This document shows positions 1 through 64,000 of a stretch of 64,000 nucleotides of DNA, piece after piece; positions within the stretch are counted from its first letter, which is position 1; each line of letters starts with the position of its first letter. Location of the stretch: positions 310,001 to 374,000 of the forward strand of contig JAQTXZ010000001.1 of NCBI GenBank assembly GCA_028688515.1, read 5' to 3'. The notes under the pieces were generated by a model. The model saw nothing but the letters and a program-made list of their open reading frames with translations, was not told the DNA's origin and searched no databases. Origin of the DNA: Patescibacteria group bacterium (GTDB lineage: Bacteria > Patescibacteriota > Patescibacteriia > 2-12-FULL-60-25). The position numbers were made by a program, and so were the translations under genes.

Positions 1-832
1 CAATTGCAACTCTCGGACGACGGGGTACGGATTGGACGTCCAGCATGAGATCGGTGAGCAGCGCAAGAGCTTCGTCGTCGTGTTGAACGAACGAAGATGA
101 CTCGGGATTCGGCGCTTGGGATTCGACGTGCGGTTCGGGGGGAGGATCCGGCGCGACAATCACAAGCGGTTCAGGCTCCGTGGTCTGTGCGGGTTCCAGC
201 GCGGCAATCGAAACCACGTCTTCCGTCGGCTCGTTGACTGCAGATTGTGGCTCCGCTTCTGCGGGGACGATGACAGGTTCTTGCGTCGGCGAAGGCTGGA
301 CGACCGGGCGGCGTTTTTTCCCCAGCCATCGCAGGTAGGACATGGTGTCGTGGCAGCGGTCGAGCTGATCCTTGCGCCAGGCCGCAATCTCTTCGTCTGA
401 TACATAGACAATGGCGGCGTACGTTATGACGGCACGCAGCACGTCCGATTTTTCATGCAGGAAAGATTGCATCAGTCGCAGTCTTGCCGGCAACCGTGTT
501 TCGTCACTCAACTCGAGGACGGCTCTTTGCCAGAATATCGCCTTGGTAAAAGCGGCATCGTATCCGGCCTCGAGCAACGCGTCTTGCATCCGAAAAAGCT
601 TGTCCAGATGCTTGACCCAGCGCGGGTTTACGTTGTTCAGTGTGAAGATTTCGTGAACGGTCCATCCTTGAGACTCGAAGATCTTCAGCGTGTCCAGTGC
701 GTTGGCCAAGAATGTTTTTGCGAAGAAACCGGCGACATCGCTGGCCTCAAAGCTCTCCTGTGATGTCGGTTCACCCATTTTTGCCACCAGATGGGCAAAA
801 ATTTTACTTGCGATAACGTTAACTTCGGTCAT
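1..832 (-). CDS. ORFan protein, 3' end cut by window edge
   Basis: An open frame runs on the minus strand from an ATG at 832 through position 1 without a stop, so at least 277 codons are present and the C-terminus is missing. The first ~150 residues look soluble and helical; the rest is rich in Pro, Glu, Ala and Val and probably disordered. I recognise no domain. A Shine-Dalgarno-like GAGGTG lies just before the start, and a small hairpin (ACCTC at 839-843 with GAGGT at 847-851) would sequester it. The strong SD contrasts with the leaderless starts of most housekeeping genes here and resembles that of the minus-strand gene ending at 57905. Function unknown; I am confident it is coding because the frame is long and has an SD. 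Confidence 0.75.
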   Translation of the reverse strand, partial: MTEVNVIASKIFAHLVAKMGEPTSQESFEASDVAGFFAKTFLANALDTLKIFESQGWTVHEIFTLNNVNPRWVKHLDKLFRMQDALLEAGYDAAFTKAIFWQRAVLELSDETRLPARLRLMQSFLHEKSDVLRAVITYAAIVYVSDEEIAAWRKDQLDRCHDTMSYLRWLGKKRRPVVQPSPTQEPVIVPAEAEPQSAVNEPTEDVVSIAALEPAQTTEPEPLVIVAPDPPPEPHVESQAPNPESSSFVQHDDEALALLTDLMLDVQSVPRRPRVAI

Positions 833-944
833 TACTGCACCTCTTTGAGGTTTGGTTATTGTTTCGAAGAACCGTGCTGAATGTCACCACGAAAAGGCCA
901 AAAGGTCAACTCTCGACCGGTGCGAGGATTTGTGGCAGACTACC

Positions 945-1035
945 AACTGATGACCCACAACTTACAACTGACAACTTACAACTGACAAGAGTTGCTTGGT
1001 TGCTCTTGTTAGTTGTAAGTTGTCAGTTTCCAGTC
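945..1035. repeat. Palindromic repeat of the ACAACTTACAACTGACAA type
   Basis: Direct copies of ACAACTTACAACTGACAA are followed by the reverse complement (GTTAGTTGTAAGTTGTCAG), giving a large hairpin directly before uvrC. A related copy lies at 41232-41296. It can be read as an N-terminal extension of the uvrC frame, but that extension looks like translated repeat rather than protein. Confidence 0.75.
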
Positions 1036-2316
1036 ATGATTCCCAAACCGGTCAAAATCAAAAACGGGCAGTTGCCCGATAAGCCCGGCGTTTACATCAT
1101 GAAGGATAAACCGGGAGAGATTTTGTATATCGGAAAAGCAACATCCCTCAAACGTCGAGTCGAATCATATTTTACGAAACCGCGCACGGATTTGATTCAG
1201 GAGATGGTCTCCAAAATTGCGTCGATAGATTACTTGGAGCAGCCGACGGCGATTGAAGCTTTGTTTTTGGAAGCGAGTTTAATCAAACTGCATCAGCCTT
1301 ATTACAACATAATGGAAAAAGACGACAAGAGTTTCAGTTATCTTGTCATCACAAACGAGGATTTTCCGCGCCCATATATTTTAAGAGCAACTGATTTTGA
1401 CGATTCGTCTGCGGGTTTATACAAAGCGGTTTACGGTCCGTTCAAATCAGCGAGAGCCGTACGTGCGTCGCTCGACATCATCCGCAAGGCCATCCCATGG
1501 TCGATTTGTTCGCCTGGCCAGAAGCGTTCTTGTTTTTATTATTCCATCAAGCAATGTCCCGGAGTTTGCATCGGTACGATTTCCAAACGCGAATACGCAA
1601 AAGTCATTCGCGACTTAATGGCATTTTTTAACGGCAAACGTACGGATATCGTCCGCCGCTACAAAAAAGAAATGCAAGTCGCGTCCAAAGCGCAAAAGTA
1701 TGAGCAGGCAAAAGAGTTGAGAGACCGTCTCTATGCTCTGGAACATGTGCATGATATTTCCGTGCTCGCGAAGGATGACGAACCCTCATCCCTAACCCCT
1801 TCCCGCCATCAAATGGAGGAAGGGGCTTCAGAAGACACGGGCTTATTCGGCCGCGTCGAAGGTTATGACATCTCGAATATTTCCGGGACTTCGGCAACAG
1901 GATCGATGGTCGTCTTCAAACATGGAACTCCGGTTAAAGGTCTATATCGCAAGTTCAAGATCAGGACAGTCATTGGGCCGGATGATTATGCGAGTTTGAG
2001 AGAAGTCTTGCGTAGAAGATTTCGCCATCGCGAGAACGGCTGGGAGTGGCCTGATTTGATTTTGATAGACGGGGGAGCCGGGCAAGTCAGCAGTGCAATG
2101 GACGTCATTTCCGATTTGGAAATCGCGCGCGTCATTCCGGTCATCGGCATAGCAAAAGGCCCGAATCGCGATCGCGACGAATTGATCGTACCGCCGGCAT
2201 TTATTGCGTTAAAAGAATCTCTCGAAAAACAAAAAGATATTCTTGTGCATGTCCGTGACGAGTCGCATCGCTTTGCGATTGCGTATCACAGAAAGTTGAG
2301 GGGGAAGCTGAAGTAA
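1036..2316 (+). CDS. uvrC: UvrC, excinuclease ABC subunit C (short form)
   Basis: Nuclease subunit of UvrABC nucleotide excision repair. An N-terminal GIY-YIG domain is visible (PGVYIMKD then LYIGKA, about residues 15-40), followed by a four-Cys segment (about residues 160-185) of the kind that can bind an Fe-S cluster in UvrC. A UVR motif (EQAKELRDRL) and the RNase H-like domain (YDISNISGT, SMVVF, LIDGGAGQ, RDESHRFAIAYHRK) follow. The frame is open upstream to 859, but that part is palindromic repeat, so I place the start at ATG 1036, just before the conserved LPDKPGVY. At 426 aa it is well below the usual ~600 aa: the C-terminal helix-hairpin-helix domain is absent, since the protein stops right after HRKLRGKLK. 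A dispersed repeat is inserted in frame between the UVR and RNase H-like parts. Confidence 0.93.
   Translation: MIPKPVKIKNGQLPDKPGVYIMKDKPGEILYIGKATSLKRRVESYFTKPRTDLIQEMVSKIASIDYLEQPTAIEALFLEASLIKLHQPYYNIMEKDDKSFSYLVITNEDFPRPYILRATDFDDSSAGLYKAVYGPFKSARAVRASLDIIRKAIPWSICSPGQKRSCFYYSIKQCPGVCIGTISKREYAKVIRDLMAFFNGKRTDIVRRYKKEMQVASKAQKYEQAKELRDRLYALEHVHDISVLAKDDEPSSLTPSRHQMEEGASEDTGLFGRVEGYDISNISGTSATGSMVVFKHGTPVKGLYRKFKIRTVIGPDDYASLREVLRRRFRHRENGWEWPDLILIDGGAGQVSSAMDVISDLEIARVIPVIGIAKGPNRDRDELIVPPAFIALKESLEKQKDILVHVRDESHRFAIAYHRKLRGKLK
1786..1832. repeat. Dispersed palindromic repeat inserted in frame in uvrC
   Basis: The segment starting CCCTCATCCCTAACCCC and ending GGAGGAAGGGGCTTC is a member of an otherwise intergenic family (compare 9895-9945 and 38146-38190). 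Here it is translated as about 15 residues (SSLTPSRHQMEEGAS) between conserved UvrC domains. Confidence 0.8.
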
Positions 2317-2322
2317 CTTTTG

Positions 2323-2331
2323 TGCTATAAT
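2323..2331 (+). promoter_or_regulatory. Extended -10 promoter, leaderless
   Basis: TGCTATAAT-type extended -10 with TATAAT at 2326-2331. The ATG of the next gene is at 2338, six bases later, so transcription should start at or next to the A of the start codon. The same layout recurs at 6763, 22380 and 45081. Confidence 0.7.
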
Positions 2332-2337
2332 GCTACC

Positions 2338-2598
2338 ATGAAAAGCAGATCCAGTTCTTTATTTGCGGGTTTTGACACAATGATCGGATGGTTTGGGATG
2401 GGGGCGATTTTGCTTGCCTATACGCTGCTGACTTTTGGAGTTTTAAAATCAAACGATTTGACTTACATGATTCTTAATTTGACTGGCAGTATCGGCATCC
2501 TAATAATTTCATTTGCAAAAAAAGCATATCAGCCGGCAGTCCTTAATATCATCTGGTCAGTCGTCGCGCTGATTGCTCTCGTGCGTCTGTTTGTCTGA
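2338..2598 (+). CDS. Small membrane protein, CBU_0592-like family
   Basis: An 86-residue protein with three predicted membrane helices (about residues 14-34, 41-58 and 65-85) and a pattern typical of the CBU_0592-like family (GAILLAYTLLTFG, then MILNLTGSIGILI). The function of that family is not established. I start at ATG 2338, six bases after a TATAAT box, rather than at the upstream in-frame ATG 2320, which lies before the promoter. It ends two bases before the NRAMP-like gene and probably shares its transcript. Confidence 0.7.
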   Translation: MKSRSSSLFAGFDTMIGWFGMGAILLAYTLLTFGVLKSNDLTYMILNLTGSIGILIISFAKKAYQPAVLNIIWSVVALIALVRLFV

Positions 2599-2600
2599 CT

Positions 2601-3854
2601 ATGCCCAAGCTCTTTAAAAAGTTTTTCAAAAAACTCGGCCCGGGTTTTATCACCGGTGCATCGGATGACGATCCTTCGGGCATCGCGACTTACACTCAAG
2701 TCGGCGCACGTTTTGGTTTTGGACAACTCTGGGTCACGCTTTGGAGCTATCCGCTCATGGCCGGCATTCAAGAGATGGTCGGGCGCATAGGCTTGGTTAC
2801 CGGCAGGGGATTGACTGCGACGATTCGCAATCATCTGCCGAAATGGGTGTTGTATGTCTTTGTTTCGCTGATCGTCATCGCCAACACGATTAATATCGGC
2901 GCGGATTTGGGCGCGATGGCCGATGCTGCAAAATTGCTTCTTCCGAATGTCCCTTTTGCTTTTTATGCTGTCAGTTTTACGATTTTGATATTGGTTTTGG
3001 AGATTTTTTTGTCGTACAGATCTTATGCAAAAGTTTTAAAGTGGTTTACGCTGGCGCTTTTCAGTTATCTGATTACGATGATTATCGTTACGTCCGATTG
3101 GCAATCTTTGCTTGCGGGCGCGATTATCCCGCACATCCGGCTGGATCGTGATTTCTTTTTGATGCTCACCGCTGTTCTTGGCACGACTATTTCACCATAT
3201 CTTTTCATCTGGCAATCTAACGAAGAAGTTGAGGAAGAAATCGCTGACGGAAAGACGACGATCGGACAGAGAGTCGGAGCGAGCAAGCGGGAGATAAAAG
3301 ACATGCGCCAAGACACGTTTATCGGGATGGGTTTTTCGCAGCTCATAATGTTCTGCATTATCGCGACGGCTGCCAATACTTTTTTTAAGCACGGACTTTT
3401 GGATATTCAAAGTTCTGCGCAAGCGGCTCAAGCTCTTACGCCTTTGGCCGGAAGATTCGCTTCCCTGATATTTTCCATCGGCATAATAGGCACGGGTTTG
3501 CTTGCAGTTCCCGTCCTTTCCGCCTCGGCTTCTTATGCGCTGTCCGAAGCATTCGGCTGGAAAGACGGTTTGTATAAAAAATTCAAGCAAGCCCACGGTT
3601 TTTACGGCGTCATCACGATTTCGACGCTCATCGGGCTTTTAATCAACTTTGTCGGCATCAATCCCATCAAGGCCCTGATCTGGGCAGCCGTCTTAAACGG
3701 CTTGGTAACTCCGCCGATCGTATTTATAATCATGCGCATCGCCAACGACAAAAAAGTCATGGGCAAGTGGATTAATGGAAAACTTTCAAATACATTGGGC
3801 ATTATCACGTTGATTGTGACGATCACGAGTGCGGTGTTGTTTTTTGTACTGTAA
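2601..3854 (+). CDS. NRAMP-family divalent metal transporter-like protein
   Basis: A 417-residue integral membrane protein with about 11 helices. The unwound part of helix 1 carries DPSGIATY in place of the canonical DPGN motif. Helix 6 reads ISPYLFIWQSNEEVEEE, where metal-selective NRAMPs have MPH. The metal-ligating Met of Mn/Fe transporters is therefore absent, as in the large divergent branch of bacterial NRAMP-like proteins whose substrate is uncertain (Mg2+ or other). It would sit in the cytoplasmic membrane and import divalent cations with protons if it behaves like the family. It follows the CBU_0592-like gene by two bases. A hairpin terminator follows at 3912. Confidence 0.85.
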   Translation: MPKLFKKFFKKLGPGFITGASDDDPSGIATYTQVGARFGFGQLWVTLWSYPLMAGIQEMVGRIGLVTGRGLTATIRNHLPKWVLYVFVSLIVIANTINIGADLGAMADAAKLLLPNVPFAFYAVSFTILILVLEIFLSYRSYAKVLKWFTLALFSYLITMIIVTSDWQSLLAGAIIPHIRLDRDFFLMLTAVLGTTISPYLFIWQSNEEVEEEIADGKTTIGQRVGASKREIKDMRQDTFIGMGFSQLIMFCIIATAANTFFKHGLLDIQSSAQAAQALTPLAGRFASLIFSIGIIGTGLLAVPVLSASASYALSEAFGWKDGLYKKFKQAHGFYGVITISTLIGLLINFVGINPIKALIWAAVLNGLVTPPIVFIIMRIANDKKVMGKWINGKLSNTLGIITLIVTITSAVLFFVL

Positions 3855-3911
3855 AAGGGAGTCAGTGGGATTTCTTCATATCCACATTGGAACAAAAAAA
3901 GAACAGTATTT

Positions 3912-3934
3912 CAGCTAATGTTAGCTGTTATTTT
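3912..3934 (+). terminator. Intrinsic terminator after the NRAMP-like gene
   Basis: CAGCTAA-TG-TTAGCTG stem followed by TTATTTTG, placed 57 bases after the stop and just before the mraZ promoter. Confidence 0.65.
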
Positions 3935-3949
3935 GTATTCGGCTGACCA

Positions 3950-4002
3950 TTGACCGAAGTGTCCAAGTGGCATAAAATGGCTACCAGTGGGAAGGAGTGG
4001 GG
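3950..4002 (+). promoter_or_regulatory. mraZ promoter with MraZ-type operator repeats
   Basis: TTGACC (3950-3955), a 17-base spacer and TAAAAT (3973-3978) form a sigma70-type promoter. Overlapping and following the -10 are TGGCT, TGGGA and TGGGG at 3978, 3988 and 3998, each separated by five bases. This matches the TGGGN-N5 repeats bound by MraZ in other bacteria and implies autorepression of the mraZ-rsmH operon. Confidence 0.75.
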
Positions 4003-4056
4003 ACATAAGGTTGCCGCATCTTGGATGCGGATAGCTGTACCCCGTTATTTTTTTCT

Positions 4057-4488
4057 ATGTTTATCGGAGAGTTTCATTTTACGCTTGATGATAAAGGGAG
4101 GCTTTCCGTTCCTATCGGCTATCGCACCGCGCTAAACGACGGAGCTGTGGTTACGCGCGGGCTTGATCATACATTGTTTCTTTATCCAAAGGAGCAGTGG
4201 AAGACCTTGGCAGCCAAAATAGCTGCCTTGCCGCTGGGAACAGCGGATACCCGCGCTTTTGCCCGTCTCATGCTCGCAGGAGCAATGGAAGTGGCGATCG
4301 ATAAATCCGGACGCATTTGCATCCCGGAGTACTTGCGTATTTACGCGGGACTCAAAAAGCAAATCGTCATCTCGGGTTTGTACGATCGCCTCGAAATCTG
4401 GAATGAGAGTTCCTGGCAAGAGTATGTTGTCAAAACAGAAGCGGACGGCGATCAAATAGCTGAGCGGCTTGGACCAATCGGTCTATGA
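4057..4488 (+). CDS. mraZ: MraZ, transcriptional regulator of the division/wall cluster
   Basis: A 143-residue protein with the two AbrB-like half-repeats of MraZ: DDKGRLSVP near the N-terminus and DKSGRICIP in the second half. MraZ forms a ring-shaped oligomer that binds spaced TGGGN repeats and represses its own operon. I start at ATG 4057 because MFIGEFHFTLDDKGR is the family N-terminus; the frame extends upstream without similarity. The stop overlaps the rsmH start by four bases, so the two are translationally coupled. Likely operator repeats lie at 3978-4002. Confidence 0.95.
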   Translation: MFIGEFHFTLDDKGRLSVPIGYRTALNDGAVVTRGLDHTLFLYPKEQWKTLAAKIAALPLGTADTRAFARLMLAGAMEVAIDKSGRICIPEYLRIYAGLKKQIVISGLYDRLEIWNESSWQEYVVKTEADGDQIAERLGPIGL

Positions 4489-5420
4489 ACCAAGAGAAAC
4501 CAACTCAACACCGAGCCGTAATGGTTTCGGAAGTTATAGAGGCGTTAAAACCACGATCCGGCGGTCGCTATTTAGATGCGACCTTGGGCGGTGCGACGCA
4601 CTCTCAAGAGTTGCTCAAACTTTCGGCTCCGGACGGTCGAGTTCTCTCGTTGGATGTTGATCTGACGGCTCTGGGAAGAGCTCGCGAGATGCAACCTGCC
4701 TACGGCGATCGCTGGAAGATCGTTGAGTCCAACTTCAGACATCTGAAGCAAGCGGCACAAGAATCCGGCTGGATGCCATTCGACGGTATCTTGTTCGATC
4801 TCGGACTCTCATCCGACGAGCTTGCGGATCCGTCAAAAGGACTTTCGTTTCAAATCGATGGTCCTCTCGACATGAGGCTTGGTCCAAAGGCCAATGATGA
4901 CGGCCTTACGGCTTACGACATCGTCAATCGATGGACTGAACGTGAGTTGATCGATCTGATTCGCACATACGGCGAAGACAGATTTGCGCCAAAAATTGCG
5001 CAGGCCATAGTCATGCGCCGACGCGAAAAGAAATTTGAGACAACGCTTGATTTGGCGGAATGCATCAAAGATGCGGTGCCGCTCAAGCATCTCAAAATCC
5101 ATCCGGCAACCAAAACTTTTCAAGCTTTGCGCATGGCTGTAAATGACGAACTTGCGACATTGCGACTGGCTTTGGAAACGGCTGACGAGATTCTGGCCGA
5201 CGGCGGAACAATCGTGGTCATCTCGTTCCATTCGCTCGAAGACAGAATCGTTAAACAGACATTCAAAAAGTTGGTTGGTTATGAAATAACAAAAAAACCC
5301 ATCTGCCCAACAGAGGCGGAGGTTAAAAATAATTCTCGCGCTCGCAGTGCAAAAATGCGTGCGGCGCGCAAAAACACAACAAAAAATAATTTATGTCACG
5401 AACCTACGCCCTTGCTATGA
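4485..5420 (+). CDS. rsmH: RsmH (MraW), 16S rRNA m4C1402 methyltransferase
   Basis: A 311-residue SAM-dependent methyltransferase that N4-methylates 16S rRNA C1402 in the ribosomal P site. Visible motifs are the SAM-binding YLDATLGGATHS (about residues 27-38), DGILFDLGLSS and the C-terminal SFHSLEDRIVKQTFK. The length is normal for the family. It overlaps mraZ by four bases and the ftsL-like gene by 28, the usual dcw cluster order. The cluster stops after the ftsL-like gene: ftsI, mraY and murDEFG are not here, and murC/murB are about 28 kb away. Confidence 0.96.
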   Translation: MNQEKPTQHRAVMVSEVIEALKPRSGGRYLDATLGGATHSQELLKLSAPDGRVLSLDVDLTALGRAREMQPAYGDRWKIVESNFRHLKQAAQESGWMPFDGILFDLGLSSDELADPSKGLSFQIDGPLDMRLGPKANDDGLTAYDIVNRWTERELIDLIRTYGEDRFAPKIAQAIVMRRREKKFETTLDLAECIKDAVPLKHLKIHPATKTFQALRMAVNDELATLRLALETADEILADGGTIVVISFHSLEDRIVKQTFKKLVGYEITKKPICPTEAEVKNNSRARSAKMRAARKNTTKNNLCHEPTPLL

Positions 5421-5755
5421 CAAGGCCCAGCCAAAAATTCGGTTTCAAGCAACCGATCGCAAGACAGATCCCGCGCGGAGCCATGGGTTGGGGTTTGCTT
5501 ATTTGCGCTGTCTGGCTTTTTTTGGCCGGTGCTTATGTCGTTCAGATTACGGCAGCGGCGCCTCGCGGAGACAGGCTTCAGAATTTACAAAACAACGTGG
5601 ATCAGCTGCAAAGAGATGTGATGGCATTGGAAGATACGACAGCCAAAGCATCGTCTTTATATGCTCTCGCTGAACGAGCGCAAGGACTTGGATTAGTTTC
5701 GGTGAACAACCCGGAATACGTCAACCCGGCCGCTCATGCTTTCGTTCGGCGCTAA
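5393..5755 (+). CDS. FtsL/DivIC-like septum protein
   Basis: A 120-residue single-pass membrane protein: a short basic N-terminus, one hydrophobic helix (about residues 30-52) and a coiled-coil stretch (LQNNVDQLQRDVMALEDT). The architecture and the position directly after rsmH are those of FtsL, a small divisome scaffold. Sequence conservation in this family is too low to name it from sequence alone. It overlaps rsmH by 28 bases. A strong terminator follows at 5775, closing the three-gene operon. Confidence 0.65.
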   Translation: MSRTYALAMTRPSQKFGFKQPIARQIPRGAMGWGLLICAVWLFLAGAYVVQITAAAPRGDRLQNLQNNVDQLQRDVMALEDTTAKASSLYALAERAQGLGLVSVNNPEYVNPAAHAFVRR

Positions 5756-5774
5756 TGGCATAGAGCCAAGCCAC

Positions 5775-5812
5775 AAATTCCTCCAGCGCGCGTTTCTGGA
5801 GGAATTTTTTTA
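5775..5812 (+). terminator. Intrinsic terminator of the mraZ operon
   Basis: AAATTCCTCCAG and CTGGAGGAATTT form a 12-bp stem around a nine-base loop, followed by a T run. Confidence 0.85.
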
Positions 5813-5950
5813 TTGCGAGGGAAGTCGGAGCGACGCGGCAATCCCGTTTTTTTGTCATTCTTGCGAAGGCGGGAATCCAATAAGGTAAAATTATTCCTAT
5901 TGGATTCCCGGGTCTGCGTCGGACTACGCCCGAGGATGACAAAGAGGGGG
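5813..5950. repeat. Dispersed repeats of the TTGCGAGG / TTCTTGCGAAGGCGGGAATCC type
   Basis: A widespread intergenic repeat type: GTCATTCTTGCGAAGGCGGG, then GGAATCCAATA, which pairs with TATTGGATTCC further on, then an end in GGATGACA. Other members lie at 10205-10297, 18620-18745, 22185-22360, 23560-23640 and 24095-24185. No gene is visible in 5756-6062. Confidence 0.75.
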
Positions 5951-6017
5951 GGGATGGTCTATTGGTTGACAATTTTACCAAAACCTGCCACATTCCTCTC
6001 ATTCTGTCGTGTCAAAC

Positions 6018-6057
6018 GCCCCGTAAAGGACACTTACGTCCCACGGGGCAAAGGAGG
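6018..6057 (+). promoter_or_regulatory. 5' leader hairpin plus strong Shine-Dalgarno
   Basis: GCCCCGT and ACGGGGC form a stem in the leader of the pentapeptide-repeat gene. It is followed at once by AAGGAGG (6051-6057), five bases from the ATG. The stem abutting the SD could control ribosome access or mRNA stability. Confidence 0.55.
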
Positions 6058-6062
6058 ATTTC

Positions 6063-6668
6063 ATGAGCAAGGCAGCAACGTCAGATGTTCCTTCGATTTC
6101 CAAAACCCGGTTGATCAGGATGCTTCTCGGCGGACCAAAGGGGATCGTCAAGTTCAACGCGCTGCGTGAGCAGTATCCTAAGTGGAGCCCGGATCTACGA
6201 GAGGCTGACTTCGTTCAAGCTGATCTCTCAGGAGTTAATCTGTCTAGCGCTGATCTGCAGCGAGCCAATCTCTCGGATGCTAATCTCTCGGATGCTAATC
6301 TAGCCGGCGCTGACTTTTCAGACGCTAATCTCTACAAGGCAAAATTATCCGATGCCTGTCTCGCGGGCGCTGTGTTCATCAACGCTGAACTTTCCAGTGC
6401 CGAGTTGTCGGGTGCGGACATGTCGGGCGCCAACATGTTCGAAGCTCGTTTCGTTGGAGCTGTCCTCGTCCATGTTAATTTGTCAGGTGCCAACCTCGCT
6501 TGGGCGGTATTCGCCAATGCCAATCTCCATTGCGCCAATCTCCAGGGGGCTCAAACTCAAGCCGTTAACTGGTGGTGCGCGGACATTTATGGGGCCAAGG
6601 GTCTGCGTCGCACGACCGTGGAGTTGGTATTGGCCACCTTCCGCGATTCGGTGGAGTTTGCGGACTGA
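6063..6668 (+). CDS. Pentapeptide-repeat protein
   Basis: A 201-residue protein whose middle (about residues 45-180) is a run of A(D/N)LXX pentapeptides (ADLSG, ANLSD, ADFSD, ANLYK), which fold as a right-handed quadrilateral beta-helix. Members range from DNA-gyrase-protecting DNA mimics to structural proteins; nothing here decides the role. There is no signal peptide or membrane helix, so it is probably cytoplasmic. Unlike most genes in the window it has a strong SD (AAGGAGG, spacing 5) preceded by a hairpin, and its own terminator near 6728, so it is an independent and probably well-translated unit. Confidence 0.88.
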   Translation: MSKAATSDVPSISKTRLIRMLLGGPKGIVKFNALREQYPKWSPDLREADFVQADLSGVNLSSADLQRANLSDANLSDANLAGADFSDANLYKAKLSDACLAGAVFINAELSSAELSGADMSGANMFEARFVGAVLVHVNLSGANLAWAVFANANLHCANLQGAQTQAVNWWCADIYGAKGLRRTTVELVLATFRDSVEFAD

Positions 6669-6727
6669 ACGAGGAACATCGTCCTACGTCGCACGTCCCA
6701 AGCGTCCCACGTCGTAAGGCGTCTTGC

Positions 6728-6760
6728 CGCGTGCTGAACAAGTGCGCGGTATTTTTTTAT
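6728..6760 (+). terminator. Intrinsic terminator of the pentapeptide-repeat gene
   Basis: CCGCGTGC and GTGCGCGG pair around a TGAACAA loop, followed by ATTTTTTT. It abuts the promoter of the next gene. Confidence 0.7.
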
Positions 6761-6768
6761 GCTATAAT
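6760..6768 (+). promoter_or_regulatory. Extended -10 promoter, leaderless
   Basis: TGCTATAAT-type element with TATAAT at 6763-6768 and ATG at 6775, the same six-base gap as at 2326. Confidence 0.7.
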
Positions 6769-6774
6769 GCACGC

Positions 6775-7149
6775 ATGCTTCAGAGCACAACTTCGCTTAC
6801 AAAATTGTTGTTTGTCGATTTGATCGGCAGCGTGGCTTGGTTTCCGATTTGGTGGTACACAAAAGGACTGAAAAAGATGATTCAGTGGTGTATCGAAGGT
6901 TTGAATTATCGCGTCAAGCAATACGCTTTTGCGATTTGGTTAAAAAATTTCTTTGTGCCCATGTACGGGCAATATGACTGGCAGGGGAGATTGGTCAGCA
7001 TTTTCATGCGCGCCGTGGTAATAATCGGGAGAGTGATCGCGCTTGTCGTTGAGGCGATCGTTTACGTTGTGCTTGTTATGCTTTGGGCGTTGGTGCCGCC
7101 TTTTGCGTTTATTCTTGCGCTACAAAATATCTTTTTGGGCAGAGTATGA
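6775..7149 (+). CDS. Hypothetical membrane protein upstream of Clp-like ATPase
   Basis: A 124-residue protein with a hydrophobic segment near the N-terminus and a long hydrophobic C-terminal half (about residues 70-120), giving two to three membrane helices. No family is recognised. I start at ATG 6775, six bases after a TATAAT box, rather than at the in-frame codon 6724, which lies before the promoter. Its stop overlaps the start of the membrane-anchored Clp-like ATPase (ATGA), so the two are coupled and probably act together. Confidence 0.7.
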   Translation: MLQSTTSLTKLLFVDLIGSVAWFPIWWYTKGLKKMIQWCIEGLNYRVKQYAFAIWLKNFFVPMYGQYDWQGRLVSIFMRAVVIIGRVIALVVEAIVYVVLVMLWALVPPFAFILALQNIFLGRV

Positions 7150-9872
7150 TGCAAGCTGTCGTTTGTTCCAAATGTAACGGTGATCCTCGCGGATCGCGTT
7201 CTTGCAATCAGTGCAAAGGCGCGGGGATTGGTATACAGAGCGAGGAAGGTTTTTTGGTTTGGGCGACAGAAATCAACGAAGTATCAAGCGCGTTGCGAAA
7301 GTTGCGCATCAAAGTCAACGCAATAGTTCATTTGGCGCTGATGACAGTCATTGTACTTTGTTTGATTGCATTTTTTGCAAGCGTGATTCCAAACTACACG
7401 ATCGAGGACGTTCAAACTTGGTTGTTTTGGACTTCGGGTCATTGGTTTGTGACGGTTTTTTACGTTGCAATCGTTTTGACCGCGTACTTTGTCTTTCGCA
7501 TGAACGAGTTTACGGCGCAGGCCAAGGATTTGCCGGGGTGGATGGAACATACAACGTACCACGTACAACGTACAACGCCGGATCAAGGCGGCGAACGTGG
7601 TACGAAGTACGTGGTACGTGGTACGTCGTTCGAGGTCAGTCCGTTTTTTTCTCCGCAAGCAATCGAAGTCGTCGAAGCTGCATACAAGTTGGCAAAGGAT
7701 TTGGGCAGAGTGGAAGTTACGCCTGAGATTTTGTTTGCTGCGGTTTTATCTTCGCATGACGGTGCGTTGTTCATGGTGCGCATCGGCGTCTCGTTTGAAA
7801 AAATAAAAGAACCTTTGGTCAGATTGATGATGCGCGCATCTGCCGGCGTTCCGCCGATTGCTTTTTCGCGCGAATCAAAACGCGTTTTGGTTGCCGCTTA
7901 CGCGTTGGCAGACGAAACTCATCGAAAGCACGTGACGCCGATGGAAATATTTTTGCAGGCGTTTCAGGAAAGCGAAAAACTTCAAGAACTTTTGGATGAT
8001 TTGGGATTTCCTTTTTCTCACGTCTCACATGTGGCGCAGTGGGTTTTGTTGCAGTCGAAACTGCGCGAAGATCAGGAAAGGTTTGTCAGTCTCGCGCGTT
8101 TGAAACCAAAGTCGGTGATGAATCGCGCTATGACCGCACGTCAAACTTCGCTTTTGGATCGTTTCAGCGAAGATCTGACTTTGCTTGCGCGTCAGGGTTA
8201 TCTTGCGCCGATGGTTGGCAATCAAAACGTGATGGAAGAATTGCTGCGCGGTTTGGAAAGCGGTCAGCAAGGAGTCGTGCTTGTCGGCGAGACAGGAACG
8301 GGCAAGGCGGCGGTCGTTGAACAACTGGCGCGGCGCATGGTGGAGGAAGATGTGCCGGAAATACTTTTTGACAAACGCTTGGTGTCCGTAAACCTCGCTC
8401 AGGTCGTCGCAGCGGGAGAACCCGGGCTTGCAGCTGAGCGACTTTTGTCGATGCTTCACGAAGTTGCAATGTCGGGCAATATCGTTCTTGCGCTTTACGG
8501 AGTTGAGGCCCTGGTCGGTTTCGGGTCCGGACCAATGGATCTTGCGGAAACTCTCGCATCAGAAATGGACAAAGGCTATTGTCTTGTGATCGCGACGGCT
8601 ACTCCGCAGGCGTGGACGCAATACCTGGAACGTAGAAGTCTCGGCAAGAAACTGGTTAAGGTCGTCGTTCCTCCGGCTGATACGGATCAGACGATTAGCG
8701 TCTTGATGGTAAAATCCGGCGGCATCGAATATCAAAATAAAGTTTTCTTTTCTTACGCAGCACTGGAAAAAGCCGCATCGCTTGCATCCAGATATCTGCA
8801 TGATGTTGCCGCGCCGCAAAATGCGTTAAACGTTATTCGTGAGGCAGCCGTCGCGGTGCGCAAAACAAAAGGCGAGCAGGCGTTTGTGTCTGCGGAAGAT
8901 GTCGCTAAGATCGTGCATGATAAGACGAATATTCCAGTAGAAATGGTCACGCATGAAGAGTCAAAACAACTTATGAATCTGGAGGCGCGCATGCACGGCA
9001 GAATCATCGGTCAAGATGAAGCTGTCGTCTCGGTCGCTCGGGCTATCCGTCGTGCCAGAGCTGAATTGCGCGAAGGCAAACGTCCAATCGCAAACTTTTT
9101 GTTCTTGGGTCCGACAGGCGTCGGCAAAACCGAATGCGCCAAGACTCTTGCGCAGGAATATTTTGGAGATGAGACGGCAATGGTGCGCTTGGACATGTCT
9201 GAATATCAGGATCAGGCATCAATCGCAAAGATGATCGGCGCGGCAGGGGATGAGCGCGGGGGTTTGCTGACGGAGGCGGTGCGCAAAAAACCGTTCACAA
9301 TCGTCCTGCTGGATGAAATAGAAAAAGCACATTCAGAGATTTTGAATTTGTTTTTGCAAGTCATGGATGACGGTAGATTGACTGACGGTGTGGGACGGAC
9401 GATTGATTTTACAAATACGATTGTCATCATGACATCCAACGCGGGAACCGCATTCATCCAGTCTGCGATGTCCGAAGGACAATCGATTGAAAGAATAAAA
9501 ACCGCTTTGCTGGAACGCGAGCTTAAGAGCGTCTTTCGTCCGGAATTTTTGAACCGCTTTGACGGCGTCGTGGTCTTTAAACCTTTGACTCGCGACGAAG
9601 TAGTGCAAATTGCTTGGCTGATGTTGAATCAAATCGGCAAACGTCTTGAACTCAAAGGATTTAAATTTAGAGCGGAAGATAAAATCGTGGAGGATTTGGC
9701 TGACGCCGGTTTTGATCCGCAATTTGGTGCAAGACCAATGCGCCGCGTAATTCAAGATAGAGTAGAGACGCCTCTTGCTGATCTGTTATTGCAAAATCAA
9801 GCATCGCGCCGCGACACAATCGTTCTCGGTGATCACGGAGAGTTGAGGGTCGAGAAGGCGGGGGAGATTTAG
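7146..9872 (+). CDS. Membrane-anchored ClpC/ClpB-type AAA+ ATPase
   Basis: A ~908-residue protein with an unusual layout. It starts with a DnaJ-like CxxCxG zinc motif pair (CSKCNG, CNQCKGAG; residues ~8-25). Two membrane helices follow (about 60-85 and 97-117), then a Clp N-like domain (about 165-300) and two AAA+ modules. Module 1 has GETGTGKA where a Walker A has GK(S/T), and a Walker B region without acidic Asp-Glu (LALYGVEAL), so it is probably inactive. Module 2 has an intact Walker A (GPTGVGKT), Walker B (LLDEIEKAH), sensor 1 (MTSNAG), arginine finger (FRPEFLNRFD) and sensor 2 (GARPMRR). It is probably a protein unfoldase or disaggregase at the membrane. The start at 7146 overlaps the upstream stop. 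A repeat is inserted in frame after the second helix. Confidence 0.85.
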   Translation: MMQAVVCSKCNGDPRGSRSCNQCKGAGIGIQSEEGFLVWATEINEVSSALRKLRIKVNAIVHLALMTVIVLCLIAFFASVIPNYTIEDVQTWLFWTSGHWFVTVFYVAIVLTAYFVFRMNEFTAQAKDLPGWMEHTTYHVQRTTPDQGGERGTKYVVRGTSFEVSPFFSPQAIEVVEAAYKLAKDLGRVEVTPEILFAAVLSSHDGALFMVRIGVSFEKIKEPLVRLMMRASAGVPPIAFSRESKRVLVAAYALADETHRKHVTPMEIFLQAFQESEKLQELLDDLGFPFSHVSHVAQWVLLQSKLREDQERFVSLARLKPKSVMNRAMTARQTSLLDRFSEDLTLLARQGYLAPMVGNQNVMEELLRGLESGQQGVVLVGETGTGKAAVVEQLARRMVEEDVPEILFDKRLVSVNLAQVVAAGEPGLAAERLLSMLHEVAMSGNIVLALYGVEALVGFGSGPMDLAETLASEMDKGYCLVIATATPQAWTQYLERRSLGKKLVKVVVPPADTDQTISVLMVKSGGIEYQNKVFFSYAALEKAASLASRYLHDVAAPQNALNVIREAAVAVRKTKGEQAFVSAEDVAKIVHDKTNIPVEMVTHEESKQLMNLEARMHGRIIGQDEAVVSVARAIRRARAELREGKRPIANFLFLGPTGVGKTECAKTLAQEYFGDETAMVRLDMSEYQDQASIAKMIGAAGDERGGLLTEAVRKKPFTIVLLDEIEKAHSEILNLFLQVMDDGRLTDGVGRTIDFTNTIVIMTSNAGTAFIQSAMSEGQSIERIKTALLERELKSVFRPEFLNRFDGVVVFKPLTRDEVVQIAWLMLNQIGKRLELKGFKFRAEDKIVEDLADAGFDPQFGARPMRRVIQDRVETPLADLLLQNQASRRDTIVLGDHGELRVEKAGEI
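7552..7636. repeat. Palindromic GTAC-rich repeat inserted in frame in the Clp-like gene
   Basis: ACAACGTACCACGTACAACG on one side and GTGGTACGAAGTACGTGGTA on the other form a hairpin, translated as about 28 residues between the membrane helices and the Clp N domain. A related palindrome is intergenic at 19398-19458. Confidence 0.8.
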
Positions 9873-9894
9873 GTCGCTCCGATCCAACGCTGCG

Positions 9895-9945
9895 ACCTCA
9901 CCCCTGCCCCTCTCCCACAAAAGCAGGAGAGGGGTTCTGAACGCG
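9895..9945. repeat. Dispersed CCCCTCTCCC palindromic repeat
   Basis: CCTCACCCCTGCCCCTCTCC pairs with GGAGAGGGG; same family as 1786-1832 and 38146-38190. The 9873-10361 interval holds this, a truncated GIY-YIG gene and further repeats. Confidence 0.7.
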
Positions 9946-10041
9946 CTTGCTTCTGTGATTCGACTTCTGTCATCCTGAGCGGAACGAAGTCAGTAAAGAT
10001 TATTTCTTGACGGAGTGGAGTCGAAGGATCTGGTTTGCAAT

Positions 10042-10299
10042 ATGATGTATAAATCCTATTTTGTTTACATAATGTCGAGTAAGTCAGCAGTTTTATATAT
10101 TGGAGTAACAAGTAATTTAGAAATTCGGGTACAGCAGCATAAGTTGAGTTCGATTGATGGTTTTACCAAAAAATATAAATGCGATAGAGCGGTGGGAGAG
10201 TACGATCCAGATCCTTCGATTCCGTCGGACTCCACTCAGGATGACAAAGGGGGATGGATTCCCGCCTCAGCTAACCGCGGGAATGACAAAAGCCAATGA
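10042..10299 (+). pseudogene. GIY-YIG endonuclease fragment truncated by a repeat
   Basis: The first ~50 codons encode the start of a small standalone GIY-YIG nuclease (SYFVYIMSSKSAVLYIGVTS, then QQHKLSS, then GFTKKYKCDRAV). The match stops abruptly where a dispersed repeat (GATCCTTCGATTCCGTCGGA) begins, and the rest of the frame is translated repeat. The conserved catalytic Glu/Arg part of the family (EAI-REKQIK region) is missing. It is therefore a remnant, although the frame remains open. Confidence 0.75.
10205..10297. repeat. Dispersed GGATTCCCGCC / GGAATGACA repeat
   Basis: TCCGTCGGACTCCACTCAGG, GATGACAAAGGGGGATGGAT and CGCGGGAATGACA elements as in other copies. It truncates the GIY-YIG gene. 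Confidence 0.7.
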
Positions 10300-10361
10300 C
10301 AGAGAGGTAGAGCTTCGGTCGAAATGACTCAACCTTTCATTTATGCTAAATTAGCAATCGC

Positions 10362-11438
10362 ATGAGTCAGCAAACGTTGTTGCTTGTAAGTTGTACGATC
10401 TTGATCGGCACGGCTTTATTGTCGTTTGTTTTGACTTTTGCCAGCCGTCGATTAGCCATCAAATACAAAGCTTTGGACATCCCCAAGAATCCTCGTAAGA
10501 TCCATAAATCGCCGATTCCGCTTTGGGGAGGTCTTGGAATTTCTCTGGCTTTGGTTATTGGAGTCTTGGTCATTGGCTATTTCGACGCACATCTTAATTG
10601 GCAAATAATCGGATTTTTGATCGGCGTAGTCATCTTATGTGTCGGAGGGATGTTGGATGACGTTTTTGAATTTAAAGCTTGGCAGAGTCTTATTTTTCCG
10701 TTGTTGGCGTCCATTGTCGTGATTTTGACGGGTACGACGATTGTCCACGTTACTAATCCAGGGACGTCTTCCGCATTGTTTTTGAACTGGTGGACGTGGC
10801 ATCCACTTGTGAATTTGACTTTGACTCTGCCCAGCGATTTGCTGACTTTGATTTGGTTGATGGTTGCAATTTATGCGACAAAGATTACGGACGGCTTGGA
10901 TGGTTTGGTGACCGGCATTACCATCATCGGAGCGACTATGGTTGGTTTGCTTTCGGCGATGCAGACTTATTATCAGCCAATTTCCGTTTTGCTGGCATCC
11001 GCGGTCGGAGGATCGTATCTCGGTTTTTTGCCAAAGAATATTCATCCTGCAAAACAGTTTTTGGGAGAGGCAGGGAGTACCATCGCAGGTTTTTGTCTTG
11101 GCTTTCTCGCAATCGTCTCCAGCGCAAAGATTGCAATCGCCTTGGCTGTCCTGGCGATTCCCGTCGCCGACGTTGCTTTTGTTGTGTTTCGTCGACTGTT
11201 GAGCGGTCACTCGCCATTTTCTGCAGACTCGTCGCATTTGCATTTTAGACTTCTGGCCGCAGGTATTTCGCATCGCAATATCGTCATTTTACTTTGGATA
11301 GTTTCTGCGGCGGCCGGAGTCGTCGCTTTGACAATGCAAACGCGCGGCAAGATTTTTTTGGTTGTCACGTTGGCTTTGCTGACAGTGCTCGTATCGTGGC
11401 TGGCAGATCGTGAGATTAAGCGTCGTGGCAAACTATGA
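10362..11438 (+). CDS. Undecaprenyl-phosphate sugar-1-phosphate transferase (WecA/TagO/MraY family)
   Basis: A 358-residue polytopic membrane enzyme of glycosyltransferase family 4. It would transfer a sugar-1-phosphate (typically GlcNAc-1-P) from a UDP-sugar to undecaprenyl phosphate, starting a surface glycan. Visible motifs are HKSPIPLWGGLG (about residues 49-60), the Mg-binding GMLDDV, KITDGLDG with the catalytic-loop Asp, LGEAGST and the C-terminal SSHLHFRLL, which resembles the HLHH loop of WecA/TagO more than MraY. A TGCTAAATT -10-like element lies ten bases before the ATG. It overlaps the DUF192 gene by four bases. Confidence 0.88.
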   Translation: MSQQTLLLVSCTILIGTALLSFVLTFASRRLAIKYKALDIPKNPRKIHKSPIPLWGGLGISLALVIGVLVIGYFDAHLNWQIIGFLIGVVILCVGGMLDDVFEFKAWQSLIFPLLASIVVILTGTTIVHVTNPGTSSALFLNWWTWHPLVNLTLTLPSDLLTLIWLMVAIYATKITDGLDGLVTGITIIGATMVGLLSAMQTYYQPISVLLASAVGGSYLGFLPKNIHPAKQFLGEAGSTIAGFCLGFLAIVSSAKIAIALAVLAIPVADVAFVVFRRLLSGHSPFSADSSHLHFRLLAAGISHRNIVILLWIVSAAAGVVALTMQTRGKIFLVVTLALLTVLVSWLADREIKRRGKL

Positions 11439-11869
11439 AATCGATTAAAGCTCTGACACTGACCGGCGCATTGATGATGCTATTCCTTTTGATTTTGATT
11501 GTGCCAAGCAAAAGCTCTGCCAGAGTTGACGTCAACGGCCATAACTTTGTCGTGCGCATCGCCTCGACTCAAGCTGCCAGGGAACAGGGTTTGGCGGGTT
11601 GGATGAAGTTAGACGATGATCAGGGCATGTTTTTTGTGTTTGATAAACCTGATTATTATGTTTTTTGGATGAAAGGTATGTTGATTCCGATCGACATCAT
11701 TTTCATTACAGATGGACGTATCGTCGATATGGCGAAGAATATGCAGCCGCCAAAACCAGGGCAAGATCCGGCTATGTATCAGTCCATGCAGCCTGCGGAC
11801 AGTGTACTCGAAGTCAAAGCAGGAACAGTCGAACGGCTCGGGTGGAAAGAGGGGATGCGAGTCAAGTGA
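11435..11869 (+). CDS. DUF192 family secreted/anchored protein
   Basis: A 144-residue protein with a hydrophobic N-terminal signal or anchor (about residues 9-28) and a DUF192 domain. The family core is visible: REQGLAGWMKL, GMFFVFDKPDYYVFWMKGML, PIDIIFI and VLEVKAGTVERLGWKEGM. The family has no settled biochemical function; members are usually exported beta-barrel-like domains. It overlaps the WecA/TagO-type gene by four bases and is probably co-transcribed with it. Confidence 0.85.
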   Translation: MKSIKALTLTGALMMLFLLILIVPSKSSARVDVNGHNFVVRIASTQAAREQGLAGWMKLDDDQGMFFVFDKPDYYVFWMKGMLIPIDIIFITDGRIVDMAKNMQPPKPGQDPAMYQSMQPADSVLEVKAGTVERLGWKEGMRVK

Positions 11870-11917
11870 TTGGCTGTTATGTTTATACACATGTGGGACG
11901 TCAGGGCGGTGTAAGTG

Positions 11918-11926
11918 TGCTATAAT
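11918..11926 (+). promoter_or_regulatory. Extended -10 promoter of surface protein gene 1
   Basis: TGCTATAAT-type element with TATAAT at 11921-11926. Unlike the leaderless cases, it leaves a ~30-base leader before ATG 11962, with no clear SD. Confidence 0.65.
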
Positions 11927-11961
11927 ATACATATTAATTTTTTACATCGCGTTTTTGTTAT

Positions 11962-14900
11962 ATGAACTTTTTAAAGAATAGAATATCTATCGGCGCCGGG
12001 CTTAAGGTGTTGATGGGGTTTTTTGTTGCACTTGCATTTATGTTGTCGCAACAATCGCTGGTCAATGCTGCCGCAACTTGCACATTTGCAAGTGTTGGTG
12101 ACAGTGATTGGGATACGGTGGGTAACTGGTCCGGTTGTGTCGGTCCACCGACAAACGGAACGGATGTAGTCATTCCCGCAGGAACAACCACCCAGCTTTC
12201 GGCAGATGGTGCGGGTTTAAGCATTACTATAGGTGCCGGGTCGACACTTGATTTAAATGGTAAAACACTTGAGGTTAAGGGTAATTGGACAAACAGTGGT
12301 GTGTTAACGGGGAACGGCACGACGACATTCACTAATACCGGTGATAGAATAATCAATGCCGAACCGAATTTTTATAATGTCATCATTCAACACAATTCGG
12401 GGACGTCTACTTTGGGCGGCAATGTTACAACGACAGGCTTCTTTAAAATTTTTTCTGAAATAGATCAGACATTGGCACTGGCCGGTTTTACTTTGCGTGT
12501 AGGTGGGAACTGGCTCGATCAAGGCGGATCCGGCATTTGGCAAAACGACACCGGAACAGTTGAGTTTAATGGAACGGCAGCGCAGTCAATCAGTGCTGAA
12601 GAGTTCTTCAATAATTTAAAAATCAATAAAACGGCCGGGACTGCCACATTGACAGGTAATGTGACTTCAACAGGCACATTGACGATACAAGATGGAACTC
12701 TTGCCGCAGGCGCTTACACGATTAATGTTGGATCGCATTGGGTGAATTCCGGTGGTACTTTTGAAGGTGGAACAGGTGTTGTTAAGTTTTATAACGGTGC
12801 CGGTGATCAAGAAATATCTGCAGAAACCGGTTTTTACGACGTGCACATGACCAAGGCCACTAACAATTTAACTCTGACCGGCAATGTGACCATCGGGCAT
12901 GATTTGATAACTTATGGTGGGGGCACATTTAATTCCGCAGCCCTAGCTCTCTCCGTTACCGGCGCATCCACCATCGGTTTGGGTACGACGGTCACCTCGA
13001 CCTCTGGCGTATTGACCTTCACGGGAGCTGTGACCAGCGCGGGTAATATTGGTTCGAGTACTGGCAATAAACTCTTCGGTTCAACTCTGACCAACACCGG
13101 CGTCTTGAGCGTTGGCTCTGGTACGGCCACCAGCACGGGAGCTTTGACTGGTGCGGGTACAATCACCAATAACAGCGGTACTTTGGTCGCTTCTTCCACT
13201 TTGGCTTTCACAACATACAACGGTAACACGGGTACCTTGAGACTGTGGGGTCTTGGTTCACCCAGCATCACTGGCGCCACTTTCTACAATCTTGACATGA
13301 AGAAATCAGCCGGTACTGCCACTATCATCACCAATCCGGCAATCGTGAGCGGTGCTCTAACCACCACGGGCGCAGGCAAACTGGATTTGGTGGCTCAAAC
13401 CCTGACCGTCACCGGCGCATCCACCATCGGTTCAGGTACAACAGTCACCTCGACTTCCGGTGACCTGACCTTTGCGGGCGTCACCAACGTGGGTAGCTTG
13501 GGCACGGTCTCGGGTAACCAGATTATGACTTCCATGACCAACTCCGGTACTTGGGAACTCGGTGCGGAATCAACCTCCACCGGTGTCGTTACCAACACGG
13601 GCACGCTTTATCTTCGCAGCAACACTTTGCATGTAGGAGGCAACTGGACAGACTCAAGCGGTACTTTGACTCCCGGCACAGGCACAATCGAAATCAACGG
13701 CACGGGCGCACAATCGATCTCTGCCGATGACACCATGTACGATCTGACCATTAACAAAACAGCTGGCACGGCGACACTCACGGGCAACGTCACCACCACG
13801 GATAATTTGACCATCACTAACGGTACTTTGGACATAGATAGCTACACCTTTTCAGTTGGTGGTGATTACTCCAATGATGACACATTGGATGGAGGTACTG
13901 GTACGGTCAAGTTCAACGGCACGGGTGCACAGTCCATCGGCACGGAAGCTAACTTCTATGCCCTGACCATTTCCAAGACTGCGGGCACGGCTACTATGGT
14001 CGGTCACGTCTCAACCACCAACATGACCGTCACCGACGGCACCTTGGCCGTGGCTGACAAAATCCTCTACGTCTCCGGCACATATGACAACGCCGATACG
14101 GTCAGTTTGACCACGGGCAAGATCAAGAGCGCAGCTGAACAAATCGCTTTCGTCAATTCCTCCGGCGTGGAACAGACCAGCTATACAACCCCGAGCAACG
14201 TCTATCTGCAAATTGAGGACCAGAATCAAAACTTGCTCGCCGGGACTGCCGAAACCATGACCGTCACCTTCTCGGGCAATGCCATTTCGGGCAGCGACTC
14301 TGATACCATTACTTTGACAGAGACGGGTATCGCCACCGGCATCTTCCGCTCGGCAGCCATTCCGTTTATCACTTCTCCGGTTATTCATGCCAACAACGAC
14401 GAATGGGAAGTTTCAAACTCAGGCGTAGGCACAGAGTCCTTCACTGATTCGCAAGACTCATCAGATACGGGTACGGATACTGTGACATTGGTTTACTCTG
14501 CGGCCACTGTCGGCGGAACGGGTGGCGGAGGCGGCGGTGGAGGCATCCTGCCCGTGACGACCGAATATCAGTCGTCAATCAGTGATCCAAACCGTTCAGC
14601 TAACTTGACCAATCTGTCTGCTATGGGATTGAACACCAACTCCTTGGTCAAGCTCCCGGATGACGGCAACCTTGATACTCAAGAAGACAGTGCGGTTTAC
14701 TTTATCGGTAAAGACGGCAAGAGACACGCTTTCCCAAATTCAAGAGTATATTCAACCTGGTACAACGATTTTGACGGAGTAATAGTCATCTCCTCCGATA
14801 AGCTGGCCAGTGTTCCATTGGGTTCAAACGTCCGCTACAGACCGGGTTCTAAAATGCTTAAGTTCACCACTGATCCCAAAGTCTATGCAGTCGATGCTCA

Positions 14901-15099
14901 TGGCGTGCTTGACTGGGTCAAGACAGAAGATGTGGCCAAGTCTCTCTACGGAGACACTTGGAACACCAAGATTGACGACATGTCAGACGCTTTCTTTGGC
15001 AACTACAACTTTGGCACGGAGATTAGCTCCGCATCAGACTTTAGCCCCGCAGCCGTCATGAGCTCCATACTCACGGTGAGCGATGACTACGGGTGGTAA
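11962..15099 (+). CDS. Giant repetitive surface (S-layer-like) protein 1
   Basis: A 1045-residue secreted protein. It has a signal peptide (about residues 1-36, ending VNAAA) and then ~780 residues of Thr/Gly/Ser/Asn-rich beta-strand repeats (units such as LTVTGASTIGSGTTVTSTSG and TAGTATLTGNV). A region with SYTTPSNVYLQIEDQNQNLL follows, then a polyglycine linker and a ~170-residue C-terminal domain (DSAVYFIGKDGKRHAFPN, YAVDAHGVLDWV). A related C-terminal domain ends the D,D-carboxypeptidase at 61906, so it may attach to the wall or surface. Residues ~470-858 are encoded by DNA identical to the next gene. Own promoter and terminator. Probably an S-layer, adhesin or fibre component. Confidence 0.85.
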   Translation: MNFLKNRISIGAGLKVLMGFFVALAFMLSQQSLVNAAATCTFASVGDSDWDTVGNWSGCVGPPTNGTDVVIPAGTTTQLSADGAGLSITIGAGSTLDLNGKTLEVKGNWTNSGVLTGNGTTTFTNTGDRIINAEPNFYNVIIQHNSGTSTLGGNVTTTGFFKIFSEIDQTLALAGFTLRVGGNWLDQGGSGIWQNDTGTVEFNGTAAQSISAEEFFNNLKINKTAGTATLTGNVTSTGTLTIQDGTLAAGAYTINVGSHWVNSGGTFEGGTGVVKFYNGAGDQEISAETGFYDVHMTKATNNLTLTGNVTIGHDLITYGGGTFNSAALALSVTGASTIGLGTTVTSTSGVLTFTGAVTSAGNIGSSTGNKLFGSTLTNTGVLSVGSGTATSTGALTGAGTITNNSGTLVASSTLAFTTYNGNTGTLRLWGLGSPSITGATFYNLDMKKSAGTATIITNPAIVSGALTTTGAGKLDLVAQTLTVTGASTIGSGTTVTSTSGDLTFAGVTNVGSLGTVSGNQIMTSMTNSGTWELGAESTSTGVVTNTGTLYLRSNTLHVGGNWTDSSGTLTPGTGTIEINGTGAQSISADDTMYDLTINKTAGTATLTGNVTTTDNLTITNGTLDIDSYTFSVGGDYSNDDTLDGGTGTVKFNGTGAQSIGTEANFYALTISKTAGTATMVGHVSTTNMTVTDGTLAVADKILYVSGTYDNADTVSLTTGKIKSAAEQIAFVNSSGVEQTSYTTPSNVYLQIEDQNQNLLAGTAETMTVTFSGNAISGSDSDTITLTETGIATGIFRSAAIPFITSPVIHANNDEWEVSNSGVGTESFTDSQDSSDTGTDTVTLVYSAATVGGTGGGGGGGGILPVTTEYQSSISDPNRSANLTNLSAMGLNTNSLVKLPDDGNLDTQEDSAVYFIGKDGKRHAFPNSRVYSTWYNDFDGVIVISSDKLASVPLGSNVRYRPGSKMLKFTTDPKVYAVDAHGVLDWVKTEDVAKSLYGDTWNTKIDDMSDAFFGNYNFGTEISSASDFSPAAVMSSILTVSDDYGW
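13369..14534. repeat. 1,166-bp block identical to 16413-17578 (copy 1)
   Basis: By eye, no difference from the copy exactly 3,044 bases downstream. Identity ends abruptly in the polyglycine-coding stretch on the right, and where GGGCGCAGG meets ATGGCGCAGG on the left. Confidence 0.9.
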
Positions 15100-15117
15100 A
15101 GATAAATAACGACAAAA

Positions 15118-15146
15118 AACCCCTGACTTTGGTCGGGGATTTTTGT
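15118..15146 (+). terminator. Intrinsic terminator of surface protein gene 1
   Basis: CCCCTGAC and GTCGGGG stem followed by ATTTTTG. Confidence 0.85.
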
Positions 15147-15187
15147 TTGGGGTTATGCACATGTTTGTTCTGCATCGGCACTGTTCA

Positions 15188-15196
15188 TGCTATAAT
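15188..15196 (+). promoter_or_regulatory. Extended -10 promoter of surface protein gene 2
   Basis: TGCTATAAT-type element with TATAAT at 15191-15196 and a ~31-base T-rich leader to ATG 15234. It resembles the promoter of surface protein gene 1. Confidence 0.65.
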
Positions 15197-15233
15197 AGTT
15201 CCATAATTCGTTTTTTTCATTATTTTTTTTCTT

Positions 15234-18143
15234 ATGATCTTTTCAGAAAACAAAACGCCTCTCAGTAGCGTATTAAAACTACTGACTGGTCTTTTTGTAA
15301 TATCAGCTTTCATGCTGATACAACAAAATTCAGCCAGTGCGGCATCAACCTGCAACTGGTTAAGCACGGTCGACAGTGATTGGGAAAATACGGCCAACTG
15401 GGATTGTATGGCTGTTCCAACTTCGACCACGATCGTCATAATTCCCGCAACTACCACAACGGTGTTAGGAGCAACGAGCTTGGCGGGTACTCTGACGGTT
15501 GGCGCGGGTGCCACAATAACTGCATCCACTTATGCGCTGACGGTAGCCAGTACACTTGCGAATTCAGGCGTAGTTACCTCGACTACCGGCACGTTAACAT
15601 TTACCGGTGCTGCAACAAATAATGCAGGTGGCATAATTGCGTCGAACACCGGCAACATGATGTTTGGTTCAACCTTGGCAAATGCCGGCACTTTGGATGT
15701 TGGTACGGGCGTGGCAACTACAACAGGTAGCTTGACCAACACAGGGACCGTCTACGGAAGAACCGGAAAATTGGCGATGGTCGCCGACTACTCCGGCGCA
15801 GGCGCTTTCACCGCGGGTACTGGGACGGTCACTTTTTACGGCGGCGCCAATCAAGCAATCCGCGGCGTGACATTCTATAATTTAGAAACTCGAAAATCAG
15901 CAGGCACTGTTACGGTTAATACTGCCAACATGGTCGTCGGCGGCGTGTTTGATACTTATGACGCCGGTACGTTGGATGCTGCTGCGCTTAACTTTTCCGT
16001 AACCGGAGCAACTACGATCAGACCGGGTGCAACTGTCACCTCCACTTCCGGTACGTTGACCTTCACCGGAGCGGCTACTAGCACCGGTTCCATCGGTTCC
16101 GTGTCCGGCAATATGCTTTTCGGCTCAACGCTTTCAAACAATGGTACGTTAGACGTCGGTTCCGGTACGGCAACCTCAACCGGTACTTTGACGAATGCCG
16201 GCACTGTCTATGGTCGCACCGGCAAGCTCGCTTTAGTCGCCAACTATACAGGATCGGGTTTCACCGCAGGTACAGGCACGGTGACTTTATACGGTACGGC
16301 AGCCCAGTCCATCCGCGGCGTGACCTTCTACAATCTTGAAGTTAGAAAAGCTTCCAATACCGCCACCATCGCCACAGCCAATGCCGCTGTCGGTGGAACA
16401 TTGAATACCTATGGCGCAGGCAAACTGGATTTGGTGGCTCAAACCCTGACCGTCACCGGCGCATCCACCATCGGTTCAGGTACAACAGTCACCTCGACTT
16501 CCGGTGACCTGACCTTTGCGGGCGTCACCAACGTGGGTAGCTTGGGCACGGTCTCGGGTAACCAGATTATGACTTCCATGACCAACTCCGGTACTTGGGA
16601 ACTCGGTGCGGAATCAACCTCCACCGGTGTCGTTACCAACACGGGCACGCTTTATCTTCGCAGCAACACTTTGCATGTAGGAGGCAACTGGACAGACTCA
16701 AGCGGTACTTTGACTCCCGGCACAGGCACAATCGAAATCAACGGCACGGGCGCACAATCGATCTCTGCCGATGACACCATGTACGATCTGACCATTAACA
16801 AAACAGCTGGCACGGCGACACTCACGGGCAACGTCACCACCACGGATAATTTGACCATCACTAACGGTACTTTGGACATAGATAGCTACACCTTTTCAGT
16901 TGGTGGTGATTACTCCAATGATGACACATTGGATGGAGGTACTGGTACGGTCAAGTTCAACGGCACGGGTGCACAGTCCATCGGCACGGAAGCTAACTTC
17001 TATGCCCTGACCATTTCCAAGACTGCGGGCACGGCTACTATGGTCGGTCACGTCTCAACCACCAACATGACCGTCACCGACGGCACCTTGGCCGTGGCTG
17101 ACAAAATCCTCTACGTCTCCGGCACATATGACAACGCCGATACGGTCAGTTTGACCACGGGCAAGATCAAGAGCGCAGCTGAACAAATCGCTTTCGTCAA
17201 TTCCTCCGGCGTGGAACAGACCAGCTATACAACCCCGAGCAACGTCTATCTGCAAATTGAGGACCAGAATCAAAACTTGCTCGCCGGGACTGCCGAAACC
17301 ATGACCGTCACCTTCTCGGGCAATGCCATTTCGGGCAGCGACTCTGATACCATTACTTTGACAGAGACGGGTATCGCCACCGGCATCTTCCGCTCGGCAG
17401 CCATTCCGTTTATCACTTCTCCGGTTATTCATGCCAACAACGACGAATGGGAAGTTTCAAACTCAGGCGTAGGCACAGAGTCCTTCACTGATTCGCAAGA
17501 CTCATCAGATACGGGTACGGATACTGTGACATTGGTTTACTCTGCGGCCACTGTCGGCGGAACGGGTGGCGGAGGCGGAGGCGGCAGTGTTGCTCCGGTG
17601 ACTGCCACATATCAATCATCACAGAGCGATCCAAATCGCGCAGCCAACTTGACCAATCTGGCTACAAAGGGTCTGTCCGTCAACTCCTTGGTCAAACTCC
17701 CGGATGACGGCAAACTCGACACCCAGGAAGATAGTGCGGTCTATTACATCGGAACGGACGGCAAGAGACATGCCTTCCCCAACTCAAAAGTCTATTTCAC
17801 CTGGTATGCCAGCTTTGACGGAGTCACAGTGATCTCTGCAGACTCATTGGCCAGCGTCCCGTTGGGCTCCAATGCACGCTACAGGCCGGGTGTCCGCATG
17901 ATCAAATTCACAACCGATCCCAAAGTCTACGCAGTTGACGCTCATGGAGTGCTCAACTGGGTTAAGACCGAGGAGGTGGCCAACTCTCTTTATGGAGACA
18001 CCTGGAACACCAAGATTGACGACATGTCCGACGCTTTCTTCGGCAACTACACCTTCGGCACGGAGATTAGCTCATCCGCCAGCTTTAACCCAACTTCGCT
18101 CTTGAACACCATCACCAGCGTGAGTACGGATTACGGGTGGTAA
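15234..18143 (+). CDS. Giant repetitive surface (S-layer-like) protein 2
   Basis: A 969-residue paralogue of the preceding gene with the same order: signal peptide (about residues 1-36, ending SASAA), Thr/Gly/Ser-rich beta repeats, a polyglycine linker and the DSAVYYIGTDGKRHAFPN C-terminal domain. The N-terminal ~390 residues and the C-terminal domain are diverged from protein 1. The central ~390 residues are encoded by DNA identical to that gene, so the pair has recently exchanged sequence. It has its own promoter and terminator, so the two could be expressed independently or alternately on the cell surface. Confidence 0.85.
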   Translation: MIFSENKTPLSSVLKLLTGLFVISAFMLIQQNSASAASTCNWLSTVDSDWENTANWDCMAVPTSTTIVIIPATTTTVLGATSLAGTLTVGAGATITASTYALTVASTLANSGVVTSTTGTLTFTGAATNNAGGIIASNTGNMMFGSTLANAGTLDVGTGVATTTGSLTNTGTVYGRTGKLAMVADYSGAGAFTAGTGTVTFYGGANQAIRGVTFYNLETRKSAGTVTVNTANMVVGGVFDTYDAGTLDAAALNFSVTGATTIRPGATVTSTSGTLTFTGAATSTGSIGSVSGNMLFGSTLSNNGTLDVGSGTATSTGTLTNAGTVYGRTGKLALVANYTGSGFTAGTGTVTLYGTAAQSIRGVTFYNLEVRKASNTATIATANAAVGGTLNTYGAGKLDLVAQTLTVTGASTIGSGTTVTSTSGDLTFAGVTNVGSLGTVSGNQIMTSMTNSGTWELGAESTSTGVVTNTGTLYLRSNTLHVGGNWTDSSGTLTPGTGTIEINGTGAQSISADDTMYDLTINKTAGTATLTGNVTTTDNLTITNGTLDIDSYTFSVGGDYSNDDTLDGGTGTVKFNGTGAQSIGTEANFYALTISKTAGTATMVGHVSTTNMTVTDGTLAVADKILYVSGTYDNADTVSLTTGKIKSAAEQIAFVNSSGVEQTSYTTPSNVYLQIEDQNQNLLAGTAETMTVTFSGNAISGSDSDTITLTETGIATGIFRSAAIPFITSPVIHANNDEWEVSNSGVGTESFTDSQDSSDTGTDTVTLVYSAATVGGTGGGGGGGSVAPVTATYQSSQSDPNRAANLTNLATKGLSVNSLVKLPDDGKLDTQEDSAVYYIGTDGKRHAFPNSKVYFTWYASFDGVTVISADSLASVPLGSNARYRPGVRMIKFTTDPKVYAVDAHGVLNWVKTEEVANSLYGDTWNTKIDDMSDAFFGNYTFGTEISSSASFNPTSLLNTITSVSTDYGW
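16413..17578. repeat. 1,166-bp block identical to 13369-14534 (copy 2)
   Basis: Second copy of the perfect direct repeat shared by the two surface protein genes; offset 3,044 bases. Confidence 0.9.
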
Positions 18144-18155
18144 CAGTTAAGACAG

Positions 18156-18190
18156 CAAAAATCCCTCGATGCAAGTCGGGGGATTTTGTT
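18156..18190 (+). terminator. Intrinsic terminator of surface protein gene 2
   Basis: AAAATCCCTCGA pairs with TCGGGGGATTTT around TGCAAG; followed by GTT. Confidence 0.75.
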
Positions 18191-18193
18191 ATG

Positions 18194-18222
18194 TTGACAT
18201 TTTGTTTGCTTTCGTCTAATAT
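18194..18222 (+). promoter_or_regulatory. rplU promoter
   Basis: TTGACA (18194-18199), a 17-base spacer and TAATAT (18217-18222). The predicted start of transcription is a few bases before ATG 18232, so the mRNA is essentially leaderless. Confidence 0.75.
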
Positions 18223-18231
18223 ATGGCCATT

Positions 18232-18543
18232 ATGATTGCAGTAATAGCGACCGGAGGCAAACAATACCTGGTCAAAGAAGGTGAAAATCTCAAGATCGAA
18301 AAGATCAAAGGCGAAAAAGGCGATGCCGTTGTTTTTGATAAAGTGCTCTTGATCGCCGAGGAAGATGGTTCCAAATGCGAAATTGGCGCGCCGCATCTTT
18401 CATCGACTGTCACGGCAGAGCTTTTGGAGCAGGGCCGTGCGGATAAGATTTCAGTAGTTAAATACAAGGCAAAGGTGCGCTATAAAAAGCGTGTCGGTCA
18501 TCGTCAACCTTTCACCAAAGTGAAAATTACAAAAATAGGATAA
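18232..18543 (+). CDS. rplU: Ribosomal protein L21 (bL21)
   Basis: A 103-residue large-subunit ribosomal protein. The N-terminus MIAVIATGGKQYLVKEGE fits the family consensus (TGGKQY), as does the C-terminal YKAKVRYKKRVGHRQPFTKVKI. I choose ATG 18232; an in-frame ATG at 18223 would add MAI and lies closer to the -10. The usual partner rpmA does not follow. Confidence 0.95.
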   Translation: MIAVIATGGKQYLVKEGENLKIEKIKGEKGDAVVFDKVLLIAEEDGSKCEIGAPHLSSTVTAELLEQGRADKISVVKYKAKVRYKKRVGHRQPFTKVKITKIG

Positions 18544-18585
18544 TAAGTATTTTCATCCAGAGCGAAGTCGTGGGATGAAAATTAC

Positions 18586-18612
18586 AAAAATCGGGTAACC
18601 CTCGATTTTTTG
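18586..18612 (+). terminator. Intrinsic terminator of rplU
   Basis: AAAATCGGG-TAA-CCCTCGATTTTTT hairpin with T tract. A duplicated TGAAAATTACAAAAAT from the rplU end precedes it. Confidence 0.75.
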
Positions 18613-18619
18613 TTTCTCT

Positions 18620-18745
18620 CGTCTCTGTAATTGCGAGGAGTCCTCGACGAAGCAATTTGCTCTTTATCTTATTGGATTCCCGCCTTCGCAGGAATGACAG
18701 CCGGAGGGGAGATTGCCGCGCTCCGTCCAACTACGCTCGCAATGA
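18620..18745. repeat. Dispersed TTGCGAGG / GGATTCCCGCC repeats
   Basis: AATTGCGAGGAGTCCTCGAC, TTGGATTCCCGCCTTCGCAG, GAATGACAG and CTCGCAATGACAAG elements. No gene is visible in 18544-18783. Confidence 0.75.
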
Positions 18746-18783
18746 CAAGAATGTTTTCGTCCTTCGTGCTTAGTCTTTAGTCA

Positions 18784-19392
18784 TTAATCCTTAGTCCTTC
18801 GTCTATTCAAATACGCATCCGTAATCGTAGCTTCATCCGCATATTCGATTTGTGCGCCGGTCGGGATGCCGCGAGCTAAACGTGAAATGCTTATTGGTAA
18901 TCCCGCAAGTTGTCGCATCAAATACATGGATGTTGTATCGCCAGAAACATCGGGATCAAGGGCTAAGACAACTTCGCGAATTTTGCTGTTTGGATCTTTG
19001 AGCTTGTTAAGCAGGTTGTTGATTTGTAGCGTGTCCGGCGTTCTGCCTTCGATGGGATCGAGTAATCCTCCGAGAACGTGATATTTGCCTTGGAAAACGC
19101 TGGCGTCTTCCAAGACTCTGATATCCTGACTGTTGGCTACGATGCAAAGTTGACCGTCATCGCGGCGCGGGTCTGCGCAGATTGAGCAAGGCGATGTCTC
19201 TGTCCACATGCCGCAAACCTGGCAGGCGACTATCTTGGCGGCGAGTTGCGAGAGTTTATCGGCAAACTGTTTAACGGTTGTTTTTGGCTGCGTAGCAAGC
19301 CAATAGGCGTACCGCAAAGCTGCCCGAGGGCCGACTCCGGGCAAACGGTCGAACATATCCGCCAGTTCGCGAATCGCCTGTGGAACGCTCAT
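18784..19392 (-). CDS. recR: RecR recombination mediator
   Basis: A 202-residue protein of the RecFOR pathway that helps load RecA onto gapped DNA. A helix-hairpin-helix (RLPGVGPRAALRYAYWL, residues 16-32), a C4 zinc finger (Cys 57, 60, 69, 72) and a Toprim domain (VLEDASVF, then LALDPDVSGDTT) are visible. It lies downstream of ybaB in the classic ybaB-recR order. The last residues (RRRTKD) are encoded by a simple repeat of the AGTCCTTAGTC type that runs into the intergenic region, so the native C-terminus has been replaced or extended by the repeat. Confidence 0.95.
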   Translation of the reverse strand: MSVPQAIRELADMFDRLPGVGPRAALRYAYWLATQPKTTVKQFADKLSQLAAKIVACQVCGMWTETSPCSICADPRRDDGQLCIVANSQDIRVLEDASVFQGKYHVLGGLLDPIEGRTPDTLQINNLLNKLKDPNSKIREVVLALDPDVSGDTTSMYLMRQLAGLPISISRLARGIPTGAQIEYADEATITDAYLNRRRTKD

Positions 19393-19397
19393 AAAAA

Positions 19398-19458
19398 TCG
19401 TACAACGTACAACGTACCGCGTACCACGTTTCTAGTGACGTTGTACGTTGTACGAGAT
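19398..19458. repeat. Palindromic GTAC-rich repeat between ybaB and recR
   Basis: CGTACAACGTACAACGTACC pairs with GTTGTACGTTGTACG. A relative is inserted in frame in the Clp-like gene at 7552-7636. Confidence 0.8.
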
Positions 19459-19463
19459 ATGCT

Positions 19464-19775
19464 TTATTGTTGCACCATATCCTGAATGTCTTTTGCAAGG
19501 TCCAGGCCGCCGATGTCTTTCATCTTGCTCGACAAAAGTTTTTGCATTTTATCAGCTGCGTCGTTTACCGCTTCTTTGACCAAATCTTGCAATTTAGCCT
19601 TATCGCTCATCACGTCATCCGCAAACTCAACGGAGGTGACGCGCTGATTGCCGTTCATCTTGATTTTGACCTTGCCCCAGCCGGAGGAGCCTTCTGCGTT
19701 CTCTTTTTCCAATACTGATTGAATTTGCTTGGCGCGGCTGCGTAGATCTTGAAATTGCTTCAACTTGTTGAACAT
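19464..19775 (-). CDS. ybaB: YbaB/EbfC family nucleoid-associated protein
   Basis: A 103-residue protein of the YbaB/EbfC family. These form tweezer-like dimers that bind DNA, and the gene is commonly encoded next to recR. Helical ends flank the beta core (WGKVKIKMNGNQRVTSVEF), then VKEAVNDAADKMQKLLSSKM. It is transcribed toward recR with a 71-base gap filled by a palindromic repeat. AAGTCCTTAAAGTCC-type repeats lie immediately upstream (19783-19830). Confidence 0.9.
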   Translation of the reverse strand: MFNKLKQFQDLRSRAKQIQSVLEKENAEGSSGWGKVKIKMNGNQRVTSVEFADDVMSDKAKLQDLVKEAVNDAADKMQKLLSSKMKDIGGLDLAKDIQDMVQQ

Positions 19776-19782
19776 AGGATTG

Positions 19783-19830
19783 AGTCCGTAAAGTCCTTAA
19801 AGTCCATGAAGTCTTTAAAGTCCTTAGTAA
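19783..19830. repeat. Short tandem-like AAGTCCTTAAAGTCC repeat
   Basis: GTCCGTAAAGTCCTTAAAGT is followed by CCATGAAGTCTTTAAAGTCC, upstream of ybaB. Similar in style to the AGTCCTTAGTC stretch at the recR end. Confidence 0.65.
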
Positions 19831-19931
19831 GGAATAATTCAATAATATTACAGAGTGGCGGGGCGGACGTCAAAGCCCGGTCGGCTTGCGGAATTGGTTA
19901 AAATGGTTTTAGATGTTTGTGGGAGGAAGCC

Positions 19932-20381
19932 ATGCACATTCGTTTTTACACTCAACAGGCCAAGTATGAGGTGGTTGACGGACAATGCAAGGCCGTCACC
20001 AATCCTGACGACGGCAGCAGCTCGCCCATGGACGAACGACTTTCCAGGTGTCCTTTGCTCGGAGGAGTGCATCCCGGCATGTTCGATGAACTCATCCCTG
20101 CAGATCTGATCGCGGTCGGACACTGTCTCAAATTCGCTAAAGGCGAGGCGTTTTTCTACAGCGACGTAGTGATGTATGTACAAGACGTAGAAAAAGATGA
20201 TCCGCCGCCGCAAGCTGCTATCGGTGAAGAAGGTGCGAGACAAGCTTTGGCAACCTTGCCTGAGATTGTATTGCCGGAGCCTCCGCCCATAAGCGTCCCT
20301 CGGCCATCGAGGGCGCCTCCTCCGCCGCAAAGCGTACCCAGGCCCAGTATGAGGCCTGGACCTGACGACACGAAGAAATGA
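19932..20381 (+). CDS. ORFan protein with proline-rich tail
   Basis: A 149-residue protein of unknown function. The first ~95 residues are a compact domain (MHIRFYTQQAKYEVVDGQCK, then FAKGEAFFYSDVVMYVQD); the tail (about 110-149) is Pro/Arg-rich and probably disordered. No membrane segment. I choose ATG 19932 because GGGAGGAAG (a strong SD) sits five bases upstream; a TAAAAT -10-like element lies at 19899. Its own terminator follows at 20396. It belongs to the minority of genes here with a strong SD and a self-contained transcription unit. Confidence 0.7.
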   Translation: MHIRFYTQQAKYEVVDGQCKAVTNPDDGSSSPMDERLSRCPLLGGVHPGMFDELIPADLIAVGHCLKFAKGEAFFYSDVVMYVQDVEKDDPPPQAAIGEEGARQALATLPEIVLPEPPPISVPRPSRAPPPPQSVPRPSMRPGPDDTKK

Positions 20382-20391
20382 TCGGCTCACT

Positions 20392-20420
20392 GCGACCGCA
20401 AACTCTGCGGCGCTTTTTTT
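20392..20420 (+). terminator. Intrinsic terminator of the proline-tail ORFan
   Basis: CCGCA-AACTC-TGCGG stem followed by CGCTTTTTTT. Confidence 0.8.
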
Positions 20421-20426
20421 GTTAGT

Positions 20427-20545
20427 AAGCCTAACTCACCCTGCCCTCTCTTACCCAAGAGAGGGTTCTGAAACTAAAAAACTTAATAACACGAGGATGA
20501 TGAGGCTCTCTCTCTTGGGTAAGAGAGAGCTAGAGTGAGTTAGGC
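20427..20545. repeat. Large inverted repeat (TAAGCCTAACTCACCCT arms)
   Basis: The left arm (TAAGCCTAACTCACCCT, CTCTCTTACCCAAGAGAG) and the right arm (CTCTCTTGGGTAAGAGAG, GAGTGAGTTAGGCTTA) are reverse complements. The ~118-bp palindrome abuts the stop of dnaB and could act as a bidirectional terminator. Confidence 0.85.
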
Positions 20546-22069
20546 TTAAAACGGCGCACCTGGCGGTTGTGTATTCGTTATCGGTGCGTTGGGATCAAAA
20601 TCAACCGGAGGCAGTTGAGCAGGGGACATCTGCGGAGCAAATGTCGGGCGCGGTGCGGAAGATGGGAGAGAGGTGTGTTCCATAGCTGGCTGAAGACCCG
20701 AGTTGCCTTGCGGATGTTTTGCTAAGCTGCGGAAACTGGCACGAGAAGCGTCAAAGAATAGCTTGACCATACCCGTCGGACCGTTTCTGTGTTTGGCGAT
20801 GTGAACTTCTGCTAGGTTCCTTTCCTCTGGAGAAAGATCTTCCGTTCGGTAATTTTTATCCGCAGCTTTGCGATAAATGAAAAGCACGATGTCAGCATCT
20901 TGTTCGATTGAGCCTGATTCGCGCAAGTGGGAAAGTTTCGGGATGGCCGGTTTAACGGTCTCGACGGCGCGAGAAAGCTGCGACAGAGCCAGGACAGGTA
21001 CGCCGAGTTCGCGGGCAATTGATTTTAGACCGCGCGTAATCTCCGCAACTTCTTGCACGCGATTTTCCGTTCCGTGACTGCCGCGCGATTCCATAAGCTG
21101 CAAGTAGTCGATAATGATAAATCCAAGTCCGTGTTCCATTTGCAGACGCCGCGCTTTGGTTCTGATCTCGACGATGTTTGCGTTTGCGGAATCATCAATA
21201 TAAATCGGAGCTTCGGATAAAGTGCCGATGGCGTGGCCGATGCGAGAAAAGTCGTCATTCTCTCCCTGGTCAGACAAACGACCCGAATGCATCTTCCAAA
21301 GATCGACGTTTGCTTCTGAGCAGATGAGACGATCGACAACCTGTTCCTTGCTCATTTCGAGCGAAAAGTAACCGACCGGAACTTTGTGCTTTACCGCTGC
21401 GCAGCGCATAAAGTCCAATGAAAGCGAGGTTTTTCCGCAAGATGGACGAGCGGCCAAGATAACCAAATCGCTTTTGTGCAAGCCGCCCAAAATTGAATCC
21501 AAATCCGGAAAACCGGTCGGCACGCCGCGTAGTTTGCCTTTTTCGCGATGAATTTCGTCAATGCGTTCAAATGCGGAATCCAAAATGTCGTTTATCGGCG
21601 TAAACGCAACCTTCATGTACTTTTGCGAAACTCCAAAAAGTTTTTGCTCGGCTTGGTCCAAAACTTTTTCAACGTCTTCCTCTTGTTCAAAACCAAGTGC
21701 CGTAATGTCTTGCGCAGCGTGGATGAGACGTCGCAGAGTCGCTTTTTTTTGAACGATGTGCGCGTAATGTTGGACGTGGCTGGAAGTCGGAACTGAGTTT
21801 GCAAGCTGAAGCAAATAAGCTCGTCCGCCGATTACCTCGACAAGATTTTTTTCTTGCAAGCGATTCGTGACAGACAGGATATCGATTGGCTCGTGCTTGC
21901 GGAACAGATCAGAAATGGCCTCAAAGATCTCTTGGTGTTTATCCGCGTAAAAATCTTCCATCGTCGTGATGTCGCCGATGCGGATGATGGCCTCTTTGTC
22001 GATTAACAGCGACCCGAGCAACGACATTTCGGCTTCCAGATTTTGAGGCACTAGCTTTTCGTCTTGCAT
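20546..22069 (-). CDS. dnaB: DnaB replicative DNA helicase
   Basis: A 507-residue hexameric 5'-3' helicase of the replisome. The N-terminal primase-interacting domain (NLEAEMSLLGSLLID, about residues 9-23) is followed by the RecA-like ATPase domain: Walker A ARPSCGKTSLSLDF (about 210), IDYLQLM as Walker B, and SQLSRAVE, then RESGSIEQDAD. The C-terminal ~60 residues are Pro/Ala-rich and probably disordered. No intein is present. It is flanked by palindromic repeats on both sides and is not obviously in an operon. Confidence 0.95.
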   Translation of the reverse strand: MQDEKLVPQNLEAEMSLLGSLLIDKEAIIRIGDITTMEDFYADKHQEIFEAISDLFRKHEPIDILSVTNRLQEKNLVEVIGGRAYLLQLANSVPTSSHVQHYAHIVQKKATLRRLIHAAQDITALGFEQEEDVEKVLDQAEQKLFGVSQKYMKVAFTPINDILDSAFERIDEIHREKGKLRGVPTGFPDLDSILGGLHKSDLVILAARPSCGKTSLSLDFMRCAAVKHKVPVGYFSLEMSKEQVVDRLICSEANVDLWKMHSGRLSDQGENDDFSRIGHAIGTLSEAPIYIDDSANANIVEIRTKARRLQMEHGLGFIIIDYLQLMESRGSHGTENRVQEVAEITRGLKSIARELGVPVLALSQLSRAVETVKPAIPKLSHLRESGSIEQDADIVLFIYRKAADKNYRTEDLSPEERNLAEVHIAKHRNGPTGMVKLFFDASRASFRSLAKHPQGNSGLQPAMEHTSLPSSAPRPTFAPQMSPAQLPPVDFDPNAPITNTQPPGAPF

Positions 22070-22184
22070 AGTTTAGATATGTCCTGAGCTTAGTCGAAGG
22101 GCATACGATAAAGAACTTACTAGCTCGTAAGGTTGAGCGGAAGAAGATAAACGGGGAGTTGGGTGTGGATAACTTCCCGTTTGT

Positions 22185-22360
22185 CATCCTCGGGCATACT
22201 TCGACCATCTCTCTGTCATCATCGGTCGAGGCCGCCGAGAACCGGGGATCCAATAGAATCAATTTGTTTCAATTGAATTTTACTGGATCCCCGTATACGT
22301 GAGGATGACAGAGGGGGATGGATTCCCGCCTCAACTAACCGCGGGAATGACAGAAGGGGA
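22185..22360. repeat. Dispersed GGGATCCAATA / GGATTCCCGCC repeats
   Basis: GGGGATCCAATAGAATC pairs loosely with TTTACTGGATCCCC, followed by GGATTCCCGCCTCAACTAAC and CGCGGGAATGACAG. The 22070-22392 interval holds only these repeats and the following promoter. Confidence 0.7.
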
Positions 22361-22375
22361 GAGTTAGAGGTTTTT

Positions 22376-22385
22376 GTGTTATAAT
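22376..22385 (+). promoter_or_regulatory. -10 promoter of the amino acid permease, leaderless
   Basis: TGTGTTATAAT with TATAAT at 22380-22385; ATG is seven bases later at 22393. Confidence 0.65.
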
Positions 22386-22392
22386 GCCCTAA

Positions 22393-23523
22393 ATGAAGCA
22401 AAGTTCTAAAGTTATCGATGTATCTTTAAATCTTGTCGGCAGCATCGTAGGAGCGGGGATTTTTGGTTTGCCCGTGGTTATTGCCAAAACCGGTTTTATC
22501 GCCGGGTCACTTTTGTTTTTTGGGGTTTTGTTGTTGGCTCTTATTTTGCATCAGCTATTTGTCCAAGTGGTCGTCAACGACAGGGCTAAGCGCAGAATTG
22601 CGGGTTATGCAGGGCACTGGGTCGGGCGCTGGGCGTATTGGCTGGCTCTGTTTTCTTTTTTTGCAAAATGCGTCGGCGCTTTGTTGGCATATATTATTTT
22701 GGGCGGTGAGTTTTTGTCTGTCCTCGCGCATGGCGTTGGAATTTACGATGGGCTTTGGTTTTGGCAACTGTTGTTTTGGGCGGTCGGCTCGCTTGCTGTC
22801 TACTTCGGCCTAAAGACGGTTGCCGGCATCGAAGACGAACTGACTTGGGTTCTTGTCGGTGCCATGATTTTTTCTGCGGTCGTGCTTGTTCCTTTTTTTA
22901 ATTGGACAGGATTGGGGAGTTGGCATGCCGGTAATTTTTGGGAAGCTTTTGGCGTAATGTTTTTTGCCGTCACTGCAATGTCGGTCGTTCCGGACATGGT
23001 TGATCTGACCGGCAAAAAAAACGGTACCGCGCAGGAAGGGGTTTTTCTCGGCACATTGGTCGCGGGTCTTTTGTCTTGGGCTTTTGGTTTGACCATTGCA
23101 TTGGCTTATCCTGGAATTCAAAATGCAAAAGATATCGCTATGGCTTTTCCGCCGATTTTTTGGTGGCTCATTCCGCTTATTGGAGTTTTGGCCGTCGCAA
23201 CCTCATATATAACCGTCACGCAGGCGGTCAAGAACCTTTTGATTTTGGATGCCGGACAAAAAGAACGCGTGTCTTGGTTGCTGGCCGTGTTCACTCCGCT
23301 TTTGCTTTTCTTCGTTACCTCTAGAAACTTTTTGGCGACAATCGGTTTTGTCGGCGGCGTGATGACTGTAATGATGGGAATTATGGTTTGCTTGTGCGCT
23401 TGGCAGGTTATGCGCAAGTATAAGTCGCGCATTAGCTGGCTGTGGCGCTATGCGCCAATTCCAGTCACCTTAATGCTGCTGGTCGTCTTTTTGCGGGAAC
23501 TGCTCTTGTATGTCAGGATTTAA
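22393..23523 (+). CDS. Amino acid permease (aromatic amino acid/APC-type)
   Basis: A 376-residue membrane protein with about 11 helices. The first helix carries NLVGSIVGAGIFGLP, the unwound GxGIFGLP-type substrate-binding motif of the APC superfamily. The overall length and pattern are closest to the tryptophan/tyrosine permease family. Substrate cannot be set from sequence. CPR bacteria usually lack most amino acid biosynthesis, so uptake of amino acids is a plausible role. It is preceded by a leaderless promoter. Confidence 0.85.
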   Translation: MKQSSKVIDVSLNLVGSIVGAGIFGLPVVIAKTGFIAGSLLFFGVLLLALILHQLFVQVVVNDRAKRRIAGYAGHWVGRWAYWLALFSFFAKCVGALLAYIILGGEFLSVLAHGVGIYDGLWFWQLLFWAVGSLAVYFGLKTVAGIEDELTWVLVGAMIFSAVVLVPFFNWTGLGSWHAGNFWEAFGVMFFAVTAMSVVPDMVDLTGKKNGTAQEGVFLGTLVAGLLSWAFGLTIALAYPGIQNAKDIAMAFPPIFWWLIPLIGVLAVATSYITVTQAVKNLLILDAGQKERVSWLLAVFTPLLLFFVTSRNFLATIGFVGGVMTVMMGIMVCLCAWQVMRKYKSRISWLWRYAPIPVTLMLLVVFLRELLLYVRI

Positions 23524-23559
23524 CATACATCGCGTGCAAACGTTTCTTCTGTCATTGCG

Positions 23560-23640
23560 AGGAATATAGTCACGGCCCGGCAATCTCCCCTCCGGTTGTC
23601 ATCTCGAGCGAAGTTGGACGGAGTCGAGAGATCCCTTACT
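23560..23640. repeat. Dispersed TCATTGCGAGG / GTCGAGAGATC repeat
   Basis: CATTGCGAGGAATATAGTC, CGGCAATCTCCCC and GGAGTCGAGAGATCCC elements upstream of the 23657 gene. Confidence 0.65.
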
Positions 23641-23656
23641 AAACTAATTTACAAGT

Positions 23657-24082
23657 ATGAAAAACTATCTAAAATTAATCTACATTCCGTTTGTAAAGTG
23701 GTTGGCTAATTTGACAGCTATCATGCTGGTGTTCGGTTATCTTTTCCCGACGCCGACCAACAAGTGGGTGGAGCTGGGCATCGGTTGGACAGTCTCGATG
23801 CTGATCGCGATGCTGTTTGCGTATTGGGCTTGCCACAAAGACGTGCCGTACGGCAGAAAATTGGCGATCATGATAGCGCTTTGGGTTGTTATTACGACCA
23901 TAATGGAAATATTTTTAAGCTACTACACTTTTTGGCAGCCGTTTTTTACGATTTTGCGCTACGAATTTGCCGTGCAAGTCATCTTGGAAGTCATTGGTAT
24001 ATTAATCGTCGTCAAAGTTTTACGCAGGCATCAGGCGTACAATGTTGCGGTGGAGGGGATAAACTTGGAAACTGGAAACTAG
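23657..24082 (+). CDS. Hypothetical four-helix membrane protein
   Basis: A 141-residue integral membrane protein with four predicted helices (about residues 14-31, 40-59, 70-90 and 100-122). No family recognised. The last residues (NLETGN) come from a simple repeat (AAACTGGAAACTAGAAACTA) that continues past the stop, so the C-terminus may have been extended by repeat sequence. Confidence 0.65.
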   Translation: MKNYLKLIYIPFVKWLANLTAIMLVFGYLFPTPTNKWVELGIGWTVSMLIAMLFAYWACHKDVPYGRKLAIMIALWVVITTIMEIFLSYYTFWQPFFTILRYEFAVQVILEVIGILIVVKVLRRHQAYNVAVEGINLETGN

Positions 24083-24185
24083 AAACTAGAAAGAGTTCCT
24101 TTGTCATTCTTGCGCAGGCGAGAATCCATTCCTTTCTGTCATTGCGAGCGAAGTCCGACGTAGCACAGCAATCTCCCCATCCGTG
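24062..24185. repeat. Simple GGAAACTAG repeat followed by dispersed repeat
   Basis: AAACTGGAAACTAGAAACTA is followed by GTCATTCTTGCGCAGGCGAG, AATCCATTCC and CATTGCGAGCGAAGTC elements. Confidence 0.6.
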
Positions 24186-24231
24186 TTGGACTATTTTTCG
24201 ACTTTTCAGTTATACTAAAATCAAAGAGATT

Positions 24232-24519
24232 ATGACAGATAACAACGGACAAATGCTTACCCCGGAGCAAATTGCTTCGAAAGGTGAGAAGATCTATCAG
24301 GAAAAGTTGCGAGCTATTCTTGAACCTAAAGAGAATGGCAGATTTGTGATGATTGAAGTTTTATCAGGAGAGTATTTTTTAGGCGATTCGATTTTAGATG
24401 CTCTTAAAAAGGCTCGCGTCAAATATCCGGATTCAATATTTCATACCATTAAAGTGGGTTATGAAGGTGTTTTTAAAATGGGTTACGTAAAAAGTTTCGG
24501 TTATGGATGCAGGGCTTGA
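24232..24519 (+). CDS. Small soluble protein, DUF5678-like
   Basis: A 95-residue protein (MTDNNGQMLTPEQIASKGEK start). Its core, GRFVMIEVLSGEYFLGDSILDALKKARVKYPDSIFHTIKVG, resembles small DUF5678-type proteins in which a strand pair is followed by a helix. Such proteins are often encoded just before retroviral-type aspartic proteases, as here: it overlaps the protease gene by 17 bases. The pair could be a regulator/protease or toxin-antitoxin-like module, which is inference. A TATACT -10-like box lies at 24211-24216. Confidence 0.6.
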   Translation: MTDNNGQMLTPEQIASKGEKIYQEKLRAILEPKENGRFVMIEVLSGEYFLGDSILDALKKARVKYPDSIFHTIKVGYEGVFKMGYVKSFGYGCRA

Positions 24520-24889
24520 AGTTTTGGCGTCGCCAAAAATAAGAATTGAGTTGTACGGCATGTTTGGCGAACGCGAGAAGCCACAGTTTTTTGATGCCAT
24601 AATCGATACTGGTTTTACGGGCGGCATTTCGATGCCAGTTGCGCAAGCACTGCCTCTTGGATTGGTGCTTTTCAGTGTTGCGACTTTTGTTCTTGCGGAT
24701 GGTTCTAAAGAACAGGCTTTTTTGTGCCTTGGATCAGCGAAAATCGACGGACGCGAAAAATCAATAACCTTTTCACTTTCTCAAGGGGGTGAAATCTTGT
24801 TGGGCACGGAGTTTCTTGAAGCCTTTAACTCCAAACTTTGTTTAGATTACAAAACCAAACAATTTACGTTGGAGGCACAGGATGTGTAG
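24503..24889 (+). CDS. Retroviral-type (clan AA) aspartic protease-like protein
   Basis: A 128-residue protein with the catalytic signature IIDTGFTGGISMP (about residues 31-43), as in single-domain retropepsin-like proteases that act as dimers. A second hydrophobic strand (ILLGTEFLEAF) matches the ILLG-type flap/core region. No signal peptide or membrane helix. It overlaps the preceding DUF5678-like gene by 17 bases and is clearly co-transcribed. The substrate is unknown. Its 3' end overlaps a convergent minus-strand membrane gene by 26 bases. Confidence 0.75.
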   Translation: MDAGLEVLASPKIRIELYGMFGEREKPQFFDAIIDTGFTGGISMPVAQALPLGLVLFSVATFVLADGSKEQAFLCLGSAKIDGREKSITFSLSQGGEILLGTEFLEAFNSKLCLDYKTKQFTLEAQDV

Positions 24890-25217
24890 TCTTTGAACGA
24901 ATGATTACATAAATTGTATACAGTGTTGTTGCAAGAAGTCCGTATACCAACGACGTACCTATTACCATCAAAACAAGCTCGACTTTCTCCAATGGGCCAC
25001 CGTCTTGGGCTAAACCACGGCATATATTCGTAGTGGATAACTCGCAGACCGGCCATAGAATGATTGATGAAAAAAGAAATCCGATTTGGGCGGGCAGACG
25101 TATAATTTTTTGAAAATATTCAGGAAAGAATCCGCCTGCCAGTGTAATCGACCAGCCAATTAGACAGCCTAGGGCAAAAGCATAAAAATATCGAAGTTTT
25201 GAAGGACTAATAATTAT
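24864..25217 (-). CDS. Membrane protein without a standard start codon
   Basis: On the minus strand a frame is open from 25235 down to the TAA at 24864. It encodes three convincing membrane helices (FYAFALGCLIGWSITLAGGF, IGFLFSSIILWPVC, LVLMVIGTSLVYGLLATTLY). There is no ATG, GTG or TTG near its 5' end; the first ATG is about 85 codons in. The frame begins where the upstream gene (25214-25768) ends, so start may occur at ATA 25217, at ATT just after, or by coupling. Alternatives are a frameshifted fusion to the upstream protein or an assembly error. Family unknown. Confidence 0.5.
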   Translation of the reverse strand: MIISPSKLRYFYAFALGCLIGWSITLAGGFFPEYFQKIIRLPAQIGFLFSSIILWPVCELSTTNICRGLAQDGGPLEKVELVLMVIGTSLVYGLLATTLYTIYVIIRSKTTHPVPPT

Positions 25218-25768
25218 CTTAGAGAATCTATCAACTTATCAAAGTCGGCGGAGGATATGCGCTGCGGATACCCGCCGAAACTGGGATCGTGATAAACGAT
25301 TCTTGTTGGAAAAGGAGTCGTAAAGAGGTAAACATCTTCTCCCGAGATTACATAGTACAGTTCCTGAACAGAGCCGTAGGTATCTGAACATGTGATGAGG
25401 CTTTTTCCTACATTGGCTTGCGCATCCAAACTCTCTACGTGGTCTTGATAACATTCTTCTCGTGTAAGATGATAGTAGCTCAGTCCGTTCTTATTAGTTT
25501 TTTGATCTATCGTGCTACTTGTAACGGTTTTGCCGTTGGTGATATTTCCGTTTGGTATGTCTGATTTTATCTTTTTCTCCACAATGAGAGAAAAATCTTT
25601 GTTATAAATATATTGAATTGGCAATTTGTAACTCAATCCCGATATTGGTTCTTTTTGCCAAGGCGCAAGATGCCATGAGATGGAAGAAAAGACGTTGCTT
25701 AGTAGCAAATAAATGGCGAAGACTACTAGAACGACCATTGAAAAAATTGTTTTTATTAGTGTAAACAT
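25214..25768 (-). CDS. Hypothetical membrane-anchored extracytoplasmic protein
   Basis: A 184-residue protein with one N-terminal membrane helix (about residues 4-25) and a soluble, probably external domain (about 35-184) with two Cys (in ECYQDH and ITCSDT) that could form a disulphide. No family recognised. Directly followed on the same strand by the startless membrane frame at 24864, so the two probably form one unit. Confidence 0.65.
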   Translation of the reverse strand: MFTLIKTIFSMVVLVVFAIYLLLSNVFSSISWHLAPWQKEPISGLSYKLPIQYIYNKDFSLIVEKKIKSDIPNGNITNGKTVTSSTIDQKTNKNGLSYYHLTREECYQDHVESLDAQANVGKSLITCSDTYGSVQELYYVISGEDVYLFTTPFPTRIVYHDPSFGGYPQRISSADFDKLIDSLR

Positions 25769-25818
25769 ATGAACATCAAACGCGTGAACCGATTTGTGAT
25801 GACGTCAAAATGATGATA

Positions 25819-26640
25819 TCACCCCGCCCCTTCCACCACGTTCTTCATAAGCAGCGCAACTGTCATCGGGCCGACGCCGCCGGGGACAGGGGAATACCAG
25901 CCCTCCATCTCAGTACAAGCTTCTGAATCAAAATCACCGCGGACTTTGCCGTCTGCGGTTTTGTTTATGCCAACGTCTATCACGCATGTGCCTGATTTGA
26001 CGCCGTTTGAAGTTAAAAATTTTTCTTTGCCAACCGCAACGACAATAACGTCGGCTTCGCGCAAGCGCTTGTCGTCCTTCTTGTCAGCGAGCATGACCTC
26101 CACCGTTGCTCCGGCGCGTTCGAGTATATATTTGAGAGGGTCTGCAAAAGTGTGAGTGTTGGCCAGGATGATGCAAAGCGAGTGATTGGGTTCTATCGGC
26201 GTAGCTGCGATCAAGCGCAAAATGCCCTCGTGCAAAGGCGAGATGATTTTTGCTTCGCCTTTTTCCAGCGCTTCCACATTAACGGGATGAAAGCCGTCCG
26301 AATCTTTTTGCGGATCCATGGCATTTACCAGCGCATCCGCATCATGGCCTTCTGGAACGGGCATTTGTATCAAAATACCATGCACGCTTTTATCGGCGTT
26401 CCATTCTTTGATGATGTTGATGATTTCAGAATCCGGAGTGTCGGCCGCAAGCTGTCTAAAATCAGTCAGAACGCCGATTTCGTCCGCGGCTTTGCGTTTA
26501 AGCGAAACATAGATGGCGGAAGCCGGATCTTCGCCGATAAGCAAAACGCCGAGTTTCGGCTTAAGTTGTTTGGCGCGAATCTGATCTTTAAGTTCGTCCA
26601 AAATTTCTTGGGCGATTTGTTTGCCCGGTATGCGTTGCAT
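25819..26640 (-). CDS. folD: FolD, methylenetetrahydrofolate dehydrogenase/cyclohydrolase
   Basis: A 273-residue bifunctional enzyme interconverting 5,10-methylene- and 10-formyl-tetrahydrofolate. The catalytic part is clear: YVSLKRKAADEIG (catalytic Lys), DGFHPVNVEAL and PVPGGVGPMTVALLMKN. The NADP-binding half is divergent: the family's PCTP and GRSxxVGxP motifs are replaced by ISPLHEG and ILANTHTFADPL. Dehydrogenase activity or cofactor use may therefore be altered. I start at ATG 26640 (MQRIPGKQIA); the frame continues upstream only through repeat sequence. It is followed upstream on the same strand by glyA, a sensible one-carbon pair, with a palindromic repeat in between. Confidence 0.9.
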   Translation of the reverse strand: MQRIPGKQIAQEILDELKDQIRAKQLKPKLGVLLIGEDPASAIYVSLKRKAADEIGVLTDFRQLAADTPDSEIINIIKEWNADKSVHGILIQMPVPEGHDADALVNAMDPQKDSDGFHPVNVEALEKGEAKIISPLHEGILRLIAATPIEPNHSLCIILANTHTFADPLKYILERAGATVEVMLADKKDDKRLREADVIVVAVGKEKFLTSNGVKSGTCVIDVGINKTADGKVRGDFDSEACTEMEGWYSPVPGGVGPMTVALLMKNVVEGAG

Positions 26641-26689
26641 GGCCAACAGAATATAACTTTTCAAGCAAAATGTCCATTGTTGCGAGCAA

Positions 26690-26832
26690 GATCCCCCGCC
26701 CTCACTTCGCTCGGTCTGCCCCCTTGGCAAGGGGGCGTTAAGAGTCATCTCGTTTGACTTTGAGTCTAATCGCAAAAAACGTCCCCTTGCCAAGGGGACA
26801 GCCCAGACGATAGTCGTAGGGCGGGGGATCTT
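26690..26832. repeat. Palindromic CCCCTTGGCAAGGGG repeat between glyA and folD
   Basis: CCCCGCCCTCACTTCGCTC pairs at a distance with GTAGGGCGGGG, and CCCCTTGGCAAGGGGGC with GTCCCCTTGCCAAGGGG. It fills the gap between the two one-carbon genes. Confidence 0.75.
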
Positions 26833-26837
26833 GCTAA

Positions 26838-28172
26838 CTAACTAATCCCAGGTACGGGAAACTTGTTGCACAGCTCTTTTATTTCTGCGCGCAAACCGCC
26901 GTACCAAGTATCTGTTTTTAACGATTCTTTGAATTGTTTAATTGTCGCAAGACGACCCTCCTTGTTGTCAGGCAACTGAAAATCTTTTGTATGTTCGATG
27001 ACCTGCGCAATCCAGTGGGCGATCATCTTCATTTCCGCTTCGCCCATGCCGCGCGTTGTGGCAGCCGGCGAACCAAGACGCAGACCGCTGGGGTAAAAAG
27101 CGTTGCTTGGATCATTTGGTATTGTGTTGCGATTGGCACAAAGCCCTATGCGGTCGAGCGCGAGATCTACAAACATGCCGCGTCCCGGCCCTGTCGTCGT
27201 CAAATCCATCAAGATCAAGTGATTGTCCGTGCCGCCGGAAACAAGCTTAAGCCCGTGCGTGGTCAATTCTTGCGCAAGAGTTTTTGCATTGGCAACGATC
27301 TTTGCGGCGTAATCTTTAAATTCAGGTTTGGCTGCTTCGAGCAACGCCACTCCGATGCCCGCGATTGTATTTAAGTGCGGGCCGCCTTGTAATCCGGGGA
27401 TAATAGCTTTGTCGATTTTATCCGCCAGTTCCGCGTCTTTATCCAAACCTTTTTGCGTGACCATAATCATGGCGCCTCGCGGACCGCGCAAAGTTTTGTG
27501 CGTTGTGGTCATCACGATATGACAATGCGAGACAGGACTTTCGTGTTGGCCGCCGGCAATCAATCCGGCGATATGAGAAATGTCGGCCATCAAATAAGCG
27601 CCGACCTCGTCCGCGATTTTTGCAAACTCGGCAAACGGAATGGCGCGCGGAATGGCCGTGCCTCCGCACACAATCACTTTTGGTTTGTTTTCTTGTGCCA
27701 AACGCCTCACTTCGTCCAAATCAATTATGCCGTCTGCCGTCATGTGGTACGGAATGCTCTTCCAAAATTTTGATGTCATGGAAAATTTCCAGCCGTGGGT
27801 TAAATGCCCTCCGTCCAAAAGGTTTAAACCCATGATAGTTTCGCCGGGTTCGCAAATCGCAGAGTAGATGGCAAGATTTGCCGGACTGCCGGAATACGGC
27901 TGAACGTTGGCATGCGGAACTCCAAACAGCGACTTGGCCCGATCGCGTGTCAGTGATTCAACTTTGTCCGCCACTTCGTTGCCCGGGTAATATCGTTTGC
28001 CTGGATAACCCTCCGCATATTTGTCGGACAAGACGCTGGAAAGAGCCTCAAGAACAGCGGCGGAAGTGTGATTTTCCGAAGGAATCAGCGTCAGCCCGTC
28101 GCGCTGGCGATCTTCTTCCGCTTTAAGCAGATCAAACATCTGCGGGTCATTGTTTTGGATGGTTGTAAACAT
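26838..28172 (-). CDS. glyA: GlyA, serine hydroxymethyltransferase
   Basis: A 444-residue PLP enzyme that converts serine and tetrahydrofolate to glycine and methylene-THF. Visible: the N-terminal LIPSENHTSAAVLEALSS, YAEGYPGKRYYPGNE, the PLP-lysine motif TTTHKTLRGPRG and SGLRLGSPAATTRGM near the C-terminus. The length is slightly above the usual ~420. It precedes folD on the same strand, so the two supply one-carbon units together. Confidence 0.96.
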   Translation of the reverse strand: MFTTIQNNDPQMFDLLKAEEDRQRDGLTLIPSENHTSAAVLEALSSVLSDKYAEGYPGKRYYPGNEVADKVESLTRDRAKSLFGVPHANVQPYSGSPANLAIYSAICEPGETIMGLNLLDGGHLTHGWKFSMTSKFWKSIPYHMTADGIIDLDEVRRLAQENKPKVIVCGGTAIPRAIPFAEFAKIADEVGAYLMADISHIAGLIAGGQHESPVSHCHIVMTTTHKTLRGPRGAMIMVTQKGLDKDAELADKIDKAIIPGLQGGPHLNTIAGIGVALLEAAKPEFKDYAAKIVANAKTLAQELTTHGLKLVSGGTDNHLILMDLTTTGPGRGMFVDLALDRIGLCANRNTIPNDPSNAFYPSGLRLGSPAATTRGMGEAEMKMIAHWIAQVIEHTKDFQLPDNKEGRLATIKQFKESLKTDTWYGGLRAEIKELCNKFPVPGIS

Positions 28173-28285
28173 AGTTCGGTAAATTCACTATATAAGTTCG
28201 GTAAACTCACTACTTTAGTATGACAAACAGCTTACTCCGCTTGCTGGCGCGTGTGTAGAGGCTTAGTGATAAATTGACAAGGTTG

Positions 28286-28930
28286 TCAATGCATCTCAAA
28301 CAAATCCTTGTAGCTGATTAATTTGATATTATTTCCTTTTAGGAATGGGTTGATTGCTTCGATTTTTTCTACGTCAAGCTCACGCTTCTTATTCAAACTA
28401 GATTTGCAGTCCGGGTCATACGAACCGGGGTGAAAAAAGATCTCATAACTTTCACCGTCTTTAAAGTTTTTGGTGGCTCGTTTTAATTCATCAAAATTCA
28501 TCCCGGTTCCGTTTAGAACTTGGTTATGAGTTTTTATAACACCGTCAAAATCAATGTTATGATTTCGGCAGGCGAGGTTGTTTGCTTTGCAAAATTCCAT
28601 TATTACAGGGTAGGCCTCGTCTAGGAATGCGAATTTGTGTAAGTCGATATGACTTGGTTTAAATCCAAAAATTGAGATAAATTTTGCATGTTGTATTTTT
28701 ACCTCGTATCTGAAATTAACATTCGAAAGTTCCAAATGAAGTCCGATGCTTAAGTTGCGTGATTTTGTCAGCGCCAAAATCTCGTCAATTTGATCGGCTT
28801 GGCCGCCATCTATTCGGTTTACCATTGCTGTAGTGGAAGTAATAAATCCCTTTTTAATCAATGTTAAAATAGAAGTATTAAATACTTTGCTATATCCAAA
28901 GTCGTCTGCATTGATTATCAAGTATTTCAT
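28286..28930 (-). CDS. ChbG/YdjC-like carbohydrate deacetylase
   Basis: A 214-residue protein of the YdjC-like family. Visible: the metal/active-site start LIINADDFGYSK, GLHLELS, PSHIDLHKF (metal-binding His and the HxD element) and IFFHPGSYD. ChbG-type enzymes deacetylate N-acetylated oligosaccharides such as chitobiose. A role in sugar or glycan turnover is likely; the substrate is unknown. It is slightly shorter than typical members (~250 aa). It stands alone on the minus strand. Confidence 0.82.
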   Translation of the reverse strand: MKYLIINADDFGYSKVFNTSILTLIKKGFITSTTAMVNRIDGGQADQIDEILALTKSRNLSIGLHLELSNVNFRYEVKIQHAKFISIFGFKPSHIDLHKFAFLDEAYPVIMEFCKANNLACRNHNIDFDGVIKTHNQVLNGTGMNFDELKRATKNFKDGESYEIFFHPGSYDPDCKSSLNKKRELDVEKIEAINPFLKGNNIKLISYKDLFEMH

Positions 28931-28953
28931 AAGATAGAATTTTTATAAATCAC

Positions 28954-29790
28954 CTAACTTAACTTTTTCCTTTCTTTACGGTTTAGAAAGTTGTTTGGTG
29001 AGATTACGGATTTTCCGATTTTTCTTTCTATCTGCTTTCTGGTTGTTCCGGCGATTTGTCCGCCGGCCCTGGCATCGTCCTTGAGCTCCGGCAGACCTTC
29101 GCTGTTTTTGGTGCGGTGTATTTCAGTCGTGGTTCTCTCGCCGAGCATGGTCAAGATTAGTTCAAAATCATCCATGTGATCGCGCAGGTTGTGGCGTTTG
29201 AGGCCTTTGACTTTTTTATATTCACCGGGTGTTATGCCAAACGTAGCTTTTGATATTTCGGCAGTCAGGATTTGATAATCACGATCTTCGTCTGCGCCGC
29301 GTTTTTGCCATTCGTCGGTCAGTTCTTCGCGGATGGCGATTCCGCGCATGCGTTTTTCAATCCAATCATCCGGATAGCCTTTGAGTTTGTAAAGCAGCCT
29401 TGTGCGCTTGGTTGCCAGCTCGGGATTCTCAATTTCTTGCATGCGCTCATAGCCGACTTTGGCCAGCCAGCGTTTCAGGGGTTCAGCTTTTGGAGAAGGG
29501 ATTGATTGAATGATGCGGAACATATCTTCGGTATTGGCGCAGTCTGTTTCTCGCATTTTTCCATCCGGCGCTACTAATTTCAACCTGTGACAAAATGTCA
29601 CGACTTCACTCCCTTCCTCATTTAAGCGCTGTTTCAACTTTCTCCAATACGCGCCAGGGTCGAGGCTGTCAGTAAGTATTGCGCAAACATCAATAATTGA
29701 GAAATACCATTCCTTGTTAAAAATAGTCCGACGGACATTTTTACCTTTGAATAAAGCAATATGGTAATTTTTCTTTTGCGTATCTGACAT
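28954..29790 (-). CDS. BRO-family N-terminal domain protein
   Basis: A 278-residue protein. The N-terminal half is a BRO-N-like domain (ALFKGKNVRRTIFNKEWYFS, IIDVCAILTDSLDPGAYWRK, CANTEDMFRIIQSIPSPKAE, PLKRWLAKVGYERMQEIENP), found in phage antirepressors and in chromosomal DNA-damage-inducible-like proteins. The C-terminal part is helical and basic. No phage genes surround it, so it is probably a chromosomal regulator or a leftover of a mobile element. Confidence 0.78.
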   Translation of the reverse strand: MSDTQKKNYHIALFKGKNVRRTIFNKEWYFSIIDVCAILTDSLDPGAYWRKLKQRLNEEGSEVVTFCHRLKLVAPDGKMRETDCANTEDMFRIIQSIPSPKAEPLKRWLAKVGYERMQEIENPELATKRTRLLYKLKGYPDDWIEKRMRGIAIREELTDEWQKRGADEDRDYQILTAEISKATFGITPGEYKKVKGLKRHNLRDHMDDFELILTMLGERTTTEIHRTKNSEGLPELKDDARAGGQIAGTTRKQIERKIGKSVISPNNFLNRKERKKLS

Positions 29791-29855
29791 ATGTCATCAT
29801 CTTACCACTTGCCTGCAAAATGTATAACAAGCTCGCTCATGGCAAAGTCGAAGTG

Positions 29856-29883
29856 TTGACTGAAACTTAAAAAACACTAAGAT
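29856..29883 (+). promoter_or_regulatory. Promoter of the 429-residue ORFan
   Basis: TTGACT (29856-29861), a 16-base spacer and TAAGAT (29878-29883), giving a ~66-base leader with a possible TCCTACG/CGGAGGA stem and a strong SD (GGGAGG at 29944). Confidence 0.6.
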
Positions 29884-29955
29884 GATCACGTTCGTTGACA
29901 ATTAGTCGCTCTCCTACGCTTTGACGAGCTACGGAGGACCTGCGGGAGGCGGATC

Positions 29956-31245
29956 ATGGGAAAGCCATTAAGGAAGAGTTCGTCGGAACTGGTTTGCCGC
30001 ATGTTCTCCGCCATTGCTTTGGCCGGAGGCACACATGAACACGCCAAGTGGCTGCGATTGCGCAACGGAAGAAATGCTCGGCTGGTTCAAGCCATCACAT
30101 TGTCCGACTTTGTCATGCCTGTCGGTCCAAGTAAGCGTCGAGAACTTACGATTGACGACAGGTTCGACAATCTGCCCGGAAAAACACGCCACGCAACGGT
30201 CGTCATCCTGTCCGATGCTGGCTACGACGATGAGTTTGCCGAGTTGCTTTGCGAATCAAAAAACGCAGAGCGGTTTGTGGCGGCAATCGATCTCGCCATG
30301 ACGGATAAAGATCTCTGTGCGAAAATCGGTATGCCCGAACCCGAAGCTGCGCCGCCGTCCAGGAGAGCTGCGTTGACGAAGTCGGCGAGGAAGAAGAAGT
30401 TTGTCGCAATTGCAAAAGTGTCGTTCAATCATCTTTCCGAAGATGAGTTACACAGAACGTATCTCGCGATGCAGCGTGCAGGCTTTAACAGACGCCACGT
30501 CAACTGGATTTGCAACCGCGGCGAGAGGTTCGTGCGTATTGTCGAATCGCAAATCGACGCGGAAAAAAGAGAATGGATAGATGAAAGCGGTTTTGTCATC
30601 GAGTCTGAACTGCGCAAAAAGATGGCGCAGCCCGATCTTGAGTCGATCAATGACATGCCCGGTTTGATCAGGCGCCTCATGAACGAAGTGATTGCAGATG
30701 CAGGAGGCACCGGCAAACATTCGTTGTGGATTCAAAGAGCGAATCGCGCGGAGTGTCTTCTGTCCTACATAGAAGCCGCGATGCGTGCGGATATGCGATC
30801 TGCGAAAGAGACAACTGCGCACAATAAAGCGTCGCGTATTTCCAACTTTCCACCTGCGAAACGTACAGTCGTTCAGACGCCGCAGTCTCCTGGCACACGA
30901 ACTTTTACTCAAGTTCTACGCGGGGTAGGCTTGCTTGGTAATAAGAAAACGGCAGAAAAAGCGGTCTCACGAATTTCGGAAATTCCTGCGGCTCAAAACG
31001 TTGAGGTTCAAGTGCCGGAAGTCAGAGTCGAAGCTGCAGCCGAAGTTAACTTCGACGAGTGGCGCATCAGGGACGATGAAGCTGCAGGCTATTTTTCGCG
31101 CAGTCTTGCCGAGGCAGGGCTTTCGACGGAATCAAGGGCGGAGGCTTTGGCTGATGATGACAAAACGTACGTCGATTTGGATGGGTTGAGCGATGAAGAA
31201 AAGCTTGCGTTTCTTCGAAAGTTCAGTCGTCCGGTCGGCGATTGA
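29956..31245 (+). CDS. Large ORFan protein of unknown function
   Basis: A 429-residue protein with no recognised domain. Residues 1-110 look globular. A helical middle (about 140-280) includes HLSEDELHRTYLAMQRAGFN, and a low-complexity stretch rich in Ala/Val/Glu/Pro (about 285-360) precedes an acidic C-terminus. No membrane helix. A consensus-like promoter, a long leader and a strong SD (GGGAGG, six bases before the ATG) mark it as a well-expressed single unit, like the ORFans at 1-832 and 19932. Confidence 0.7.
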   Translation: MGKPLRKSSSELVCRMFSAIALAGGTHEHAKWLRLRNGRNARLVQAITLSDFVMPVGPSKRRELTIDDRFDNLPGKTRHATVVILSDAGYDDEFAELLCESKNAERFVAAIDLAMTDKDLCAKIGMPEPEAAPPSRRAALTKSARKKKFVAIAKVSFNHLSEDELHRTYLAMQRAGFNRRHVNWICNRGERFVRIVESQIDAEKREWIDESGFVIESELRKKMAQPDLESINDMPGLIRRLMNEVIADAGGTGKHSLWIQRANRAECLLSYIEAAMRADMRSAKETTAHNKASRISNFPPAKRTVVQTPQSPGTRTFTQVLRGVGLLGNKKTAEKAVSRISEIPAAQNVEVQVPEVRVEAAAEVNFDEWRIRDDEAAGYFSRSLAEAGLSTESRAEALADDDKTYVDLDGLSDEEKLAFLRKFSRPVGD

Positions 31246-31320
31246 CATCCCGCCAACTCGGCGGTAGTATTTCTGCCTTGTTCTTTCTTACAAACCGGCG
31301 GGGGAGAAAACGGAAAATAA

Positions 31321-31857
31321 ATGTTGAATGCTCGCGGTGCAGTCATTAGAACTTGGTCGGACGAGGTGTTTAACTGGAAAGGCGCGGTGGTTTTTGGCCT
31401 GCTGGCGTTGTTCGCTTCAGCGATACCTAACGCGTCCCGCGGGACGTTTGGCTTAAGCGGCTTCGAACTGTTTCTTGAGCTTGGAATGGCGGCAACGGTC
31501 TTTGTTACATTCGGAATCGCGATCACCGCACTCGGCGCAAGGCTGGCCCGTCTGCTGGGTCTGCGGACGCGCAGAAATTGGCTTCTTGCGGCGATAGCCG
31601 TCGCGCCGATAACTTTCTTTCTTGTCGGCGCACACCTTGCGATGAGCCAGGCGCTCGCTCCTCTTAAACGCGAGTTCAGCGTCCGTTCAGCCGTCATCTC
31701 AGGAGACGAGACGGATTTTGACGGCAATCTGGATGCTGTTCTCGTACGGCGCGACGCTATGTTGCGCCAATACGGCTACTTGCACTTGGGAAGCTGGCGT
31801 GCAGATTCCGGCAAAGCCGACTGCTCGTCAGTTTATCTCTTTATGGGGACGTTCTAG
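31321..31857 (+). CDS. Hypothetical membrane protein
   Basis: A 178-residue protein with three hydrophobic helices (about residues 20-38, 48-72 and 88-110) and a polar C-terminal domain of ~65 residues. No family recognised. A purine-rich GGGGGAG lies 12 bases upstream. A terminator hairpin overlaps the stop codon. It follows the 429-residue ORFan by 75 bases and may share its transcript. Confidence 0.65.
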   Translation: MLNARGAVIRTWSDEVFNWKGAVVFGLLALFASAIPNASRGTFGLSGFELFLELGMAATVFVTFGIAITALGARLARLLGLRTRRNWLLAAIAVAPITFFLVGAHLAMSQALAPLKREFSVRSAVISGDETDFDGNLDAVLVRRDAMLRQYGYLHLGSWRADSGKADCSSVYLFMGTF

Positions 31858-31874
31858 CGTCCTCTTTTCTTTTA
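31847..31874 (+). terminator. Intrinsic terminator overlapping the stop codon
   Basis: GGGACG-TTCTAG-CGTCCTC hairpin followed by TTTTCTTTT; the TAG of the upstream gene lies in the loop. Confidence 0.75.
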
Positions 31875-31937
31875 CGCTAGACTTTAGATACAAATATGTC
31901 CTTCTGTATAATCAGGACATAGTGAATTCATAGAACT

Positions 31938-32363
31938 ATGGAATTTAAATTTGAAGAAAATATAAAAGACGGTTCAAATGATTCTGTTCCGGAGTCGGGC
32001 AACAAAATCGGTGATTTTATCTATGAGATGAACAGGGATGACGGCATGCTGAAAATTTGGGGCGACGGCCTTGGTGAATATTACGACCAGCTGGCTTTTA
32101 ATCAAGTCGGCAAAAAATCACGCAAAGAAAAAGAAGCCGATAGCCAGCGTATGGCTGCGCGCGAGGCGACTCCCAAAAAAAGCGTTGAACAGGTATCTGA
32201 GAAAATAACGTCATATATTGCAGGTTGGGCGGTTGATAGAAGTATGACTAAGGCAGAATCTTACGCGTATTGGAAAAAACTTCGTGACAATCTCCAGATA
32301 TATGGTAGGCCGAAACTCATGGAGGCTTTGGATAAAGCGTTGAAAAATTTTTTCGGTGAGTAA
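31938..32363 (+). CDS. Hypothetical soluble protein upstream of murC
   Basis: A 141-residue acidic, helical protein without membrane segments. No family recognised. Its stop is nine bases before murC, so the two are likely co-transcribed. A TATAAT-like TGTATAATC lies at about 31906-31912, some 25 bases before the ATG. Confidence 0.65.
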   Translation: MEFKFEENIKDGSNDSVPESGNKIGDFIYEMNRDDGMLKIWGDGLGEYYDQLAFNQVGKKSRKEKEADSQRMAAREATPKKSVEQVSEKITSYIAGWAVDRSMTKAESYAYWKKLRDNLQIYGRPKLMEALDKALKNFFGE

Positions 32364-32371
32364 AATAAATT

Positions 32372-33868
32372 ATGTTAGACGTTCATAAACTTAAGCGCGT
32401 TCATTTGGTCGGCATCGGCGGAATCAGCATGTCTGCCGTTGCTAAGTTATTGTCGCAGTCCGGAGTGACTGTCAGCGGATCTGATTTGGCGGAAACTCCA
32501 ATTACAAAAGAGCTGCAGGCCAAAGGCGTCAAAGTCATCATCGGTCCGCACGATGAAAGGAACCTTGCGGAGGATTGCCAGGCTGTGATTCATACTTCCG
32601 CTTCGCGAGATGATAATCCTGAGCGCATTGCAGCCAAGGGAAGGCACATTTCAGATTTGTCGAATTTTGAATTTTTGGGAGAGTGGTTTAAAGATAAAAA
32701 AGTGGTTTTGGTAACGGGCACGCATGGTAAGAGTACGACGACGGCTTTGCTGGGCAATATGTGTATCAAAGGCGGTCTTGATCCTACGGTCATCATTGGC
32801 AGCCGCGTGCCTGGCTGGCCGGATGCGAATTTGTGGATTGGCAAGTCAGATTTGGTAATTATTGAAGGAGATGAATATGCGCGGCATTTTTTGGATTTTC
32901 ATCCGTCGGCTTTGATTATAAATAATATTGAGCTTGATCACACTGATATTTTTAAAGATGTAGACGACATGCGTCATACGTTTGAACGTTTGCTTCGACA
33001 GACGAAAAAAGACGCGATTGTCGTCGTTAATGGCGAGTCGGAACAGGCGATGAAAGCCGTAGATACGATCAAGCTGCACGATATGAAAGTTGTAAAATTC
33101 GGGCGTAGTTCGACCGTTAAGCTGAAAAGCCAATCGTACGATGCAATGATGGAAAGTTTATATGGAGCAAAGGGAATGGAAGCAAAAATCAATTTTGGCG
33201 CCGAGAACTGGAAGTTGGAGTCGTCTTTGATCGGTGATTACAATGCAATGAACGTCGCTGCCGCCGCTGTCATGGCACATGAGCTCGGAGTTGCGTCAGA
33301 AGCGATATGGACTGCGGTTAAAGAGTTTGCCGGCATTTGGCGCCGCATGGAGTTTGTTGGCGATCTTAACGGCGCGCAAGTCTATTCTGATTACGGCCAT
33401 CATCCGACTGCTGTGCGCGAAACCATCGCCGGAGTCAAACAGGCTTTTCCCGACAAGCGAGTTATTCTTTGTTTTCAACCTCATCATAAAAATCGCACAA
33501 AGCAATTGTTTGATGATTTTGTAACTTGTTTTGATCAAGCTGACGTTCTCGTTCTTTGCGAGATTTATGACGTTGCCGGTCGTAGCTCTCAAGAAGACGC
33601 GGACATGTCGTCGCAAAAGTTGCTTGATGCCGTTAAATCACGCATCTCAAATAAAGATAATCAAACAAAAGAAAGCGATATTCGATTAGATATCGTTGAG
33701 TACGCTCCAAATCCCGACTCTGCCGTTAAAAGAACTTTTGAGCTTCTGCAGCCGGGAGATGTCTGCGTCGTGATGGGAGCGGGGAATATTGACGCTTCAC
33801 TTCGAGAAATAATTCAAAAAGCAAATAGCAAAAAGCAAATCGTCGGTATCCCTTCGGGATATAATTAA
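32372..33868 (+). CDS. murC: MurC, UDP-N-acetylmuramate-L-alanine ligase
   Basis: A 498-residue Mur ligase that adds L-Ala to UDP-MurNAc with ATP. Visible: the N-terminal Rossmann motif GIGGISMSAVAKLL, the P-loop GTHGKSTTTALL (about residue 117), EGDEYARHF, NNIELDHTDIF and YGHHPTAVRETI. The last ~20 residues (QKANSKKQIVGIPSGYN) are encoded by an AAGCAAATAGCAAAAAGC repeat, so the native C-terminus was extended. murB follows 57 bases later, the only other peptidoglycan-precursor gene in the window. Confidence 0.96.
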   Translation: MLDVHKLKRVHLVGIGGISMSAVAKLLSQSGVTVSGSDLAETPITKELQAKGVKVIIGPHDERNLAEDCQAVIHTSASRDDNPERIAAKGRHISDLSNFEFLGEWFKDKKVVLVTGTHGKSTTTALLGNMCIKGGLDPTVIIGSRVPGWPDANLWIGKSDLVIIEGDEYARHFLDFHPSALIINNIELDHTDIFKDVDDMRHTFERLLRQTKKDAIVVVNGESEQAMKAVDTIKLHDMKVVKFGRSSTVKLKSQSYDAMMESLYGAKGMEAKINFGAENWKLESSLIGDYNAMNVAAAAVMAHELGVASEAIWTAVKEFAGIWRRMEFVGDLNGAQVYSDYGHHPTAVRETIAGVKQAFPDKRVILCFQPHHKNRTKQLFDDFVTCFDQADVLVLCEIYDVAGRSSQEDADMSSQKLLDAVKSRISNKDNQTKESDIRLDIVEYAPNPDSAVKRTFELLQPGDVCVVMGAGNIDASLREIIQKANSKKQIVGIPSGYN

Positions 33869-33921
33869 TTATGCAGCAGGCCTCCAACATCTTGCTTTTT
33901 GCTACTTGCTATTTGCTTTAA
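33818..33921. repeat. Palindromic AAGCAAATAGCAAAAAGC repeat at murC end
   Basis: AAAAGCAAATAGCAAAAAGC in the murC 3' end is mirrored by CTTTTTGCTACTTGCTATTT upstream of murB. Confidence 0.8.
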
Positions 33922-33925
33922 TTTT

Positions 33926-34900
33926 ATGTCTCCTGAAACAATCTCTGCATTCAAAAAACAATTTCCCGACGTTGTGGAAAATGAACCGATGAGCAAGCAT
34001 ACGAATTTGCGCATTGGAGGTCCGGCTCGTTTATTCATAATCGCCAATGAACCGAGCGTTATTTTGGACGCGGCTGCCGTTGCGAGAAAGTTGGACATTC
34101 CTTGGATTGTTTTTGGCGGCGGTTCGAACATGCTTGTATCAGATTCCGGCTACGACGGTTTGGCGATTCAAATTGCTTTTCGCGACGTTAAACTCCGCCA
34201 GCAGACGGCTACCGTCGAAGCTGGTGCGATAATGTCCGCAGTCGCGCGCCAGACCGCGGAAGCCGGGCTCGGCGGTTTAGAGTGGGCGGTTGGAGTCCCC
34301 GGCACGGTCGGCGGTGCGATCTACGGCAATGCGGGATGTTACGGCGGAGAAGTGAAAGATAGTTTGGTTTCTGTTGATTGTTACGATATTAAAACAGGTA
34401 AACCCGAAGTTTATCCAAATGCAAAATGTGCATTCGGTTATCGCGACAGCCGTTTTAAGCGCGAACCGCACGTGATATTTCGCGCCACTTTTAAGTTGAC
34501 TCCGACCGATCCAAAGCCTTTAAAAAAACGTATCGAAGAGATTTTGCAAATGCGCAAAGCAAAGCAACCTTTGGAATTCGGCAGTGCGGGCTGCATGTTT
34601 AAAAACTTTGTATTTAAAGATGAGAGCGAACTCGAGCGTCTCAAGCAAGACGTCAAAGAGATACCGGCAGACATGTTGGCAAAAAAAGCAATTTCCGCAG
34701 GCTGGCTGATTCAACAAGCGGGAATGTTGGGAGAAAAAATCGGCGGGGCGCAAGTCAGCGAGAAACATGGAAACTTTATAATCAACTTGGGAGACGCAAC
34801 TGCGCAGGACGTTTTGATGTTGACGAGCAAAGTCAAAATGAAAGTCCGCGACGATTACAATATCATGCTTGAAGACGAAGTTCAGCTGATCGGCTTTTGA
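33926..34900 (+). CDS. murB: MurB, UDP-N-acetylenolpyruvoylglucosamine reductase
   Basis: A 324-residue FAD flavoprotein that reduces UDP-GlcNAc-enolpyruvate to UDP-MurNAc. Visible: HTNLRIGGPARLF, the FAD-binding WIVFGGGSNMLVSD, GLEWAVGVPGTVGGAIYGNAG and SAGCMFKNF. I start at ATG 33926 (MSPETISAF); an earlier in-frame codon reads repeat sequence. Length and motifs fit the type II (Gram-positive-like) MurB. Confidence 0.95.
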   Translation: MSPETISAFKKQFPDVVENEPMSKHTNLRIGGPARLFIIANEPSVILDAAAVARKLDIPWIVFGGGSNMLVSDSGYDGLAIQIAFRDVKLRQQTATVEAGAIMSAVARQTAEAGLGGLEWAVGVPGTVGGAIYGNAGCYGGEVKDSLVSVDCYDIKTGKPEVYPNAKCAFGYRDSRFKREPHVIFRATFKLTPTDPKPLKKRIEEILQMRKAKQPLEFGSAGCMFKNFVFKDESELERLKQDVKEIPADMLAKKAISAGWLIQQAGMLGEKIGGAQVSEKHGNFIINLGDATAQDVLMLTSKVKMKVRDDYNIMLEDEVQLIGF

Positions 34901-34944
34901 CGCCGTCTTGCGGACAGCTTACGATATTATTATAGATGTGGATA

Positions 34945-34990
34945 AAATCGAATAATCCGTAATTCGTAATTTTTAATTCGTAATTGAATC
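34945..34990. repeat. AT-rich TAATTCGTAATT repeat before hpf
   Basis: CCGTAATTCGTAATTTTTAA is followed by TTCGTAATTGAATC; similar in style to GTTAATTGTACATTGTTAAT at 49190-49220. Confidence 0.55.
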
Positions 34991-34995
34991 GAAGT

Positions 34996-35319
34996 ATGAC
35001 AATTAACATTCGTGCGGCCAACATGGAGCTTACGGACGCGATCAAGCAATATGCCGAAGAAAAGCTGACGTCTTTGGAAAAGTTTTACGACAACATTATC
35101 CATATCGAAGTTGATCTCGGTCTTGATAATCATCATCACAATAAAGGCGATATCTACATGTGCTCAGCAGCAGTTGATGTTCCTGGGAATATTTTTAAGG
35201 TAGAAAAGCAAGAAGAAAATTTATATAAAGCCATAGACAAGGTCCGAGATCACTTGCGCGAAGAGATTACCGCTTGGAAGGAAAAAACCCGCGAAACTTT
35301 GCGCGGCACAACTGTCTAA
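34996..35319 (+). CDS. hpf: Ribosome hibernation-promoting factor (HPF/YfiA family)
   Basis: A 107-residue short-form HPF/YfiA protein that binds the 30S subunit and silences ribosomes in stationary phase. Visible: INIRAANMELTDAIKQYAEE, LEKFYDNI, then GDIYMCSAAVDVPG and DKVRDHLREEITAWKEK. It lacks the C-terminal dimerisation domain of long HPF. I start at ATG 34996. It lies just upstream of secA. Confidence 0.9.
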   Translation: MTINIRAANMELTDAIKQYAEEKLTSLEKFYDNIIHIEVDLGLDNHHHNKGDIYMCSAAVDVPGNIFKVEKQEENLYKAIDKVRDHLREEITAWKEKTRETLRGTTV

Positions 35320-35408
35320 GTGCTGAATTTTTTGATGTTACGTGTTATGTGATACATGTTGCATGGCCTTTTGACTTTTGGCGTTTTTCTGCGTAAGATA
35401 GCGATATT

Positions 35409-38144
35409 ATGTCAATAATAAAGAAAATTTTCGGTGATCCAAATGAAAAGGTTTTGCGTAAGATTAGGCCTTTTGTAGAACAGATAAATGCACTGGAACC
35501 CAGTATTAAAACGCTGTCGGACGAAGGCTTGAAACAAAAAACTCTGGAATTTAAGGAACGTTTGTCAAAAGGCGCTAATTTAGACGATATTTCGTCCGAG
35601 GCTTTTGCGGTTGCCCGCGAGGCATCTTGGCGCAATCTTAAACAGCGTCAATACGACGTTCAGCTTGTTGGCGGATATGTTTTGCAACAAGGCCAGATTG
35701 CGGAGATGCGCACCGGTGAAGGCAAAACTTTAACTGCCGTTGCGCCGGTTTATTTGAATGCGCTCGAAGGCAAAGGCGTTCACTTGATTACCGTCAACGA
35801 TTACTTGGCTCGCCGCGATACCGTTTGGATGGGTCAGGTTTATCATGCGCTTGGTTTGACCATCGGTTGTATTCAGCACGAAAGCGGCTATGTCTACGAT
35901 CCTGCTTTTAAAGCGGAACCGCAACATGATGAAAACCGCGACGAAACTGGTTCGTTTAAAGTCGACATGGATTATCTGCGTCCGGTTTCGCGTAAAGAGG
36001 CTTATGCTGCGGATATCACTTACGGAACAAATAATGAGTTCGGTTTTGATTATCTGCGCGACAATATGGTCGTCTCACTCGATGCAATGGTGCAGCGCGG
36101 ATTGCATTACGCAATTGTTGACGAAGTCGACTCGATTTTGATCGACGAAGCGCGCACGCCGCTAATCATCAGCGGTCCTGCGGAAGAGTCGAGCGAAATG
36201 TATTTGCGTTTTGCGGAACTTGTTCCAAAATTGGAAGTTGACACTGATTATGTGATCGACGAAAAGTTGAGAACCGCATCAATTACCGAAGCCGGCATAA
36301 CAAAGATGGAACAATGGCTGAATATCGAAAATCTTTATGCGCAGGGCGGAGTCAAACAAGTCCACCATTTGGAAAACGCTTTGCGCGCGCATGCCATGTA
36401 CAAGCGCGACAAGGATTATGTCGTTAAAGACGGCGAGGTGTTGATTGTCGACGAGTTTACCGGCCGCTTGATGATCGGCCGCCGTTACAGCGAGGGATTG
36501 CATCAGGCTATTGAGGCAAAAGAACATGTCGCCATTCAGCGCGAGAGCGTCACTATGGCAACGATTACTTTTCAGAATTACTTTCGCATGTACGACAAAC
36601 TTGCCGGCATGACAGGCACTGCGCTTACGGAAGCCGAAGAGTTTTATAAAATCTACAAACTAGAAGTTGTGGAAATTCCGACCAACAAAAAAATTCAACG
36701 CAAAGATTCTCCTGATCGCGTTTATAAATCGGAGAAGGGAAAGTTTATGGCGGTCGTACGCGAGATTAAACGCTTGCGCGAGTTGGGACAGCCTGTTTTG
36801 GTAGGCACCGCGTCAATTGAAAAGAATGAAGTTTTGGGAGAATTACTAAAGATGGAAGGCATTCCGTTTAATCTTTTGAATGCAAAAAACCACGAACGCG
36901 AAGGCGAATGGATCGCTCAAGCAGGCCGCAAAGGCGCCGTAACGGTAGCAACTAATATGGCAGGCCGCGGCGTCGACATTATCCTGGGAGGCAATCCGCC
37001 GGTTGAGGAAGAGGGAAGCGAAGTAAAATCTCTTGGTGGTTTGCATGTACTTGGTACGGAACGCCACGAAAGCCGCCGCATCGACAATCAGTTGCGCGGC
37101 CGCTCCGGGCGTCAGGGCGACCCGGGTTCCACGCAGTTCTATGTTTCGCTCGAAGATGATTTGATGCGCATCTTCGGTTCCGACAGCATGAGAAAGCGCA
37201 TGGACTTTTTAAAGATTCCCGATGATGAACCGATAGAGAGCAAAATGCTTTCCAAGGCCATCGAAGGCGCGCAGAAAAAAGTCGAAGGCCATAACTTTGA
37301 CATTCGCAAACACTTGCTTGAATACGATGATGTAATCAACAAGCATCGCACCGCCATTTACAGCCAGCGCCGTCAAATTTTGGAAGATGCCGTTAAAGCC
37401 ACCGAAGACGGTGAGAGGCCTCTTAAAAAGAAAATATTGGAGGCTGTTGAGAATGAAATAGAGCAAACGGTTTTCTTTCACACCGGTGCGGAGGATCCGT
37501 CTCTTTGGGATTTGGAAGAAGTCGCCAAGGCGGTCAATGCGCTGTTGCCTGCGGAATACGATGCGACGTCCGTCATCAAAGCTTTCGAAAGTCCGTCGAC
37601 AGGTAAACAAGGCATGGCGGAAGTCAGAACAAAAATCATTACGGCTTGCATGGAGCTTGCAAAACAGGCTTATACAAAAATCGAAGAAACAATCGTCGAT
37701 CAAACTTTTATGGCCGACATTGAAAAAGGCGTCTTGCTGCGCTCGTATGACGATTTGTGGATCGAGCATCTTGATGCCATTGATCATCTGCGCCGCGGCA
37801 TCGGGCTTACCGGTTATGCGCAACATGATCCGCTCGTCGAATACAAACGCGAGGCTTATCGCATGTTCAACGAGCTTAATGCGTTAATCAACAAACAAGT
37901 CGCGCACGCGATTTTCAAAATTCCCGTCGCGCAGCAAGTGGCGATTCGCCAGTTCAGCCAACGTCTTGCAAGCGAAAAACCGCTCATCTTTTCCGGCGCC
38001 GCAAAAACTGCGGACGAACTGGGTCAAGGCGAAACGCACAGCGCGCAACGCGAAACGCAAGATCCGAAGTTTAAAGATGTTGGCAGAAATGACCTATGCC
38101 CGTGCGGGAGTGGGTTAAAGTTTAAAAAGTGCCACGGCAAATAA
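35409..38144 (+). CDS. secA: SecA preprotein translocase ATPase
   Basis: A 911-residue motor of the Sec pathway. Visible: Walker A MRTGEGKTLTAVAP (about residue 100), the preprotein-binding and DEAD parts with VDEVDSILIDEARTPLIISG, nucleotide-binding fold 2 with ATNMAGRGVDIILGG, RIDNQLRGRSGRQGDPG, and the C-terminal Zn motif CPCGSGLKFKKCHG that binds SecB or ribosomes in other bacteria. The length is normal. With secD/secF at 41.9-44.9 kb it forms the core export machinery needed for the large surface proteins. Confidence 0.97.
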   Translation: MSIIKKIFGDPNEKVLRKIRPFVEQINALEPSIKTLSDEGLKQKTLEFKERLSKGANLDDISSEAFAVAREASWRNLKQRQYDVQLVGGYVLQQGQIAEMRTGEGKTLTAVAPVYLNALEGKGVHLITVNDYLARRDTVWMGQVYHALGLTIGCIQHESGYVYDPAFKAEPQHDENRDETGSFKVDMDYLRPVSRKEAYAADITYGTNNEFGFDYLRDNMVVSLDAMVQRGLHYAIVDEVDSILIDEARTPLIISGPAEESSEMYLRFAELVPKLEVDTDYVIDEKLRTASITEAGITKMEQWLNIENLYAQGGVKQVHHLENALRAHAMYKRDKDYVVKDGEVLIVDEFTGRLMIGRRYSEGLHQAIEAKEHVAIQRESVTMATITFQNYFRMYDKLAGMTGTALTEAEEFYKIYKLEVVEIPTNKKIQRKDSPDRVYKSEKGKFMAVVREIKRLRELGQPVLVGTASIEKNEVLGELLKMEGIPFNLLNAKNHEREGEWIAQAGRKGAVTVATNMAGRGVDIILGGNPPVEEEGSEVKSLGGLHVLGTERHESRRIDNQLRGRSGRQGDPGSTQFYVSLEDDLMRIFGSDSMRKRMDFLKIPDDEPIESKMLSKAIEGAQKKVEGHNFDIRKHLLEYDDVINKHRTAIYSQRRQILEDAVKATEDGERPLKKKILEAVENEIEQTVFFHTGAEDPSLWDLEEVAKAVNALLPAEYDATSVIKAFESPSTGKQGMAEVRTKIITACMELAKQAYTKIEETIVDQTFMADIEKGVLLRSYDDLWIEHLDAIDHLRRGIGLTGYAQHDPLVEYKREAYRMFNELNALINKQVAHAIFKIPVAQQVAIRQFSQRLASEKPLIFSGAAKTADELGQGETHSAQRETQDPKFKDVGRNDLCPCGSGLKFKKCHGK

Positions 38145-38145
38145 C

Positions 38146-38190
38146 CCTCACCCCAACCCCTCCCGCCATCAAATGGGGGAGGGGCTTTAA
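38146..38190. repeat. Dispersed CCCCAACCCCTCCC palindromic repeat
   Basis: CCCTCACCCCAACCCCTCCC, GCCATCAAATG and GGGGGAGGGGC, closely matching the copy inside uvrC (1786-1832). Confidence 0.85.
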
Positions 38191-38206
38191 AAAAATCCTA
38201 AAACAC

Positions 38207-38851
38207 ATGGCACTCGAAGCAACGCACATGCGGTTTGCGCTTGATCTGAAGGACAAATATCAGGTCAAAGATTTGCATAAATATATTTCCGGTTCGATTT
38301 ATCCTGATAGTCGTTATTTATCCAAAATTGATCGTGTTCTGACTCATCCAAAAGATCGCATGGAGTGGGATATCGCTAATTTGGATGATTTTAAGAAAGG
38401 TTGGCATAGCCATTTGATTTGCGACAGAATTCAATTGCAGCTCATTAAGGAAAGTAAACCGGGGATTTTTGTGGGAGAGATCAGACACGGTGATCAGGCG
38501 TGGTTATATTCAACGGCGATAAAAGCATTACAAGAAATAGATATTGTTAAAAGTTTTGATGTCGTGTCTTATCTTCCATGTTTGAACTACATCGAAACTC
38601 CGAATGGTGAAGATGCCAATACTTTGAGGGAGTATAACCAGATTTTTATTCGTGAATATGCCGATCCAAAATCATTCGGCACAAAAAATATTGACCGTAT
38701 CGGCCGGGCTTTTGGCATGAATGATGAGGTTGTTGATCAGATAAGCCGTCATGTTTTATTGAATCAACAAGACCCCGATGTTTTAAGGCTTCTAAAAAAC
38801 ATTTACAATCAAATGTTAAATAGAGCTTTGAGTTTAGATATCTGGCCATAA
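38207..38851 (+). CDS. Hypothetical protein, zinc-dependent phospholipase C-like
   Basis: A 214-residue helical protein. The N-terminus (MALEATHMRFALDLKDKYQV), then KYISGSIYPDSRY and RVLTHPKDR, recalls bacterial proteins annotated as zinc-dependent phospholipase C-like, where a His/Asp-rich all-helical core binds metal. The similarity is partial, so the function is only suggested. I choose ATG 38207; an upstream in-frame start would translate the adjacent repeat. It is followed three bases later by the ASCH gene. Confidence 0.6.
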   Translation: MALEATHMRFALDLKDKYQVKDLHKYISGSIYPDSRYLSKIDRVLTHPKDRMEWDIANLDDFKKGWHSHLICDRIQLQLIKESKPGIFVGEIRHGDQAWLYSTAIKALQEIDIVKSFDVVSYLPCLNYIETPNGEDANTLREYNQIFIREYADPKSFGTKNIDRIGRAFGMNDEVVDQISRHVLLNQQDPDVLRLLKNIYNQMLNRALSLDIWP

Positions 38852-38853
38852 AT

Positions 38854-39177
38854 ATGCAATCTCTCAAATTTGCGCCTCACTTAGTTCCTTTGGTGCTTTC
38901 AGGCGAAAAGACTTCGACTTGGCGCTTGTTTGACGATAAGGATTTACAGGTCGATGATGAGTTGGTTTTTGTGAATGCGGTGACCGGCGATGAGTTTGCA
39001 AAAGCGCGAATAACGTCGCTTACCGTAAAAACTCTGGGTCAAGTTACACCGGATGATTACGATGGGCATGAAAAATATTCCAGCCCAGAAGAAGCGCTGG
39101 AAACTTTTAATAAATTTTACGGAGGTAAAGTTACTTTGGAAACTGAAGTTAAAATTATTAAATTTGAATTGATATGA
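38854..39177 (+). CDS. ASCH domain protein
   Basis: A 107-residue single ASCH domain: MQSLKFAPHLVPLVLSGEKT, STWRLFDDKDLQVDDELVFV and FAKARITSLTVKTL are typical of this PUA-like fold, which binds RNA or acts on modified nucleosides. It overlaps the next gene by four bases (ATGA), part of a run of tightly spaced small genes (38.2-41.2 kb). Confidence 0.85.
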   Translation: MQSLKFAPHLVPLVLSGEKTSTWRLFDDKDLQVDDELVFVNAVTGDEFAKARITSLTVKTLGQVTPDDYDGHEKYSSPEEALETFNKFYGGKVTLETEVKIIKFELI

Positions 39178-39563
39178 AATCCGTCGTCATCTGCGGCAGT
39201 AGTCGTTTTGCAGCCGAAATGAGGGAGCTTGCAAAGAAGCTGAAAGATTTGGGCGTGGTGGTTTTTGAGCCGCATTTGTATCGTTCGTCCGGCGGAGTTT
39301 GGGAGGAGATTAAGGATTTTGATAAAAAATTCGTGGCTTTGGGTTTGACGCATGATCATTTTTACAAAATCCGCATGGCCGACGTCGTCTATGTTTTTAA
39401 CAAAGACGGCTACGCGGGCAACAGTTTGACCTTGGAAATCGGTTACGCCGTTGCCATGAACAAAGCGATCTACGCTTTCGACGGCAACGACGAAGAAATC
39501 TGCCGTAAAGTTCTTTTCAGCGGCATCGTCAAAGAGCCGGAAGAGTTGGTTAAGTTCTTATAA
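39174..39563 (+). CDS. Nucleoside 2-deoxyribosyltransferase-like Rossmann protein
   Basis: A 129-residue protein with a flavodoxin/Rossmann-like pattern: MKSVVICGSSRFAAEMREL at the start and RMADVVYVFNKDGYAGNSLT, then LEIGYAVAMNKAIYAF. The E(I/L)GYA element with an upstream small-residue loop resembles nucleoside 2-deoxyribosyltransferases and related small nucleotide-processing proteins. Exact activity cannot be set. Overlaps the ASCH gene by four bases. Confidence 0.7.
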   Translation: MKSVVICGSSRFAAEMRELAKKLKDLGVVVFEPHLYRSSGGVWEEIKDFDKKFVALGLTHDHFYKIRMADVVYVFNKDGYAGNSLTLEIGYAVAMNKAIYAFDGNDEEICRKVLFSGIVKEPEELVKFL

Positions 39564-39573
39564 TGAGACGTTT

Positions 39574-39783
39574 ATGTTCCCTCATGGCAAATATAAACAT
39601 TACAGCGGCAAAGAATACGAAATAGTCGGCATTGCCAAACACAGCGAAACGCTGGAGGAGATGGTTGTGTATCGCGCTCTTTACGGCGAACATCAAATCT
39701 GGGTAAGGCCGCTGGGCATGTTTTTGGAAGATGTTGAGATCGACGGCAAGTTGGTGCCGAGGTTTGAACGTGTGAGCAATTAA
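39574..39783 (+). CDS. DUF1653 family protein
   Basis: A 69-residue single-domain protein: GKYKHYSGKEYEIVGIAKHS, ETLEEMVVYRALYGEHQIWV and RPLGMFLEDVEIDGK match the DUF1653 pattern closely. The family is small, widespread and uncharacterised. It starts ten bases after the preceding stop. Confidence 0.85.
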   Translation: MFPHGKYKHYSGKEYEIVGIAKHSETLEEMVVYRALYGEHQIWVRPLGMFLEDVEIDGKLVPRFERVSN

Positions 39784-39787
39784 TTTT

Positions 39788-40135
39788 ATGCAAGATTTGC
39801 AAATCGCTGCAACGCAAGTCAGGGAGGCTTTTGAAACATGGATAGTTTCACTAGATCTGCTTGCCAATTTGTATTCCGGATATAATCCCGACGTTGACGC
39901 GCAAAGGTTTGTTGAAGATGCGTTGAAGATCTTTCCTAAATTAAATTGCGGTTTGGCGTCCGTTTATCTTCAGAAAGTTTTGGGAGGAGGGGAGATCGTG
40001 CGCGGCGCGTACGGCGTTAATGCGCATACTTTTCTAGTCTTGGATGAAAATGTCGTTGTCGACATAACAGCCGATCAATATGGCGGACCGAAAGTTTACG
40101 TTGGAGAACTTAAATTTCCTTGGTCTATCAATTGA
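39788..40135 (+). CDS. Hypothetical protein, papain-like fold possible
   Basis: A 115-residue protein. A Cys in LNCGLASVYLQ (about residue 55) and a later HTFLVLDENVVVDITADQYG with His and Asp are spaced like the Cys-His-Asp triad of small papain-like or transglutaminase-like enzymes. This is a structural guess, not a family match. It starts five bases after the DUF1653 gene. Confidence 0.6.
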   Translation: MQDLQIAATQVREAFETWIVSLDLLANLYSGYNPDVDAQRFVEDALKIFPKLNCGLASVYLQKVLGGGEIVRGAYGVNAHTFLVLDENVVVDITADQYGGPKVYVGELKFPWSIN

Positions 40136-40208
40136 AATGTCGTATGCCGGACGCCGCATCTTCCGTCCGACGTTTTGCGATTCACGTTACACGTTTCGCA
40201 TTTCGCGT

Positions 40209-40214
40209 TATACT
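40209..40214 (+). promoter_or_regulatory. -10 box of the 40223 gene
   Basis: TATACT eight bases before ATG 40223, after a stretch of GCGATTCACGTTACACG-type repeats; consistent with leaderless or near-leaderless transcription. Confidence 0.5.
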
Positions 40215-40222
40215 GTCCCTGT

Positions 40223-40735
40223 ATGACAAGTCCCGAAAGATTTCCCAAAGGCCTGGATCCAAAGCCGGAGCGTAAGCGTAAACGAACAAGAGTGCGTCTT
40301 GACGGCGATGAGGATATGTCTCAAACAGAACCGGCGCCTCCTCTCCGCGAGAGTTCGTTTATGTTGCCGCCAAAACCCGTTGAGGCTAAGCCGGCAAAAA
40401 TTGAATCAGGAATCAGATTAAGGCCGATGTTCGACCCTTCCGTCAAACATCGAAACGAAGCGCGTGATGCAATTAAGGCGCTTGAAGACGTCGATTTTGA
40501 AGAAGAGGGAATGGATTGGGAAGTGCGTTTGCAGATGACAAAGCTGATTAATTTTATCGCAGAAAGCGAGTTCCCGGAGGATTTGGTAAAACAAATCGCA
40601 AGAGCCAATGATCTGATACTTGAATTTTTGCCAAACTCTTATCCGGACGGTTCAAAAGAAATCCCGCCGATTGATCGCGGAAACATAAAAAAAATTATTT
40701 GGAAGGCGGAAAGGATAATCAACGACAAAAAATAA
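40223..40735 (+). CDS. Hypothetical soluble protein
   Basis: A 170-residue protein: a basic, Pro-rich N-terminal ~65 residues (probably disordered), then an acidic helical domain (HRNEARDAIKALEDVDFEEE, LVKQIARANDLILEFL). No family recognised. I start at ATG 40223 (MTSPERFPKG), after the TATACT box, rather than the upstream in-frame 40175. The Nudix gene follows 14 bases later. Confidence 0.65.
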   Translation: MTSPERFPKGLDPKPERKRKRTRVRLDGDEDMSQTEPAPPLRESSFMLPPKPVEAKPAKIESGIRLRPMFDPSVKHRNEARDAIKALEDVDFEEEGMDWEVRLQMTKLINFIAESEFPEDLVKQIARANDLILEFLPNSYPDGSKEIPPIDRGNIKKIIWKAERIINDKK

Positions 40736-40749
40736 ATTTTGTCTTCTTT

Positions 40750-41226
40750 ATGGAAACTTCAAACAGCGATACGTACCTGATCAAGGATTCAAAGCGCGGT
40801 GTCGACCATATTGGCGTTACTTGCGTATTTTTTTGCCATGATGGTAAAGGCAATATTTTGCTTCATAAACGCAGTGCGGCTTGCCGAGACGAACAGGGGA
40901 GATGGGATTGCGGTGCGGGAGCGATGGAGTTTGGCGAGACTTTTGAAGAAGCTGTAACTCGAGAAATTCGTGAAGAATATTGTGTTGAACCACTTGAATT
41001 AACTCATGTCACCTCTACGAATGTCCTTAGAGAAAATAACGGAGTAAAAACTCACTGGGTTGCAATTCTGTATGTCGCCAAAGTTGATCCGGTTGGTATA
41101 CGCATCGGTGAACCGGAAAAGATAGACGAGATCGGTTGGTTTAAGACAAACGAATTGCCCGAGCCTCAGCTTTCGATGTTGTCTAAACATCTTGATTTAG
41201 TAAAACGTATTATTCTTAAGTCATAA
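40750..41226 (+). CDS. Nudix hydrolase
   Basis: A 158-residue Nudix enzyme cleaving a nucleoside diphosphate linked to another moiety. The Nudix box is visible as GAMEFGETFEEAVTREIREE followed by YCV, with the catalytic REIREE intact. The substrate cannot be predicted. I start at ATG 40750 (METSNSDTYL). Confidence 0.9.
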   Translation: METSNSDTYLIKDSKRGVDHIGVTCVFFCHDGKGNILLHKRSAACRDEQGRWDCGAGAMEFGETFEEAVTREIREEYCVEPLELTHVTSTNVLRENNGVKTHWVAILYVAKVDPVGIRIGEPEKIDEIGWFKTNELPEPQLSMLSKHLDLVKRIILKS

Positions 41227-41231
41227 TTGCT

Positions 41232-41296
41232 AACTACTTTCAAACTCTTGTAAGTTGTCAGTTGTAACCTCATTCTTCTAAACTCTTGTCAGTTAA
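41232..41296. repeat. Repeat of the TTGTAAGTTGTCAGTTG type
   Basis: AACTCTTGTAAGTTGTCAGT and AAACTCTTGTCAGTTAATC, related to the palindrome upstream of uvrC (945-1035). Confidence 0.65.
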
Positions 41297-41300
41297 TCAT

Positions 41301-41786
41301 ATGTCTTTTTTTGAAAAAATCACGGGCGCGTTTGGAAAATCAAAAAACGAAAGTCCGCGCGAACAACATGCGACGCGTGTGGAAGGGCGAGAAGCGAAAA
41401 AACAATTTGAAAACGCGGACACATTGCCTGCAAAAGATTTGGAAGAGGCTTGGAATGCAAAGATGCAATCTCAAGCGGAAGATCGGGCCAGGCTCGATGA
41501 CGTAAGAAAAAGAATGGCTGATTTAAAAGTTTCGCAAAGCATGTGGCAATCCGCGGGCAGTAAAGAGGCCTACATGAGAGAAGCGGAAAAGTCTGCGGCG
41601 GAATGGCGCGAGAGATTGGAAAGAGAAAAAGAAATAGAGAGAACTCAGCTTGAGCAACAAAGAGCCAAGCAAGTGGAGGAGTTGAAGTCTAAGTCGGTGA
41701 TAACAGGGATTGATTTGGCATTGCAGCAAGAAGAAGAGCGTCAAGCCGAGGAGCGCGCAAAGCGGCAACGATTGGGTTTGAATTGA
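41301..41786 (+). CDS. Coiled-coil hypothetical protein
   Basis: A 161-residue highly charged protein; residues ~30-155 are Glu/Lys/Arg/Gln-rich helix (EKSAAEWRERLEREKEIERT, EEERQAEERAKRQR), predicted coiled coil. No membrane helix. I start at ATG 41301 (MSFFEKITGAFG), since the N-terminal amphipathic FEKITGAFG resembles a membrane-associating helix. Function unknown. Confidence 0.65.
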   Translation: MSFFEKITGAFGKSKNESPREQHATRVEGREAKKQFENADTLPAKDLEEAWNAKMQSQAEDRARLDDVRKRMADLKVSQSMWQSAGSKEAYMREAEKSAAEWRERLEREKEIERTQLEQQRAKQVEELKSKSVITGIDLALQQEEERQAEERAKRQRLGLN

Positions 41787-41847
41787 CTATTTGGCAGATA
41801 TCTTTCGCTTGGTCCGCAATCGCCTTATCTCACCAGGTTGACATCTC

Positions 41848-41876
41848 TTGTCTAAAAGTCATCGATTGGCTATACT
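41848..41876 (+). promoter_or_regulatory. secD promoter
   Basis: TTGTCT (41848-41853), a 17-base spacer and TATACT (41871-41876) preceded by TGG; the ATG is ten bases further on, so the leader is very short. Confidence 0.6.
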
Positions 41877-41886
41877 TTGGCCGATT

Positions 41887-43950
41887 ATGTCTAAACCGTC
41901 TTCTTCCGCTCATACCGGAGTATCCCGCGTTTCCGTAAAAAGGCGCGTGGCCCTTATCGTTTTATTGACAGCTGTAGCCGGTTCGCTAACTTATCCCGCC
42001 CCGGCAAACTGGGTTATTGATCAAACGAACAGCGCTTTGCATACGCATTTCGGCCACATCGAGAAGCCTTTTGTTTTAGGCCTTGATCTGCAAGGTGGCA
42101 CGCATCTTGAATACGAGGCGGATGTTAGTCATCTCTCAACGGACAAACATGCATCGGCTTTGGACGGCGTGCGTGATGTTATTGAGCGCCGCGTAAATTC
42201 CATGGGCGTCTCGGAACCTTTGATACAAACCACTCGTTCCGGTCAGTCGTGGCGCGTGGCGGTTGATCTTGCCGGCGTCAAAGACGTGAACCAGGCTATT
42301 AAGATGATTGGAGAAACTCCGATTTTGGAATTTAAGGAACAAGATAACGGTCTGCAAAGAACTTTAACTGCGGATGAACAAAAAGAGATTTCGGATTCTG
42401 CAGCTGAAGCAAAAACAAAGTCGGATGCTTTTTTAGCTGAGGCTTTAAAGGATCCCGCGTCTTTCGAGAGCATGGTCCGCGCTTCGACTGATAATTTGGC
42501 GGCAAAAGATCAAGGCGGAGATCTGGGTTTTATAAAAGATGTGCCTGAGTATGCGGACATCTACAATGCCGTGCAGGACGCACAAGTCGGATCGGTATTG
42601 GATAAAGTCGTCGACATGCCGGCAGGGGATGCGGTTGTTAAAGTTGAAGAAAAGAAAGATACGGGAGAAGAAGTCCAAGCCAGACATCTTTTGATCCAGT
42701 GGACGGGTGCTTCGCAAGCTCCGACCTCTACGACCAGAACAAAAGAAGAGGCTTTGGCGAAGATTCAAGAAATTCAAAAAGAGATCAACGCGGGCAATTT
42801 TGCTGACTTGGCAAAAAAGTATTCCGAAGAACCGGGTGCTGACACGTCCGGTGGAGATTTGGGTTGGTTCGGTCCGGGCGTGATGGTCAAATCTTTTGAA
42901 GATGCTGCATTTGCCATGAAAGATGGCCAAGTCTCCGATCCGATTGAAACTGATTTTGGCTATCACTTGATTTTACGCGAAGCTTCGCGCCGCGTGCAGG
43001 ATGTGCGAGTTCGCGTCGCCATGTTTCCCAAGATTCAAGAAACTGACATCATCCCGCCGTCAGACGGCTGGAAGACGACGGACCTGACAGGCAAACAGCT
43101 GTCGTCCGCTTTTGTTGATTTTGACCAGCGAACAGGCGCAGCGGAAGTCAGCCTTCAATTTAACGACGAAGGGGCAAAACTTTTTGCAGATATTACAAAG
43201 CGCAATGTCGGCCAGCCGGTTGCTATCTTTTTGGATGGTGAGCCGATCAGCGTACCGACTGTGCAGACTGAAATTCTTGGAGGCAAGGCTGTTATTACCG
43301 GCAACTTTAGCGTGAATGATGCCAAGGTTTTGGCGCAACGTTTGCAAGCCGGCGCACTTCCTGTGCCGATCAAGCTAATAGCACAGCAATCGGTCGGTCC
43401 GATGCTTGGTGCAGATTCAGTGCGCGCATCGCTCCTTGCCGGACTTTGGGGACTCTTGCTGGTTTCGCTATTCATGTTGGTTTTGTATCGCTTGCCCGGC
43501 CTGATTGCTGTCACAGCTTTGGGAATCTACGCTTTGATTTCACTGGCCATCTTTAAACTCTTGCCGGTAACTCTTTCGCTTGCCGGAATCGCAGGCTTTA
43601 TCTTGTCTATTGGTATGGCGGTGGATGCAAACGTGTTGATTTTTGAGCGTCTAAAAGAAGAATTAAAAACAGGCAAAGCTTATTCAAATGCCATGGAAGA
43701 AGCATTTAAGCGCGCATGGCTGTCCATACGCGACGGTAATGTCACGTCTTTGATTTCAACGGTCGTTTTATACTGGTTTACATCTTCCATAATCCGCGGC
43801 TTTGCATTGACTTTAGGCATCGGCGTCATTATATCTATGTTCACCGCCATTACGATCACGCGCAACCTTATGCGTTTGATATTTACGCCCGCAGTTGTGA
43901 ATAAACTCGGCTGGCTGGTCTTTGCACCGAAAAAGATTGAAGATAAATAA
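41887..43950 (+). CDS. secD: SecD translocase subunit with inserted parvulin (PpiC-type) domains
   Basis: A 687-residue SecD, longer than the usual ~450-600. Helix 1 (about residues 18-36) and GLDLQGGTHLEYE (P1 start) are followed by P1 elements (IERRVNSMGVSEPLIQTT). An insertion of ~230 residues follows: a degenerate parvulin half (DQGGDLGFIKDVPEY) and then a complete PpiC-like domain (VQARHLLIQWTG, FADLAKKYSEEPG, SGGDLGWFGPGVMVKSFEDA, FGYHLILRE). The P1 domain then resumes (TGAAEVSLQFNDEGAKLF) and the five C-terminal helices carry GPMLGADSVRASLLAG and IGMAVDANVLIFERLKEE. It would couple export with prolyl isomerisation outside the membrane. secF follows 77 bases later. Confidence 0.93.
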   Translation: MSKPSSSAHTGVSRVSVKRRVALIVLLTAVAGSLTYPAPANWVIDQTNSALHTHFGHIEKPFVLGLDLQGGTHLEYEADVSHLSTDKHASALDGVRDVIERRVNSMGVSEPLIQTTRSGQSWRVAVDLAGVKDVNQAIKMIGETPILEFKEQDNGLQRTLTADEQKEISDSAAEAKTKSDAFLAEALKDPASFESMVRASTDNLAAKDQGGDLGFIKDVPEYADIYNAVQDAQVGSVLDKVVDMPAGDAVVKVEEKKDTGEEVQARHLLIQWTGASQAPTSTTRTKEEALAKIQEIQKEINAGNFADLAKKYSEEPGADTSGGDLGWFGPGVMVKSFEDAAFAMKDGQVSDPIETDFGYHLILREASRRVQDVRVRVAMFPKIQETDIIPPSDGWKTTDLTGKQLSSAFVDFDQRTGAAEVSLQFNDEGAKLFADITKRNVGQPVAIFLDGEPISVPTVQTEILGGKAVITGNFSVNDAKVLAQRLQAGALPVPIKLIAQQSVGPMLGADSVRASLLAGLWGLLLVSLFMLVLYRLPGLIAVTALGIYALISLAIFKLLPVTLSLAGIAGFILSIGMAVDANVLIFERLKEELKTGKAYSNAMEEAFKRAWLSIRDGNVTSLISTVVLYWFTSSIIRGFALTLGIGVIISMFTAITITRNLMRLIFTPAVVNKLGWLVFAPKKIEDK

Positions 43951-44027
43951 ATCCATTAATTTAATTTGGCATTTGTGATTTGGACTTCGGTGAGCTCAGT
44001 CGAACCGCATCCGTAATTAAACAAAGT

Positions 44028-44930
44028 ATGAATATTGTAAAATATCGTTGGCTCTGGTACTTGATTTCGTTCGTGTTGGTGGGCTCAAGTATCGCATTCC
44101 TTGCTATCTTTGGACTCAAGCAAGGCATTGATTTTGCCGGCGGCTCATTGCTTGTCGTGCGTTTTGCGGGCGAACGTCCGTCTACGGTCGACGCTGGAAA
44201 GAGCGTGGCGAGTTTGAATTTGGGAGGCATTGTCATTCAGCCCGTAGGCGATACTGACATGAGTTTTAGACTTAAGGACATGGATGAAGAGATGCACCAG
44301 CAGTTTATCCTGCAGATGAAGCAAACTTACGGCGACATAACAGAATTGCGTTTTGATTCCATCGGACCGGTTATCGGACAAGAGCTGAGGTCAAAATCAA
44401 TCATCGCTTTGATTATTGTTTTTATTGCGATTTTGATTTACATTGCATACGCTTTTCGCAAAGTCTCCGTACCTATCAAATCATGGAAGTACGGCGCCAT
44501 CACGGCTTTTGCGGCGTTTCATGATGTCATTGTCCCGGTTGGACTTTTTGCTTTGCTTGGCAAGGTCCACGGACTTGAGATCGGGACATCATTTGTCGCT
44601 GCTGTTTTAACGGTCATGGGCTTTTCGATTCATGATACGATTGTCGTTTTGGACCGCGTACGCGAAAACCTGCAAAGAACCACCGGAGTTTTTGAGAATA
44701 TAGTCAACACGTCTTTGCTGCAAACGATCGTCCGCTCACTTAACACCACGATTTCCACTTTGCTGGCATTAGTCGCTGTTTACTTTTTTGGCGGCGATTC
44801 CATTAAGGATTTTTCGCTGGCTTTGATTGTCGGCATCGCAACGGGTGCTTACTCTTCGATTTTTATCGCAGCTCCGCTGCTTATCACCTGGCACAAGTTT
44901 GATCTCAAGCGCAAAGCTGCGCGAAAGTAG
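44028..44930 (+). CDS. secF: SecF translocase subunit
   Basis: A 300-residue SecF, the partner of SecD in proton-driven completion of secretion. Visible: helix 1, KQGIDFAGGSLLVVRF, SIGPVIGQELRSKSI, VMGFSIHDTIVVLDRVREN and NTTISTLLALVAVYFFGG. I start at ATG 44028 (MNIVKYRWLWY); the upstream frame reads a short repeat. Six helices as expected. Confidence 0.95.
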   Translation: MNIVKYRWLWYLISFVLVGSSIAFLAIFGLKQGIDFAGGSLLVVRFAGERPSTVDAGKSVASLNLGGIVIQPVGDTDMSFRLKDMDEEMHQQFILQMKQTYGDITELRFDSIGPVIGQELRSKSIIALIIVFIAILIYIAYAFRKVSVPIKSWKYGAITAFAAFHDVIVPVGLFALLGKVHGLEIGTSFVAAVLTVMGFSIHDTIVVLDRVRENLQRTTGVFENIVNTSLLQTIVRSLNTTISTLLALVAVYFFGGDSIKDFSLALIVGIATGAYSSIFIAAPLLITWHKFDLKRKAARK

Positions 44931-44962
44931 ACCCCACGATTTGCCGCGACGCGACAAATGTC

Positions 44963-44992
44963 CCCCCTTAACAAAGGGGGATTTTGTTTTCG
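44963..44992 (+). terminator. Terminator-like hairpin after secF
   Basis: CCCCCCTTAACAAAGGGGG followed by ATTTTGTTTT; embedded in a longer repeat (to ~45045) with GTCCC/GGGGAC elements. Confidence 0.65.
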
Positions 44993-45077
44993 ACGTCCCA
45001 TTTGTAAGGGGACAGCTTGCATGTAAAGCACGTAAGCAGGGGATCTCCGCGTTGCACTGTAAAACCATTTTAGAGTG

Positions 45078-45086
45078 TGCTAATAT
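45078..45086 (+). promoter_or_regulatory. Extended -10 promoter, leaderless
   Basis: TGCTAATAT with TAATAT at 45081-45086; ATG at 45093, six bases later. Confidence 0.65.
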
Positions 45087-45092
45087 ATCAAC

Positions 45093-46421
45093 ATGGGAGA
45101 TTTATTAAGTTTTGATTTTAATGTATTTCTTGCCAGCGCCGGAACCAGCCCTTTTTGGGCGATGGTTTATTTATTAGCGCATGGCGGCTGGATATTGTTT
45201 GTCATCGCTTTTTTATGGATGTTTGAGCATGGCTGGTTGGAGTGGCGGCAAACTTTGCACATGCGCGCTAAAGAGTGGATTTGCTTGGCGATTGAAATTC
45301 CAAAAAATTCAGAAAAAGATCCCGGGCAGGCTTTGCGCGGCATCGAGAATATTTTTGCACATTTGGCCGGCGCTCACTCAAGTCTGTCTTGGACGGAGAA
45401 ATGGATCAGAGGAACGATACAAGATCAAATTTCTTTAGAGATCGTCAGCACGGAAGGGCATATCCAATTCGTCGTTTTTACAACGCGCAAGTTTAGAGAT
45501 TTGATCGAGGCCTCCATCTACGCGCAATATCCCGAAGCGCAAATTGCGGAAATAGAGGATTACGCAAAAAGAATTCCCTCACATTATCCGGATCGCGAGT
45601 GGGATCTTTGGGGCACGGAAATGATACCTACGACATCTGATTTGTACCCTATCAAAACTTACCCGCTTTTTGAACATCAGATGAGCGGAGAGTTGAAAGA
45701 TCCGCTTTCTGCGCTGCTCGAGGGCATGGCGTTGCTTGGCCCCGGGGAACATGCTTGGTTTCAGTTGATATTGATTCCGATTGAACAAAAAGCTTATCGT
45801 ACAAAGGGTGAGGCTTTGGTTAAAAAATTAAAAGGCGAAAAAGAAGTCGCAAAAGTCACGTTGGCGGAAAAGATTTTGTTTGCGCCTTTTAACTTGTTTA
45901 TTGCGCTCGCGAACGGCTTGATTGGAACGGCGCCCGGTCCTGCCAAAAAAGATGAAAACATGTTTGCGGCAAGAATTTTTAATTTGACTCCAGGCGAACG
46001 CAAAGTTTTGGAAGGAGTTGAAAATAAAATTTCCAAAATCGCATATTTGTGCAAAATCAGATATATTTACGCGGGTAAGAAGGCTGTCTTCAAAAAACCT
46101 CGAGCTGTCAACTCTTTTATCGGCTTCATGAAGCAGATGAACACCAATGACATGCTGTCGCTAAAACCGGAACTTAAAAAGATTGCGCCAAGCGGGGCGT
46201 TTTGGTTTTTCAAAGAACAGCGCAATAATCTTCATAAAAACAGGTTGATAAAACACTTTCGAGAGCGTGCTCCTTGGGATGGCATGCCTCCTTACTATCT
46301 GAACACGGAAGAGCTGGCAACTTATTGGCATTTCCCGCATACTTTCCAGGTAAGAACTCCGCAGCTGAAAAAACGTGAGTCCAAAACAGTTGAGCCTCCT
46401 TATAACCTGCCAACGATATAA
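45093..46421 (+). CDS. Membrane protein of a type IV secretion-like module
   Basis: A 442-residue protein with an N-terminal helix pair (about residues 9-45) and a large cytoplasmic part that is mostly alpha/beta. Proteins of this layout directly precede a VirD4/TraD-like ATPase in many CPR genomes, and the same order occurs here (the ATPase starts 166 bases later). Conserved-looking segments include FVVFTTRKFRDLIEASIYAQ, then YPEAQIAEIEDY and LLGPGEHAWFQLILIPI. It may be part of a DNA or protein transfer or pilus machine; the exact role is unknown. Confidence 0.65.
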   Translation: MGDLLSFDFNVFLASAGTSPFWAMVYLLAHGGWILFVIAFLWMFEHGWLEWRQTLHMRAKEWICLAIEIPKNSEKDPGQALRGIENIFAHLAGAHSSLSWTEKWIRGTIQDQISLEIVSTEGHIQFVVFTTRKFRDLIEASIYAQYPEAQIAEIEDYAKRIPSHYPDREWDLWGTEMIPTTSDLYPIKTYPLFEHQMSGELKDPLSALLEGMALLGPGEHAWFQLILIPIEQKAYRTKGEALVKKLKGEKEVAKVTLAEKILFAPFNLFIALANGLIGTAPGPAKKDENMFAARIFNLTPGERKVLEGVENKISKIAYLCKIRYIYAGKKAVFKKPRAVNSFIGFMKQMNTNDMLSLKPELKKIAPSGAFWFFKEQRNNLHKNRLIKHFRERAPWDGMPPYYLNTEELATYWHFPHTFQVRTPQLKKRESKTVEPPYNLPTI

Positions 46422-46448
46422 CCAACCAATAACAATGCCATTTGCCAT

Positions 46449-46561
46449 CTCGAGCATAGTCCGACGGAGCCGAGAGATCTCAATACTAAAACAACAAAGC
46501 AACTGTGTTGATTAGCGATGAGATTTCTCCACTTCGCTTTAAAGCTCCGGTCGAAATGACA
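46449..46561. repeat. ~113-bp repeat, inverted relative to 49040-49152
   Basis: Contains GAGAGATCTCAATACTAAA, GTGTTGATTAGCGATGAG and ATTTCTCCACTTCGCTTT. The reverse complement, with scattered differences, lies just after the VirD4-like gene. Confidence 0.8.
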
Positions 46562-46587
46562 AACGAAGATTGAGTTTAGCTGTTGTT

Positions 46588-48948
46588 ATGCCCGTCGAGT
46601 ATAATCACGATCATGAAAACGAAATAACGTTGTTCGCTGAGACCAATTTTAGGAATCAGCGAAGGCGTTTTGGTATTAAAACGGATGACAGGCGCAAGCA
46701 CGTTTACATCATCGGAAAGACCGGCATGGGAAAAACGGTTTTGCAGGAAAACATGATCATGTCGGATATCATGGCCGGCCACGGAGTCTGCTACATCGAT
46801 CCGCACGGTGATACCGCTGAAAAACTTTTGGAGTATATTCCATCAAATCGCATAAACGATGTCGTCTACTTCAATCCGGCGGACATGGATTTTCCTGTTG
46901 GATTTAATATCTTGGAAACGGTCGGCGACAATCAAAAGCATTTGGTAGCCAGCGGTTTAATGGGAGTCTTTAAAAAAATCTGGCCGGACGTTTGGAGTCC
47001 GCGCATGGAATATATTTTGCTAAACTGCGTCTTAGCGCTGTTAGACTATCCGGGCGCGACATTGCTAGGCATTAATCGTCTTTTGGTTGACGCTGATTAT
47101 CGAACGCGAGTTACAGCTAAAATCAGAGATCCAATCGTAAAAACTTTTTGGGTTGCAGAGTTTGCGTCATGGAGTGAAAAGTACGCAACGGAAGCTATCG
47201 CGCCAATTCAAAACAAAGTAGGTCAATTTTTGTCCGCTTCAATCATTCGAAACATTGTGTCGCAGGTAAAATCGACGATTGACATTCGCGACGTGATGGA
47301 TAACGGAAAGATACTGATTGTCAACCTTTCGAAAGGCAGAATCGGCGAGGAGAACATGCGGCTTTTGGGAGGCATGATGATTTCGCGCATTCAAATGGCG
47401 GCCATGGAGCGCGTTGATTTGCCCGAGGATGATAGGCGCGATTTTTATCTTTTTGTCGACGAGTTTCAAAACTTTGCAAACGAATCTTTTGCTTCAATTC
47501 TTTCCGAAGCTCGAAAGTATCGTCTTGCTTTGACAGTCGCACATCAATACATCGAACAATTAACGGAAGAGGTCCGGGCGGCTGTCATCGGCAACGCCGG
47601 AACCATTTTAGCTTTCCGTATTGGCGGTACGGATGCGTCTTTTCTTGAGCAGGAATTTTCGCCGACTTTTACGCCCGAAGATCTGGTCAATCTGCCAAAG
47701 TTTACAATCTATCTTAAATTGATGGTTGATGGTGTCGCGACAACGCCTTTTTCTGCAACAACATTACCGCCGATGGCGATTTTCACGGGTAATGCGCAAA
47801 AAGTCATCTCTGTCTCGCGCGAAAGGTATGCTGTGCCTCGGTCAACGATTGAAGAAAAAGTTTTGCGTTGGAGCGGTATGGAGGCGGCGTCGTCAATTCG
47901 CGTCACTCCGGAAGAAATTGCGGAGGCCAAGGCGAAACTCGGCGGTACGCCAGCGTCGATGATTGAAAATCAGACGACAGACGACAGACGACAGACAACA
48001 GACGATGATGAATTTGTCGAAGATGGACGCGTGCATAAAGCTCCTTTGCTGCAAAACATGTCGCAAGAAGATCTGGATGGACGTGAAGAGCAGGGGAATA
48101 CGGTTGAATATTTAAAGATTTCGCCTGAAAGATTAAAATCCATCGTAAAACCGCCGAGCGGCGGTCAGGGTAAAAAAGATAAACCCAAATTCACTCATAC
48201 TTGCGACCGCTGCGGAAAAGTTTGGGATATGCCCATTCAACTCGATACCAGTCGTCCGATTTACTGCGCGGAATGCATGCCGATTGTGCGCGAGGAAAGG
48301 AAGGCTAAAGGCAAAGTCGTCAAACTTGCTCCGGAACCCGAGGCGGTCGAACGCCAAAAACAGTCCGAAAAACCGCAGGATAGGTCCGCCAAACCTAAAG
48401 AGCAACCGAACAGACCGAGGATTGTCGGAGATTTTAATTTATCGGATGGAAAGGCTTCAAAGGACAACGGACAGCAGGTAGCAGGCGGCAGGAGCTTGGG
48501 ACGCAACAGGACGTTCCAGGACGCTAAGGACGTTCCAGGACGTTCTGACGGTCTCATGGCCCAGCTGCAAAAAATAAAAGGCAAAGCGCTCGAAACCAGT
48601 AAGTCCAAGATAGAAAAGATGGCTGACGGTGATTTGCATAAGCAAGAAATTCGCAATTCAGAACCCACCCACAATCTTCAACCCGAACCCCCCGACGAGG
48701 ACGCTCCGAGGACGCATCAGGACGTTGAAGCACGCGTTGAGGACGCTCCACGTACGCTCACGGTCTTCAAGTCAGCTCCAAGTTCTCGCGCTTCCACCGA
48801 GTATCCCGCTGCGCCGATGGATAAAGGAATGTTTAATCCGTTGGACAAGCGCTTGGCAAAAGATGGCAGAACCGACGCAGCCGGCCAACATCCGTCGCAA
48901 CAGCCGTCTTCCGGAACATTAAGACCGGGGCAACGAGTAACGTTCTGA
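46588..48948 (+). CDS. VirD4/TraD-like type IV secretion ATPase with C-terminal zinc ribbon
   Basis: A 786-residue P-loop ATPase. Walker A is GKTGMGKTVL (about residue 46), followed by CYIDPHGDTAEKLL, and Walker B/DEF is DFYLFVDEFQNFANESF; SEARKYRLALTVAHQYIEQL follows. This is the pattern of VirD4/TraG-like coupling ATPases that move DNA or protein. After the ATPase core comes a low-complexity region with a zinc ribbon (CDRCGKVWDMP, then YCAECMP; about residues 535-560) and a long disordered tail partly made of translated repeats (TTDDRRQTTDDD, TFQDAKDVPGRSD, EDAPRT twice). I start at ATG 46588; a TTG at 46570 is also in frame. No membrane helix is visible; the upstream membrane protein may anchor it. 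Confidence 0.82.
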   Translation: MPVEYNHDHENEITLFAETNFRNQRRRFGIKTDDRRKHVYIIGKTGMGKTVLQENMIMSDIMAGHGVCYIDPHGDTAEKLLEYIPSNRINDVVYFNPADMDFPVGFNILETVGDNQKHLVASGLMGVFKKIWPDVWSPRMEYILLNCVLALLDYPGATLLGINRLLVDADYRTRVTAKIRDPIVKTFWVAEFASWSEKYATEAIAPIQNKVGQFLSASIIRNIVSQVKSTIDIRDVMDNGKILIVNLSKGRIGEENMRLLGGMMISRIQMAAMERVDLPEDDRRDFYLFVDEFQNFANESFASILSEARKYRLALTVAHQYIEQLTEEVRAAVIGNAGTILAFRIGGTDASFLEQEFSPTFTPEDLVNLPKFTIYLKLMVDGVATTPFSATTLPPMAIFTGNAQKVISVSRERYAVPRSTIEEKVLRWSGMEAASSIRVTPEEIAEAKAKLGGTPASMIENQTTDDRRQTTDDDEFVEDGRVHKAPLLQNMSQEDLDGREEQGNTVEYLKISPERLKSIVKPPSGGQGKKDKPKFTHTCDRCGKVWDMPIQLDTSRPIYCAECMPIVREERKAKGKVVKLAPEPEAVERQKQSEKPQDRSAKPKEQPNRPRIVGDFNLSDGKASKDNGQQVAGGRSLGRNRTFQDAKDVPGRSDGLMAQLQKIKGKALETSKSKIEKMADGDLHKQEIRNSEPTHNLQPEPPDEDAPRTHQDVEARVEDAPRTLTVFKSAPSSRASTEYPAAPMDKGMFNPLDKRLAKDGRTDAAGQHPSQQPSSGTLRPGQRVTF
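47971..48008. repeat. CAGACGACAGACGACAGACG-type simple repeat inside the ATPase gene
   Basis: Near-tandem GACGACAGAC units encode NQTTDDRRQTTDDD at the junction of ATPase core and tail. A second repeat stretch (GGACGTTCCAGGACGCTAAG) lies at about 48512-48548 in the same gene. Confidence 0.75.
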
Positions 48949-49039
48949 CTTCTCCGTCATCGCGAGCGTAGTCCGACGGAGCGCGGACGTAAAGTCCCCG
49001 TGGGGACCACGTCCCCTCTACGGGGCAATCTCCCCTCTG

Positions 49040-49152
49040 TCATTTCGACCGGAGCGTAAAAGCGAAGTGGAGAAATCTCATCGCTCATCAACACAATCAC
49101 TTTGCAATTTAGTATTGAGATCTCTCGACTCGTCGAACTCGCTCGAGATGAC
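49040..49152. repeat. ~113-bp repeat, inverted relative to 46449-46561
   Basis: Reverse-complement partner of the copy upstream of the VirD4-like gene (GAAATCTCATCGCTCATCAA, TTTAGTATTGAGATCTCTCG). Interval 48949-49227 otherwise contains TTGTTAATTG-type AT repeats and no gene. Confidence 0.8.
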
Positions 49153-49227
49153 AGAAGATGGGGTGGTTGCGCTCGGAACGACAGAAAAATTGTTAATTGT
49201 ACATTGTTAATTGTTAATTGAACCCGT

Positions 49228-49908
49228 ATGTCCGATCGCGTAACTTTCAAAGCCTTCGACGGCGTCACAATCGTCGGAGAATGGTATCCCGTGCCCACAA
49301 CCGTCGGCGTGGCTATCTTGCTGCACATGATGCCCATGGACAGGCGCTCTTGGGCGCCGTTTCAGCAAGTGCTTGCCAAGTACAGTATTGCATCTTTAGC
49401 CATCGATATGCGCGGTCACGGCGAGAGCGTTACGACCGAAGGAAATGAGAAACTTGATTACAAAAAATTTGATGATATTCAACATCAGCAATGCGTTAAC
49501 GATGCTCAAGCCGCGGTGGATTGGCTTACCCGCAAAAAATATGACATCGACCGCATAATGCTTGTCGGCGCTTCAATCGGCGCAAATATCGCTCTGCGGG
49601 AGGTTCAGCAAGAACCTCGCCTCGGCGGAGTCGTTCTATTATCTCCCGGCAACAACCGCGGCATGAATGCCGCAGAAGACGCGCTGTACGTCAAAGCTCA
49701 CATGGCCTTATGGGCCGCCGGTTCCGACGGTGACGATCCGGAGGCTTACGAAGCGGCACATCGCGTAGTGGAAGTCGCGGCAGCCTCGCGCAAAATGTTC
49801 GTCCCATACAAAAACGCCGGCCACGGTATCCATCTGTTCACGTCTGATCCCAAACTCATGGACAGCCTGGCCCAGTGGATGCAGGAATCGTTTCAGGTGC
49901 CGATGTAG
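49228..49908 (+). CDS. Alpha/beta hydrolase
   Basis: A 226-residue serine hydrolase of the alpha/beta fold. The nucleophile elbow is LVGASIGAN (about residue 113), the oxyanion strand is AILLHMMPMDRRSW, and AIDMRGHGES and the catalytic-His region AGHGIHLF are visible. Substrate unknown. Its last 16 codons (ending TCGTTTCAGGTGCCGATGTAG, split as TCGTTTCAG and GTGCCG) recur in diverged form at 59409-59456, and its stop lies directly beside the head of the cassette array. Confidence 0.88.
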   Translation: MSDRVTFKAFDGVTIVGEWYPVPTTVGVAILLHMMPMDRRSWAPFQQVLAKYSIASLAIDMRGHGESVTTEGNEKLDYKKFDDIQHQQCVNDAQAAVDWLTRKKYDIDRIMLVGASIGANIALREVQQEPRLGGVVLLSPGNNRGMNAAEDALYVKAHMALWAAGSDGDDPEAYEAAHRVVEVAAASRKMFVPYKNAGHGIHLFTSDPKLMDSLAQWMQESFQVPM

Positions 49909-50003
49909 TTGACAAGTGATATAATTGAGCTATACCTTTTTTCGTATAAGTGGCAAGATGTGGATGACTATGCGAAGTGTTTTCGCATAGAAACGAGTTG
50001 TGC
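49861..50003 (+). other. attI-like head of cassette array 1
   Basis: The hydrolase 3' end is followed by TAAGTGGCAAGATGTGGATG, a perfect 9-bp hairpin (CTATGCGAA 49968-49976, TTCGCATAG 49982-49990) and a core GTTGTGC at 49997-50003. The first cassette begins inside that core: its R'' box at 54345 is GCACAAC, the exact reverse complement. A diverged copy of this entire unit heads array 2 (59409-59535), with a compensatory base-pair change in the hairpin. No T tract follows the hairpin, so it is not a simple terminator. No integrase lies beside it. Confidence 0.7.
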
Positions 50004-50009
50004 GACATA

Positions 50010-50080
50010 TTTTTCAATATTTTTTCTCTAATAAGGAATTTTGTTGAAGAATTTAAAAAAGGAATGGAATTTTTATTTTT
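50010..50080. repeat. Left inverted repeat of cassette 1 (Hachiman)
   Basis: Pairs with 54225-54294 over ~70 bp. Identical blocks are TTTTTCAATATTTTTTC, TTTTGTTGAAGAATTT and TGGAATTTTTATTTTT. An internal AATAAGGAAT is in opposite orientation relative to the arms. Confidence 0.88.
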
Positions 50081-50132
50081 TATTTTAATGAGGGGGATAT
50101 AAGGTATTTTTTGCTTCGTTCCTCCGCAAAAA

Positions 50133-50963
50133 ATGATATTTGATTTAAAAATAAACATGGAAATACTTAAGCATTTTGAAATTAATAAAGAAAATGATTT
50201 TATTATTTTCTCTCTAAAAGATGAGGAGTGGGAGACTTTTATTAATATACTTCCAAGCGAATATAAAGACTGTTTTATTTCTAAAACTGACCTTGAAAGT
50301 CGTATAAAAACCCTTAGTTCAACAAAAGAAAAAGAATTATCTGAAATACTACCAACAGAAGGAAATATAAAATCAGGAGATTTCGGAGAAATATTGACCT
50401 TTTTTCTTTTTAAAGAGATTTATAAAAAACAACAAATTGATGGGCCTAAAAAGTGGAGATGGAAACAAGACCAGAATATGCCTGCTCCCTACTCAGATGT
50501 AATTTTATTTTCAATCAAAAATAATGATAAATACTCAAAGGATGACTTGATTATATCAGCTGAAAGTAAAATGAAAGCTACTAAAGACAAAAGACGTCAT
50601 CCAATCCAACTTTCAATTGACGGAGCAATAAGAGATCATACTTCTAGAATCGCAAAATCGCTAAGCTGGTTAAGAAAAAAATACAAAGATGAAATCGTGA
50701 ATGAAAATTCAGAAAAAGATAAACTTGTTCAATTAGTCAAAAATATTAATCGTTTTATTGAATCTGAAAAACCTGAACATGGAGAATATGTAAAAAAAGT
50801 AAAGGCAATTGCCTTTGTTGAAAAAGATTTTTTGGCAGATGAAAAAGTAAAAACAATAAATGTTCCAGATGAAGCTGGTCTGGATTTAGAAATATATATC
50901 GTCTCAATAAAAGATTTACAAAAAATGTACGAAACTGTTTTTTCTGAAATCCCTAAAATATGA
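50133..50963 (+). CDS. hamA: HamA-like nuclease of a Hachiman defence system
   Basis: A 276-residue AT-rich gene. It shows the DUF1837/HamA pattern with PD-(D/E)xK nuclease elements: SGDFGEILTFFLF (Glu 86), a strand with Asp 122 (PYSDVILFSI) and ESK (Glu 144, Lys 146) in LIISAESKMKATK. HamA is the DNase effector of Hachiman, held in check by and activated through the HamB helicase when aberrant or phage DNA is sensed. The gene overlaps the helicase gene by four bases (ATGA), the standard hamAB arrangement. ATG 50157 is an alternative start. No clear promoter is visible; transcription may read in from the array head. The assignment rests on motif pattern plus partner. Confidence 0.75.
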   Translation: MIFDLKINMEILKHFEINKENDFIIFSLKDEEWETFINILPSEYKDCFISKTDLESRIKTLSSTKEKELSEILPTEGNIKSGDFGEILTFFLFKEIYKKQQIDGPKKWRWKQDQNMPAPYSDVILFSIKNNDKYSKDDLIISAESKMKATKDKRRHPIQLSIDGAIRDHTSRIAKSLSWLRKKYKDEIVNENSEKDKLVQLVKNINRFIESEKPEHGEYVKKVKAIAFVEKDFLADEKVKTINVPDEAGLDLEIYIVSIKDLQKMYETVFSEIPKI

Positions 50964-53900
50964 TAAGTGATAAATTAAAGCTTTGGATAGCCCAGTCTGA
51001 ATCTTGGCAAACTTATATTGATTTTAAATTACCCGAAGATTCAATTGCGGCATATGATTTTTTAAAAAGACCGGAGGATTTTTATATTTCACTTTTTGGA
51101 AGTTTGTATGAAGTTCTTGAGAATCCTGAGATAGAAGAAGAGAAAATACTATCGGTAGCAAAAGGGATGGAAATCTATTCTTTAAAAAATAAAAGAGATA
51201 GTTTTAGTGGAGTAAGTCAATCAAATAATATTTTATTTTCAGCCGGACTGTATTATTTAGCAAATTATTCATCATCAGCTTCTCTTTTGGCTAATATTTT
51301 TACTTTTGAAGATTACCAAGAAGATATTGAAAAATTCTTATTGTCTTTCCTAAATAGGAAAAGTCTGGATCAAAATTTATATAGAGATTTATTGAATAAA
51401 TTTCTAAAAACAGGTAATCAAATTTACTTTATCGAATTACTTAATAAAATTACAGCACAAAAAGATAAATATTTTATAAATGATCCACATTTGTTTTCTC
51501 TTTATTATCTTACAGAGAGAATTCTTTTAAAATTTAAAAAGAGTAATATTTGGACTGATTTATTGGAACAAAATATTGATGTATCTTTTTGGAGAGGATA
51601 TATTGAAAAATCTATTTCTAAAAAGTTTCCAGTTTGGGATTTTTTTCCATCTCAAAAAATAGCATTAGAACAAGGGCTTTTAAAGGAATTTAAATCAATT
51701 GCTTTACAAACTCCAACTAGTTCAGGGAAAACAGCTATTTCTGAACTATTAATTTACAATGAATGGAAAAAAAATCCTCAATGTAGAATTTTATATTTAG
51801 CTCCTTTTAGGGCATTAGCATCAGAATTAAAACAAACTTTTGGAAAAAATTTAGCGGATCTTACAATTTTTTCAAAAACTATTTATGGGGGTGATATTCC
51901 CACCTTAGATGAAAAAAAAGCTATTCAAAATGTAAATCTTCTTATTTCTACTCCAGAAAAGTTTATAGCAATTAAAAACATAGACCCTGATTTTTCAAGA
52001 AATTTTTCAATGATTATTTGTGATGAAGGACACTTGTTAGGAGAACAAGGAAACAGAGGGCTTAACTATGAACTTTTATTATCACAGTTCAAAAAAGAAA
52101 ATAACAAAAAATTTGTTTTTCTTTCTGCTATTGTTCCAAATATTGTAGATATTAATAACTGGTTAGGGGGAAATGAAGAGACTGTAATAAGATCTGATTA
52201 TAGAGCAACTGAAATTGAATGTGCTTTTTTAAAGGAATCCCCGTACTCTACAGAAAAATCCCCAAGATTTGATTTAGAAATAAATCCATTGAGTGAAATT
52301 CCAAAGAAATATATTCTTTATAAATTTTTGACAGAAGATGACTTATCTTACAAAAAAATATCCCCAAAGAAAAAAAAGGAATCAGTAGCAATAGATAATG
52401 ATTTGAAGTCAAAATCTGCAATTATTGCACTAAAATCTTTAAATTCTGGTAGTGTGGCATTGTTCGCACCAACAAAAGGTCCACTTGGAATAAGTGGACT
52501 AGTAGATGAATTAATTTCTCAAATTGATAAAAAACCAGATTTATTTAAACATTTAAATCTTAAAGAAAGATCGGATGATAAAAGTGATTTGAAAGAGTAC
52601 TTCAAGGTAATATTTGGAGAAGATTATTTATTAACAAAAATTACTGATTATAGTATTTTGTTTCATCATGGAGACTTGCCTCAATGTGTAAGAGATGTAA
52701 TCGAGGACTATGTTAGAGAGGAGAAAATTAAATTAGTGATTTGCACAAACACTTTAGCGGAAGGCATAAATTTACCTATTAGAACAATAGTTATTCATAC
52801 AACAAGAAGAGATAATAGAGATGATATTTCAAAAATAAATTTGAGAGATTTGAAAAATCTTTTTGGAAGAGTTGGTAGGGCCGGTAAAGAAACAAAGGGG
52901 CTGGTTATTATTCCAAATCCAAAGGATTTCTCCATCGTAGAAAAAGTAATAAAAGATCAGGAATTACAAAAAGTGGAAGGATATTTATATGAAATTCTTA
53001 AAATCATTCATAAAAACATACAAGCCAAAAAAATTACTCTAACTAATGAAATTTTAGAAGTTCAACCAGAAGAATTTAAAGAGAGGGTTGATGTTATTGA
53101 TAAAGCTATTATTGATCTTCTGGAAGAAAATATCAGCGTTGAAAGTATAGAAGAAAAAATTGAGAACTTGATAAAAGAAACTTTTGCTTATTATCAAGCG
53201 AATGAAGAAGAAAAGAAAACTTTAAATACAGTAATTCAGCTTAGAGGAAAGAAAATAAAACAATATATTGAAAATACTAACTATCAATATATTAAAAAAA
53301 GTGGCTCAAATTTAAGACTCTATGAAGAATTAGAAGAAAAATTAGATCTTGAAAATGATATTTGGACAAATCTTGAAAATGCAAGCAATGATGAATGGTT
53401 AGATTTTATTTTGGAAATTGTTTTTAGTTTATCGTCAATAAAATACCAGCTTCAAAAATTTAATGAGAAAAATTTTAATTGCATGATTGATAGAAAAAAA
53501 ATTTTTCCAAAATATAATGAATATAAAAATATATTAAAAAATATATTTGAAGATACAGAATCGAAAAAATTAGTATTTAAAAATCAAATCGTAGAGGCAG
53601 ACCCAACTGACAACTTTCTCAATTTTCCTGAAAATTTAGAAAGAATTTTAAATAGAGCTTTAGAAAAAAGAAAGAAATATATTACACCCATAGATATAAA
53701 AAAAACTATAAAATTATGGATGAATGGAAAATGGTTCGAAGAAATTTCAAAAGAAGTATGTTCGGATAATATTAATGCCTCTTTGAGACTAATTAATCAA
53801 TTTATGGGATATAATTTACAAAGTGCCATTACTTCGATAATTCATATTACTGAATTAAAACTAAAAGAAGATAAAAAAGTGATATCTGGTACAATATTAG

Positions 53901-54163
53901 ACTTTCCGCAGTATCTACAATATGGATTAAAAAATAAAATTGTGTTATATTTAATGGAACTTGGATTTACAGACCGCATTGGTATAATTGCATTATCAAA
54001 AGAATTAAGTGGCCTCGAATTTTCTGAACCACAAGAATTAAGAAATTATCTTAATCTTAATAATCAACAAGTGCTCAATTCTATTAAAGATAAGTTGCCA
54101 AGGATTGTTTATGATGGAATCGAAAAATCACTTAATTTTTTGGAATATGATTTTATTAAATAA
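50960..54163 (+). CDS. hamB: HamB-like superfamily 2 helicase of a Hachiman defence system
   Basis: A 1067-residue Ski2-like SF2 helicase. An N-terminal domain of ~220 residues precedes motif I TPTSSGKT (about residue 252), motif II DEGH (about 354), motif III LSAIVPN, motif V ICTNTLAEGINLP (about 594) and motif VI FGRVGRAGK (about 635). A ~400-residue helical C-terminal region follows. This matches HamB, the ATP-driven DNA sensor that partners HamA. All core motifs look intact, so it is probably functional. Codon use is strongly AT-biased compared with the neighbouring chromosome, consistent with acquisition. It ends 62 bases before the right inverted repeat of its cassette. Confidence 0.8.
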   Translation: MISDKLKLWIAQSESWQTYIDFKLPEDSIAAYDFLKRPEDFYISLFGSLYEVLENPEIEEEKILSVAKGMEIYSLKNKRDSFSGVSQSNNILFSAGLYYLANYSSSASLLANIFTFEDYQEDIEKFLLSFLNRKSLDQNLYRDLLNKFLKTGNQIYFIELLNKITAQKDKYFINDPHLFSLYYLTERILLKFKKSNIWTDLLEQNIDVSFWRGYIEKSISKKFPVWDFFPSQKIALEQGLLKEFKSIALQTPTSSGKTAISELLIYNEWKKNPQCRILYLAPFRALASELKQTFGKNLADLTIFSKTIYGGDIPTLDEKKAIQNVNLLISTPEKFIAIKNIDPDFSRNFSMIICDEGHLLGEQGNRGLNYELLLSQFKKENNKKFVFLSAIVPNIVDINNWLGGNEETVIRSDYRATEIECAFLKESPYSTEKSPRFDLEINPLSEIPKKYILYKFLTEDDLSYKKISPKKKKESVAIDNDLKSKSAIIALKSLNSGSVALFAPTKGPLGISGLVDELISQIDKKPDLFKHLNLKERSDDKSDLKEYFKVIFGEDYLLTKITDYSILFHHGDLPQCVRDVIEDYVREEKIKLVICTNTLAEGINLPIRTIVIHTTRRDNRDDISKINLRDLKNLFGRVGRAGKETKGLVIIPNPKDFSIVEKVIKDQELQKVEGYLYEILKIIHKNIQAKKITLTNEILEVQPEEFKERVDVIDKAIIDLLEENISVESIEEKIENLIKETFAYYQANEEEKKTLNTVIQLRGKKIKQYIENTNYQYIKKSGSNLRLYEELEEKLDLENDIWTNLENASNDEWLDFILEIVFSLSSIKYQLQKFNEKNFNCMIDRKKIFPKYNEYKNILKNIFEDTESKKLVFKNQIVEADPTDNFLNFPENLERILNRALEKRKKYITPIDIKKTIKLWMNGKWFEEISKEVCSDNINASLRLINQFMGYNLQSAITSIIHITELKLKEDKKVISGTILDFPQYLQYGLKNKIVLYLMELGFTDRIGIIALSKELSGLEFSEPQELRNYLNLNNQQVLNSIKDKLPRIVYDGIEKSLNFLEYDFIK

Positions 54164-54224
54164 AAAGATAGGGTGTTTTTCTTTTTCCAATTCACCCCTA
54201 ACCCCTCTTGGAAAAAGAAAAACG

Positions 54225-54294
54225 AAAAATAAAAATTCCAAATTATGAAAAAATTCTTCAACAAAATAATAAGGAATGAAAAAATATTGAAAAA
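54225..54294. repeat. Right inverted repeat of cassette 1 (Hachiman)
   Basis: Reverse complement of 50010-50080 with mismatches in the middle. Fifty bases (ACGCTTCGGGG to CTCACCCTC) separate it from the R'' box of attC1. Upstream, 54187-54224 contains a CACCCCTAACCCCTC-type fragment. Confidence 0.88.
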
Positions 54295-54344
54295 TACGCT
54301 TCGGGGTCGTTACACTTTCGCTCCACTCCGTTACGCTCACCCTC

Positions 54345-54442
54345 GCACAACACAGTATATCTGGCTCGCTCGTGCCCTCGCTCGACCCATATTTGCCTCC
54401 GCTATCGCTACGGCAAACATCAGATATACTGAAACGTTGTAC
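54345..54442 (+). other. attC1
   Basis: R'' GCACAAC (54345-54351), L'' AGTATATCTG (54354-54363), L' CAGATATACT (54421-54430) and R' GTTGTAC (54436-54442). The L arms pair perfectly over 10 bp with the asymmetric spacing of integron attC sites; the loop contains a CCGTAGCG-type inner palindrome. It ends the Hachiman cassette. Confidence 0.88.
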
Positions 54443-54576
54443 GCCATACTGCCCATTTTTCTGATACAATGCGAAAGGAACTTTTAGAACATTTTTAACA
54501 TTTTTTTATCTGCACCCACTAATGAGCTAAATAGATAGCGCCTACTTAAAACATTCAACTTTCAATATAATATTTT

Positions 54577-55596
54577 ATGGCAAGAGATATTACACTCTAT
54601 CCAAGGAAAGCCTCACAGAGAGAACTTAGCGACTATTTGAAAAGTCTAGGCTTTGAAAGATGTGACCATTTTTGGGATTGGCCAAAGGGAACGCTCAATT
54701 ATTTTTGGTTTGAACATAAAGACTTTAAATCCATTGATGGTGTGTCGGCAGATATATTCCCAGTTTCAGATGAAGATTTAAAAATAACAGAAAATAAATG
54801 GGCTTTACATGTGCGGAACATATACTCTGCCAGCTGGCATGATGTTAAAATGCTTAATCATGTCCTAAGATATGCTCGAAAGAAATTTGGGGGGACAATT
54901 AAGGGTGATTATGGAATCAATAGATATGCACCCTTATGGAAAGACGAAAGTACGCCTATAAGTAGGGGTTTGTCTGCCATTTATCAAAAAGTTGAACAAC
55001 AGATAAGTGCAGTTAAATATTCACTTCCGGAACCGTCTATTGAACTCAAACCTTCAAATGTCAAAATAGATAAATTCATTGAATTTGCTAACGGGCTTGA
55101 CCCAGCCCGGGTAATCTACAACGGATTAGTTCCCTTTGCTGTATCTATGTTTGAATTTTTCTTTTCTCAATCATTTCAGGTTCTCATTAAGTATGATCCT
55201 TTTGCGCTTAAAAAAAGAAACAGTCATAAACAAAATATTGATTTCTCAACTGTACTTGAATTACAAAACGAACAGAGGACATTTGAAAGTATAATAGCAG
55301 AGGCCTTTACCTTTCAAAATCTAAACCAACTGAATAAAGCCTATAAGGAATGGTTGAATATTGACGTTAGAGAAATACTATTTAAGAAGAAAAAAATAGG
55401 AGCCTCTATCAGGTATTTAGAAAATAGGATCGCTGAAATAATTCAGTTTAGACATGGGATTATTCATCACTTCGCCATAGACTCAAAATTAACAAAAGCT
55501 GACTATATACACATTCTGCAAGCTATTGAGTTGGCAATTGCTGAGTTCATTCATTTCATAGAAAAGAGGTACAACATAAAAGTTGAAGTAGCTTAA
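54577..55596 (+). CDS. Cassette 2 protein with C-terminal HEPN-like Rx4H motif
   Basis: A 339-residue protein. The N-terminal half is unrecognised (MARDITLYPRKASQRELSDY). The C-terminal third is helical and carries FRHGIIHHF around residue 293, an R-x4-H motif of HEPN ribonucleases, followed by a long helix (HILQAIELAIAEFIHFIEKR). HEPN proteins with this motif are often RNA-cleaving effectors in defence or toxin systems; activity here is inference. It fills cassette 2 between array cores 54436 and 55754, with inverted repeats near both ends (CTTTTAGAACATTTTTA 54481-54497 and its complement 55603-55619). Confidence 0.65.
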   Translation: MARDITLYPRKASQRELSDYLKSLGFERCDHFWDWPKGTLNYFWFEHKDFKSIDGVSADIFPVSDEDLKITENKWALHVRNIYSASWHDVKMLNHVLRYARKKFGGTIKGDYGINRYAPLWKDESTPISRGLSAIYQKVEQQISAVKYSLPEPSIELKPSNVKIDKFIEFANGLDPARVIYNGLVPFAVSMFEFFFSQSFQVLIKYDPFALKKRNSHKQNIDFSTVLELQNEQRTFESIIAEAFTFQNLNQLNKAYKEWLNIDVREILFKKKKIGASIRYLENRIAEIIQFRHGIIHHFAIDSKLTKADYIHILQAIELAIAEFIHFIEKRYNIKVEVA

Positions 55597-55652
55597 AATT
55601 GATAAAAATGTTCTAAAAGACTCTATTTAAGACGAAAAATGGGTAGTACAAC

Positions 55653-55760
55653 GTACAACACGCACTAGGCGGTTCCGTTCGATGACTCACTCCACCCAAA
55701 TTTTGCACTGGTTATGATATTATACCAGCACAAAACTTCGCCCAGTGCGAAACGTTATAC
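55653..55760 (+). other. attC2
   Basis: R'' GTACAAC (55653-55659; a tandem second copy at 55646), L'' CGCACTAGGCG (55661-55671), L' CGCCCAGTGCG (55739-55749, one mismatch) and R' GTTATAC (55754-55760). R'' is the exact complement of the preceding core GTTGTAC (54436). The loop holds an inner stem TTTTGC...GCACAAAA. Confidence 0.88.
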
Positions 55761-55785
55761 GAAATATTTATTACCCCTTTTATTT

Positions 55786-56121
55786 ATGACTGAAAAATAT
55801 GACTTCTACTGTGAAGAGGCTTTATCTGACAAAACAGACATTGATAAAATTTTCGAGTCCGATAATGTTCTAGCTTTTCACCATACGAGGCCGTCATATC
55901 CGACTCATATTGTAATAATATCTAAGAAGCATATTCTAGACCTACCCTCTTTGCTAGATGAAGATTTAATAATACTAAATGAAATTCTGAAGGTTGCTCG
56001 TGATATTTCCAGGACATTGGATAAAGACCAGGGGTTGAAGTTGATTAATAATATTGGCAAATTTCAAGATACGCCTCATATTCATTTTCATTTAGTTGGT
56101 GGTGAAAAGCTAGAACGCTAA
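55786..56121 (+). CDS. HIT family nucleotide hydrolase/transferase
   Basis: A 111-residue HIT-superfamily protein with the catalytic histidine triad HIHFHLVGG (about residues 99-107) and the upstream FHHTRPSYPTHIVIISKKHI strand region. Such proteins hydrolyse nucleotidyl conjugates such as AMP-lysine or Ap4A. I start at ATG 55786 (MTEKYDFYC), because the upstream part of the frame lies inside the attC site. Cassette 3 cargo; ATTTATTACCC (55766) and GGGTAATAAAT (56130) are its inverted ends. Confidence 0.85.
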   Translation: MTEKYDFYCEEALSDKTDIDKIFESDNVLAFHHTRPSYPTHIVIISKKHILDLPSLLDEDLIILNEILKVARDISRTLDKDQGLKLINNIGKFQDTPHIHFHLVGGEKLER

Positions 56122-56145
56122 TATTGAATGGGTAATAAATACATC

Positions 56146-56224
56146 GTAGAACATTTCATATCTGGTTCCGCTAACGCTTCACGCAAATTGCTTGGCAACT
56201 GCAGATATAAAAATGACGTTCTGC
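56146..56224 (+). other. attC3
   Basis: R'' GTAGAAC (56146-56152), L'' region CATATCTG, L' CAGATATAAAAATG (from 56202) and R' GTTCTGC (56218-56224). R'' differs from the complement of the preceding core by one base. Confidence 0.82.
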
Positions 56225-56247
56225 GAAATTCAATAACCCAAAATACT

Positions 56248-56649
56248 ATGAAAAAAATAATAGCTACAACCAAGGCGCCAGCAGCAACACCTCTTTTCTC
56301 ACAAGCGATTCTTGAATCTTCAAAATATCGCTTGGAAATATCTGGACAGATCGGCCTTGACGGCAATGGCAAATTGGTAGATGGAGGCATTGAGGCTCAA
56401 ACCAAGCAAACTCTTCAAAATGTCGAAGGCATAGTGAGCGAACTTGGCTGGACGCTTGAAAATTTAACAAAGGTCAGGATATATTTGGTTGATATGGCAG
56501 ACTACACAAAGGTTAATGAGGTTTATGCCACCAAGTTCACGAAAAATCCTCCCGCAAGAATTGCCATTGCCGTCAAAGCCTTACCACTGGGAGCGCTCAT
56601 AGAAATTGAATGTGTTGCTGCTGGCGATGAAATATCGAAAGTTATTTAA
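56248..56649 (+). CDS. RidA (YjgF/UK114) family protein
   Basis: A 133-residue RidA-fold protein; RidA enzymes hydrolyse reactive enamine/imine intermediates formed by PLP enzymes. Visible: KYRLEISGQIGLDGNGKLVD, QTKQTLQNVEGIVSELG, the signature-like NPPARIAIAVKALPLGALIE with the catalytic-site Arg, and IECVAAG. I start at ATG 56248; the frame upstream is attC sequence. Cassette 4 cargo, bounded by perfect 15-bp inverted repeats (56229-56243 and 56660-56674). Confidence 0.9.
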   Translation: MKKIIATTKAPAATPLFSQAILESSKYRLEISGQIGLDGNGKLVDGGIEAQTKQTLQNVEGIVSELGWTLENLTKVRIYLVDMADYTKVNEVYATKFTKNPPARIAIAVKALPLGALIEIECVAAGDEISKVI

Positions 56650-56678
56650 TAGCAGTGGGTTTTGGGTTATTGAACATC

Positions 56679-56764
56679 GCAGAACACGCGATATCCGCAA
56701 GGGCTAAAGCCACATTTCAATTCGCTTCGCTTCTTGAAACGTCGGATATCGCGATACGTTATGA
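56679..56764 (+). other. attC4
   Basis: R'' GCAGAAC (56679-56685), L'' CGCGATATCCG (56687-56697), L' CGGATATCGCG (56743-56753, perfect 11-bp complement) and R' GTTATGA (56758-56764). R'' is the exact complement of the preceding core GTTCTGC (56218). Confidence 0.9.
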
Positions 56765-56816
56765 GACATTACGCTAATTTTCACATAAACTAAATTTACA
56801 TTTAACCAATACTTTT

Positions 56817-57308
56817 ATGTCTCAAGCGTTAAAAATGATCTTTGTTGCAGTCGTCGCCGCACTTATCGGAGGTAGCGGCACATATTTGTATCAAGCAAAT
56901 CAATCTCCAATTTCGCCACTCGCTAATACACAAGAACGAAAAATAAACGAACCGGAAGTTACAACAGCAATTGGTTCTGCAAATAAATTTACAGGGGTGG
57001 CAAAGTATAACTGTGAGAAAAGTGGCGGTTCGTTTACCAATAATAGTTGCGTATGTCCTATTGAAGCAGAATTAGGCCAGACTCAAGAGATGATGTATGA
57101 CAAAAATACCGGCTATTGCCAAACAACAGCCGGCGGTCCGGGTGGTGATGCTTTTGCTACTTCAATTGGATTACCATATGGAGATTATGGATTCTTTATG
57201 GGTATCATCGTAAATAGTTGTGAAAAATCGGGTGGCGAAATGTCTGGCGCGGCTTGTATTTGTTCAAAGAACACGACTTACGATAAGTCGACAGGATATT
57301 GTAAATAA
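56817..57308 (+). CDS. Cys-rich membrane-anchored or secreted protein (cassette 5)
   Basis: A 163-residue protein with an N-terminal signal/anchor (about residues 6-26) and two related Cys-rich units outside: NCEKSGG...CVC...TGYCQ (about 65-101) and SCEKSGG...CIC...TGYCK (about 134-163). The four-Cys units suggest small disulphide-bonded domains. No family recognised. Its cassette ends are the inverted CGCTAATTTT (56772) and AAAATTAGCG (57307). Confidence 0.7.
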   Translation: MSQALKMIFVAVVAALIGGSGTYLYQANQSPISPLANTQERKINEPEVTTAIGSANKFTGVAKYNCEKSGGSFTNNSCVCPIEAELGQTQEMMYDKNTGYCQTTAGGPGGDAFATSIGLPYGDYGFFMGIIVNSCEKSGGEMSGAACICSKNTTYDKSTGYCK

Positions 57309-57323
57309 AATTAGCGCGACATC

Positions 57324-57433
57324 ACTTAACAGCGCATGTCTGGTTCGGCTGCGGCCTCACCCATATTTGCCAGCGGTCGCCCTTCGGGCATATTGTACCG
57401 CTGGCAAACATCAGATATGCGCAAACGTTAAGT
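57324..57433 (+). other. attC5 (last site of array 1)
   Basis: R'' ACTTAAC (57324-57330), L'' GCGCATGTCTG (57332-57342), L' CAGATATGCGC (57412-57422) and R' GTTAAGT (57427-57433). An inner stem TTGCCAGCGG/CCGCTGGCAA is visible. R'' complements its own R' rather than the preceding core GTTATGA. Confidence 0.88.
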
Positions 57434-57439
57434 TAAATA

Positions 57440-57480
57440 TGAAAAAGAAAAGCCCCGCACGGTGAAACCGCATGGGGGAA
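57440..57480 (-). terminator. Intrinsic terminator of the minus-strand gene
   Basis: On the minus strand CCCCATGCGGT-TTC-ACCGTGCGGGG is followed by CTTTTCTTTTT, just inside the end of array 1. Confidence 0.75.
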
Positions 57481-57506
57481 TGATGGAGAGGAGCTGCTTA
57501 TCAGAA

Positions 57507-57905
57507 TTAATCCGGCGGAAGGAAGAGGCTGTCGGGCGCTTCGGTAATAGTGCATTTTGCGCCACCTCTGCCGGTTGCCGGACTGGAATATTCTCCGACC
57601 CACAGGTCACCTACGCGCCTGAACTTGTAGCGAATGATGTCGTTGCGGTTGTCGTATTTCTTTGCGAACTCTGCATCTTCCTGGGTGATCTTCACATCGA
57701 ACAACTCCGACTCGCCGAAATGGTCAAACATCTCACCGATCAGCTCTTGCTCGCTGTGAGGATTGGGGTAGATCACCCCAGAGTACATATATCTGCAAAG
57801 TCCTTCATGAATTACAACGCCAACGCCGCCCTCAACTTCTGACCGATGAGCGACGCTTAACCACTCACGGTTTTGAAAAAAGAACCCATGAATCAAACGT
57901 GCCAT
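57507..57905 (-). CDS. ORFan protein encoded against the array direction
   Basis: A 132-residue protein (MARLIHGFFFQNREWLSVAH start) of unknown family, without signal or membrane segments. It is the only minus-strand gene in the cassette region and has higher GC than the cassettes. A strong SD (GGGAGGTG) lies just before the ATG and a terminator follows, so it is self-sufficient. The SD context GAGGTGCAG resembles that of the ORFan at 832. It may be a cassette with its own promoter or chromosomal sequence trapped between two arrays. Confidence 0.68.
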   Translation of the reverse strand: MARLIHGFFFQNREWLSVAHRSEVEGGVGVVIHEGLCRYMYSGVIYPNPHSEQELIGEMFDHFGESELFDVKITQEDAEFAKKYDNRNDIIRYKFRRVGDLWVGEYSSPATGRGGAKCTITEAPDSLFLPPD

Positions 57906-58062
57906 TCTGCACCTCCCAGTTGAACAGCTTGATGGGTGTGTTTTGTTGAGATATTACGTGATTACACCCTAAAAATCAAGGGTGAGCAAAAAAATCAAAG
58001 GGGTATTTTAAATCTATACATTTGTTCGCTCTGGTGGCAATATGCAAATAGCTGGATGATAT

Positions 58063-58734
58063 ATGAAGACATGGTTAAAACGTTCACTTATCGCCCTCGG
58101 CATTCTGGTGGTTTTTGGAGTAAGTTTGATTTTTGGCGTCAATCTGTACGTGGAGCGAACAAGCTCTCGTTATATTTTAAGTCCCACGGAAGCTCCCAAG
58201 GCGGATGCGGTTTTAGTGCTTGGCGCGCACGTATTTTCCGATGGAAAGGTTTCGGACATGTTGAACGATCGTTTAATCGAGGCGCAAGAGCTGTACAAAC
58301 TTGGCAAAGCCGACAAGATATTGGTTAGCGGCGACCATGGTCAAAAAGATTATGATGAAGTGAATGCAATGAAGGATTTTTTGGTTGAGAGGGGTGTCCC
58401 GACACAAGATATTTTTATGGATCACGCCGGCTTTAGTACATACGAGAGCATGTACAGGGCAAGAGATGTTTTTGAAATAAAAAAGGTTATTATCGTTACG
58501 CAAGGATACCACTTGATGAGGGCTGTATTTGACGCAAGGGAGCTTGGTCTTGAGGCTTATGGCGTTGCCTCTGACCTGCGCAATTACGGTCCGGTGATGA
58601 ACTCGTACCGATTAAGGGAAATCGCAGCCAGGGACAAGGATTTCTTTTTTGCAAAGCTCTTCAAGCCCTTGCCGACTTTTCTTGGTAAAACAATTCCAAT
58701 TACGGGAGATGGCAGAGCGACGGATGATAAATGA
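58063..58734 (+). CDS. SanA/YdcF-like DUF218 membrane-anchored protein
   Basis: A 223-residue protein with one N-terminal membrane helix (about residues 9-28) and a DUF218 domain: ADAVLVLGAHVFSDGKVSDM, DRLIEAQELYKLGKADKILV, SGDHG, STYESMYRARDVF and VTQGYHLMRAVFDARELGLE. SanA and its relatives affect envelope permeability in other bacteria; the chemistry is unsettled. It lies between the two cassette arrays, followed 13 bases later by a methyltransferase. Confidence 0.85.
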   Translation: MKTWLKRSLIALGILVVFGVSLIFGVNLYVERTSSRYILSPTEAPKADAVLVLGAHVFSDGKVSDMLNDRLIEAQELYKLGKADKILVSGDHGQKDYDEVNAMKDFLVERGVPTQDIFMDHAGFSTYESMYRARDVFEIKKVIIVTQGYHLMRAVFDARELGLEAYGVASDLRNYGPVMNSYRLREIAARDKDFFFAKLFKPLPTFLGKTIPITGDGRATDDK

Positions 58735-58747
58735 TGCTCACGCTATT

Positions 58748-59410
58748 ATGAAACCAAACGAAAAGCAAAATATATTTACTGATGATGTGGATTATGCGAG
58801 TACTCCCGATGATTCTGTCTGGGGTGCAGAGGATAAAGCTACGAATGATTTATTGCAGAGCGCTAATATTACAGGGAAATGGCTTAACTTATGCGCCGGC
58901 GACGGAAGATTTAACAATCGGTTGCTGATCAGGGCTGATCAGGTTATCGCTGCCGATATTGACGAAAGCGCTCTAAGAAAATTAATTCGTATTACGCCTA
59001 AAAAACTAAAGAACAAGCTTGTCACGAAAGAAATGAATGTTGCCAAACGATTTACATTTGAGGACGGCGCGTTTGATGGCGTGTTTTGTGTCGGTACCTT
59101 GCATCTTTTTCCGAAACAGATTTTTAAAAATATATTCGGTGAAATAGAAAGGGTCTTAAAGCATGACGGACAAATAATCATGGATTTTGCCACAGATATT
59201 AAAAGAACTTACCCCGATGGCAGTTTATGGATTGTTGAGAATGAACCGAATTATACTTTAAACGAAGCGCTTTCATTTTTGAAAGTCATATTCAAAAATT
59301 ATAAGTTCAATATCGTTACGAATAAAGTTGAGCCCGAAAAGGTGAAGTTAAATAACAGGGAATATGTTTTTACTTCTAATTATATTCTGATTAATACATT
59401 TACTGATTGA
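58748..59410 (+). CDS. Class I SAM-dependent methyltransferase
   Basis: A 220-residue methyltransferase: KWLNLCAGDGRFNNRLL is motif I (E/DxGxGxG variant), VIAADIDESALRKLI is motif II, and FDGVFCVGTLHLFPKQIFKN, then IERVLKHDGQIIMDFA, follow the UbiE/Methyltransf_11 layout. Substrate unknown. I start at ATG 58748 (MKPNEKQ). Its stop (59408-59410) overlaps the first codon of a remnant of the hydrolase 3' end. Confidence 0.8.
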   Translation: MKPNEKQNIFTDDVDYASTPDDSVWGAEDKATNDLLQSANITGKWLNLCAGDGRFNNRLLIRADQVIAADIDESALRKLIRITPKKLKNKLVTKEMNVAKRFTFEDGAFDGVFCVGTLHLFPKQIFKNIFGEIERVLKHDGQIIMDFATDIKRTYPDGSLWIVENEPNYTLNEALSFLKVIFKNYKFNIVTNKVEPEKVKLNNREYVFTSNYILINTFTD

Positions 59411-59456
59411 TATCTTGCTGCAGTGTATACAGGTATCGTTTCAGATGCCGGGTTAG
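59409..59456 (+). pseudogene. 3'-terminal remnant of an alpha/beta hydrolase gene
   Basis: Sixteen codons reading DILLQCIQVSFQMPG and a TAG align with the last 16 codons of the hydrolase at 49228-49908 (DSLAQWMQESFQVPM). By eye about 35 of 48 bases match. Nothing upstream of it matches, since the methyltransferase occupies that side. Confidence 0.75.
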
Positions 59457-59535
59457 TCGAGCTTTACGGTTTTTCGCTTAAGTGGCAGGATATGGATGGT
59501 TATACGAAGTGATTTCGTATAGAAGCGAGTTCTGC
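59457..59535 (+). other. attI-like head of cassette array 2
   Basis: TTAAGTGGCAGGATATGGAT, a hairpin (TATACGAA 59501-59508, TTCGTATA 59514-59521) and a core GTTCTGC (59529-59535). It is a diverged copy of 49918-50003. The hairpin pair G-C of copy 1 is A-T here, so pairing is preserved by covariation. The following cassette's R'' is GCAGAAC (60173), the exact complement of this core. Confidence 0.7.
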
Positions 59536-59539
59536 GAAA

Positions 59540-59582
59540 TGCCAATAAATTCTTTTATTTATAATTTGGGGAAGTTTTATTC
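59540..59582. repeat. Left inverted repeat of the HD-protein cassette
   Basis: TGCCAATAAATTCTT and TTTGGGGAAGTTTTATTC, both mirrored exactly at 60122-60168. Confidence 0.88.
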
Positions 59583-59596
59583 TTGCGTCAAAATAT

Positions 59597-60118
59597 ATGT
59601 CAAAATCACTTAATATAAAATTTGAAAAAGCCGTCCGAATTCTGTCGGAATATATGCCACCGTCAGATGAAAATAGCAGAAAGCCTGTGATGTTTCACGA
59701 TATACGCGTTGGCGTGTATTTATATGAAAATGGTTATTCAGAAGATGTTGTTTTGGCTGGCGTTTTGCACGATGCGATTGAGTGGTCTGGTGCTGACGAA
59801 CAATTGTTGAGAGATGAGTTTGGAGATAATGTTGTTCGCTTGATTTTTGCGAGCACTAAAGATGATACGATCGTGGACAAAGAGGAAAAAACCAACGAGC
59901 TGATTCAAAGATGTGTGCAAAACGGGCAAGATGCGCTTATTGTTAAGACTGCCGATATTATTGATAGCTTCAAGTGGTATGCCAGCCAAAACAACGAGGA
60001 CGAATTAAAAAATCATTGTGTTAAGAACGCCAACGCTATTTTCAAATTTAAACCGGAAGATTTTGACGATAAAATATTTAAAGAGTTGAAAAGTTGGCAA
60101 GAAAGATTTGCAAGATAA
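59597..60118 (+). CDS. HD-domain phosphohydrolase-like protein (cassette)
   Basis: A 173-residue protein resembling the HD hydrolase domain of RelA/SpoT-type proteins. Visible: KPVMFHDIRVGVYLYENGYS, VVLAGVLHDAIEWSGADEQL (the HD motif) and ALIVKTADIIDSFKWYASQN, with a later acidic residue that could complete the metal site. It may hydrolyse (p)ppGpp or other nucleotides; activity is inferred from the fold. Cargo of the first cassette of array 2. Confidence 0.75.
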   Translation: MSKSLNIKFEKAVRILSEYMPPSDENSRKPVMFHDIRVGVYLYENGYSEDVVLAGVLHDAIEWSGADEQLLRDEFGDNVVRLIFASTKDDTIVDKEEKTNELIQRCVQNGQDALIVKTADIIDSFKWYASQNNEDELKNHCVKNANAIFKFKPEDFDDKIFKELKSWQERFAR

Positions 60119-60121
60119 ACC

Positions 60122-60168
60122 GAATAAAACTTCCCCAAATACAATAAGGAAGTAAGAATTTATTGGCA
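60122..60168. repeat. Right inverted repeat of the HD-protein cassette
   Basis: GAATAAAACTTCCCCAAA and AAGAATTTATTGGCA, reverse complements of blocks at 59540-59582; ends five bases before attC6. Confidence 0.88.
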
Positions 60169-60172
60169 CATC

Positions 60173-60300
60173 GCAGAACACGGCATATCCGGTTCAGGAA
60201 TTTTTCACATTTATAATTCAAGGTAAGAAAAATTCCTTCTCCCAAATTTTTGTTCCGCTATCGCTGCACAAAAACTTCGGATGATGCCGAAACGTTATAT
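60173..60300 (+). other. attC6
   Basis: R'' GCAGAAC (60173-60179), L'' CGGCATATCCG (60181-60191), L' CGGATGATGCCG (60278-60289, one extra base) and R' GTTATAT (60294-60300). The long loop has an inner AGGAATTTTTC/GAAAAATTCCT stem. Confidence 0.88.
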
Positions 60301-60336
60301 GCCAGCGGGCGAGAAACACTCTAATTCACAAATACT

Positions 60337-60681
60337 ATGACACACGAATTCAAAGGAACTATTGTTGAGGAAAGTTTACAAGATAATCGAATACTCAACG
60401 ATTTACATATTATTGGTGTAGAGATTTCTCAAGACGAAAATCCAGCTAACCGATGGCATATGTATTCAGTGTTAGTGACTCGGGAAGACATTGAACGTCT
60501 TTCAGTCACCATCAAGCCGAAGTGGTATATGCACTTTTGGAAGGACAGGGATATTGTTGCGATTTTTCAGGGAAAACAGTTTGAGTTTAATTACGATGAT
60601 AAATCGACATGGGCACAGGCAGTTGAATATGGTTTATCCCAGGGAATTCCCAAAGAACAGCTGGATTTTCTCATTGATTAA
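60337..60681 (+). CDS. Hypothetical cassette protein
   Basis: A 114-residue soluble protein of unknown family (MTHEFKGTIVEESLQDNRIL start; WYMHFWKDRDIVAIFQGKQF). The WYMHFWK and IFQGKQFEF segments suggest a compact alpha/beta domain. It fills the cassette between cores 60294 and 60756; the inverted ends share GCGGGCGAG (60305) and CTCGCCCGC (60688). Confidence 0.65.
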   Translation: MTHEFKGTIVEESLQDNRILNDLHIIGVEISQDENPANRWHMYSVLVTREDIERLSVTIKPKWYMHFWKDRDIVAIFQGKQFEFNYDDKSTWAQAVEYGLSQGIPKEQLDFLID

Positions 60682-60700
60682 CGTGTCCTCGCCCGCCAGC

Positions 60701-60762
60701 ACATAACAGCGTATATCTGCCATGCGCTACGCGACACAGCGGATGATACGCGAACGTTAGGC
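60701..60762 (+). other. attC7
   Basis: The shortest site: R'' ACATAAC (60701-60707), L'' GCGTATATCTGC, L' GCGGATGATACGC and R' GTTAGGC (60756-60762). R'' differs by one base from the complement of the preceding core. Confidence 0.85.
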
Positions 60763-60779
60763 GAAATAAATCCCCACTC

Positions 60780-61451
60780 ATGAAAAGTAATAAAGCAATC
60801 CTAATCGCAGTCATTCTTTCGATAATATTTTCTGGCATTTACATTTTTACTAATCGGATGCCCGAAGCATTTAAGTTTGGTAGCGAAATAATGGATTTCT
60901 TCTACGGAATTGCACTTGGGACTATAGCAGCTGGTATTTTTTACCTCTTTCAAGTTTTTATTCCCGAAAAAAGAAGGCAAAAAATTGTGAGGGAAAATTT
61001 CAAATTGAACTACACCCTCTTTAAAAAAGATTCTATAGCTATTTTTCTTTCTGCCTTAGGTTCAAGCTACGACTCAGAATTGCCTAAAATGCTTTCCGAT
61101 CTGGAGGAGTTCAAAAAATATTTCAAGGCAGATTTCAAAGAGGGCCAAGACAGGTGGCATGGCGTTGTAAATGGATTGAATAAAAATTTGCTTCAAGATT
61201 TACTTGTTCAATTTGAAATTTTATCGCAAGAAATAGATTTTTTTCTAAACAATGTTGTACTTCACGACGAGGAAGTTTTTGCCTTCTTAAAAAGGTTAAA
61301 AATTACAATAAACGGGTTAAAAAATACCAGCCTAGACTATGATGAGATGAAAACGCTTTCGCACTTTCTTTGGGAGCTTTTCGCGGGATGGAGCTACGTT
61401 ACAGGATATCGAAAGAGCGACATCTTTGAGGAAATGTTTAGCAAAGTTTGA
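60780..61451 (+). CDS. Hypothetical membrane protein (cassette)
   Basis: A 223-residue protein with two N-terminal membrane helices (about residues 5-23 and 38-61) and a helical, Phe- and Lys-rich cytoplasmic domain (about 65-223). No family recognised. Cassette ends are the inverted TAAATCCCCAC (60767) and GTGGGGATTTA (61454). The two-helix anchor plus soluble domain is a common layout for membrane-associated effectors, but there is no direct evidence of that here. Confidence 0.65.
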   Translation: MKSNKAILIAVILSIIFSGIYIFTNRMPEAFKFGSEIMDFFYGIALGTIAAGIFYLFQVFIPEKRRQKIVRENFKLNYTLFKKDSIAIFLSALGSSYDSELPKMLSDLEEFKKYFKADFKEGQDRWHGVVNGLNKNLLQDLLVQFEILSQEIDFFLNNVVLHDEEVFAFLKRLKITINGLKNTSLDYDEMKTLSHFLWELFAGWSYVTGYRKSDIFEEMFSKV

Positions 61452-61468
61452 TCGTGGGGATTTACATC

Positions 61469-61838
61469 ACTTAACACGGTATAGCCGGTTCGCTCGCTAA
61501 AAATTATTCTTTAATCGAAGATATGAAAAAAATACTCGTATCAACATTAGTAATATTGGTTTTGATAATTATCTATCAAGCCATACAGATTATTCGTTTA
61601 GAACGATACCACTATGCATCTCAACTTGGTTACTGTCAGGAAATAGAGGAGCTTGTTGAGAGGGGAAGGTGTCTCAACGAGACCGAGACAAGAACAAGTC
61701 CGATTTATCATTTGCTTTACGGACTGGAACTAATTTAAAAGAATAATTTTTGACGTTCGCTCACCCAAATTTGGCTGTGGTGAGCACTGCGTGCGAATTG
61801 TACCACTGCCAAACTACGGCTATTGCGGAACGTTAGAC
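61469..61838 (+). other. attC8, split by an inserted small gene
   Basis: The left half is R'' ACTTAAC (61469-61475) and L'' CGGTATAGCCG (61477-61487). The right half is L' CGGCTATTGCG (61817-61827) and R' GTTAGAC (61832-61838). The halves pair but are about 330 bases apart. GTTCGCTCGC (61488-61497) and GTTCGCTCAC (61755-61764) flank an insert bounded by inverted TAAAAATTATTCTTTAA and its complement (61735-61753). It is the last site of the array. Confidence 0.8.
61523..61738 (+). CDS. Small membrane-anchored protein nested in attC8
   Basis: A 71-residue protein with an N-terminal hydrophobic helix (KILVSTLVILVLIIIYQAIQ) and a short polar tail with two Cys (GYCQEI, GRCLNE). No family recognised. 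It sits within the loop of an attC site, surrounded by its own inverted repeats. Confidence 0.6.
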   Translation: MKKILVSTLVILVLIIIYQAIQIIRLERYHYASQLGYCQEIEELVERGRCLNETETRTSPIYHLLYGLELI

Positions 61839-61891
61839 GAAATAGCAAAAAGCCAAATCTATTTATTTTTGCCTCCTTCTCACTTTTAGTC

Positions 61892-61897
61892 TAAAAT
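61892..61897 (+). promoter_or_regulatory. -10 box of the D,D-carboxypeptidase
   Basis: TAAAAT eight bases before ATG 61906; consistent with leaderless or near-leaderless transcription. The preceding 61839-61890 contains no gene. Confidence 0.45.
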
Positions 61898-61905
61898 ATT
61901 CAGTG

Positions 61906-63198
61906 ATGTTTAAAAAGTTCTTTTTGATTTTTGCGGTGCTGATTACAGCCGGTTTTTTTGGAATTATCCACAGGGCAGATGCAGCATTAAGCGTCGTGCC
62001 GGTTAGGAATCCAAAGGTTGCGGATTATGCGCGTCCGGCGGCGGATTCTTTTGTGTCGGCGCTTGTTATCGATCTAAGTTCAAATAAGGTTTTGTATGAG
62101 TACGACGCGGACAGGATTTGGGTGCCGGCGAGTTTGACCAAGCTGATGACCTCGCAGGTTTTTGCGCCGCTGCAAACATCTTGGACAAAAATCGTGAGCC
62201 TTAAAGCGGAGGACGAAGTCGGCGGGGGCAGGTTGCGAGTGGATACCGGGGCGCAATTGAGCGTGATGGATGTCATGTTCTCGACTATCACGGCAAGCGC
62301 CAACAATACGGCGACAGCCATGCAGCGGTTGACGAGTTTAACCAAGGATCAGTTTTTGGCGCGCATGAACAGCCGCGCCAAGGATTTGGGCTGCAAGGTG
62401 GCGGAGTTTCATGATTCTTCGGGCATGAACCCGGAAAACAAAATTACGGCGCGCGACATTTCTTTGATTGCCAAAGCGGCTTGGAAGATTCCGGAGATCA
62501 GGCGCGCGGCGGATACTGCTTCGTATTCTTTTACGATTCGCAACACCGGCGAAAAAAAGACCATCAAAAACACCAACGAACTGCTGATAGATCCAAATAA
62601 CGACTTGTACGTCACTGCCGGAAAGACGGGATACTTGGAAGAGTCGCTCAATAATCTCGTCTATACAGTCAGACCGTCCCAGGCTGCAGTCAAACAAGAG
62701 CTGATGGTTGTGGTGCTGGGCGCGCCGACAAAGGCCAAGATGTTTGATGTGGCGGAAGATCTTACCAAGTGGGCATGGAAAGCTTATGACTGGAGCGGCA
62801 AAATTGTCGAGGTCGCAAAAGATGATTTTCAGGACGGATCTTTAATTAAACTCGCAAGCGCTCCAGAGGTCTGGTATGTATGGAAAGATAAAAAATACCA
62901 TCTGCCGGACGAAGTATTTTTGAATCTTTATTTTAAGGGCAAAAACATTTCGATAGTTGATAAAACCTCTGCGGACGGATTGGGGGACGGGGGAGATTAT
63001 AAGTTTGACGATGGAGCGTTGGTAAAAACCGGCGTAGATAGTTCGGTTTATTTGGTACAAGGAGGGGATTTGCGTCCAATAGCCAGCGGCGAGGCATTTG
63101 AATCCATGGGTTACAAATGGGATCAGATAGTGACAGTTCCTGCACGTGTGCTAGAATCCTATCCCAAGGCCGAAATAATCACTTTGGCCGTCAAATAA
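61906..63198 (+). CDS. Secreted D-alanyl-D-alanine carboxypeptidase (S11) with C-terminal surface domain
   Basis: A 430-residue penicillin-binding-type carboxypeptidase that trims peptidoglycan stem peptides. It has a signal peptide (about residues 1-27, ending ADA), then the three active-site motifs: PASLTKLMT (SxxK), ASANN (SxN) and AGKTGYLEES (KTG). The C-terminal ~130 residues (VWYVWKDKKYHLPDEVF, DDGALVKTGVDSSVYLV, LRPIASGEAFESMGY) resemble the end domain of the two surface proteins at 12-18 kb, so they may share a wall- or surface-binding module. I start at ATG 61906; a GTG directly before it is also in frame. Confidence 0.9.
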   Translation: MFKKFFLIFAVLITAGFFGIIHRADAALSVVPVRNPKVADYARPAADSFVSALVIDLSSNKVLYEYDADRIWVPASLTKLMTSQVFAPLQTSWTKIVSLKAEDEVGGGRLRVDTGAQLSVMDVMFSTITASANNTATAMQRLTSLTKDQFLARMNSRAKDLGCKVAEFHDSSGMNPENKITARDISLIAKAAWKIPEIRRAADTASYSFTIRNTGEKKTIKNTNELLIDPNNDLYVTAGKTGYLEESLNNLVYTVRPSQAAVKQELMVVVLGAPTKAKMFDVAEDLTKWAWKAYDWSGKIVEVAKDDFQDGSLIKLASAPEVWYVWKDKKYHLPDEVFLNLYFKGKNISIVDKTSADGLGDGGDYKFDDGALVKTGVDSSVYLVQGGDLRPIASGEAFESMGYKWDQIVTVPARVLESYPKAEIITLAVK

Positions 63199-63227
63199 CT
63201 ATACTCTGTAGTGAGTAACATCGAACT

Positions 63228-64000
63228 ATGGAAGCAGGAAAGCTGGCGAAAAGGCTCAAAGAGCTGAATTTGCCCATATTTAGAGTAAAACAAGCGGTAA
63301 GAGGGTACTATGCGGAGCTTCTGGCTGATTGGAGCGAGCTTAAGGTTTGGCCAAAAGACTTAAGAGATCAATTCGATATTTTAGATTGGTCTCCTTTGCG
63401 TCTGATCGATGTGCTTGAGGCTGATGAGAAAGACAGCGCAAAATTGCTTTTTGAAACGTCGGACGGTTTGAAGATCGAATCCGTACTCATGCGTCATAAA
63501 GACGGTCGAAACACAGTCTGTATTTCATCTCAGGCCGGCTGCGCCATGGGCTGCGCTTTTTGCGCCACGGGAAAGATGGGCTTTTCGCGCAACCTGACTG
63601 CCGAGGAAATCGTCGATCAAGTCGTCCAGTCCGCACGTTTCTTAAAATCTCCGAATATCGATTCGGAAAACCGAAATTCGACATTCAGCGTAGCGGATAT
63701 TCAGCGAAGCGGACATTCTGGTGATCGAGTCACAAACATCGTCTTCATGGGCATGGGTGAACCATTCAATAATTCGGACGAAGTTTTTGAGTCTTTGCGT
63801 CGCTTGATGGATCCGGAGGGTTTTGGACTCGGTGCCCGCCACATCAGCATATCAACTTGCGGAATTGTCCCCGGCATTCAACGTCTTGCCAAGGAGGCTC
63901 CTCAAGTCAATCTTGCAATTTCTTTGCATGCGCCCACGCAGGAACTGCGCGCTAAAATAATGCCGGTCGCAAAAGCGTATGATTTGGATAGATTGATGAA
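63228..64000 (+). CDS. rlmN: RlmN, 23S rRNA A2503 / tRNA A37 methyltransferase (3' end cut by window edge)
   Basis: 257 codons of a radical-SAM methyltransferase. Visible: the N-terminal helical domain, HKDGRNTVCISSQAGCAMGC, the radical-SAM cluster CAMGCAFCATG, NIVFMGMGEP, ISISTCGIVPGI and LAISLHAPTQELRAKIMPV. The second catalytic Cys region lies beyond the edge. Between VVQSARFLKS and RVTNIVFMG there is an insertion of ~23 residues encoded by repeat-like DNA (63651-63723). Confidence 0.95.
   Translation, partial: MEAGKLAKRLKELNLPIFRVKQAVRGYYAELLADWSELKVWPKDLRDQFDILDWSPLRLIDVLEADEKDSAKLLFETSDGLKIESVLMRHKDGRNTVCISSQAGCAMGCAFCATGKMGFSRNLTAEEIVDQVVQSARFLKSPNIDSENRNSTFSVADIQRSGHSGDRVTNIVFMGMGEPFNNSDEVFESLRRLMDPEGFGLGARHISISTCGIVPGIQRLAKEAPQVNLAISLHAPTQELRAKIMPVAKAYDLDRLM
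63651..63723. repeat. Repeat-like in-frame insertion in rlmN
   Basis: ATTCAGCGTAGCGGATATTC and ATTCAGCGAAGCGGACATTC are near-identical tandem units; TCGGAAAACCGA is a small palindrome beside them. The encoded residues interrupt an otherwise conserved RlmN segment. Confidence 0.7.

Follow-up and report, generated by a model that had tools for sequence, protein, structure and literature searches.

The window, that is the whole 64,000-nt stretch of DNA analysed, corresponds to positions C4:310001-374000 of a 1.29-Mb genome (G000; relatives have 0.7-1.5 Mb). It contains two cassette arrays, A (49997-57434, cassettes c1-c5) and B (from 59529 on, cassettes h1-h3), and two further arrays are present in the same genome (C4:622993-625773 and C2:75712-87599). 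The arrays have attC sites with R'', L'', L' and R' boxes that fold as hairpins on the bottom strand, a single orientation and genes between the sites, which is the structure of an integron. The sites opening the two arrays, the first R' box and the cargo genes discussed here are as follows.

49925-50000, + strand: attI-like site opening array A, one of four copies in the genome, aligned with the three other array-start copies
49997-50004, + strand: R' box of cassette 1 (GTTGTGCG), reverse complement of its own R'' CGCACAAC at 54344-54351
50133-50963, + strand: HamA of Hachiman defence, cargo of cassette 1 (PADLOC HamA, E=8.7e-64; Pfam HamA)
50960-54163, + strand: HamB helicase, cargo of cassette 1 (PADLOC HamB, 1067 bits)
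59455-59531, + strand: attI-like site opening array B, aligned with the other array-start copies
59597-60118, + strand: HD-domain protein, cargo of h1, the HD cassette (Pfam HD_4)

Each of the four attI-like copies opens an array (the remaining two are at L038:17550-17581 and L039:8724-8755), and their alignment gave the conserved core AAGTGGCAnnATnTGGA..TATnCGAAGTG. The sites hold a perfect TATACGAA/TTCGTATA hairpin. Three of the four are distant from the recombinase gene, and a search of the relatives found the pattern in genome G000 only.

Cassette 1 carries a whole HamA-HamB (Hachiman) anti-phage system (50133-54163) in 4.35 kb. Large single cassettes of 3.4-5.4 kb with multiple genes also occur at L108:3397, L104:7716, L103:136 and L100:5901 (array-strand coordinates), and the one at L108:3397 resembles a restriction-modification operon, one of its ORFs being helicase-like. 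The attC following h3 (61475-61832) has a loop of ~350 nt with a 71-aa ORF (61523-61738), which is bracketed by an inverted repeat of its own, AAAAATTATTCTTT; the L'' and L' of this attC remain matched. This loop is possibly a cassette fused into the attC.

The sequence-only reading of this DNA had claimed that every complete cassette has inverted repeats just inside its attC cores. These arms are real by their own versus cross-cassette scores, by their fixed register and at the following coordinates, given here together with the attC sites and one insert.

50008-50081, + strand: 5' arms of cassette 1 (blocks 50008-50026 and ~50067-50081), inverted repeat with 54225-54296, score 62, 0/500 shuffles
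54225-54296, + strand: 3' arms of cassette 1, pairing with 50008-50081
54297-54343, + strand: class II insert from arm to R'' of cassette 1, 47 nt, GC-rich, folding as an extra branch, with a like insert in like position in 32/119 relatives' cassettes
54344-54442, + strand: attC of cassette 1, R'' to next R' (bottom-strand fold z=-5.5; attC model 100 bits)
54447-54461, + strand: 5' arm 1 of cassette 2, pairing with 55634-55648
54481-54505, + strand: 5' arm 2 of cassette 2, pairing with 55595-55619 (92%)
55595-55619, + strand: 3' arm 2 of cassette 2, partner of 54481-54505
55634-55648, + strand: 3' arm 1 of cassette 2, partner of 54447-54461
55652-55761, + strand: attC of cassette 2 (bottom-strand fold z=-4.5)
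55765-55776, + strand: 5' arm of cassette 3, pairing with 56130-56141 inside a 31-nt pair
56130-56141, + strand: 3' arm of cassette 3, partner of 55765-55776
56145-56225, + strand: attC of cassette 3 (bottom-strand fold)
56229-56243, + strand: 5' arm of cassette 4, 15/15 with 56660-56674
56660-56674, + strand: 3' arm of cassette 4, partner of 56229-56243
56678-56765, + strand: attC of cassette 4 (bottom-strand fold)
56772-56781, + strand: 5' arm of cassette 5, 10/10 with 57307-57316
57307-57316, + strand: 3' arm of cassette 5, partner of 56772-56781
57323-57434, + strand: attC of cassette 5, end of array A (bottom-strand fold z=-7.3)
59540-59554, + strand: 5' arm 1 of the HD cassette, 15/15 with 60154-60168
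59563-59582, + strand: 5' arm 2 of the HD cassette, pairing with 60122-60141
60122-60141, + strand: 3' arm 2 of the HD cassette, partner of 59563-59582
60154-60168, + strand: 3' arm 1 of the HD cassette, partner of 59540-59554
60172-60301, + strand: attC of the HD cassette (attC model)
60305-60313, + strand: 5' arm of cassette h2, pairing with 60688-60696
60688-60696, + strand: 3' arm of cassette h2, partner of 60305-60313
60700-60763, + strand: attC of cassette h2 (attC model)
60767-60777, + strand: 5' arm of cassette h3, pairing with 61454-61464
61454-61464, + strand: 3' arm of cassette h3, partner of 60767-60777

Local alignment of own ends scored 62 (c1), 45 (c2), 30 (c3), 31 (c4), 20 (c5), 57 (h1), 20 (h2) and 22 (h3), against mostly 12-23 for cross-cassette pairs, and in 8 out of 8 cassettes the own opposite end beat nearly every other cassette's. 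Dinucleotide shuffles reached the observed score in none of 500 for c1, c2, c3 and h1, in 1 for c4, 9 for h3, 26 for h2 and 56 for c5. The arms of c5 and h2 are weak by themselves, yet they lie in the common fixed register, with an outward offset of 3 nt between the 8-nt R box and the start of the arm in all window cassettes. For c3 the top-scoring local match is internal, and the arm named by the earlier reading falls within a 31-nt inverted pair. Chance as the source of the arms was ruled out with cross-cassette, shuffled, interior and direct-orientation controls. The long arms reported for c1, c2 and h1 are indeed paired, but each of them is two arms with unpaired or hairpin segments between. 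Likewise the inverted repeat behind the ~70-bp arm of cassette 1 is present, but a 47-nt GC-rich hairpin insert parts it from R''.

A covariance model was built from the 7 complete attC sites of the window. It found sites in 87 of 193 related genomes and in 47 of the 287 searched across the phylum, and gave just two marginal matches on 0.95 Mb of canonical integron DNA. Because the model covers only the first three arm bases, the arm is not presupposed by detection. The relatives yielded 119 cassettes from 43 loci, 87 of class I and 32 of class II. Class I ends read GTTnnnnGAAAT plus the arm on the R' side and, reverse-complemented, GTTnnnnGATGT plus the arm on the R'' side; in class II a 40-65-nt hairpin substitutes part of the R''-side junction, and the arm continues beyond it. 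Identity between own ends at positions 12-25 was 0.61-0.84, versus 0.26-0.48 for cross pairs, with background from about position 26. The 8-nt R box matched exactly between own R' and R'' in 57% of the relatives' cassettes versus 7% across cassettes, as is the case in integrons. Of the 119, 63 lay above the 99th percentile of cross pairs. Among 55 cassettes from other classes of the phylum, the arm was found in 21 of 35 of class I (cross 0.2%) and 12 of 20 of class II (cross 3%), which are lower bounds because some "cassettes" are two with a missed attC.

As a control, 79 cassettes of canonical integrons (loci L140-L223) were taken through the identical analysis with a separate attC model. Own identity was 0.8-1.0 to position 8, 0.5 at position 9, 0.4 at position 10 and background after, and only 1/79 cassettes exceeded the 99th cross percentile. 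It agrees with the published own complementarity of canonical cassette ends, 9-11 nt (PMC2727003); the earlier description, with the complementarity of classical cassettes limited to the R boxes, is by this figure a little too strict. Own pairing ended after ~10 nt in these cassettes, which rules out the arms as a general integron trait; this was the test that the sequence-only reading had set against itself, and its claim survived. Canonical integrons (class 1, Vibrio, Shewanella, Pseudomonas and others) have in common with the arrays here a tyrosine recombinase divergent from an attI-like site, a one-directional array, attC sites with R'', L'', L', R', a central spacer and a bottom-strand fold, and the match of own R' and R''. 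They differ in that their own pairing stops at 9-11 nt, whereas here it extends to ~25 nt and beyond with branched ends; also unlike them, four attI-like sites stand in one genome, and cassettes reach 5.4 kb.

Going outward from the R box, the order is a conserved mismatch, arm 1 and then, in ~40% of cassettes, a pair of mini-hairpins with another arm of ~30 bp, forming a four-way junction; in about one third an extra hairpin is found at the mismatch instead. The mismatch is AAAT/ATGT in 60 of 85 cases, and it is a T-T beside a G-T pair on the bottom strand, versus A-A plus A-C on the top strand. Arm 1 has a mode of 14 bp and is Watson-Crick at 884/898 (98.4%). Inward of it, own complementarity was above the 99th cross percentile in 42/84 cassettes. 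A second arm (median 29 bp) is present in 37 cassettes after gaps of 15 and 18 nt, and these gaps often form perfect mini-hairpins. Fold predictions for the bottom strand give clean four-way junctions, as at L103:4278 and L108:3397. Cassettes are longer when they have the second arm (median 1053 vs 555 nt, p=4e-6).

Hairpin loops of the types d(cGNNAg) and d(cGNAg) are unusually stable in DNA, as oligonucleotide studies have found. Their bottom-to-top ratio was 20:0 in cassette ends, 18:1 in attC and 8:5 in gene bodies. Canonical integrons recombine the bottom strand (PMC2727003). Wobble pairs would be G-U on the top strand in 72 cases versus 93 the opposite way (3 versus 6 within arm 1), which is not the pattern of a structured RNA.

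It had been proposed that the arms would lengthen the attC stem in the circular cassette, and this is supported. The circle junction of own ends had -35.5 kcal/mol versus -26.3 for the integrated junction (n=81), a gain of 9.3, with 70/81 more stable in the circle. Canonical cassettes had -26.7 versus -23.2 kcal/mol (n=52); the whole of this 3.5 gain came from the boxes, and the flanks contributed nothing specific. When ends of 100 nt were folded with the inner hairpin fixed, the advantage of own over cross ends was 16.4 kcal/mol in the CPR set versus 4.6 in the canonical one.

In two close homologue pairs (body 85% and 89%) the arms were unchanged at 60/60 positions, and the flanking UTR had 85-88%. 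Between h1 of the window and L108:2620 (body 69%, UTR 52-59%) the arms agreed at 14/15, the change being matched on both sides. Distant cassette homologues have differing arms, each internally matched. These few close homologue pairs suggest that the arms are under constraint. Covariation was also sought among many HD homologues, and few were usable because most are not cassettes. That the arms might be native to the gene was rejected, since most of the HD-gene homologues that lie outside arrays are without the ends.

The arms had further been described as unique to each cassette. The specificity of own over cross ends upholds this in part, but some near-identical end families enclose unrelated genes: a minority of end frames is common to unrelated genes, and arms are not always unique. 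The end frames F1 (four genera) and F2 are ~95% identical around unrelated genes, and similarity stops near the gene. Near-identical ends of ~75 nt at the 5' and ~125 nt at the 3' side surround unrelated genes in four genera (L104:7716, L100:5901, L109:3609, L117:152).

An integron also has a tyrosine recombinase, and one was identified in this genome.

C2:87654-88466 (L001:1201-2016), divergent from the attI-like site at 87530-87599: tyrosine recombinase of 271 aa

It aligns with the Vibrio cholerae integrase 2a3v save the IntI-specific stretch, which is absent. Wherever both motifs occur, GKGxKxR and HxLRH are separated by 58 residues in all members of the lineage and by 99-100 in all IntI. 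The IntI-specific I2 domain was not found (TIGR02249 207 bits, below the cut-off of 265); among NCBIfam families XerA scored best (216 bits, cut-off 220), and no canonical IntI scored above cut-off elsewhere in the genome. Recombinase relatives occurred in 79 of 193 genomes, 65 of these with attC (Fisher p=9e-19); among these draft assemblies 22 of the 87 attC genomes were without a recombinase match, and 14 recombinase genomes without an attC match. Of 43 hand-picked recombinase-attC pairs on the same contig, 42 had the recombinase divergent from the nearest attC (median 1.1 kb), the exception, G158, being a short contig that was omitted from the script. The recombinases form one clade outside the insert-bearing IntI clade (100/97, and 100/98 minus the insert columns); because outgroup branches are long, the deep placement, and with it the choice between ancestral absence and loss, is uncertain.

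On the DNA side, the L''/L' stem was best paired bulge-free in 102/117 attC sites (9.25/10 matched), whereas 53/54 canonical sites need a bulge; extrahelical bases were not found in the L stem. The recombinase has no insert and the attC sites are bulge-free, so neither member of the I2/extrahelical-base pair is present. Canonical integrons have both, and the lineage here has neither. XerA, XerC and XerD likewise lack the I2 insert; unlike these enzymes at the dif site, the recombinases here form their own clade and adjoin attC arrays. CTXphi integration by XerCD also uses a folded single-stranded hairpin without extrahelical bases and a recombinase without I2 (PMC4792948), but there a phage site is used by host enzymes, whereas here a gene-cassette array has its own recombinase. 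The I2 domain is described as necessary for integron-mediated recombination (PMC9668308), and the origin of this domain and of the extrahelical bases has been called a chicken-and-egg paradox (Escudero et al., PMC4792948). The sequence-only reading had not noted that the recombinase has no I2 insert and the attC sites no extrahelical bases, nor the conserved mismatch, the branched ends and the occurrence across the phylum. A literature search for integrons in CPR, Patescibacteria or Parcubacteria, covering mainly open-access papers, found nothing relevant.

An extended attC best explains the joint absence of I2 and extrahelical bases, together with an outer structure that is biased to the bottom strand and keeps a constant distance to the R box. 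We consider it more likely than not, with a probability of about 0.6, that these arrays belong to a distinct integron lineage present across the phylum, in which the folded ends of the cassettes form an extended bottom-strand attC, perhaps replacing the recognition through I2 and extrahelical bases. Both ends of each cassette would be built to fold together on the bottom strand, and in the excised circle the attC hairpin would be prolonged outward via the mismatch, the 14-bp arm and often a four-way junction with the ~30-bp second arm. The outer mismatch and arm(s) would stabilise the site, and possibly select the strand, as I2 and extrahelical bases do elsewhere. The stable fold would form mostly in the free circle, in which the two ends of a cassette lie side by side, and it would promote insertion. 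We infer three things: the recombinase acts on these attC sites, the ends fold in the circle, and the arms raise integration. The earlier suggestion that the arms aid single-strand folding and recombination is favoured by the bottom-strand loop polarity, the folding energies and the arm conservation in close homologues.

Identical base pairs are available in the integrated form, and the main rival to the extended attC is that the arms pair across the gene there, while the bottom strand is single as lagging-strand template; the gene would be looped out and the flanking half-sites drawn close to each other, so that precisely one cassette is cut out or the array is protected. Own R' and R'' boxes likewise pair across the gene, and long cassettes have the second arm more often, as expected if a longer loop requires it, which suits looping better than a purely local hairpin. 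But such a loop would break the pairing of R' with the upstream R'', and the conserved mismatch abuts the R box right where a circle-folded attC needs it; we consider looping improbable. A poorer candidate still is a scar of cassette birth, in which fold-back synthesis or template switching copied one end in inverted form onto the opposite end, after which the distal parts decay. Such copying would be matched with the near-perfect pairing, with the long arms that in some cassettes span from start codon to stop codon and with the end frames common to unrelated genes, and through the last of these the earlier idea that arms record cassette making stands as a side point only. However, arm 1 is narrow in length and lies behind a conserved mismatch that copying would erase; arms are kept in close homologues while flanks diverge, double changes are matched, and the mini-hairpins differ between sides yet retain their loop type. 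Arms may first come about through inverted copying and yet serve another purpose today.

Each arm is placed between an R box and the start or stop codon, and the first start codon of the scanned ORF comes after arm 1 in nearly all cassettes, as would suit pairing of the 5' and 3' UTRs of a cassette transcript to protect the mRNA or control translation. We hold this very unlikely, and the transcript protection proposed earlier is disfavoured, as top-strand G-U pairs are not in excess, the DNA-type loops of cassette ends are on the bottom strand with none on the top, and the position of the arms is tied to the recombination boxes rather than to the gene.

Beyond the extended attC itself, there is a somewhat less than even chance that these arrays represent a second, phylum-wide integron architecture independent of I2 and extrahelical bases, in which the folded cassette is recognised from outside via a mismatch closed by cassette-specific, often branched arms; it would be either a missing intermediate in integron origin or an independent single-strand solution. 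Cassette arrays with neither I2 nor extrahelical bases make the chicken-and-egg question directly testable. Tools that need an I2 profile or canonical-trained attC models would call these arrays integrase-less or miss them. Extended programmable arms would be a new control of single-strand recombination. Because the arrays carry defence genes, they are a possible route to gain immunity for bacteria with small genomes.

Two smaller elements recur at the cassette ends. A 3' hairpin past the stop codon with the loop ATTCACCCC..CCCCTCT is present in the window (54171-54225) and in F1 and L038 cassettes, and a 5' AGAGGGGG motif (50089-50105 in the window; also F1 and L038 cassettes) could pair with its loop. 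In array L135 (1195, 1872, 3155, 5583) a GC-rich palindromic repeat, GTTATGACGCCATCGCTTCGCTCTCGGCGTCATAACGGC, lies between attC and cassette start.

Follow-up and report, generated by a model that had tools for sequence, protein, structure and literature searches.

An attC site with a gene between its halves

The window (the whole stretch of 64,000 nucleotides analysed here) belongs to a genome of 1.29 Mb in four contigs and carries eight co-directional attC sites in its last 10 kb; the array features described below lie on the + strand unless given as antisense. The last of the eight, attC8 (61468-61839), forms the 3' end of a cassette and is 372 nt long, compared with 64-130 nt for its seven neighbours. 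By its R''/R' and L''/L' boxes with a GTT triplet and its complementary core stem, attC8 is recognizable as an attC. As the original prediction stated, an R''-L'' half (ACTTAACACGGTATAGCCGG, 61469-61488; 29.4 bits with a half-site weight matrix) and a matching L'-R' half (CGGCTATTGCGGAACGTTAGAC, 61817-61838; 31.8 bits) are both present, with complementary upper stems (AGCCG/CGGCT; overall GGTATAGCCG versus CGGCTATTGC). The core-stem score of the site is 5.8, the medians being 9.8 for ordinary sites and 3.3 for mispaired halves.

Between the two halves lies a nested gene, an ORF of 71 codons (61523-61738), whose product has a single hydrophobic stretch, N-terminal as judged by eye. The gene is enclosed by a perfect 14-bp inverted repeat (IR), the left arm of which (AAAAATTATTCTTT, 61499-61512) is exactly complementary to the right arm (AAAGAATAATTTTT, 61738-61751); these are the arms of hairpin I of the attC. 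None of 2000 Markov-shuffled flanks (mean 13.4) reached the IR score of 28, and 121 non-array ORFs in the window averaged 12.7, the highest scoring 22. Thus, a 71-codon gene bounded by IRs is confirmed, and of the 17-bp repeat first proposed (TAAAAATTATTCTTTAA), 14 bp are perfect while the full length needs one indel. A direct repeat, GTTCGCTC, sits at the base of hairpin I (61488-61495 and 61755-61762) and is read here as attC sequence, not as a target duplication. Hairpin II of the terminal structure (TTTGGCTGTGGT / ACCACTGCCAAA) occupies 61770-61813.

Homologues of the nested 71-aa protein were absent from 41 order-level genomes, viral contigs and Pfam/PHROGs, and four matches among 381 genomes of the class (E 0.004-0.008) were taken as noise. 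No second or free copy of the insert was found, its own genome included, and the suggested check for the insert elsewhere with the same IR boundaries yielded no case in the genomes searched. The pattern GGTTCGCTCGCTAAA, used to look for an empty version of attC8, occurs once in the genome.

The host cassette of attC8 extends from the R' GTT of attC7 to the R' of attC8 (60756-61838) and contains a 223-aa gene (60780-61451) with hydrophobic N-terminal stretches (by eye), which has no Pfam match and no relative among the 381 class genomes. Because no relative carrying this host cassette was found, an empty version of attC8 could not be seen. The cassette is delimited by a terminal IR, whose left copy consists of R' and the following bases (60756-60777) and whose right copy runs into R'' (61454-61475). 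Such long, cassette-specific terminal IRs extend R'/R'' by 10-28 bp in cassettes of the window (54436-61475) and of other loci (L060-L147) and carry a conserved AA/TG mismatch (GAAAT versus GATGT). They score at least 20 in 57% of 177 cassettes, against 2.4% of mispaired ends; in the class 1 aac(6')-Ib cassette, the one clear cassette serving as control, the terminal IR is only 12 bp in all.

A search of window positions 54000-62200 against Rfam at E up to 0.1 returned no RNA family match and no intron family, and a group II intron in the attC was rejected on this result. The stretch from attC5 to the next cassette start (57427-59530) departs from the cassette pattern; it comprises an antisense ORF (57507-57905), a DUF218 gene, a methyltransferase-like ORF and, near 59400-59530, a degenerate end resembling an attC.

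Ordinary attCs have a hairpin at the position of the nested gene

In ordinary attCs of this group, the R and L boxes form a core stem that bears two side hairpins at its top. Hairpin I lies between L'' and CACCCAAATT, and hairpin II comes next. The loop of hairpin I holds from a few to about 25 nt in ordinary attCs, whereas in attC8 it holds the complete 71-codon gene; loops of hairpin II can reach about 100 nt. In many ordinary attCs hairpin I is a clear IR. In attC6 (60172-60301), for example, it is the IR AGGAATTTTTC..GAAAAATTCCT, with an 11-bp stem and a short loop at the same position as the nested gene in attC8, and similar cases occur in L063, L071 and L072. Some sites were overlooked or wrongly delimited by the regular expression for hairpin I, which served for description only. 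The IRs around the nested gene, originally taken as the boundaries of a unit of its own, are for the most part components of a hairpin branch shared with ordinary attCs. A doubled motif of the kind seen at the base of hairpin I in attC8 is likewise present in uninterrupted attCs, for example as GGTTCGCTCCTGCCGTCGCTCTCCC, and as GGCTCGCTCGTGCCCTCGCTCGACCC in attC1; a doubled TCGCT motif was found in 23 of 276 ordinary attCs.

Two further observations concern these sites. Their hairpin loops often hold TATAAT- or TATGATAAAAT-like stretches together with AAGGAG-like stretches (window 55719-55740; L071, L072, L122, L128), which may serve the following cassette as promoters or ribosome sites. In addition, a 91-nt part of attC6 (window 60166-60307) matches an attC in another family (L139) at 98.9% identity, and so attC sequences themselves spread.

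Gene-filled attCs recur in related genomes

Covariance-model searches detected attCs in 179 of the 381 class genomes, with arrays very common across this class of small-genome bacteria; 276 ordinary attC sites were listed in 61 stretches. Because the covariance models (R1, R2) miss filled sites, we adopted a half-site weight matrix with a strict adjacency rule, by which only a left half with a right half immediately after it, on the same strand, counts as a pair. Across 101 stretches this gave 283 ordinary pairs (up to 260 nt) and 36 long pairs (291-1106 nt): 196 and 33, respectively, in the first set of stretches, and 87 and 3 in 40 further stretches outside the matrix training. Reversed sequence gave no half-site pairs. 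The stretches were picked around strong attC hits, so the frequencies of long sites are not genome-wide values.

Most long sites have strong IRs in the same place. Their IR scores were at least 24 in 30 of 36 and at least 31 in 28 of 36, whereas the mispaired control, with a slightly narrower search window, had a mean of 18.5 and 95% and 99% levels of 25 and 31. The arms differ from site to site and share no common terminal sequence. The enclosed genes are diverse, encoding Trypsin_2, GNAT (two), Fic, HicA, ribbon-helix-helix and gp30.3-like proteins as well as cupins and small membrane proteins, and attCs of the attC8 type hold other genes elsewhere (a protease in L132, a GNAT in L133, others in L121 and L170). 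The nested gene sits in hairpin I at most long sites and in hairpin II in L133 (Fic, 16139-17095) and L126 (HicA); the longest ORF is sense in 28 long sites and antisense in 8. Weak IRs were seen in 6 of the 36 long pairs, several of which also have poor core stems; some pairs in which both stem and IR are weak (L139, L134, three in L135, L147) probably do not represent nested genes and may be wrong pairings. Three related attCs from three genomes (L117:5814-6469, L123:17701-18483, L130:11028-11799) have hairpin I arms of about 60 nt in common, with different genes between the arms.

The two halves of filled sites pair across the insert

In the first set, the core-stem score was at least 8 in 73% of long sites and 79% of ordinary sites, compared with 6% of mispaired halves. 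The three-pair base of hairpin I kept its complementarity across the insert in 24 of 25 long sites, where 17.8 were expected, and the corresponding figures for ordinary sites are 154 of 185 and 132.5; all these counts come from related sequences without correction for shared ancestry. The base pairs covary (GGT/ACC, GGC/GCC, GAC/GTC) across inserts of 300-1100 nt. Matching core stems and a complementary hairpin I base across the insert argue against a deletion between two attCs.

The terminal structure of the Vibrio cholerae attC (VCR) can be replaced with little effect on recombination (PMC2727003), and a gene in an attC terminal structure could thus be tolerated. When one arm was shuffled in a nearest-neighbour DNA model (23 sites), mean core pairing fell from 0.72 to 0.70, which indicates that the arms are dispensable at equilibrium when the core is strong. 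Sites with a weak core gained from their arms (attC8, 0.10 versus 0.00 shuffled; L121, 0.21 versus 0.03). Since its own core pairs poorly (0.10), attC8 may be a poor substrate, weak or dead. A role of the arms in folding is suggested by the covariation, and equilibrium folding lent it weak support.

One cassette occurs empty and filled, and one gene in three attCs

The original prediction suggested looking for uninterrupted versions of the attC in relatives, and an empty/filled pair exists for another cassette, the host cassette of attC8 itself not having been found in relatives. Two copies of this cassette, in L132 and L133 from different families, are 95.7% identical over 1250 nt, and their homology begins exactly at the R' GTT. 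The GTT of R' is the cut point of integron recombination. The attC of the L133 copy is empty (129 nt), while that of the L132 copy is about 0.95 kb long and contains a 252-aa protease gene. Both attCs have the lower stem in common (ACGGCATA / TATGCCG), but the upper stem and everything above it differ, with compensated pairs (ATACG/CGTAT versus AGCCG/CGGCT). The pattern in these sequences is compatible with an exchange of attC heads.

A second case is a 117-aa gene nested in three attCs from three families. The inner arm (AATTTATTTT) is common to the three, whereas the outer arms are specific to each attC yet complementary in each, and hairpin II differs. Of the copies of this gene in 26 further genomes, hardly any lies close to an attC half, and in the seven copies outside arrays whose flanks were inspected the arms are absent.

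The recombinase of the same genome

No integrase lies beside the eight attCs of the window, and an integron-type recombinase is encoded elsewhere in the genome. It is a 271-aa tyrosine recombinase (L020:1486-2298; G000:C2:87669-88475) resembling integron integrases, which scored 206.7 bits against TIGR02249, below the cut-off of 265, and thus falls outside the IntI type as defined by that profile. About 58 profile positions (about 179-236) are unmatched, including the region of the IntI-specific segment. Recombinases of this 271-aa type neighbour attC arrays, in the orientation typical of integrons, in many Patescibacteria MAGs (L188-L203, L214). On contig C2 and at many of the Patescibacteria MAG loci, the recombinase has attC halves upstream of it on the other strand, an arrangement that the window array does not have. 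Among named integrases, the nearest come from Buchananbacteria and Kerfeldbacteria MAGs.

Discussion

attC8 has the anatomy of one attC, sites of its kind recur with unrelated genes, their arms are paired above a covarying base, and one cassette is found both empty and filled. We consider it likely that attC8 is a single integron attC with a gene in its terminal structure, that the IRs are the arms of hairpin I, and that the gene arrived by head exchange. Most likely, the upper part of an attC (the upper stem plus the two hairpins, together with any gene they enclose) would be swapped with that of another attC, so that whole upper hairpins are exchanged with or without a gene while the IRs keep the core foldable. 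The nested gene would be a passenger whenever the host cassette is excised or inserted, travelling without an attC of its own because it is carried in the loop of hairpin I of the host's attC. We infer that filled sites recombine, that selection for folding maintains their arms and that genes enter by head exchange.

Alternatively, the IRs could be kept for a role in RNA or expression, as an mRNA panhandle, terminator or attenuator around the gene, and not for attC folding. Ordinary cassettes also possess gene-specific terminal IRs at the frequency given above (57% of 177 versus 2.4% of mispaired ends), folding energetics do not require the arms at equilibrium, and a GGGCTCTTTTCAATTTTTT-like arm common to several antisense units may be a terminator. 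We regard this as unlikely, however, as the arms abut the attC branch point, whose pairs stay complementary across the insert, short hairpins devoid of a gene are found at this position too, and the array is without an Rfam family match.

It is likewise improbable that a MITE- or transposon-like unit, consisting of terminal IRs and a cargo gene, entered the loop of the attC by transposition and left a target-site duplication behind, as the original prediction envisaged. Such a unit would account for the IRs at both ends, the 8-nt direct repeat at attC8 and L132, and the three copies of the 117-aa gene with common inner arms in different attCs. However, 28 of 30 IR-bounded sites, like the mispaired controls, have no direct repeat longer than 5 nt, so that such a repeat, real at attC8, is present at only 2 of the 30, and the doubled TCGCT motif also occurs in ordinary attCs (23 of 276). 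Moreover, the arms vary among sites, the attC8 insert was not found elsewhere in its own genome, and the chromosomal copies of the 117-aa gene whose flanks were inspected are devoid of arms. Hence, of the proposal that IR-bounded genes insert into attC loops, their repeated presence there without attCs of their own holds, and insertion with target-site duplication does not. Finally, a deletion or fusion of two neighbouring ordinary attCs that left a small gene between unlike halves, named in the original prediction as the finding that would overturn it, has a precedent in the fused class 1 cassettes ascribed to attC loss (PMC4670013), but is very unlikely here, as in long sites the core stems of the two halves fit each other like those of ordinary sites, which mispaired halves do not, the base of hairpin I covaries across the insert, and strong IRs stand at the same place in most cases.

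Among known systems, integron attCs with large variable terminal structures such as VCR come close. Like VCR, the gene-filled attC has R''/L''/L'/R' boxes, a folded single strand and a branched structure atop the L stem; the terminal structure of VCR measures 65 bp (PMC2727003), whereas here it holds whole genes (about 47-252 codons) between long, site-specific IRs. The eight co-directional attCs of the window resemble a CALIN, an attC cluster without a nearby integrase, but they sit in a Patescibacteria-like genome, and their cassettes end in extended terminal IRs that are specific to each cassette. Group IIC-attC introns and IS1111-attC elements also occur inside attC sites; in contrast to them, the attC8 insert is a plain small gene with no room for a transposase or reverse transcriptase. 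The fused class 1 cassettes (PMC4670013) similarly have two genes per attC, but through loss of an attC, whereas here matching attC halves enclose the gene. In the literature searched, with partial coverage, no paper on integrons of Patescibacteria was found.

The origin of cassettes, and the way in which a gene acquires its first attC, have long been open questions. Gene-filled hairpin loops mean that attCs can hold genes without attCs of their own, and such sites would escape searches that assume short attCs. More tentatively, and with the balance of our judgement against it, attC heads might constitute a second, nested level of gene exchange, the upper hairpins with genes between their paired arms being swapped from cassette to cassette. 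Genes lacking an attC could then spread and perhaps seed new cassettes, the possible route to cassettes named in the original prediction. The existence of empty and filled versions of one cassette makes gain, loss and function directly testable.
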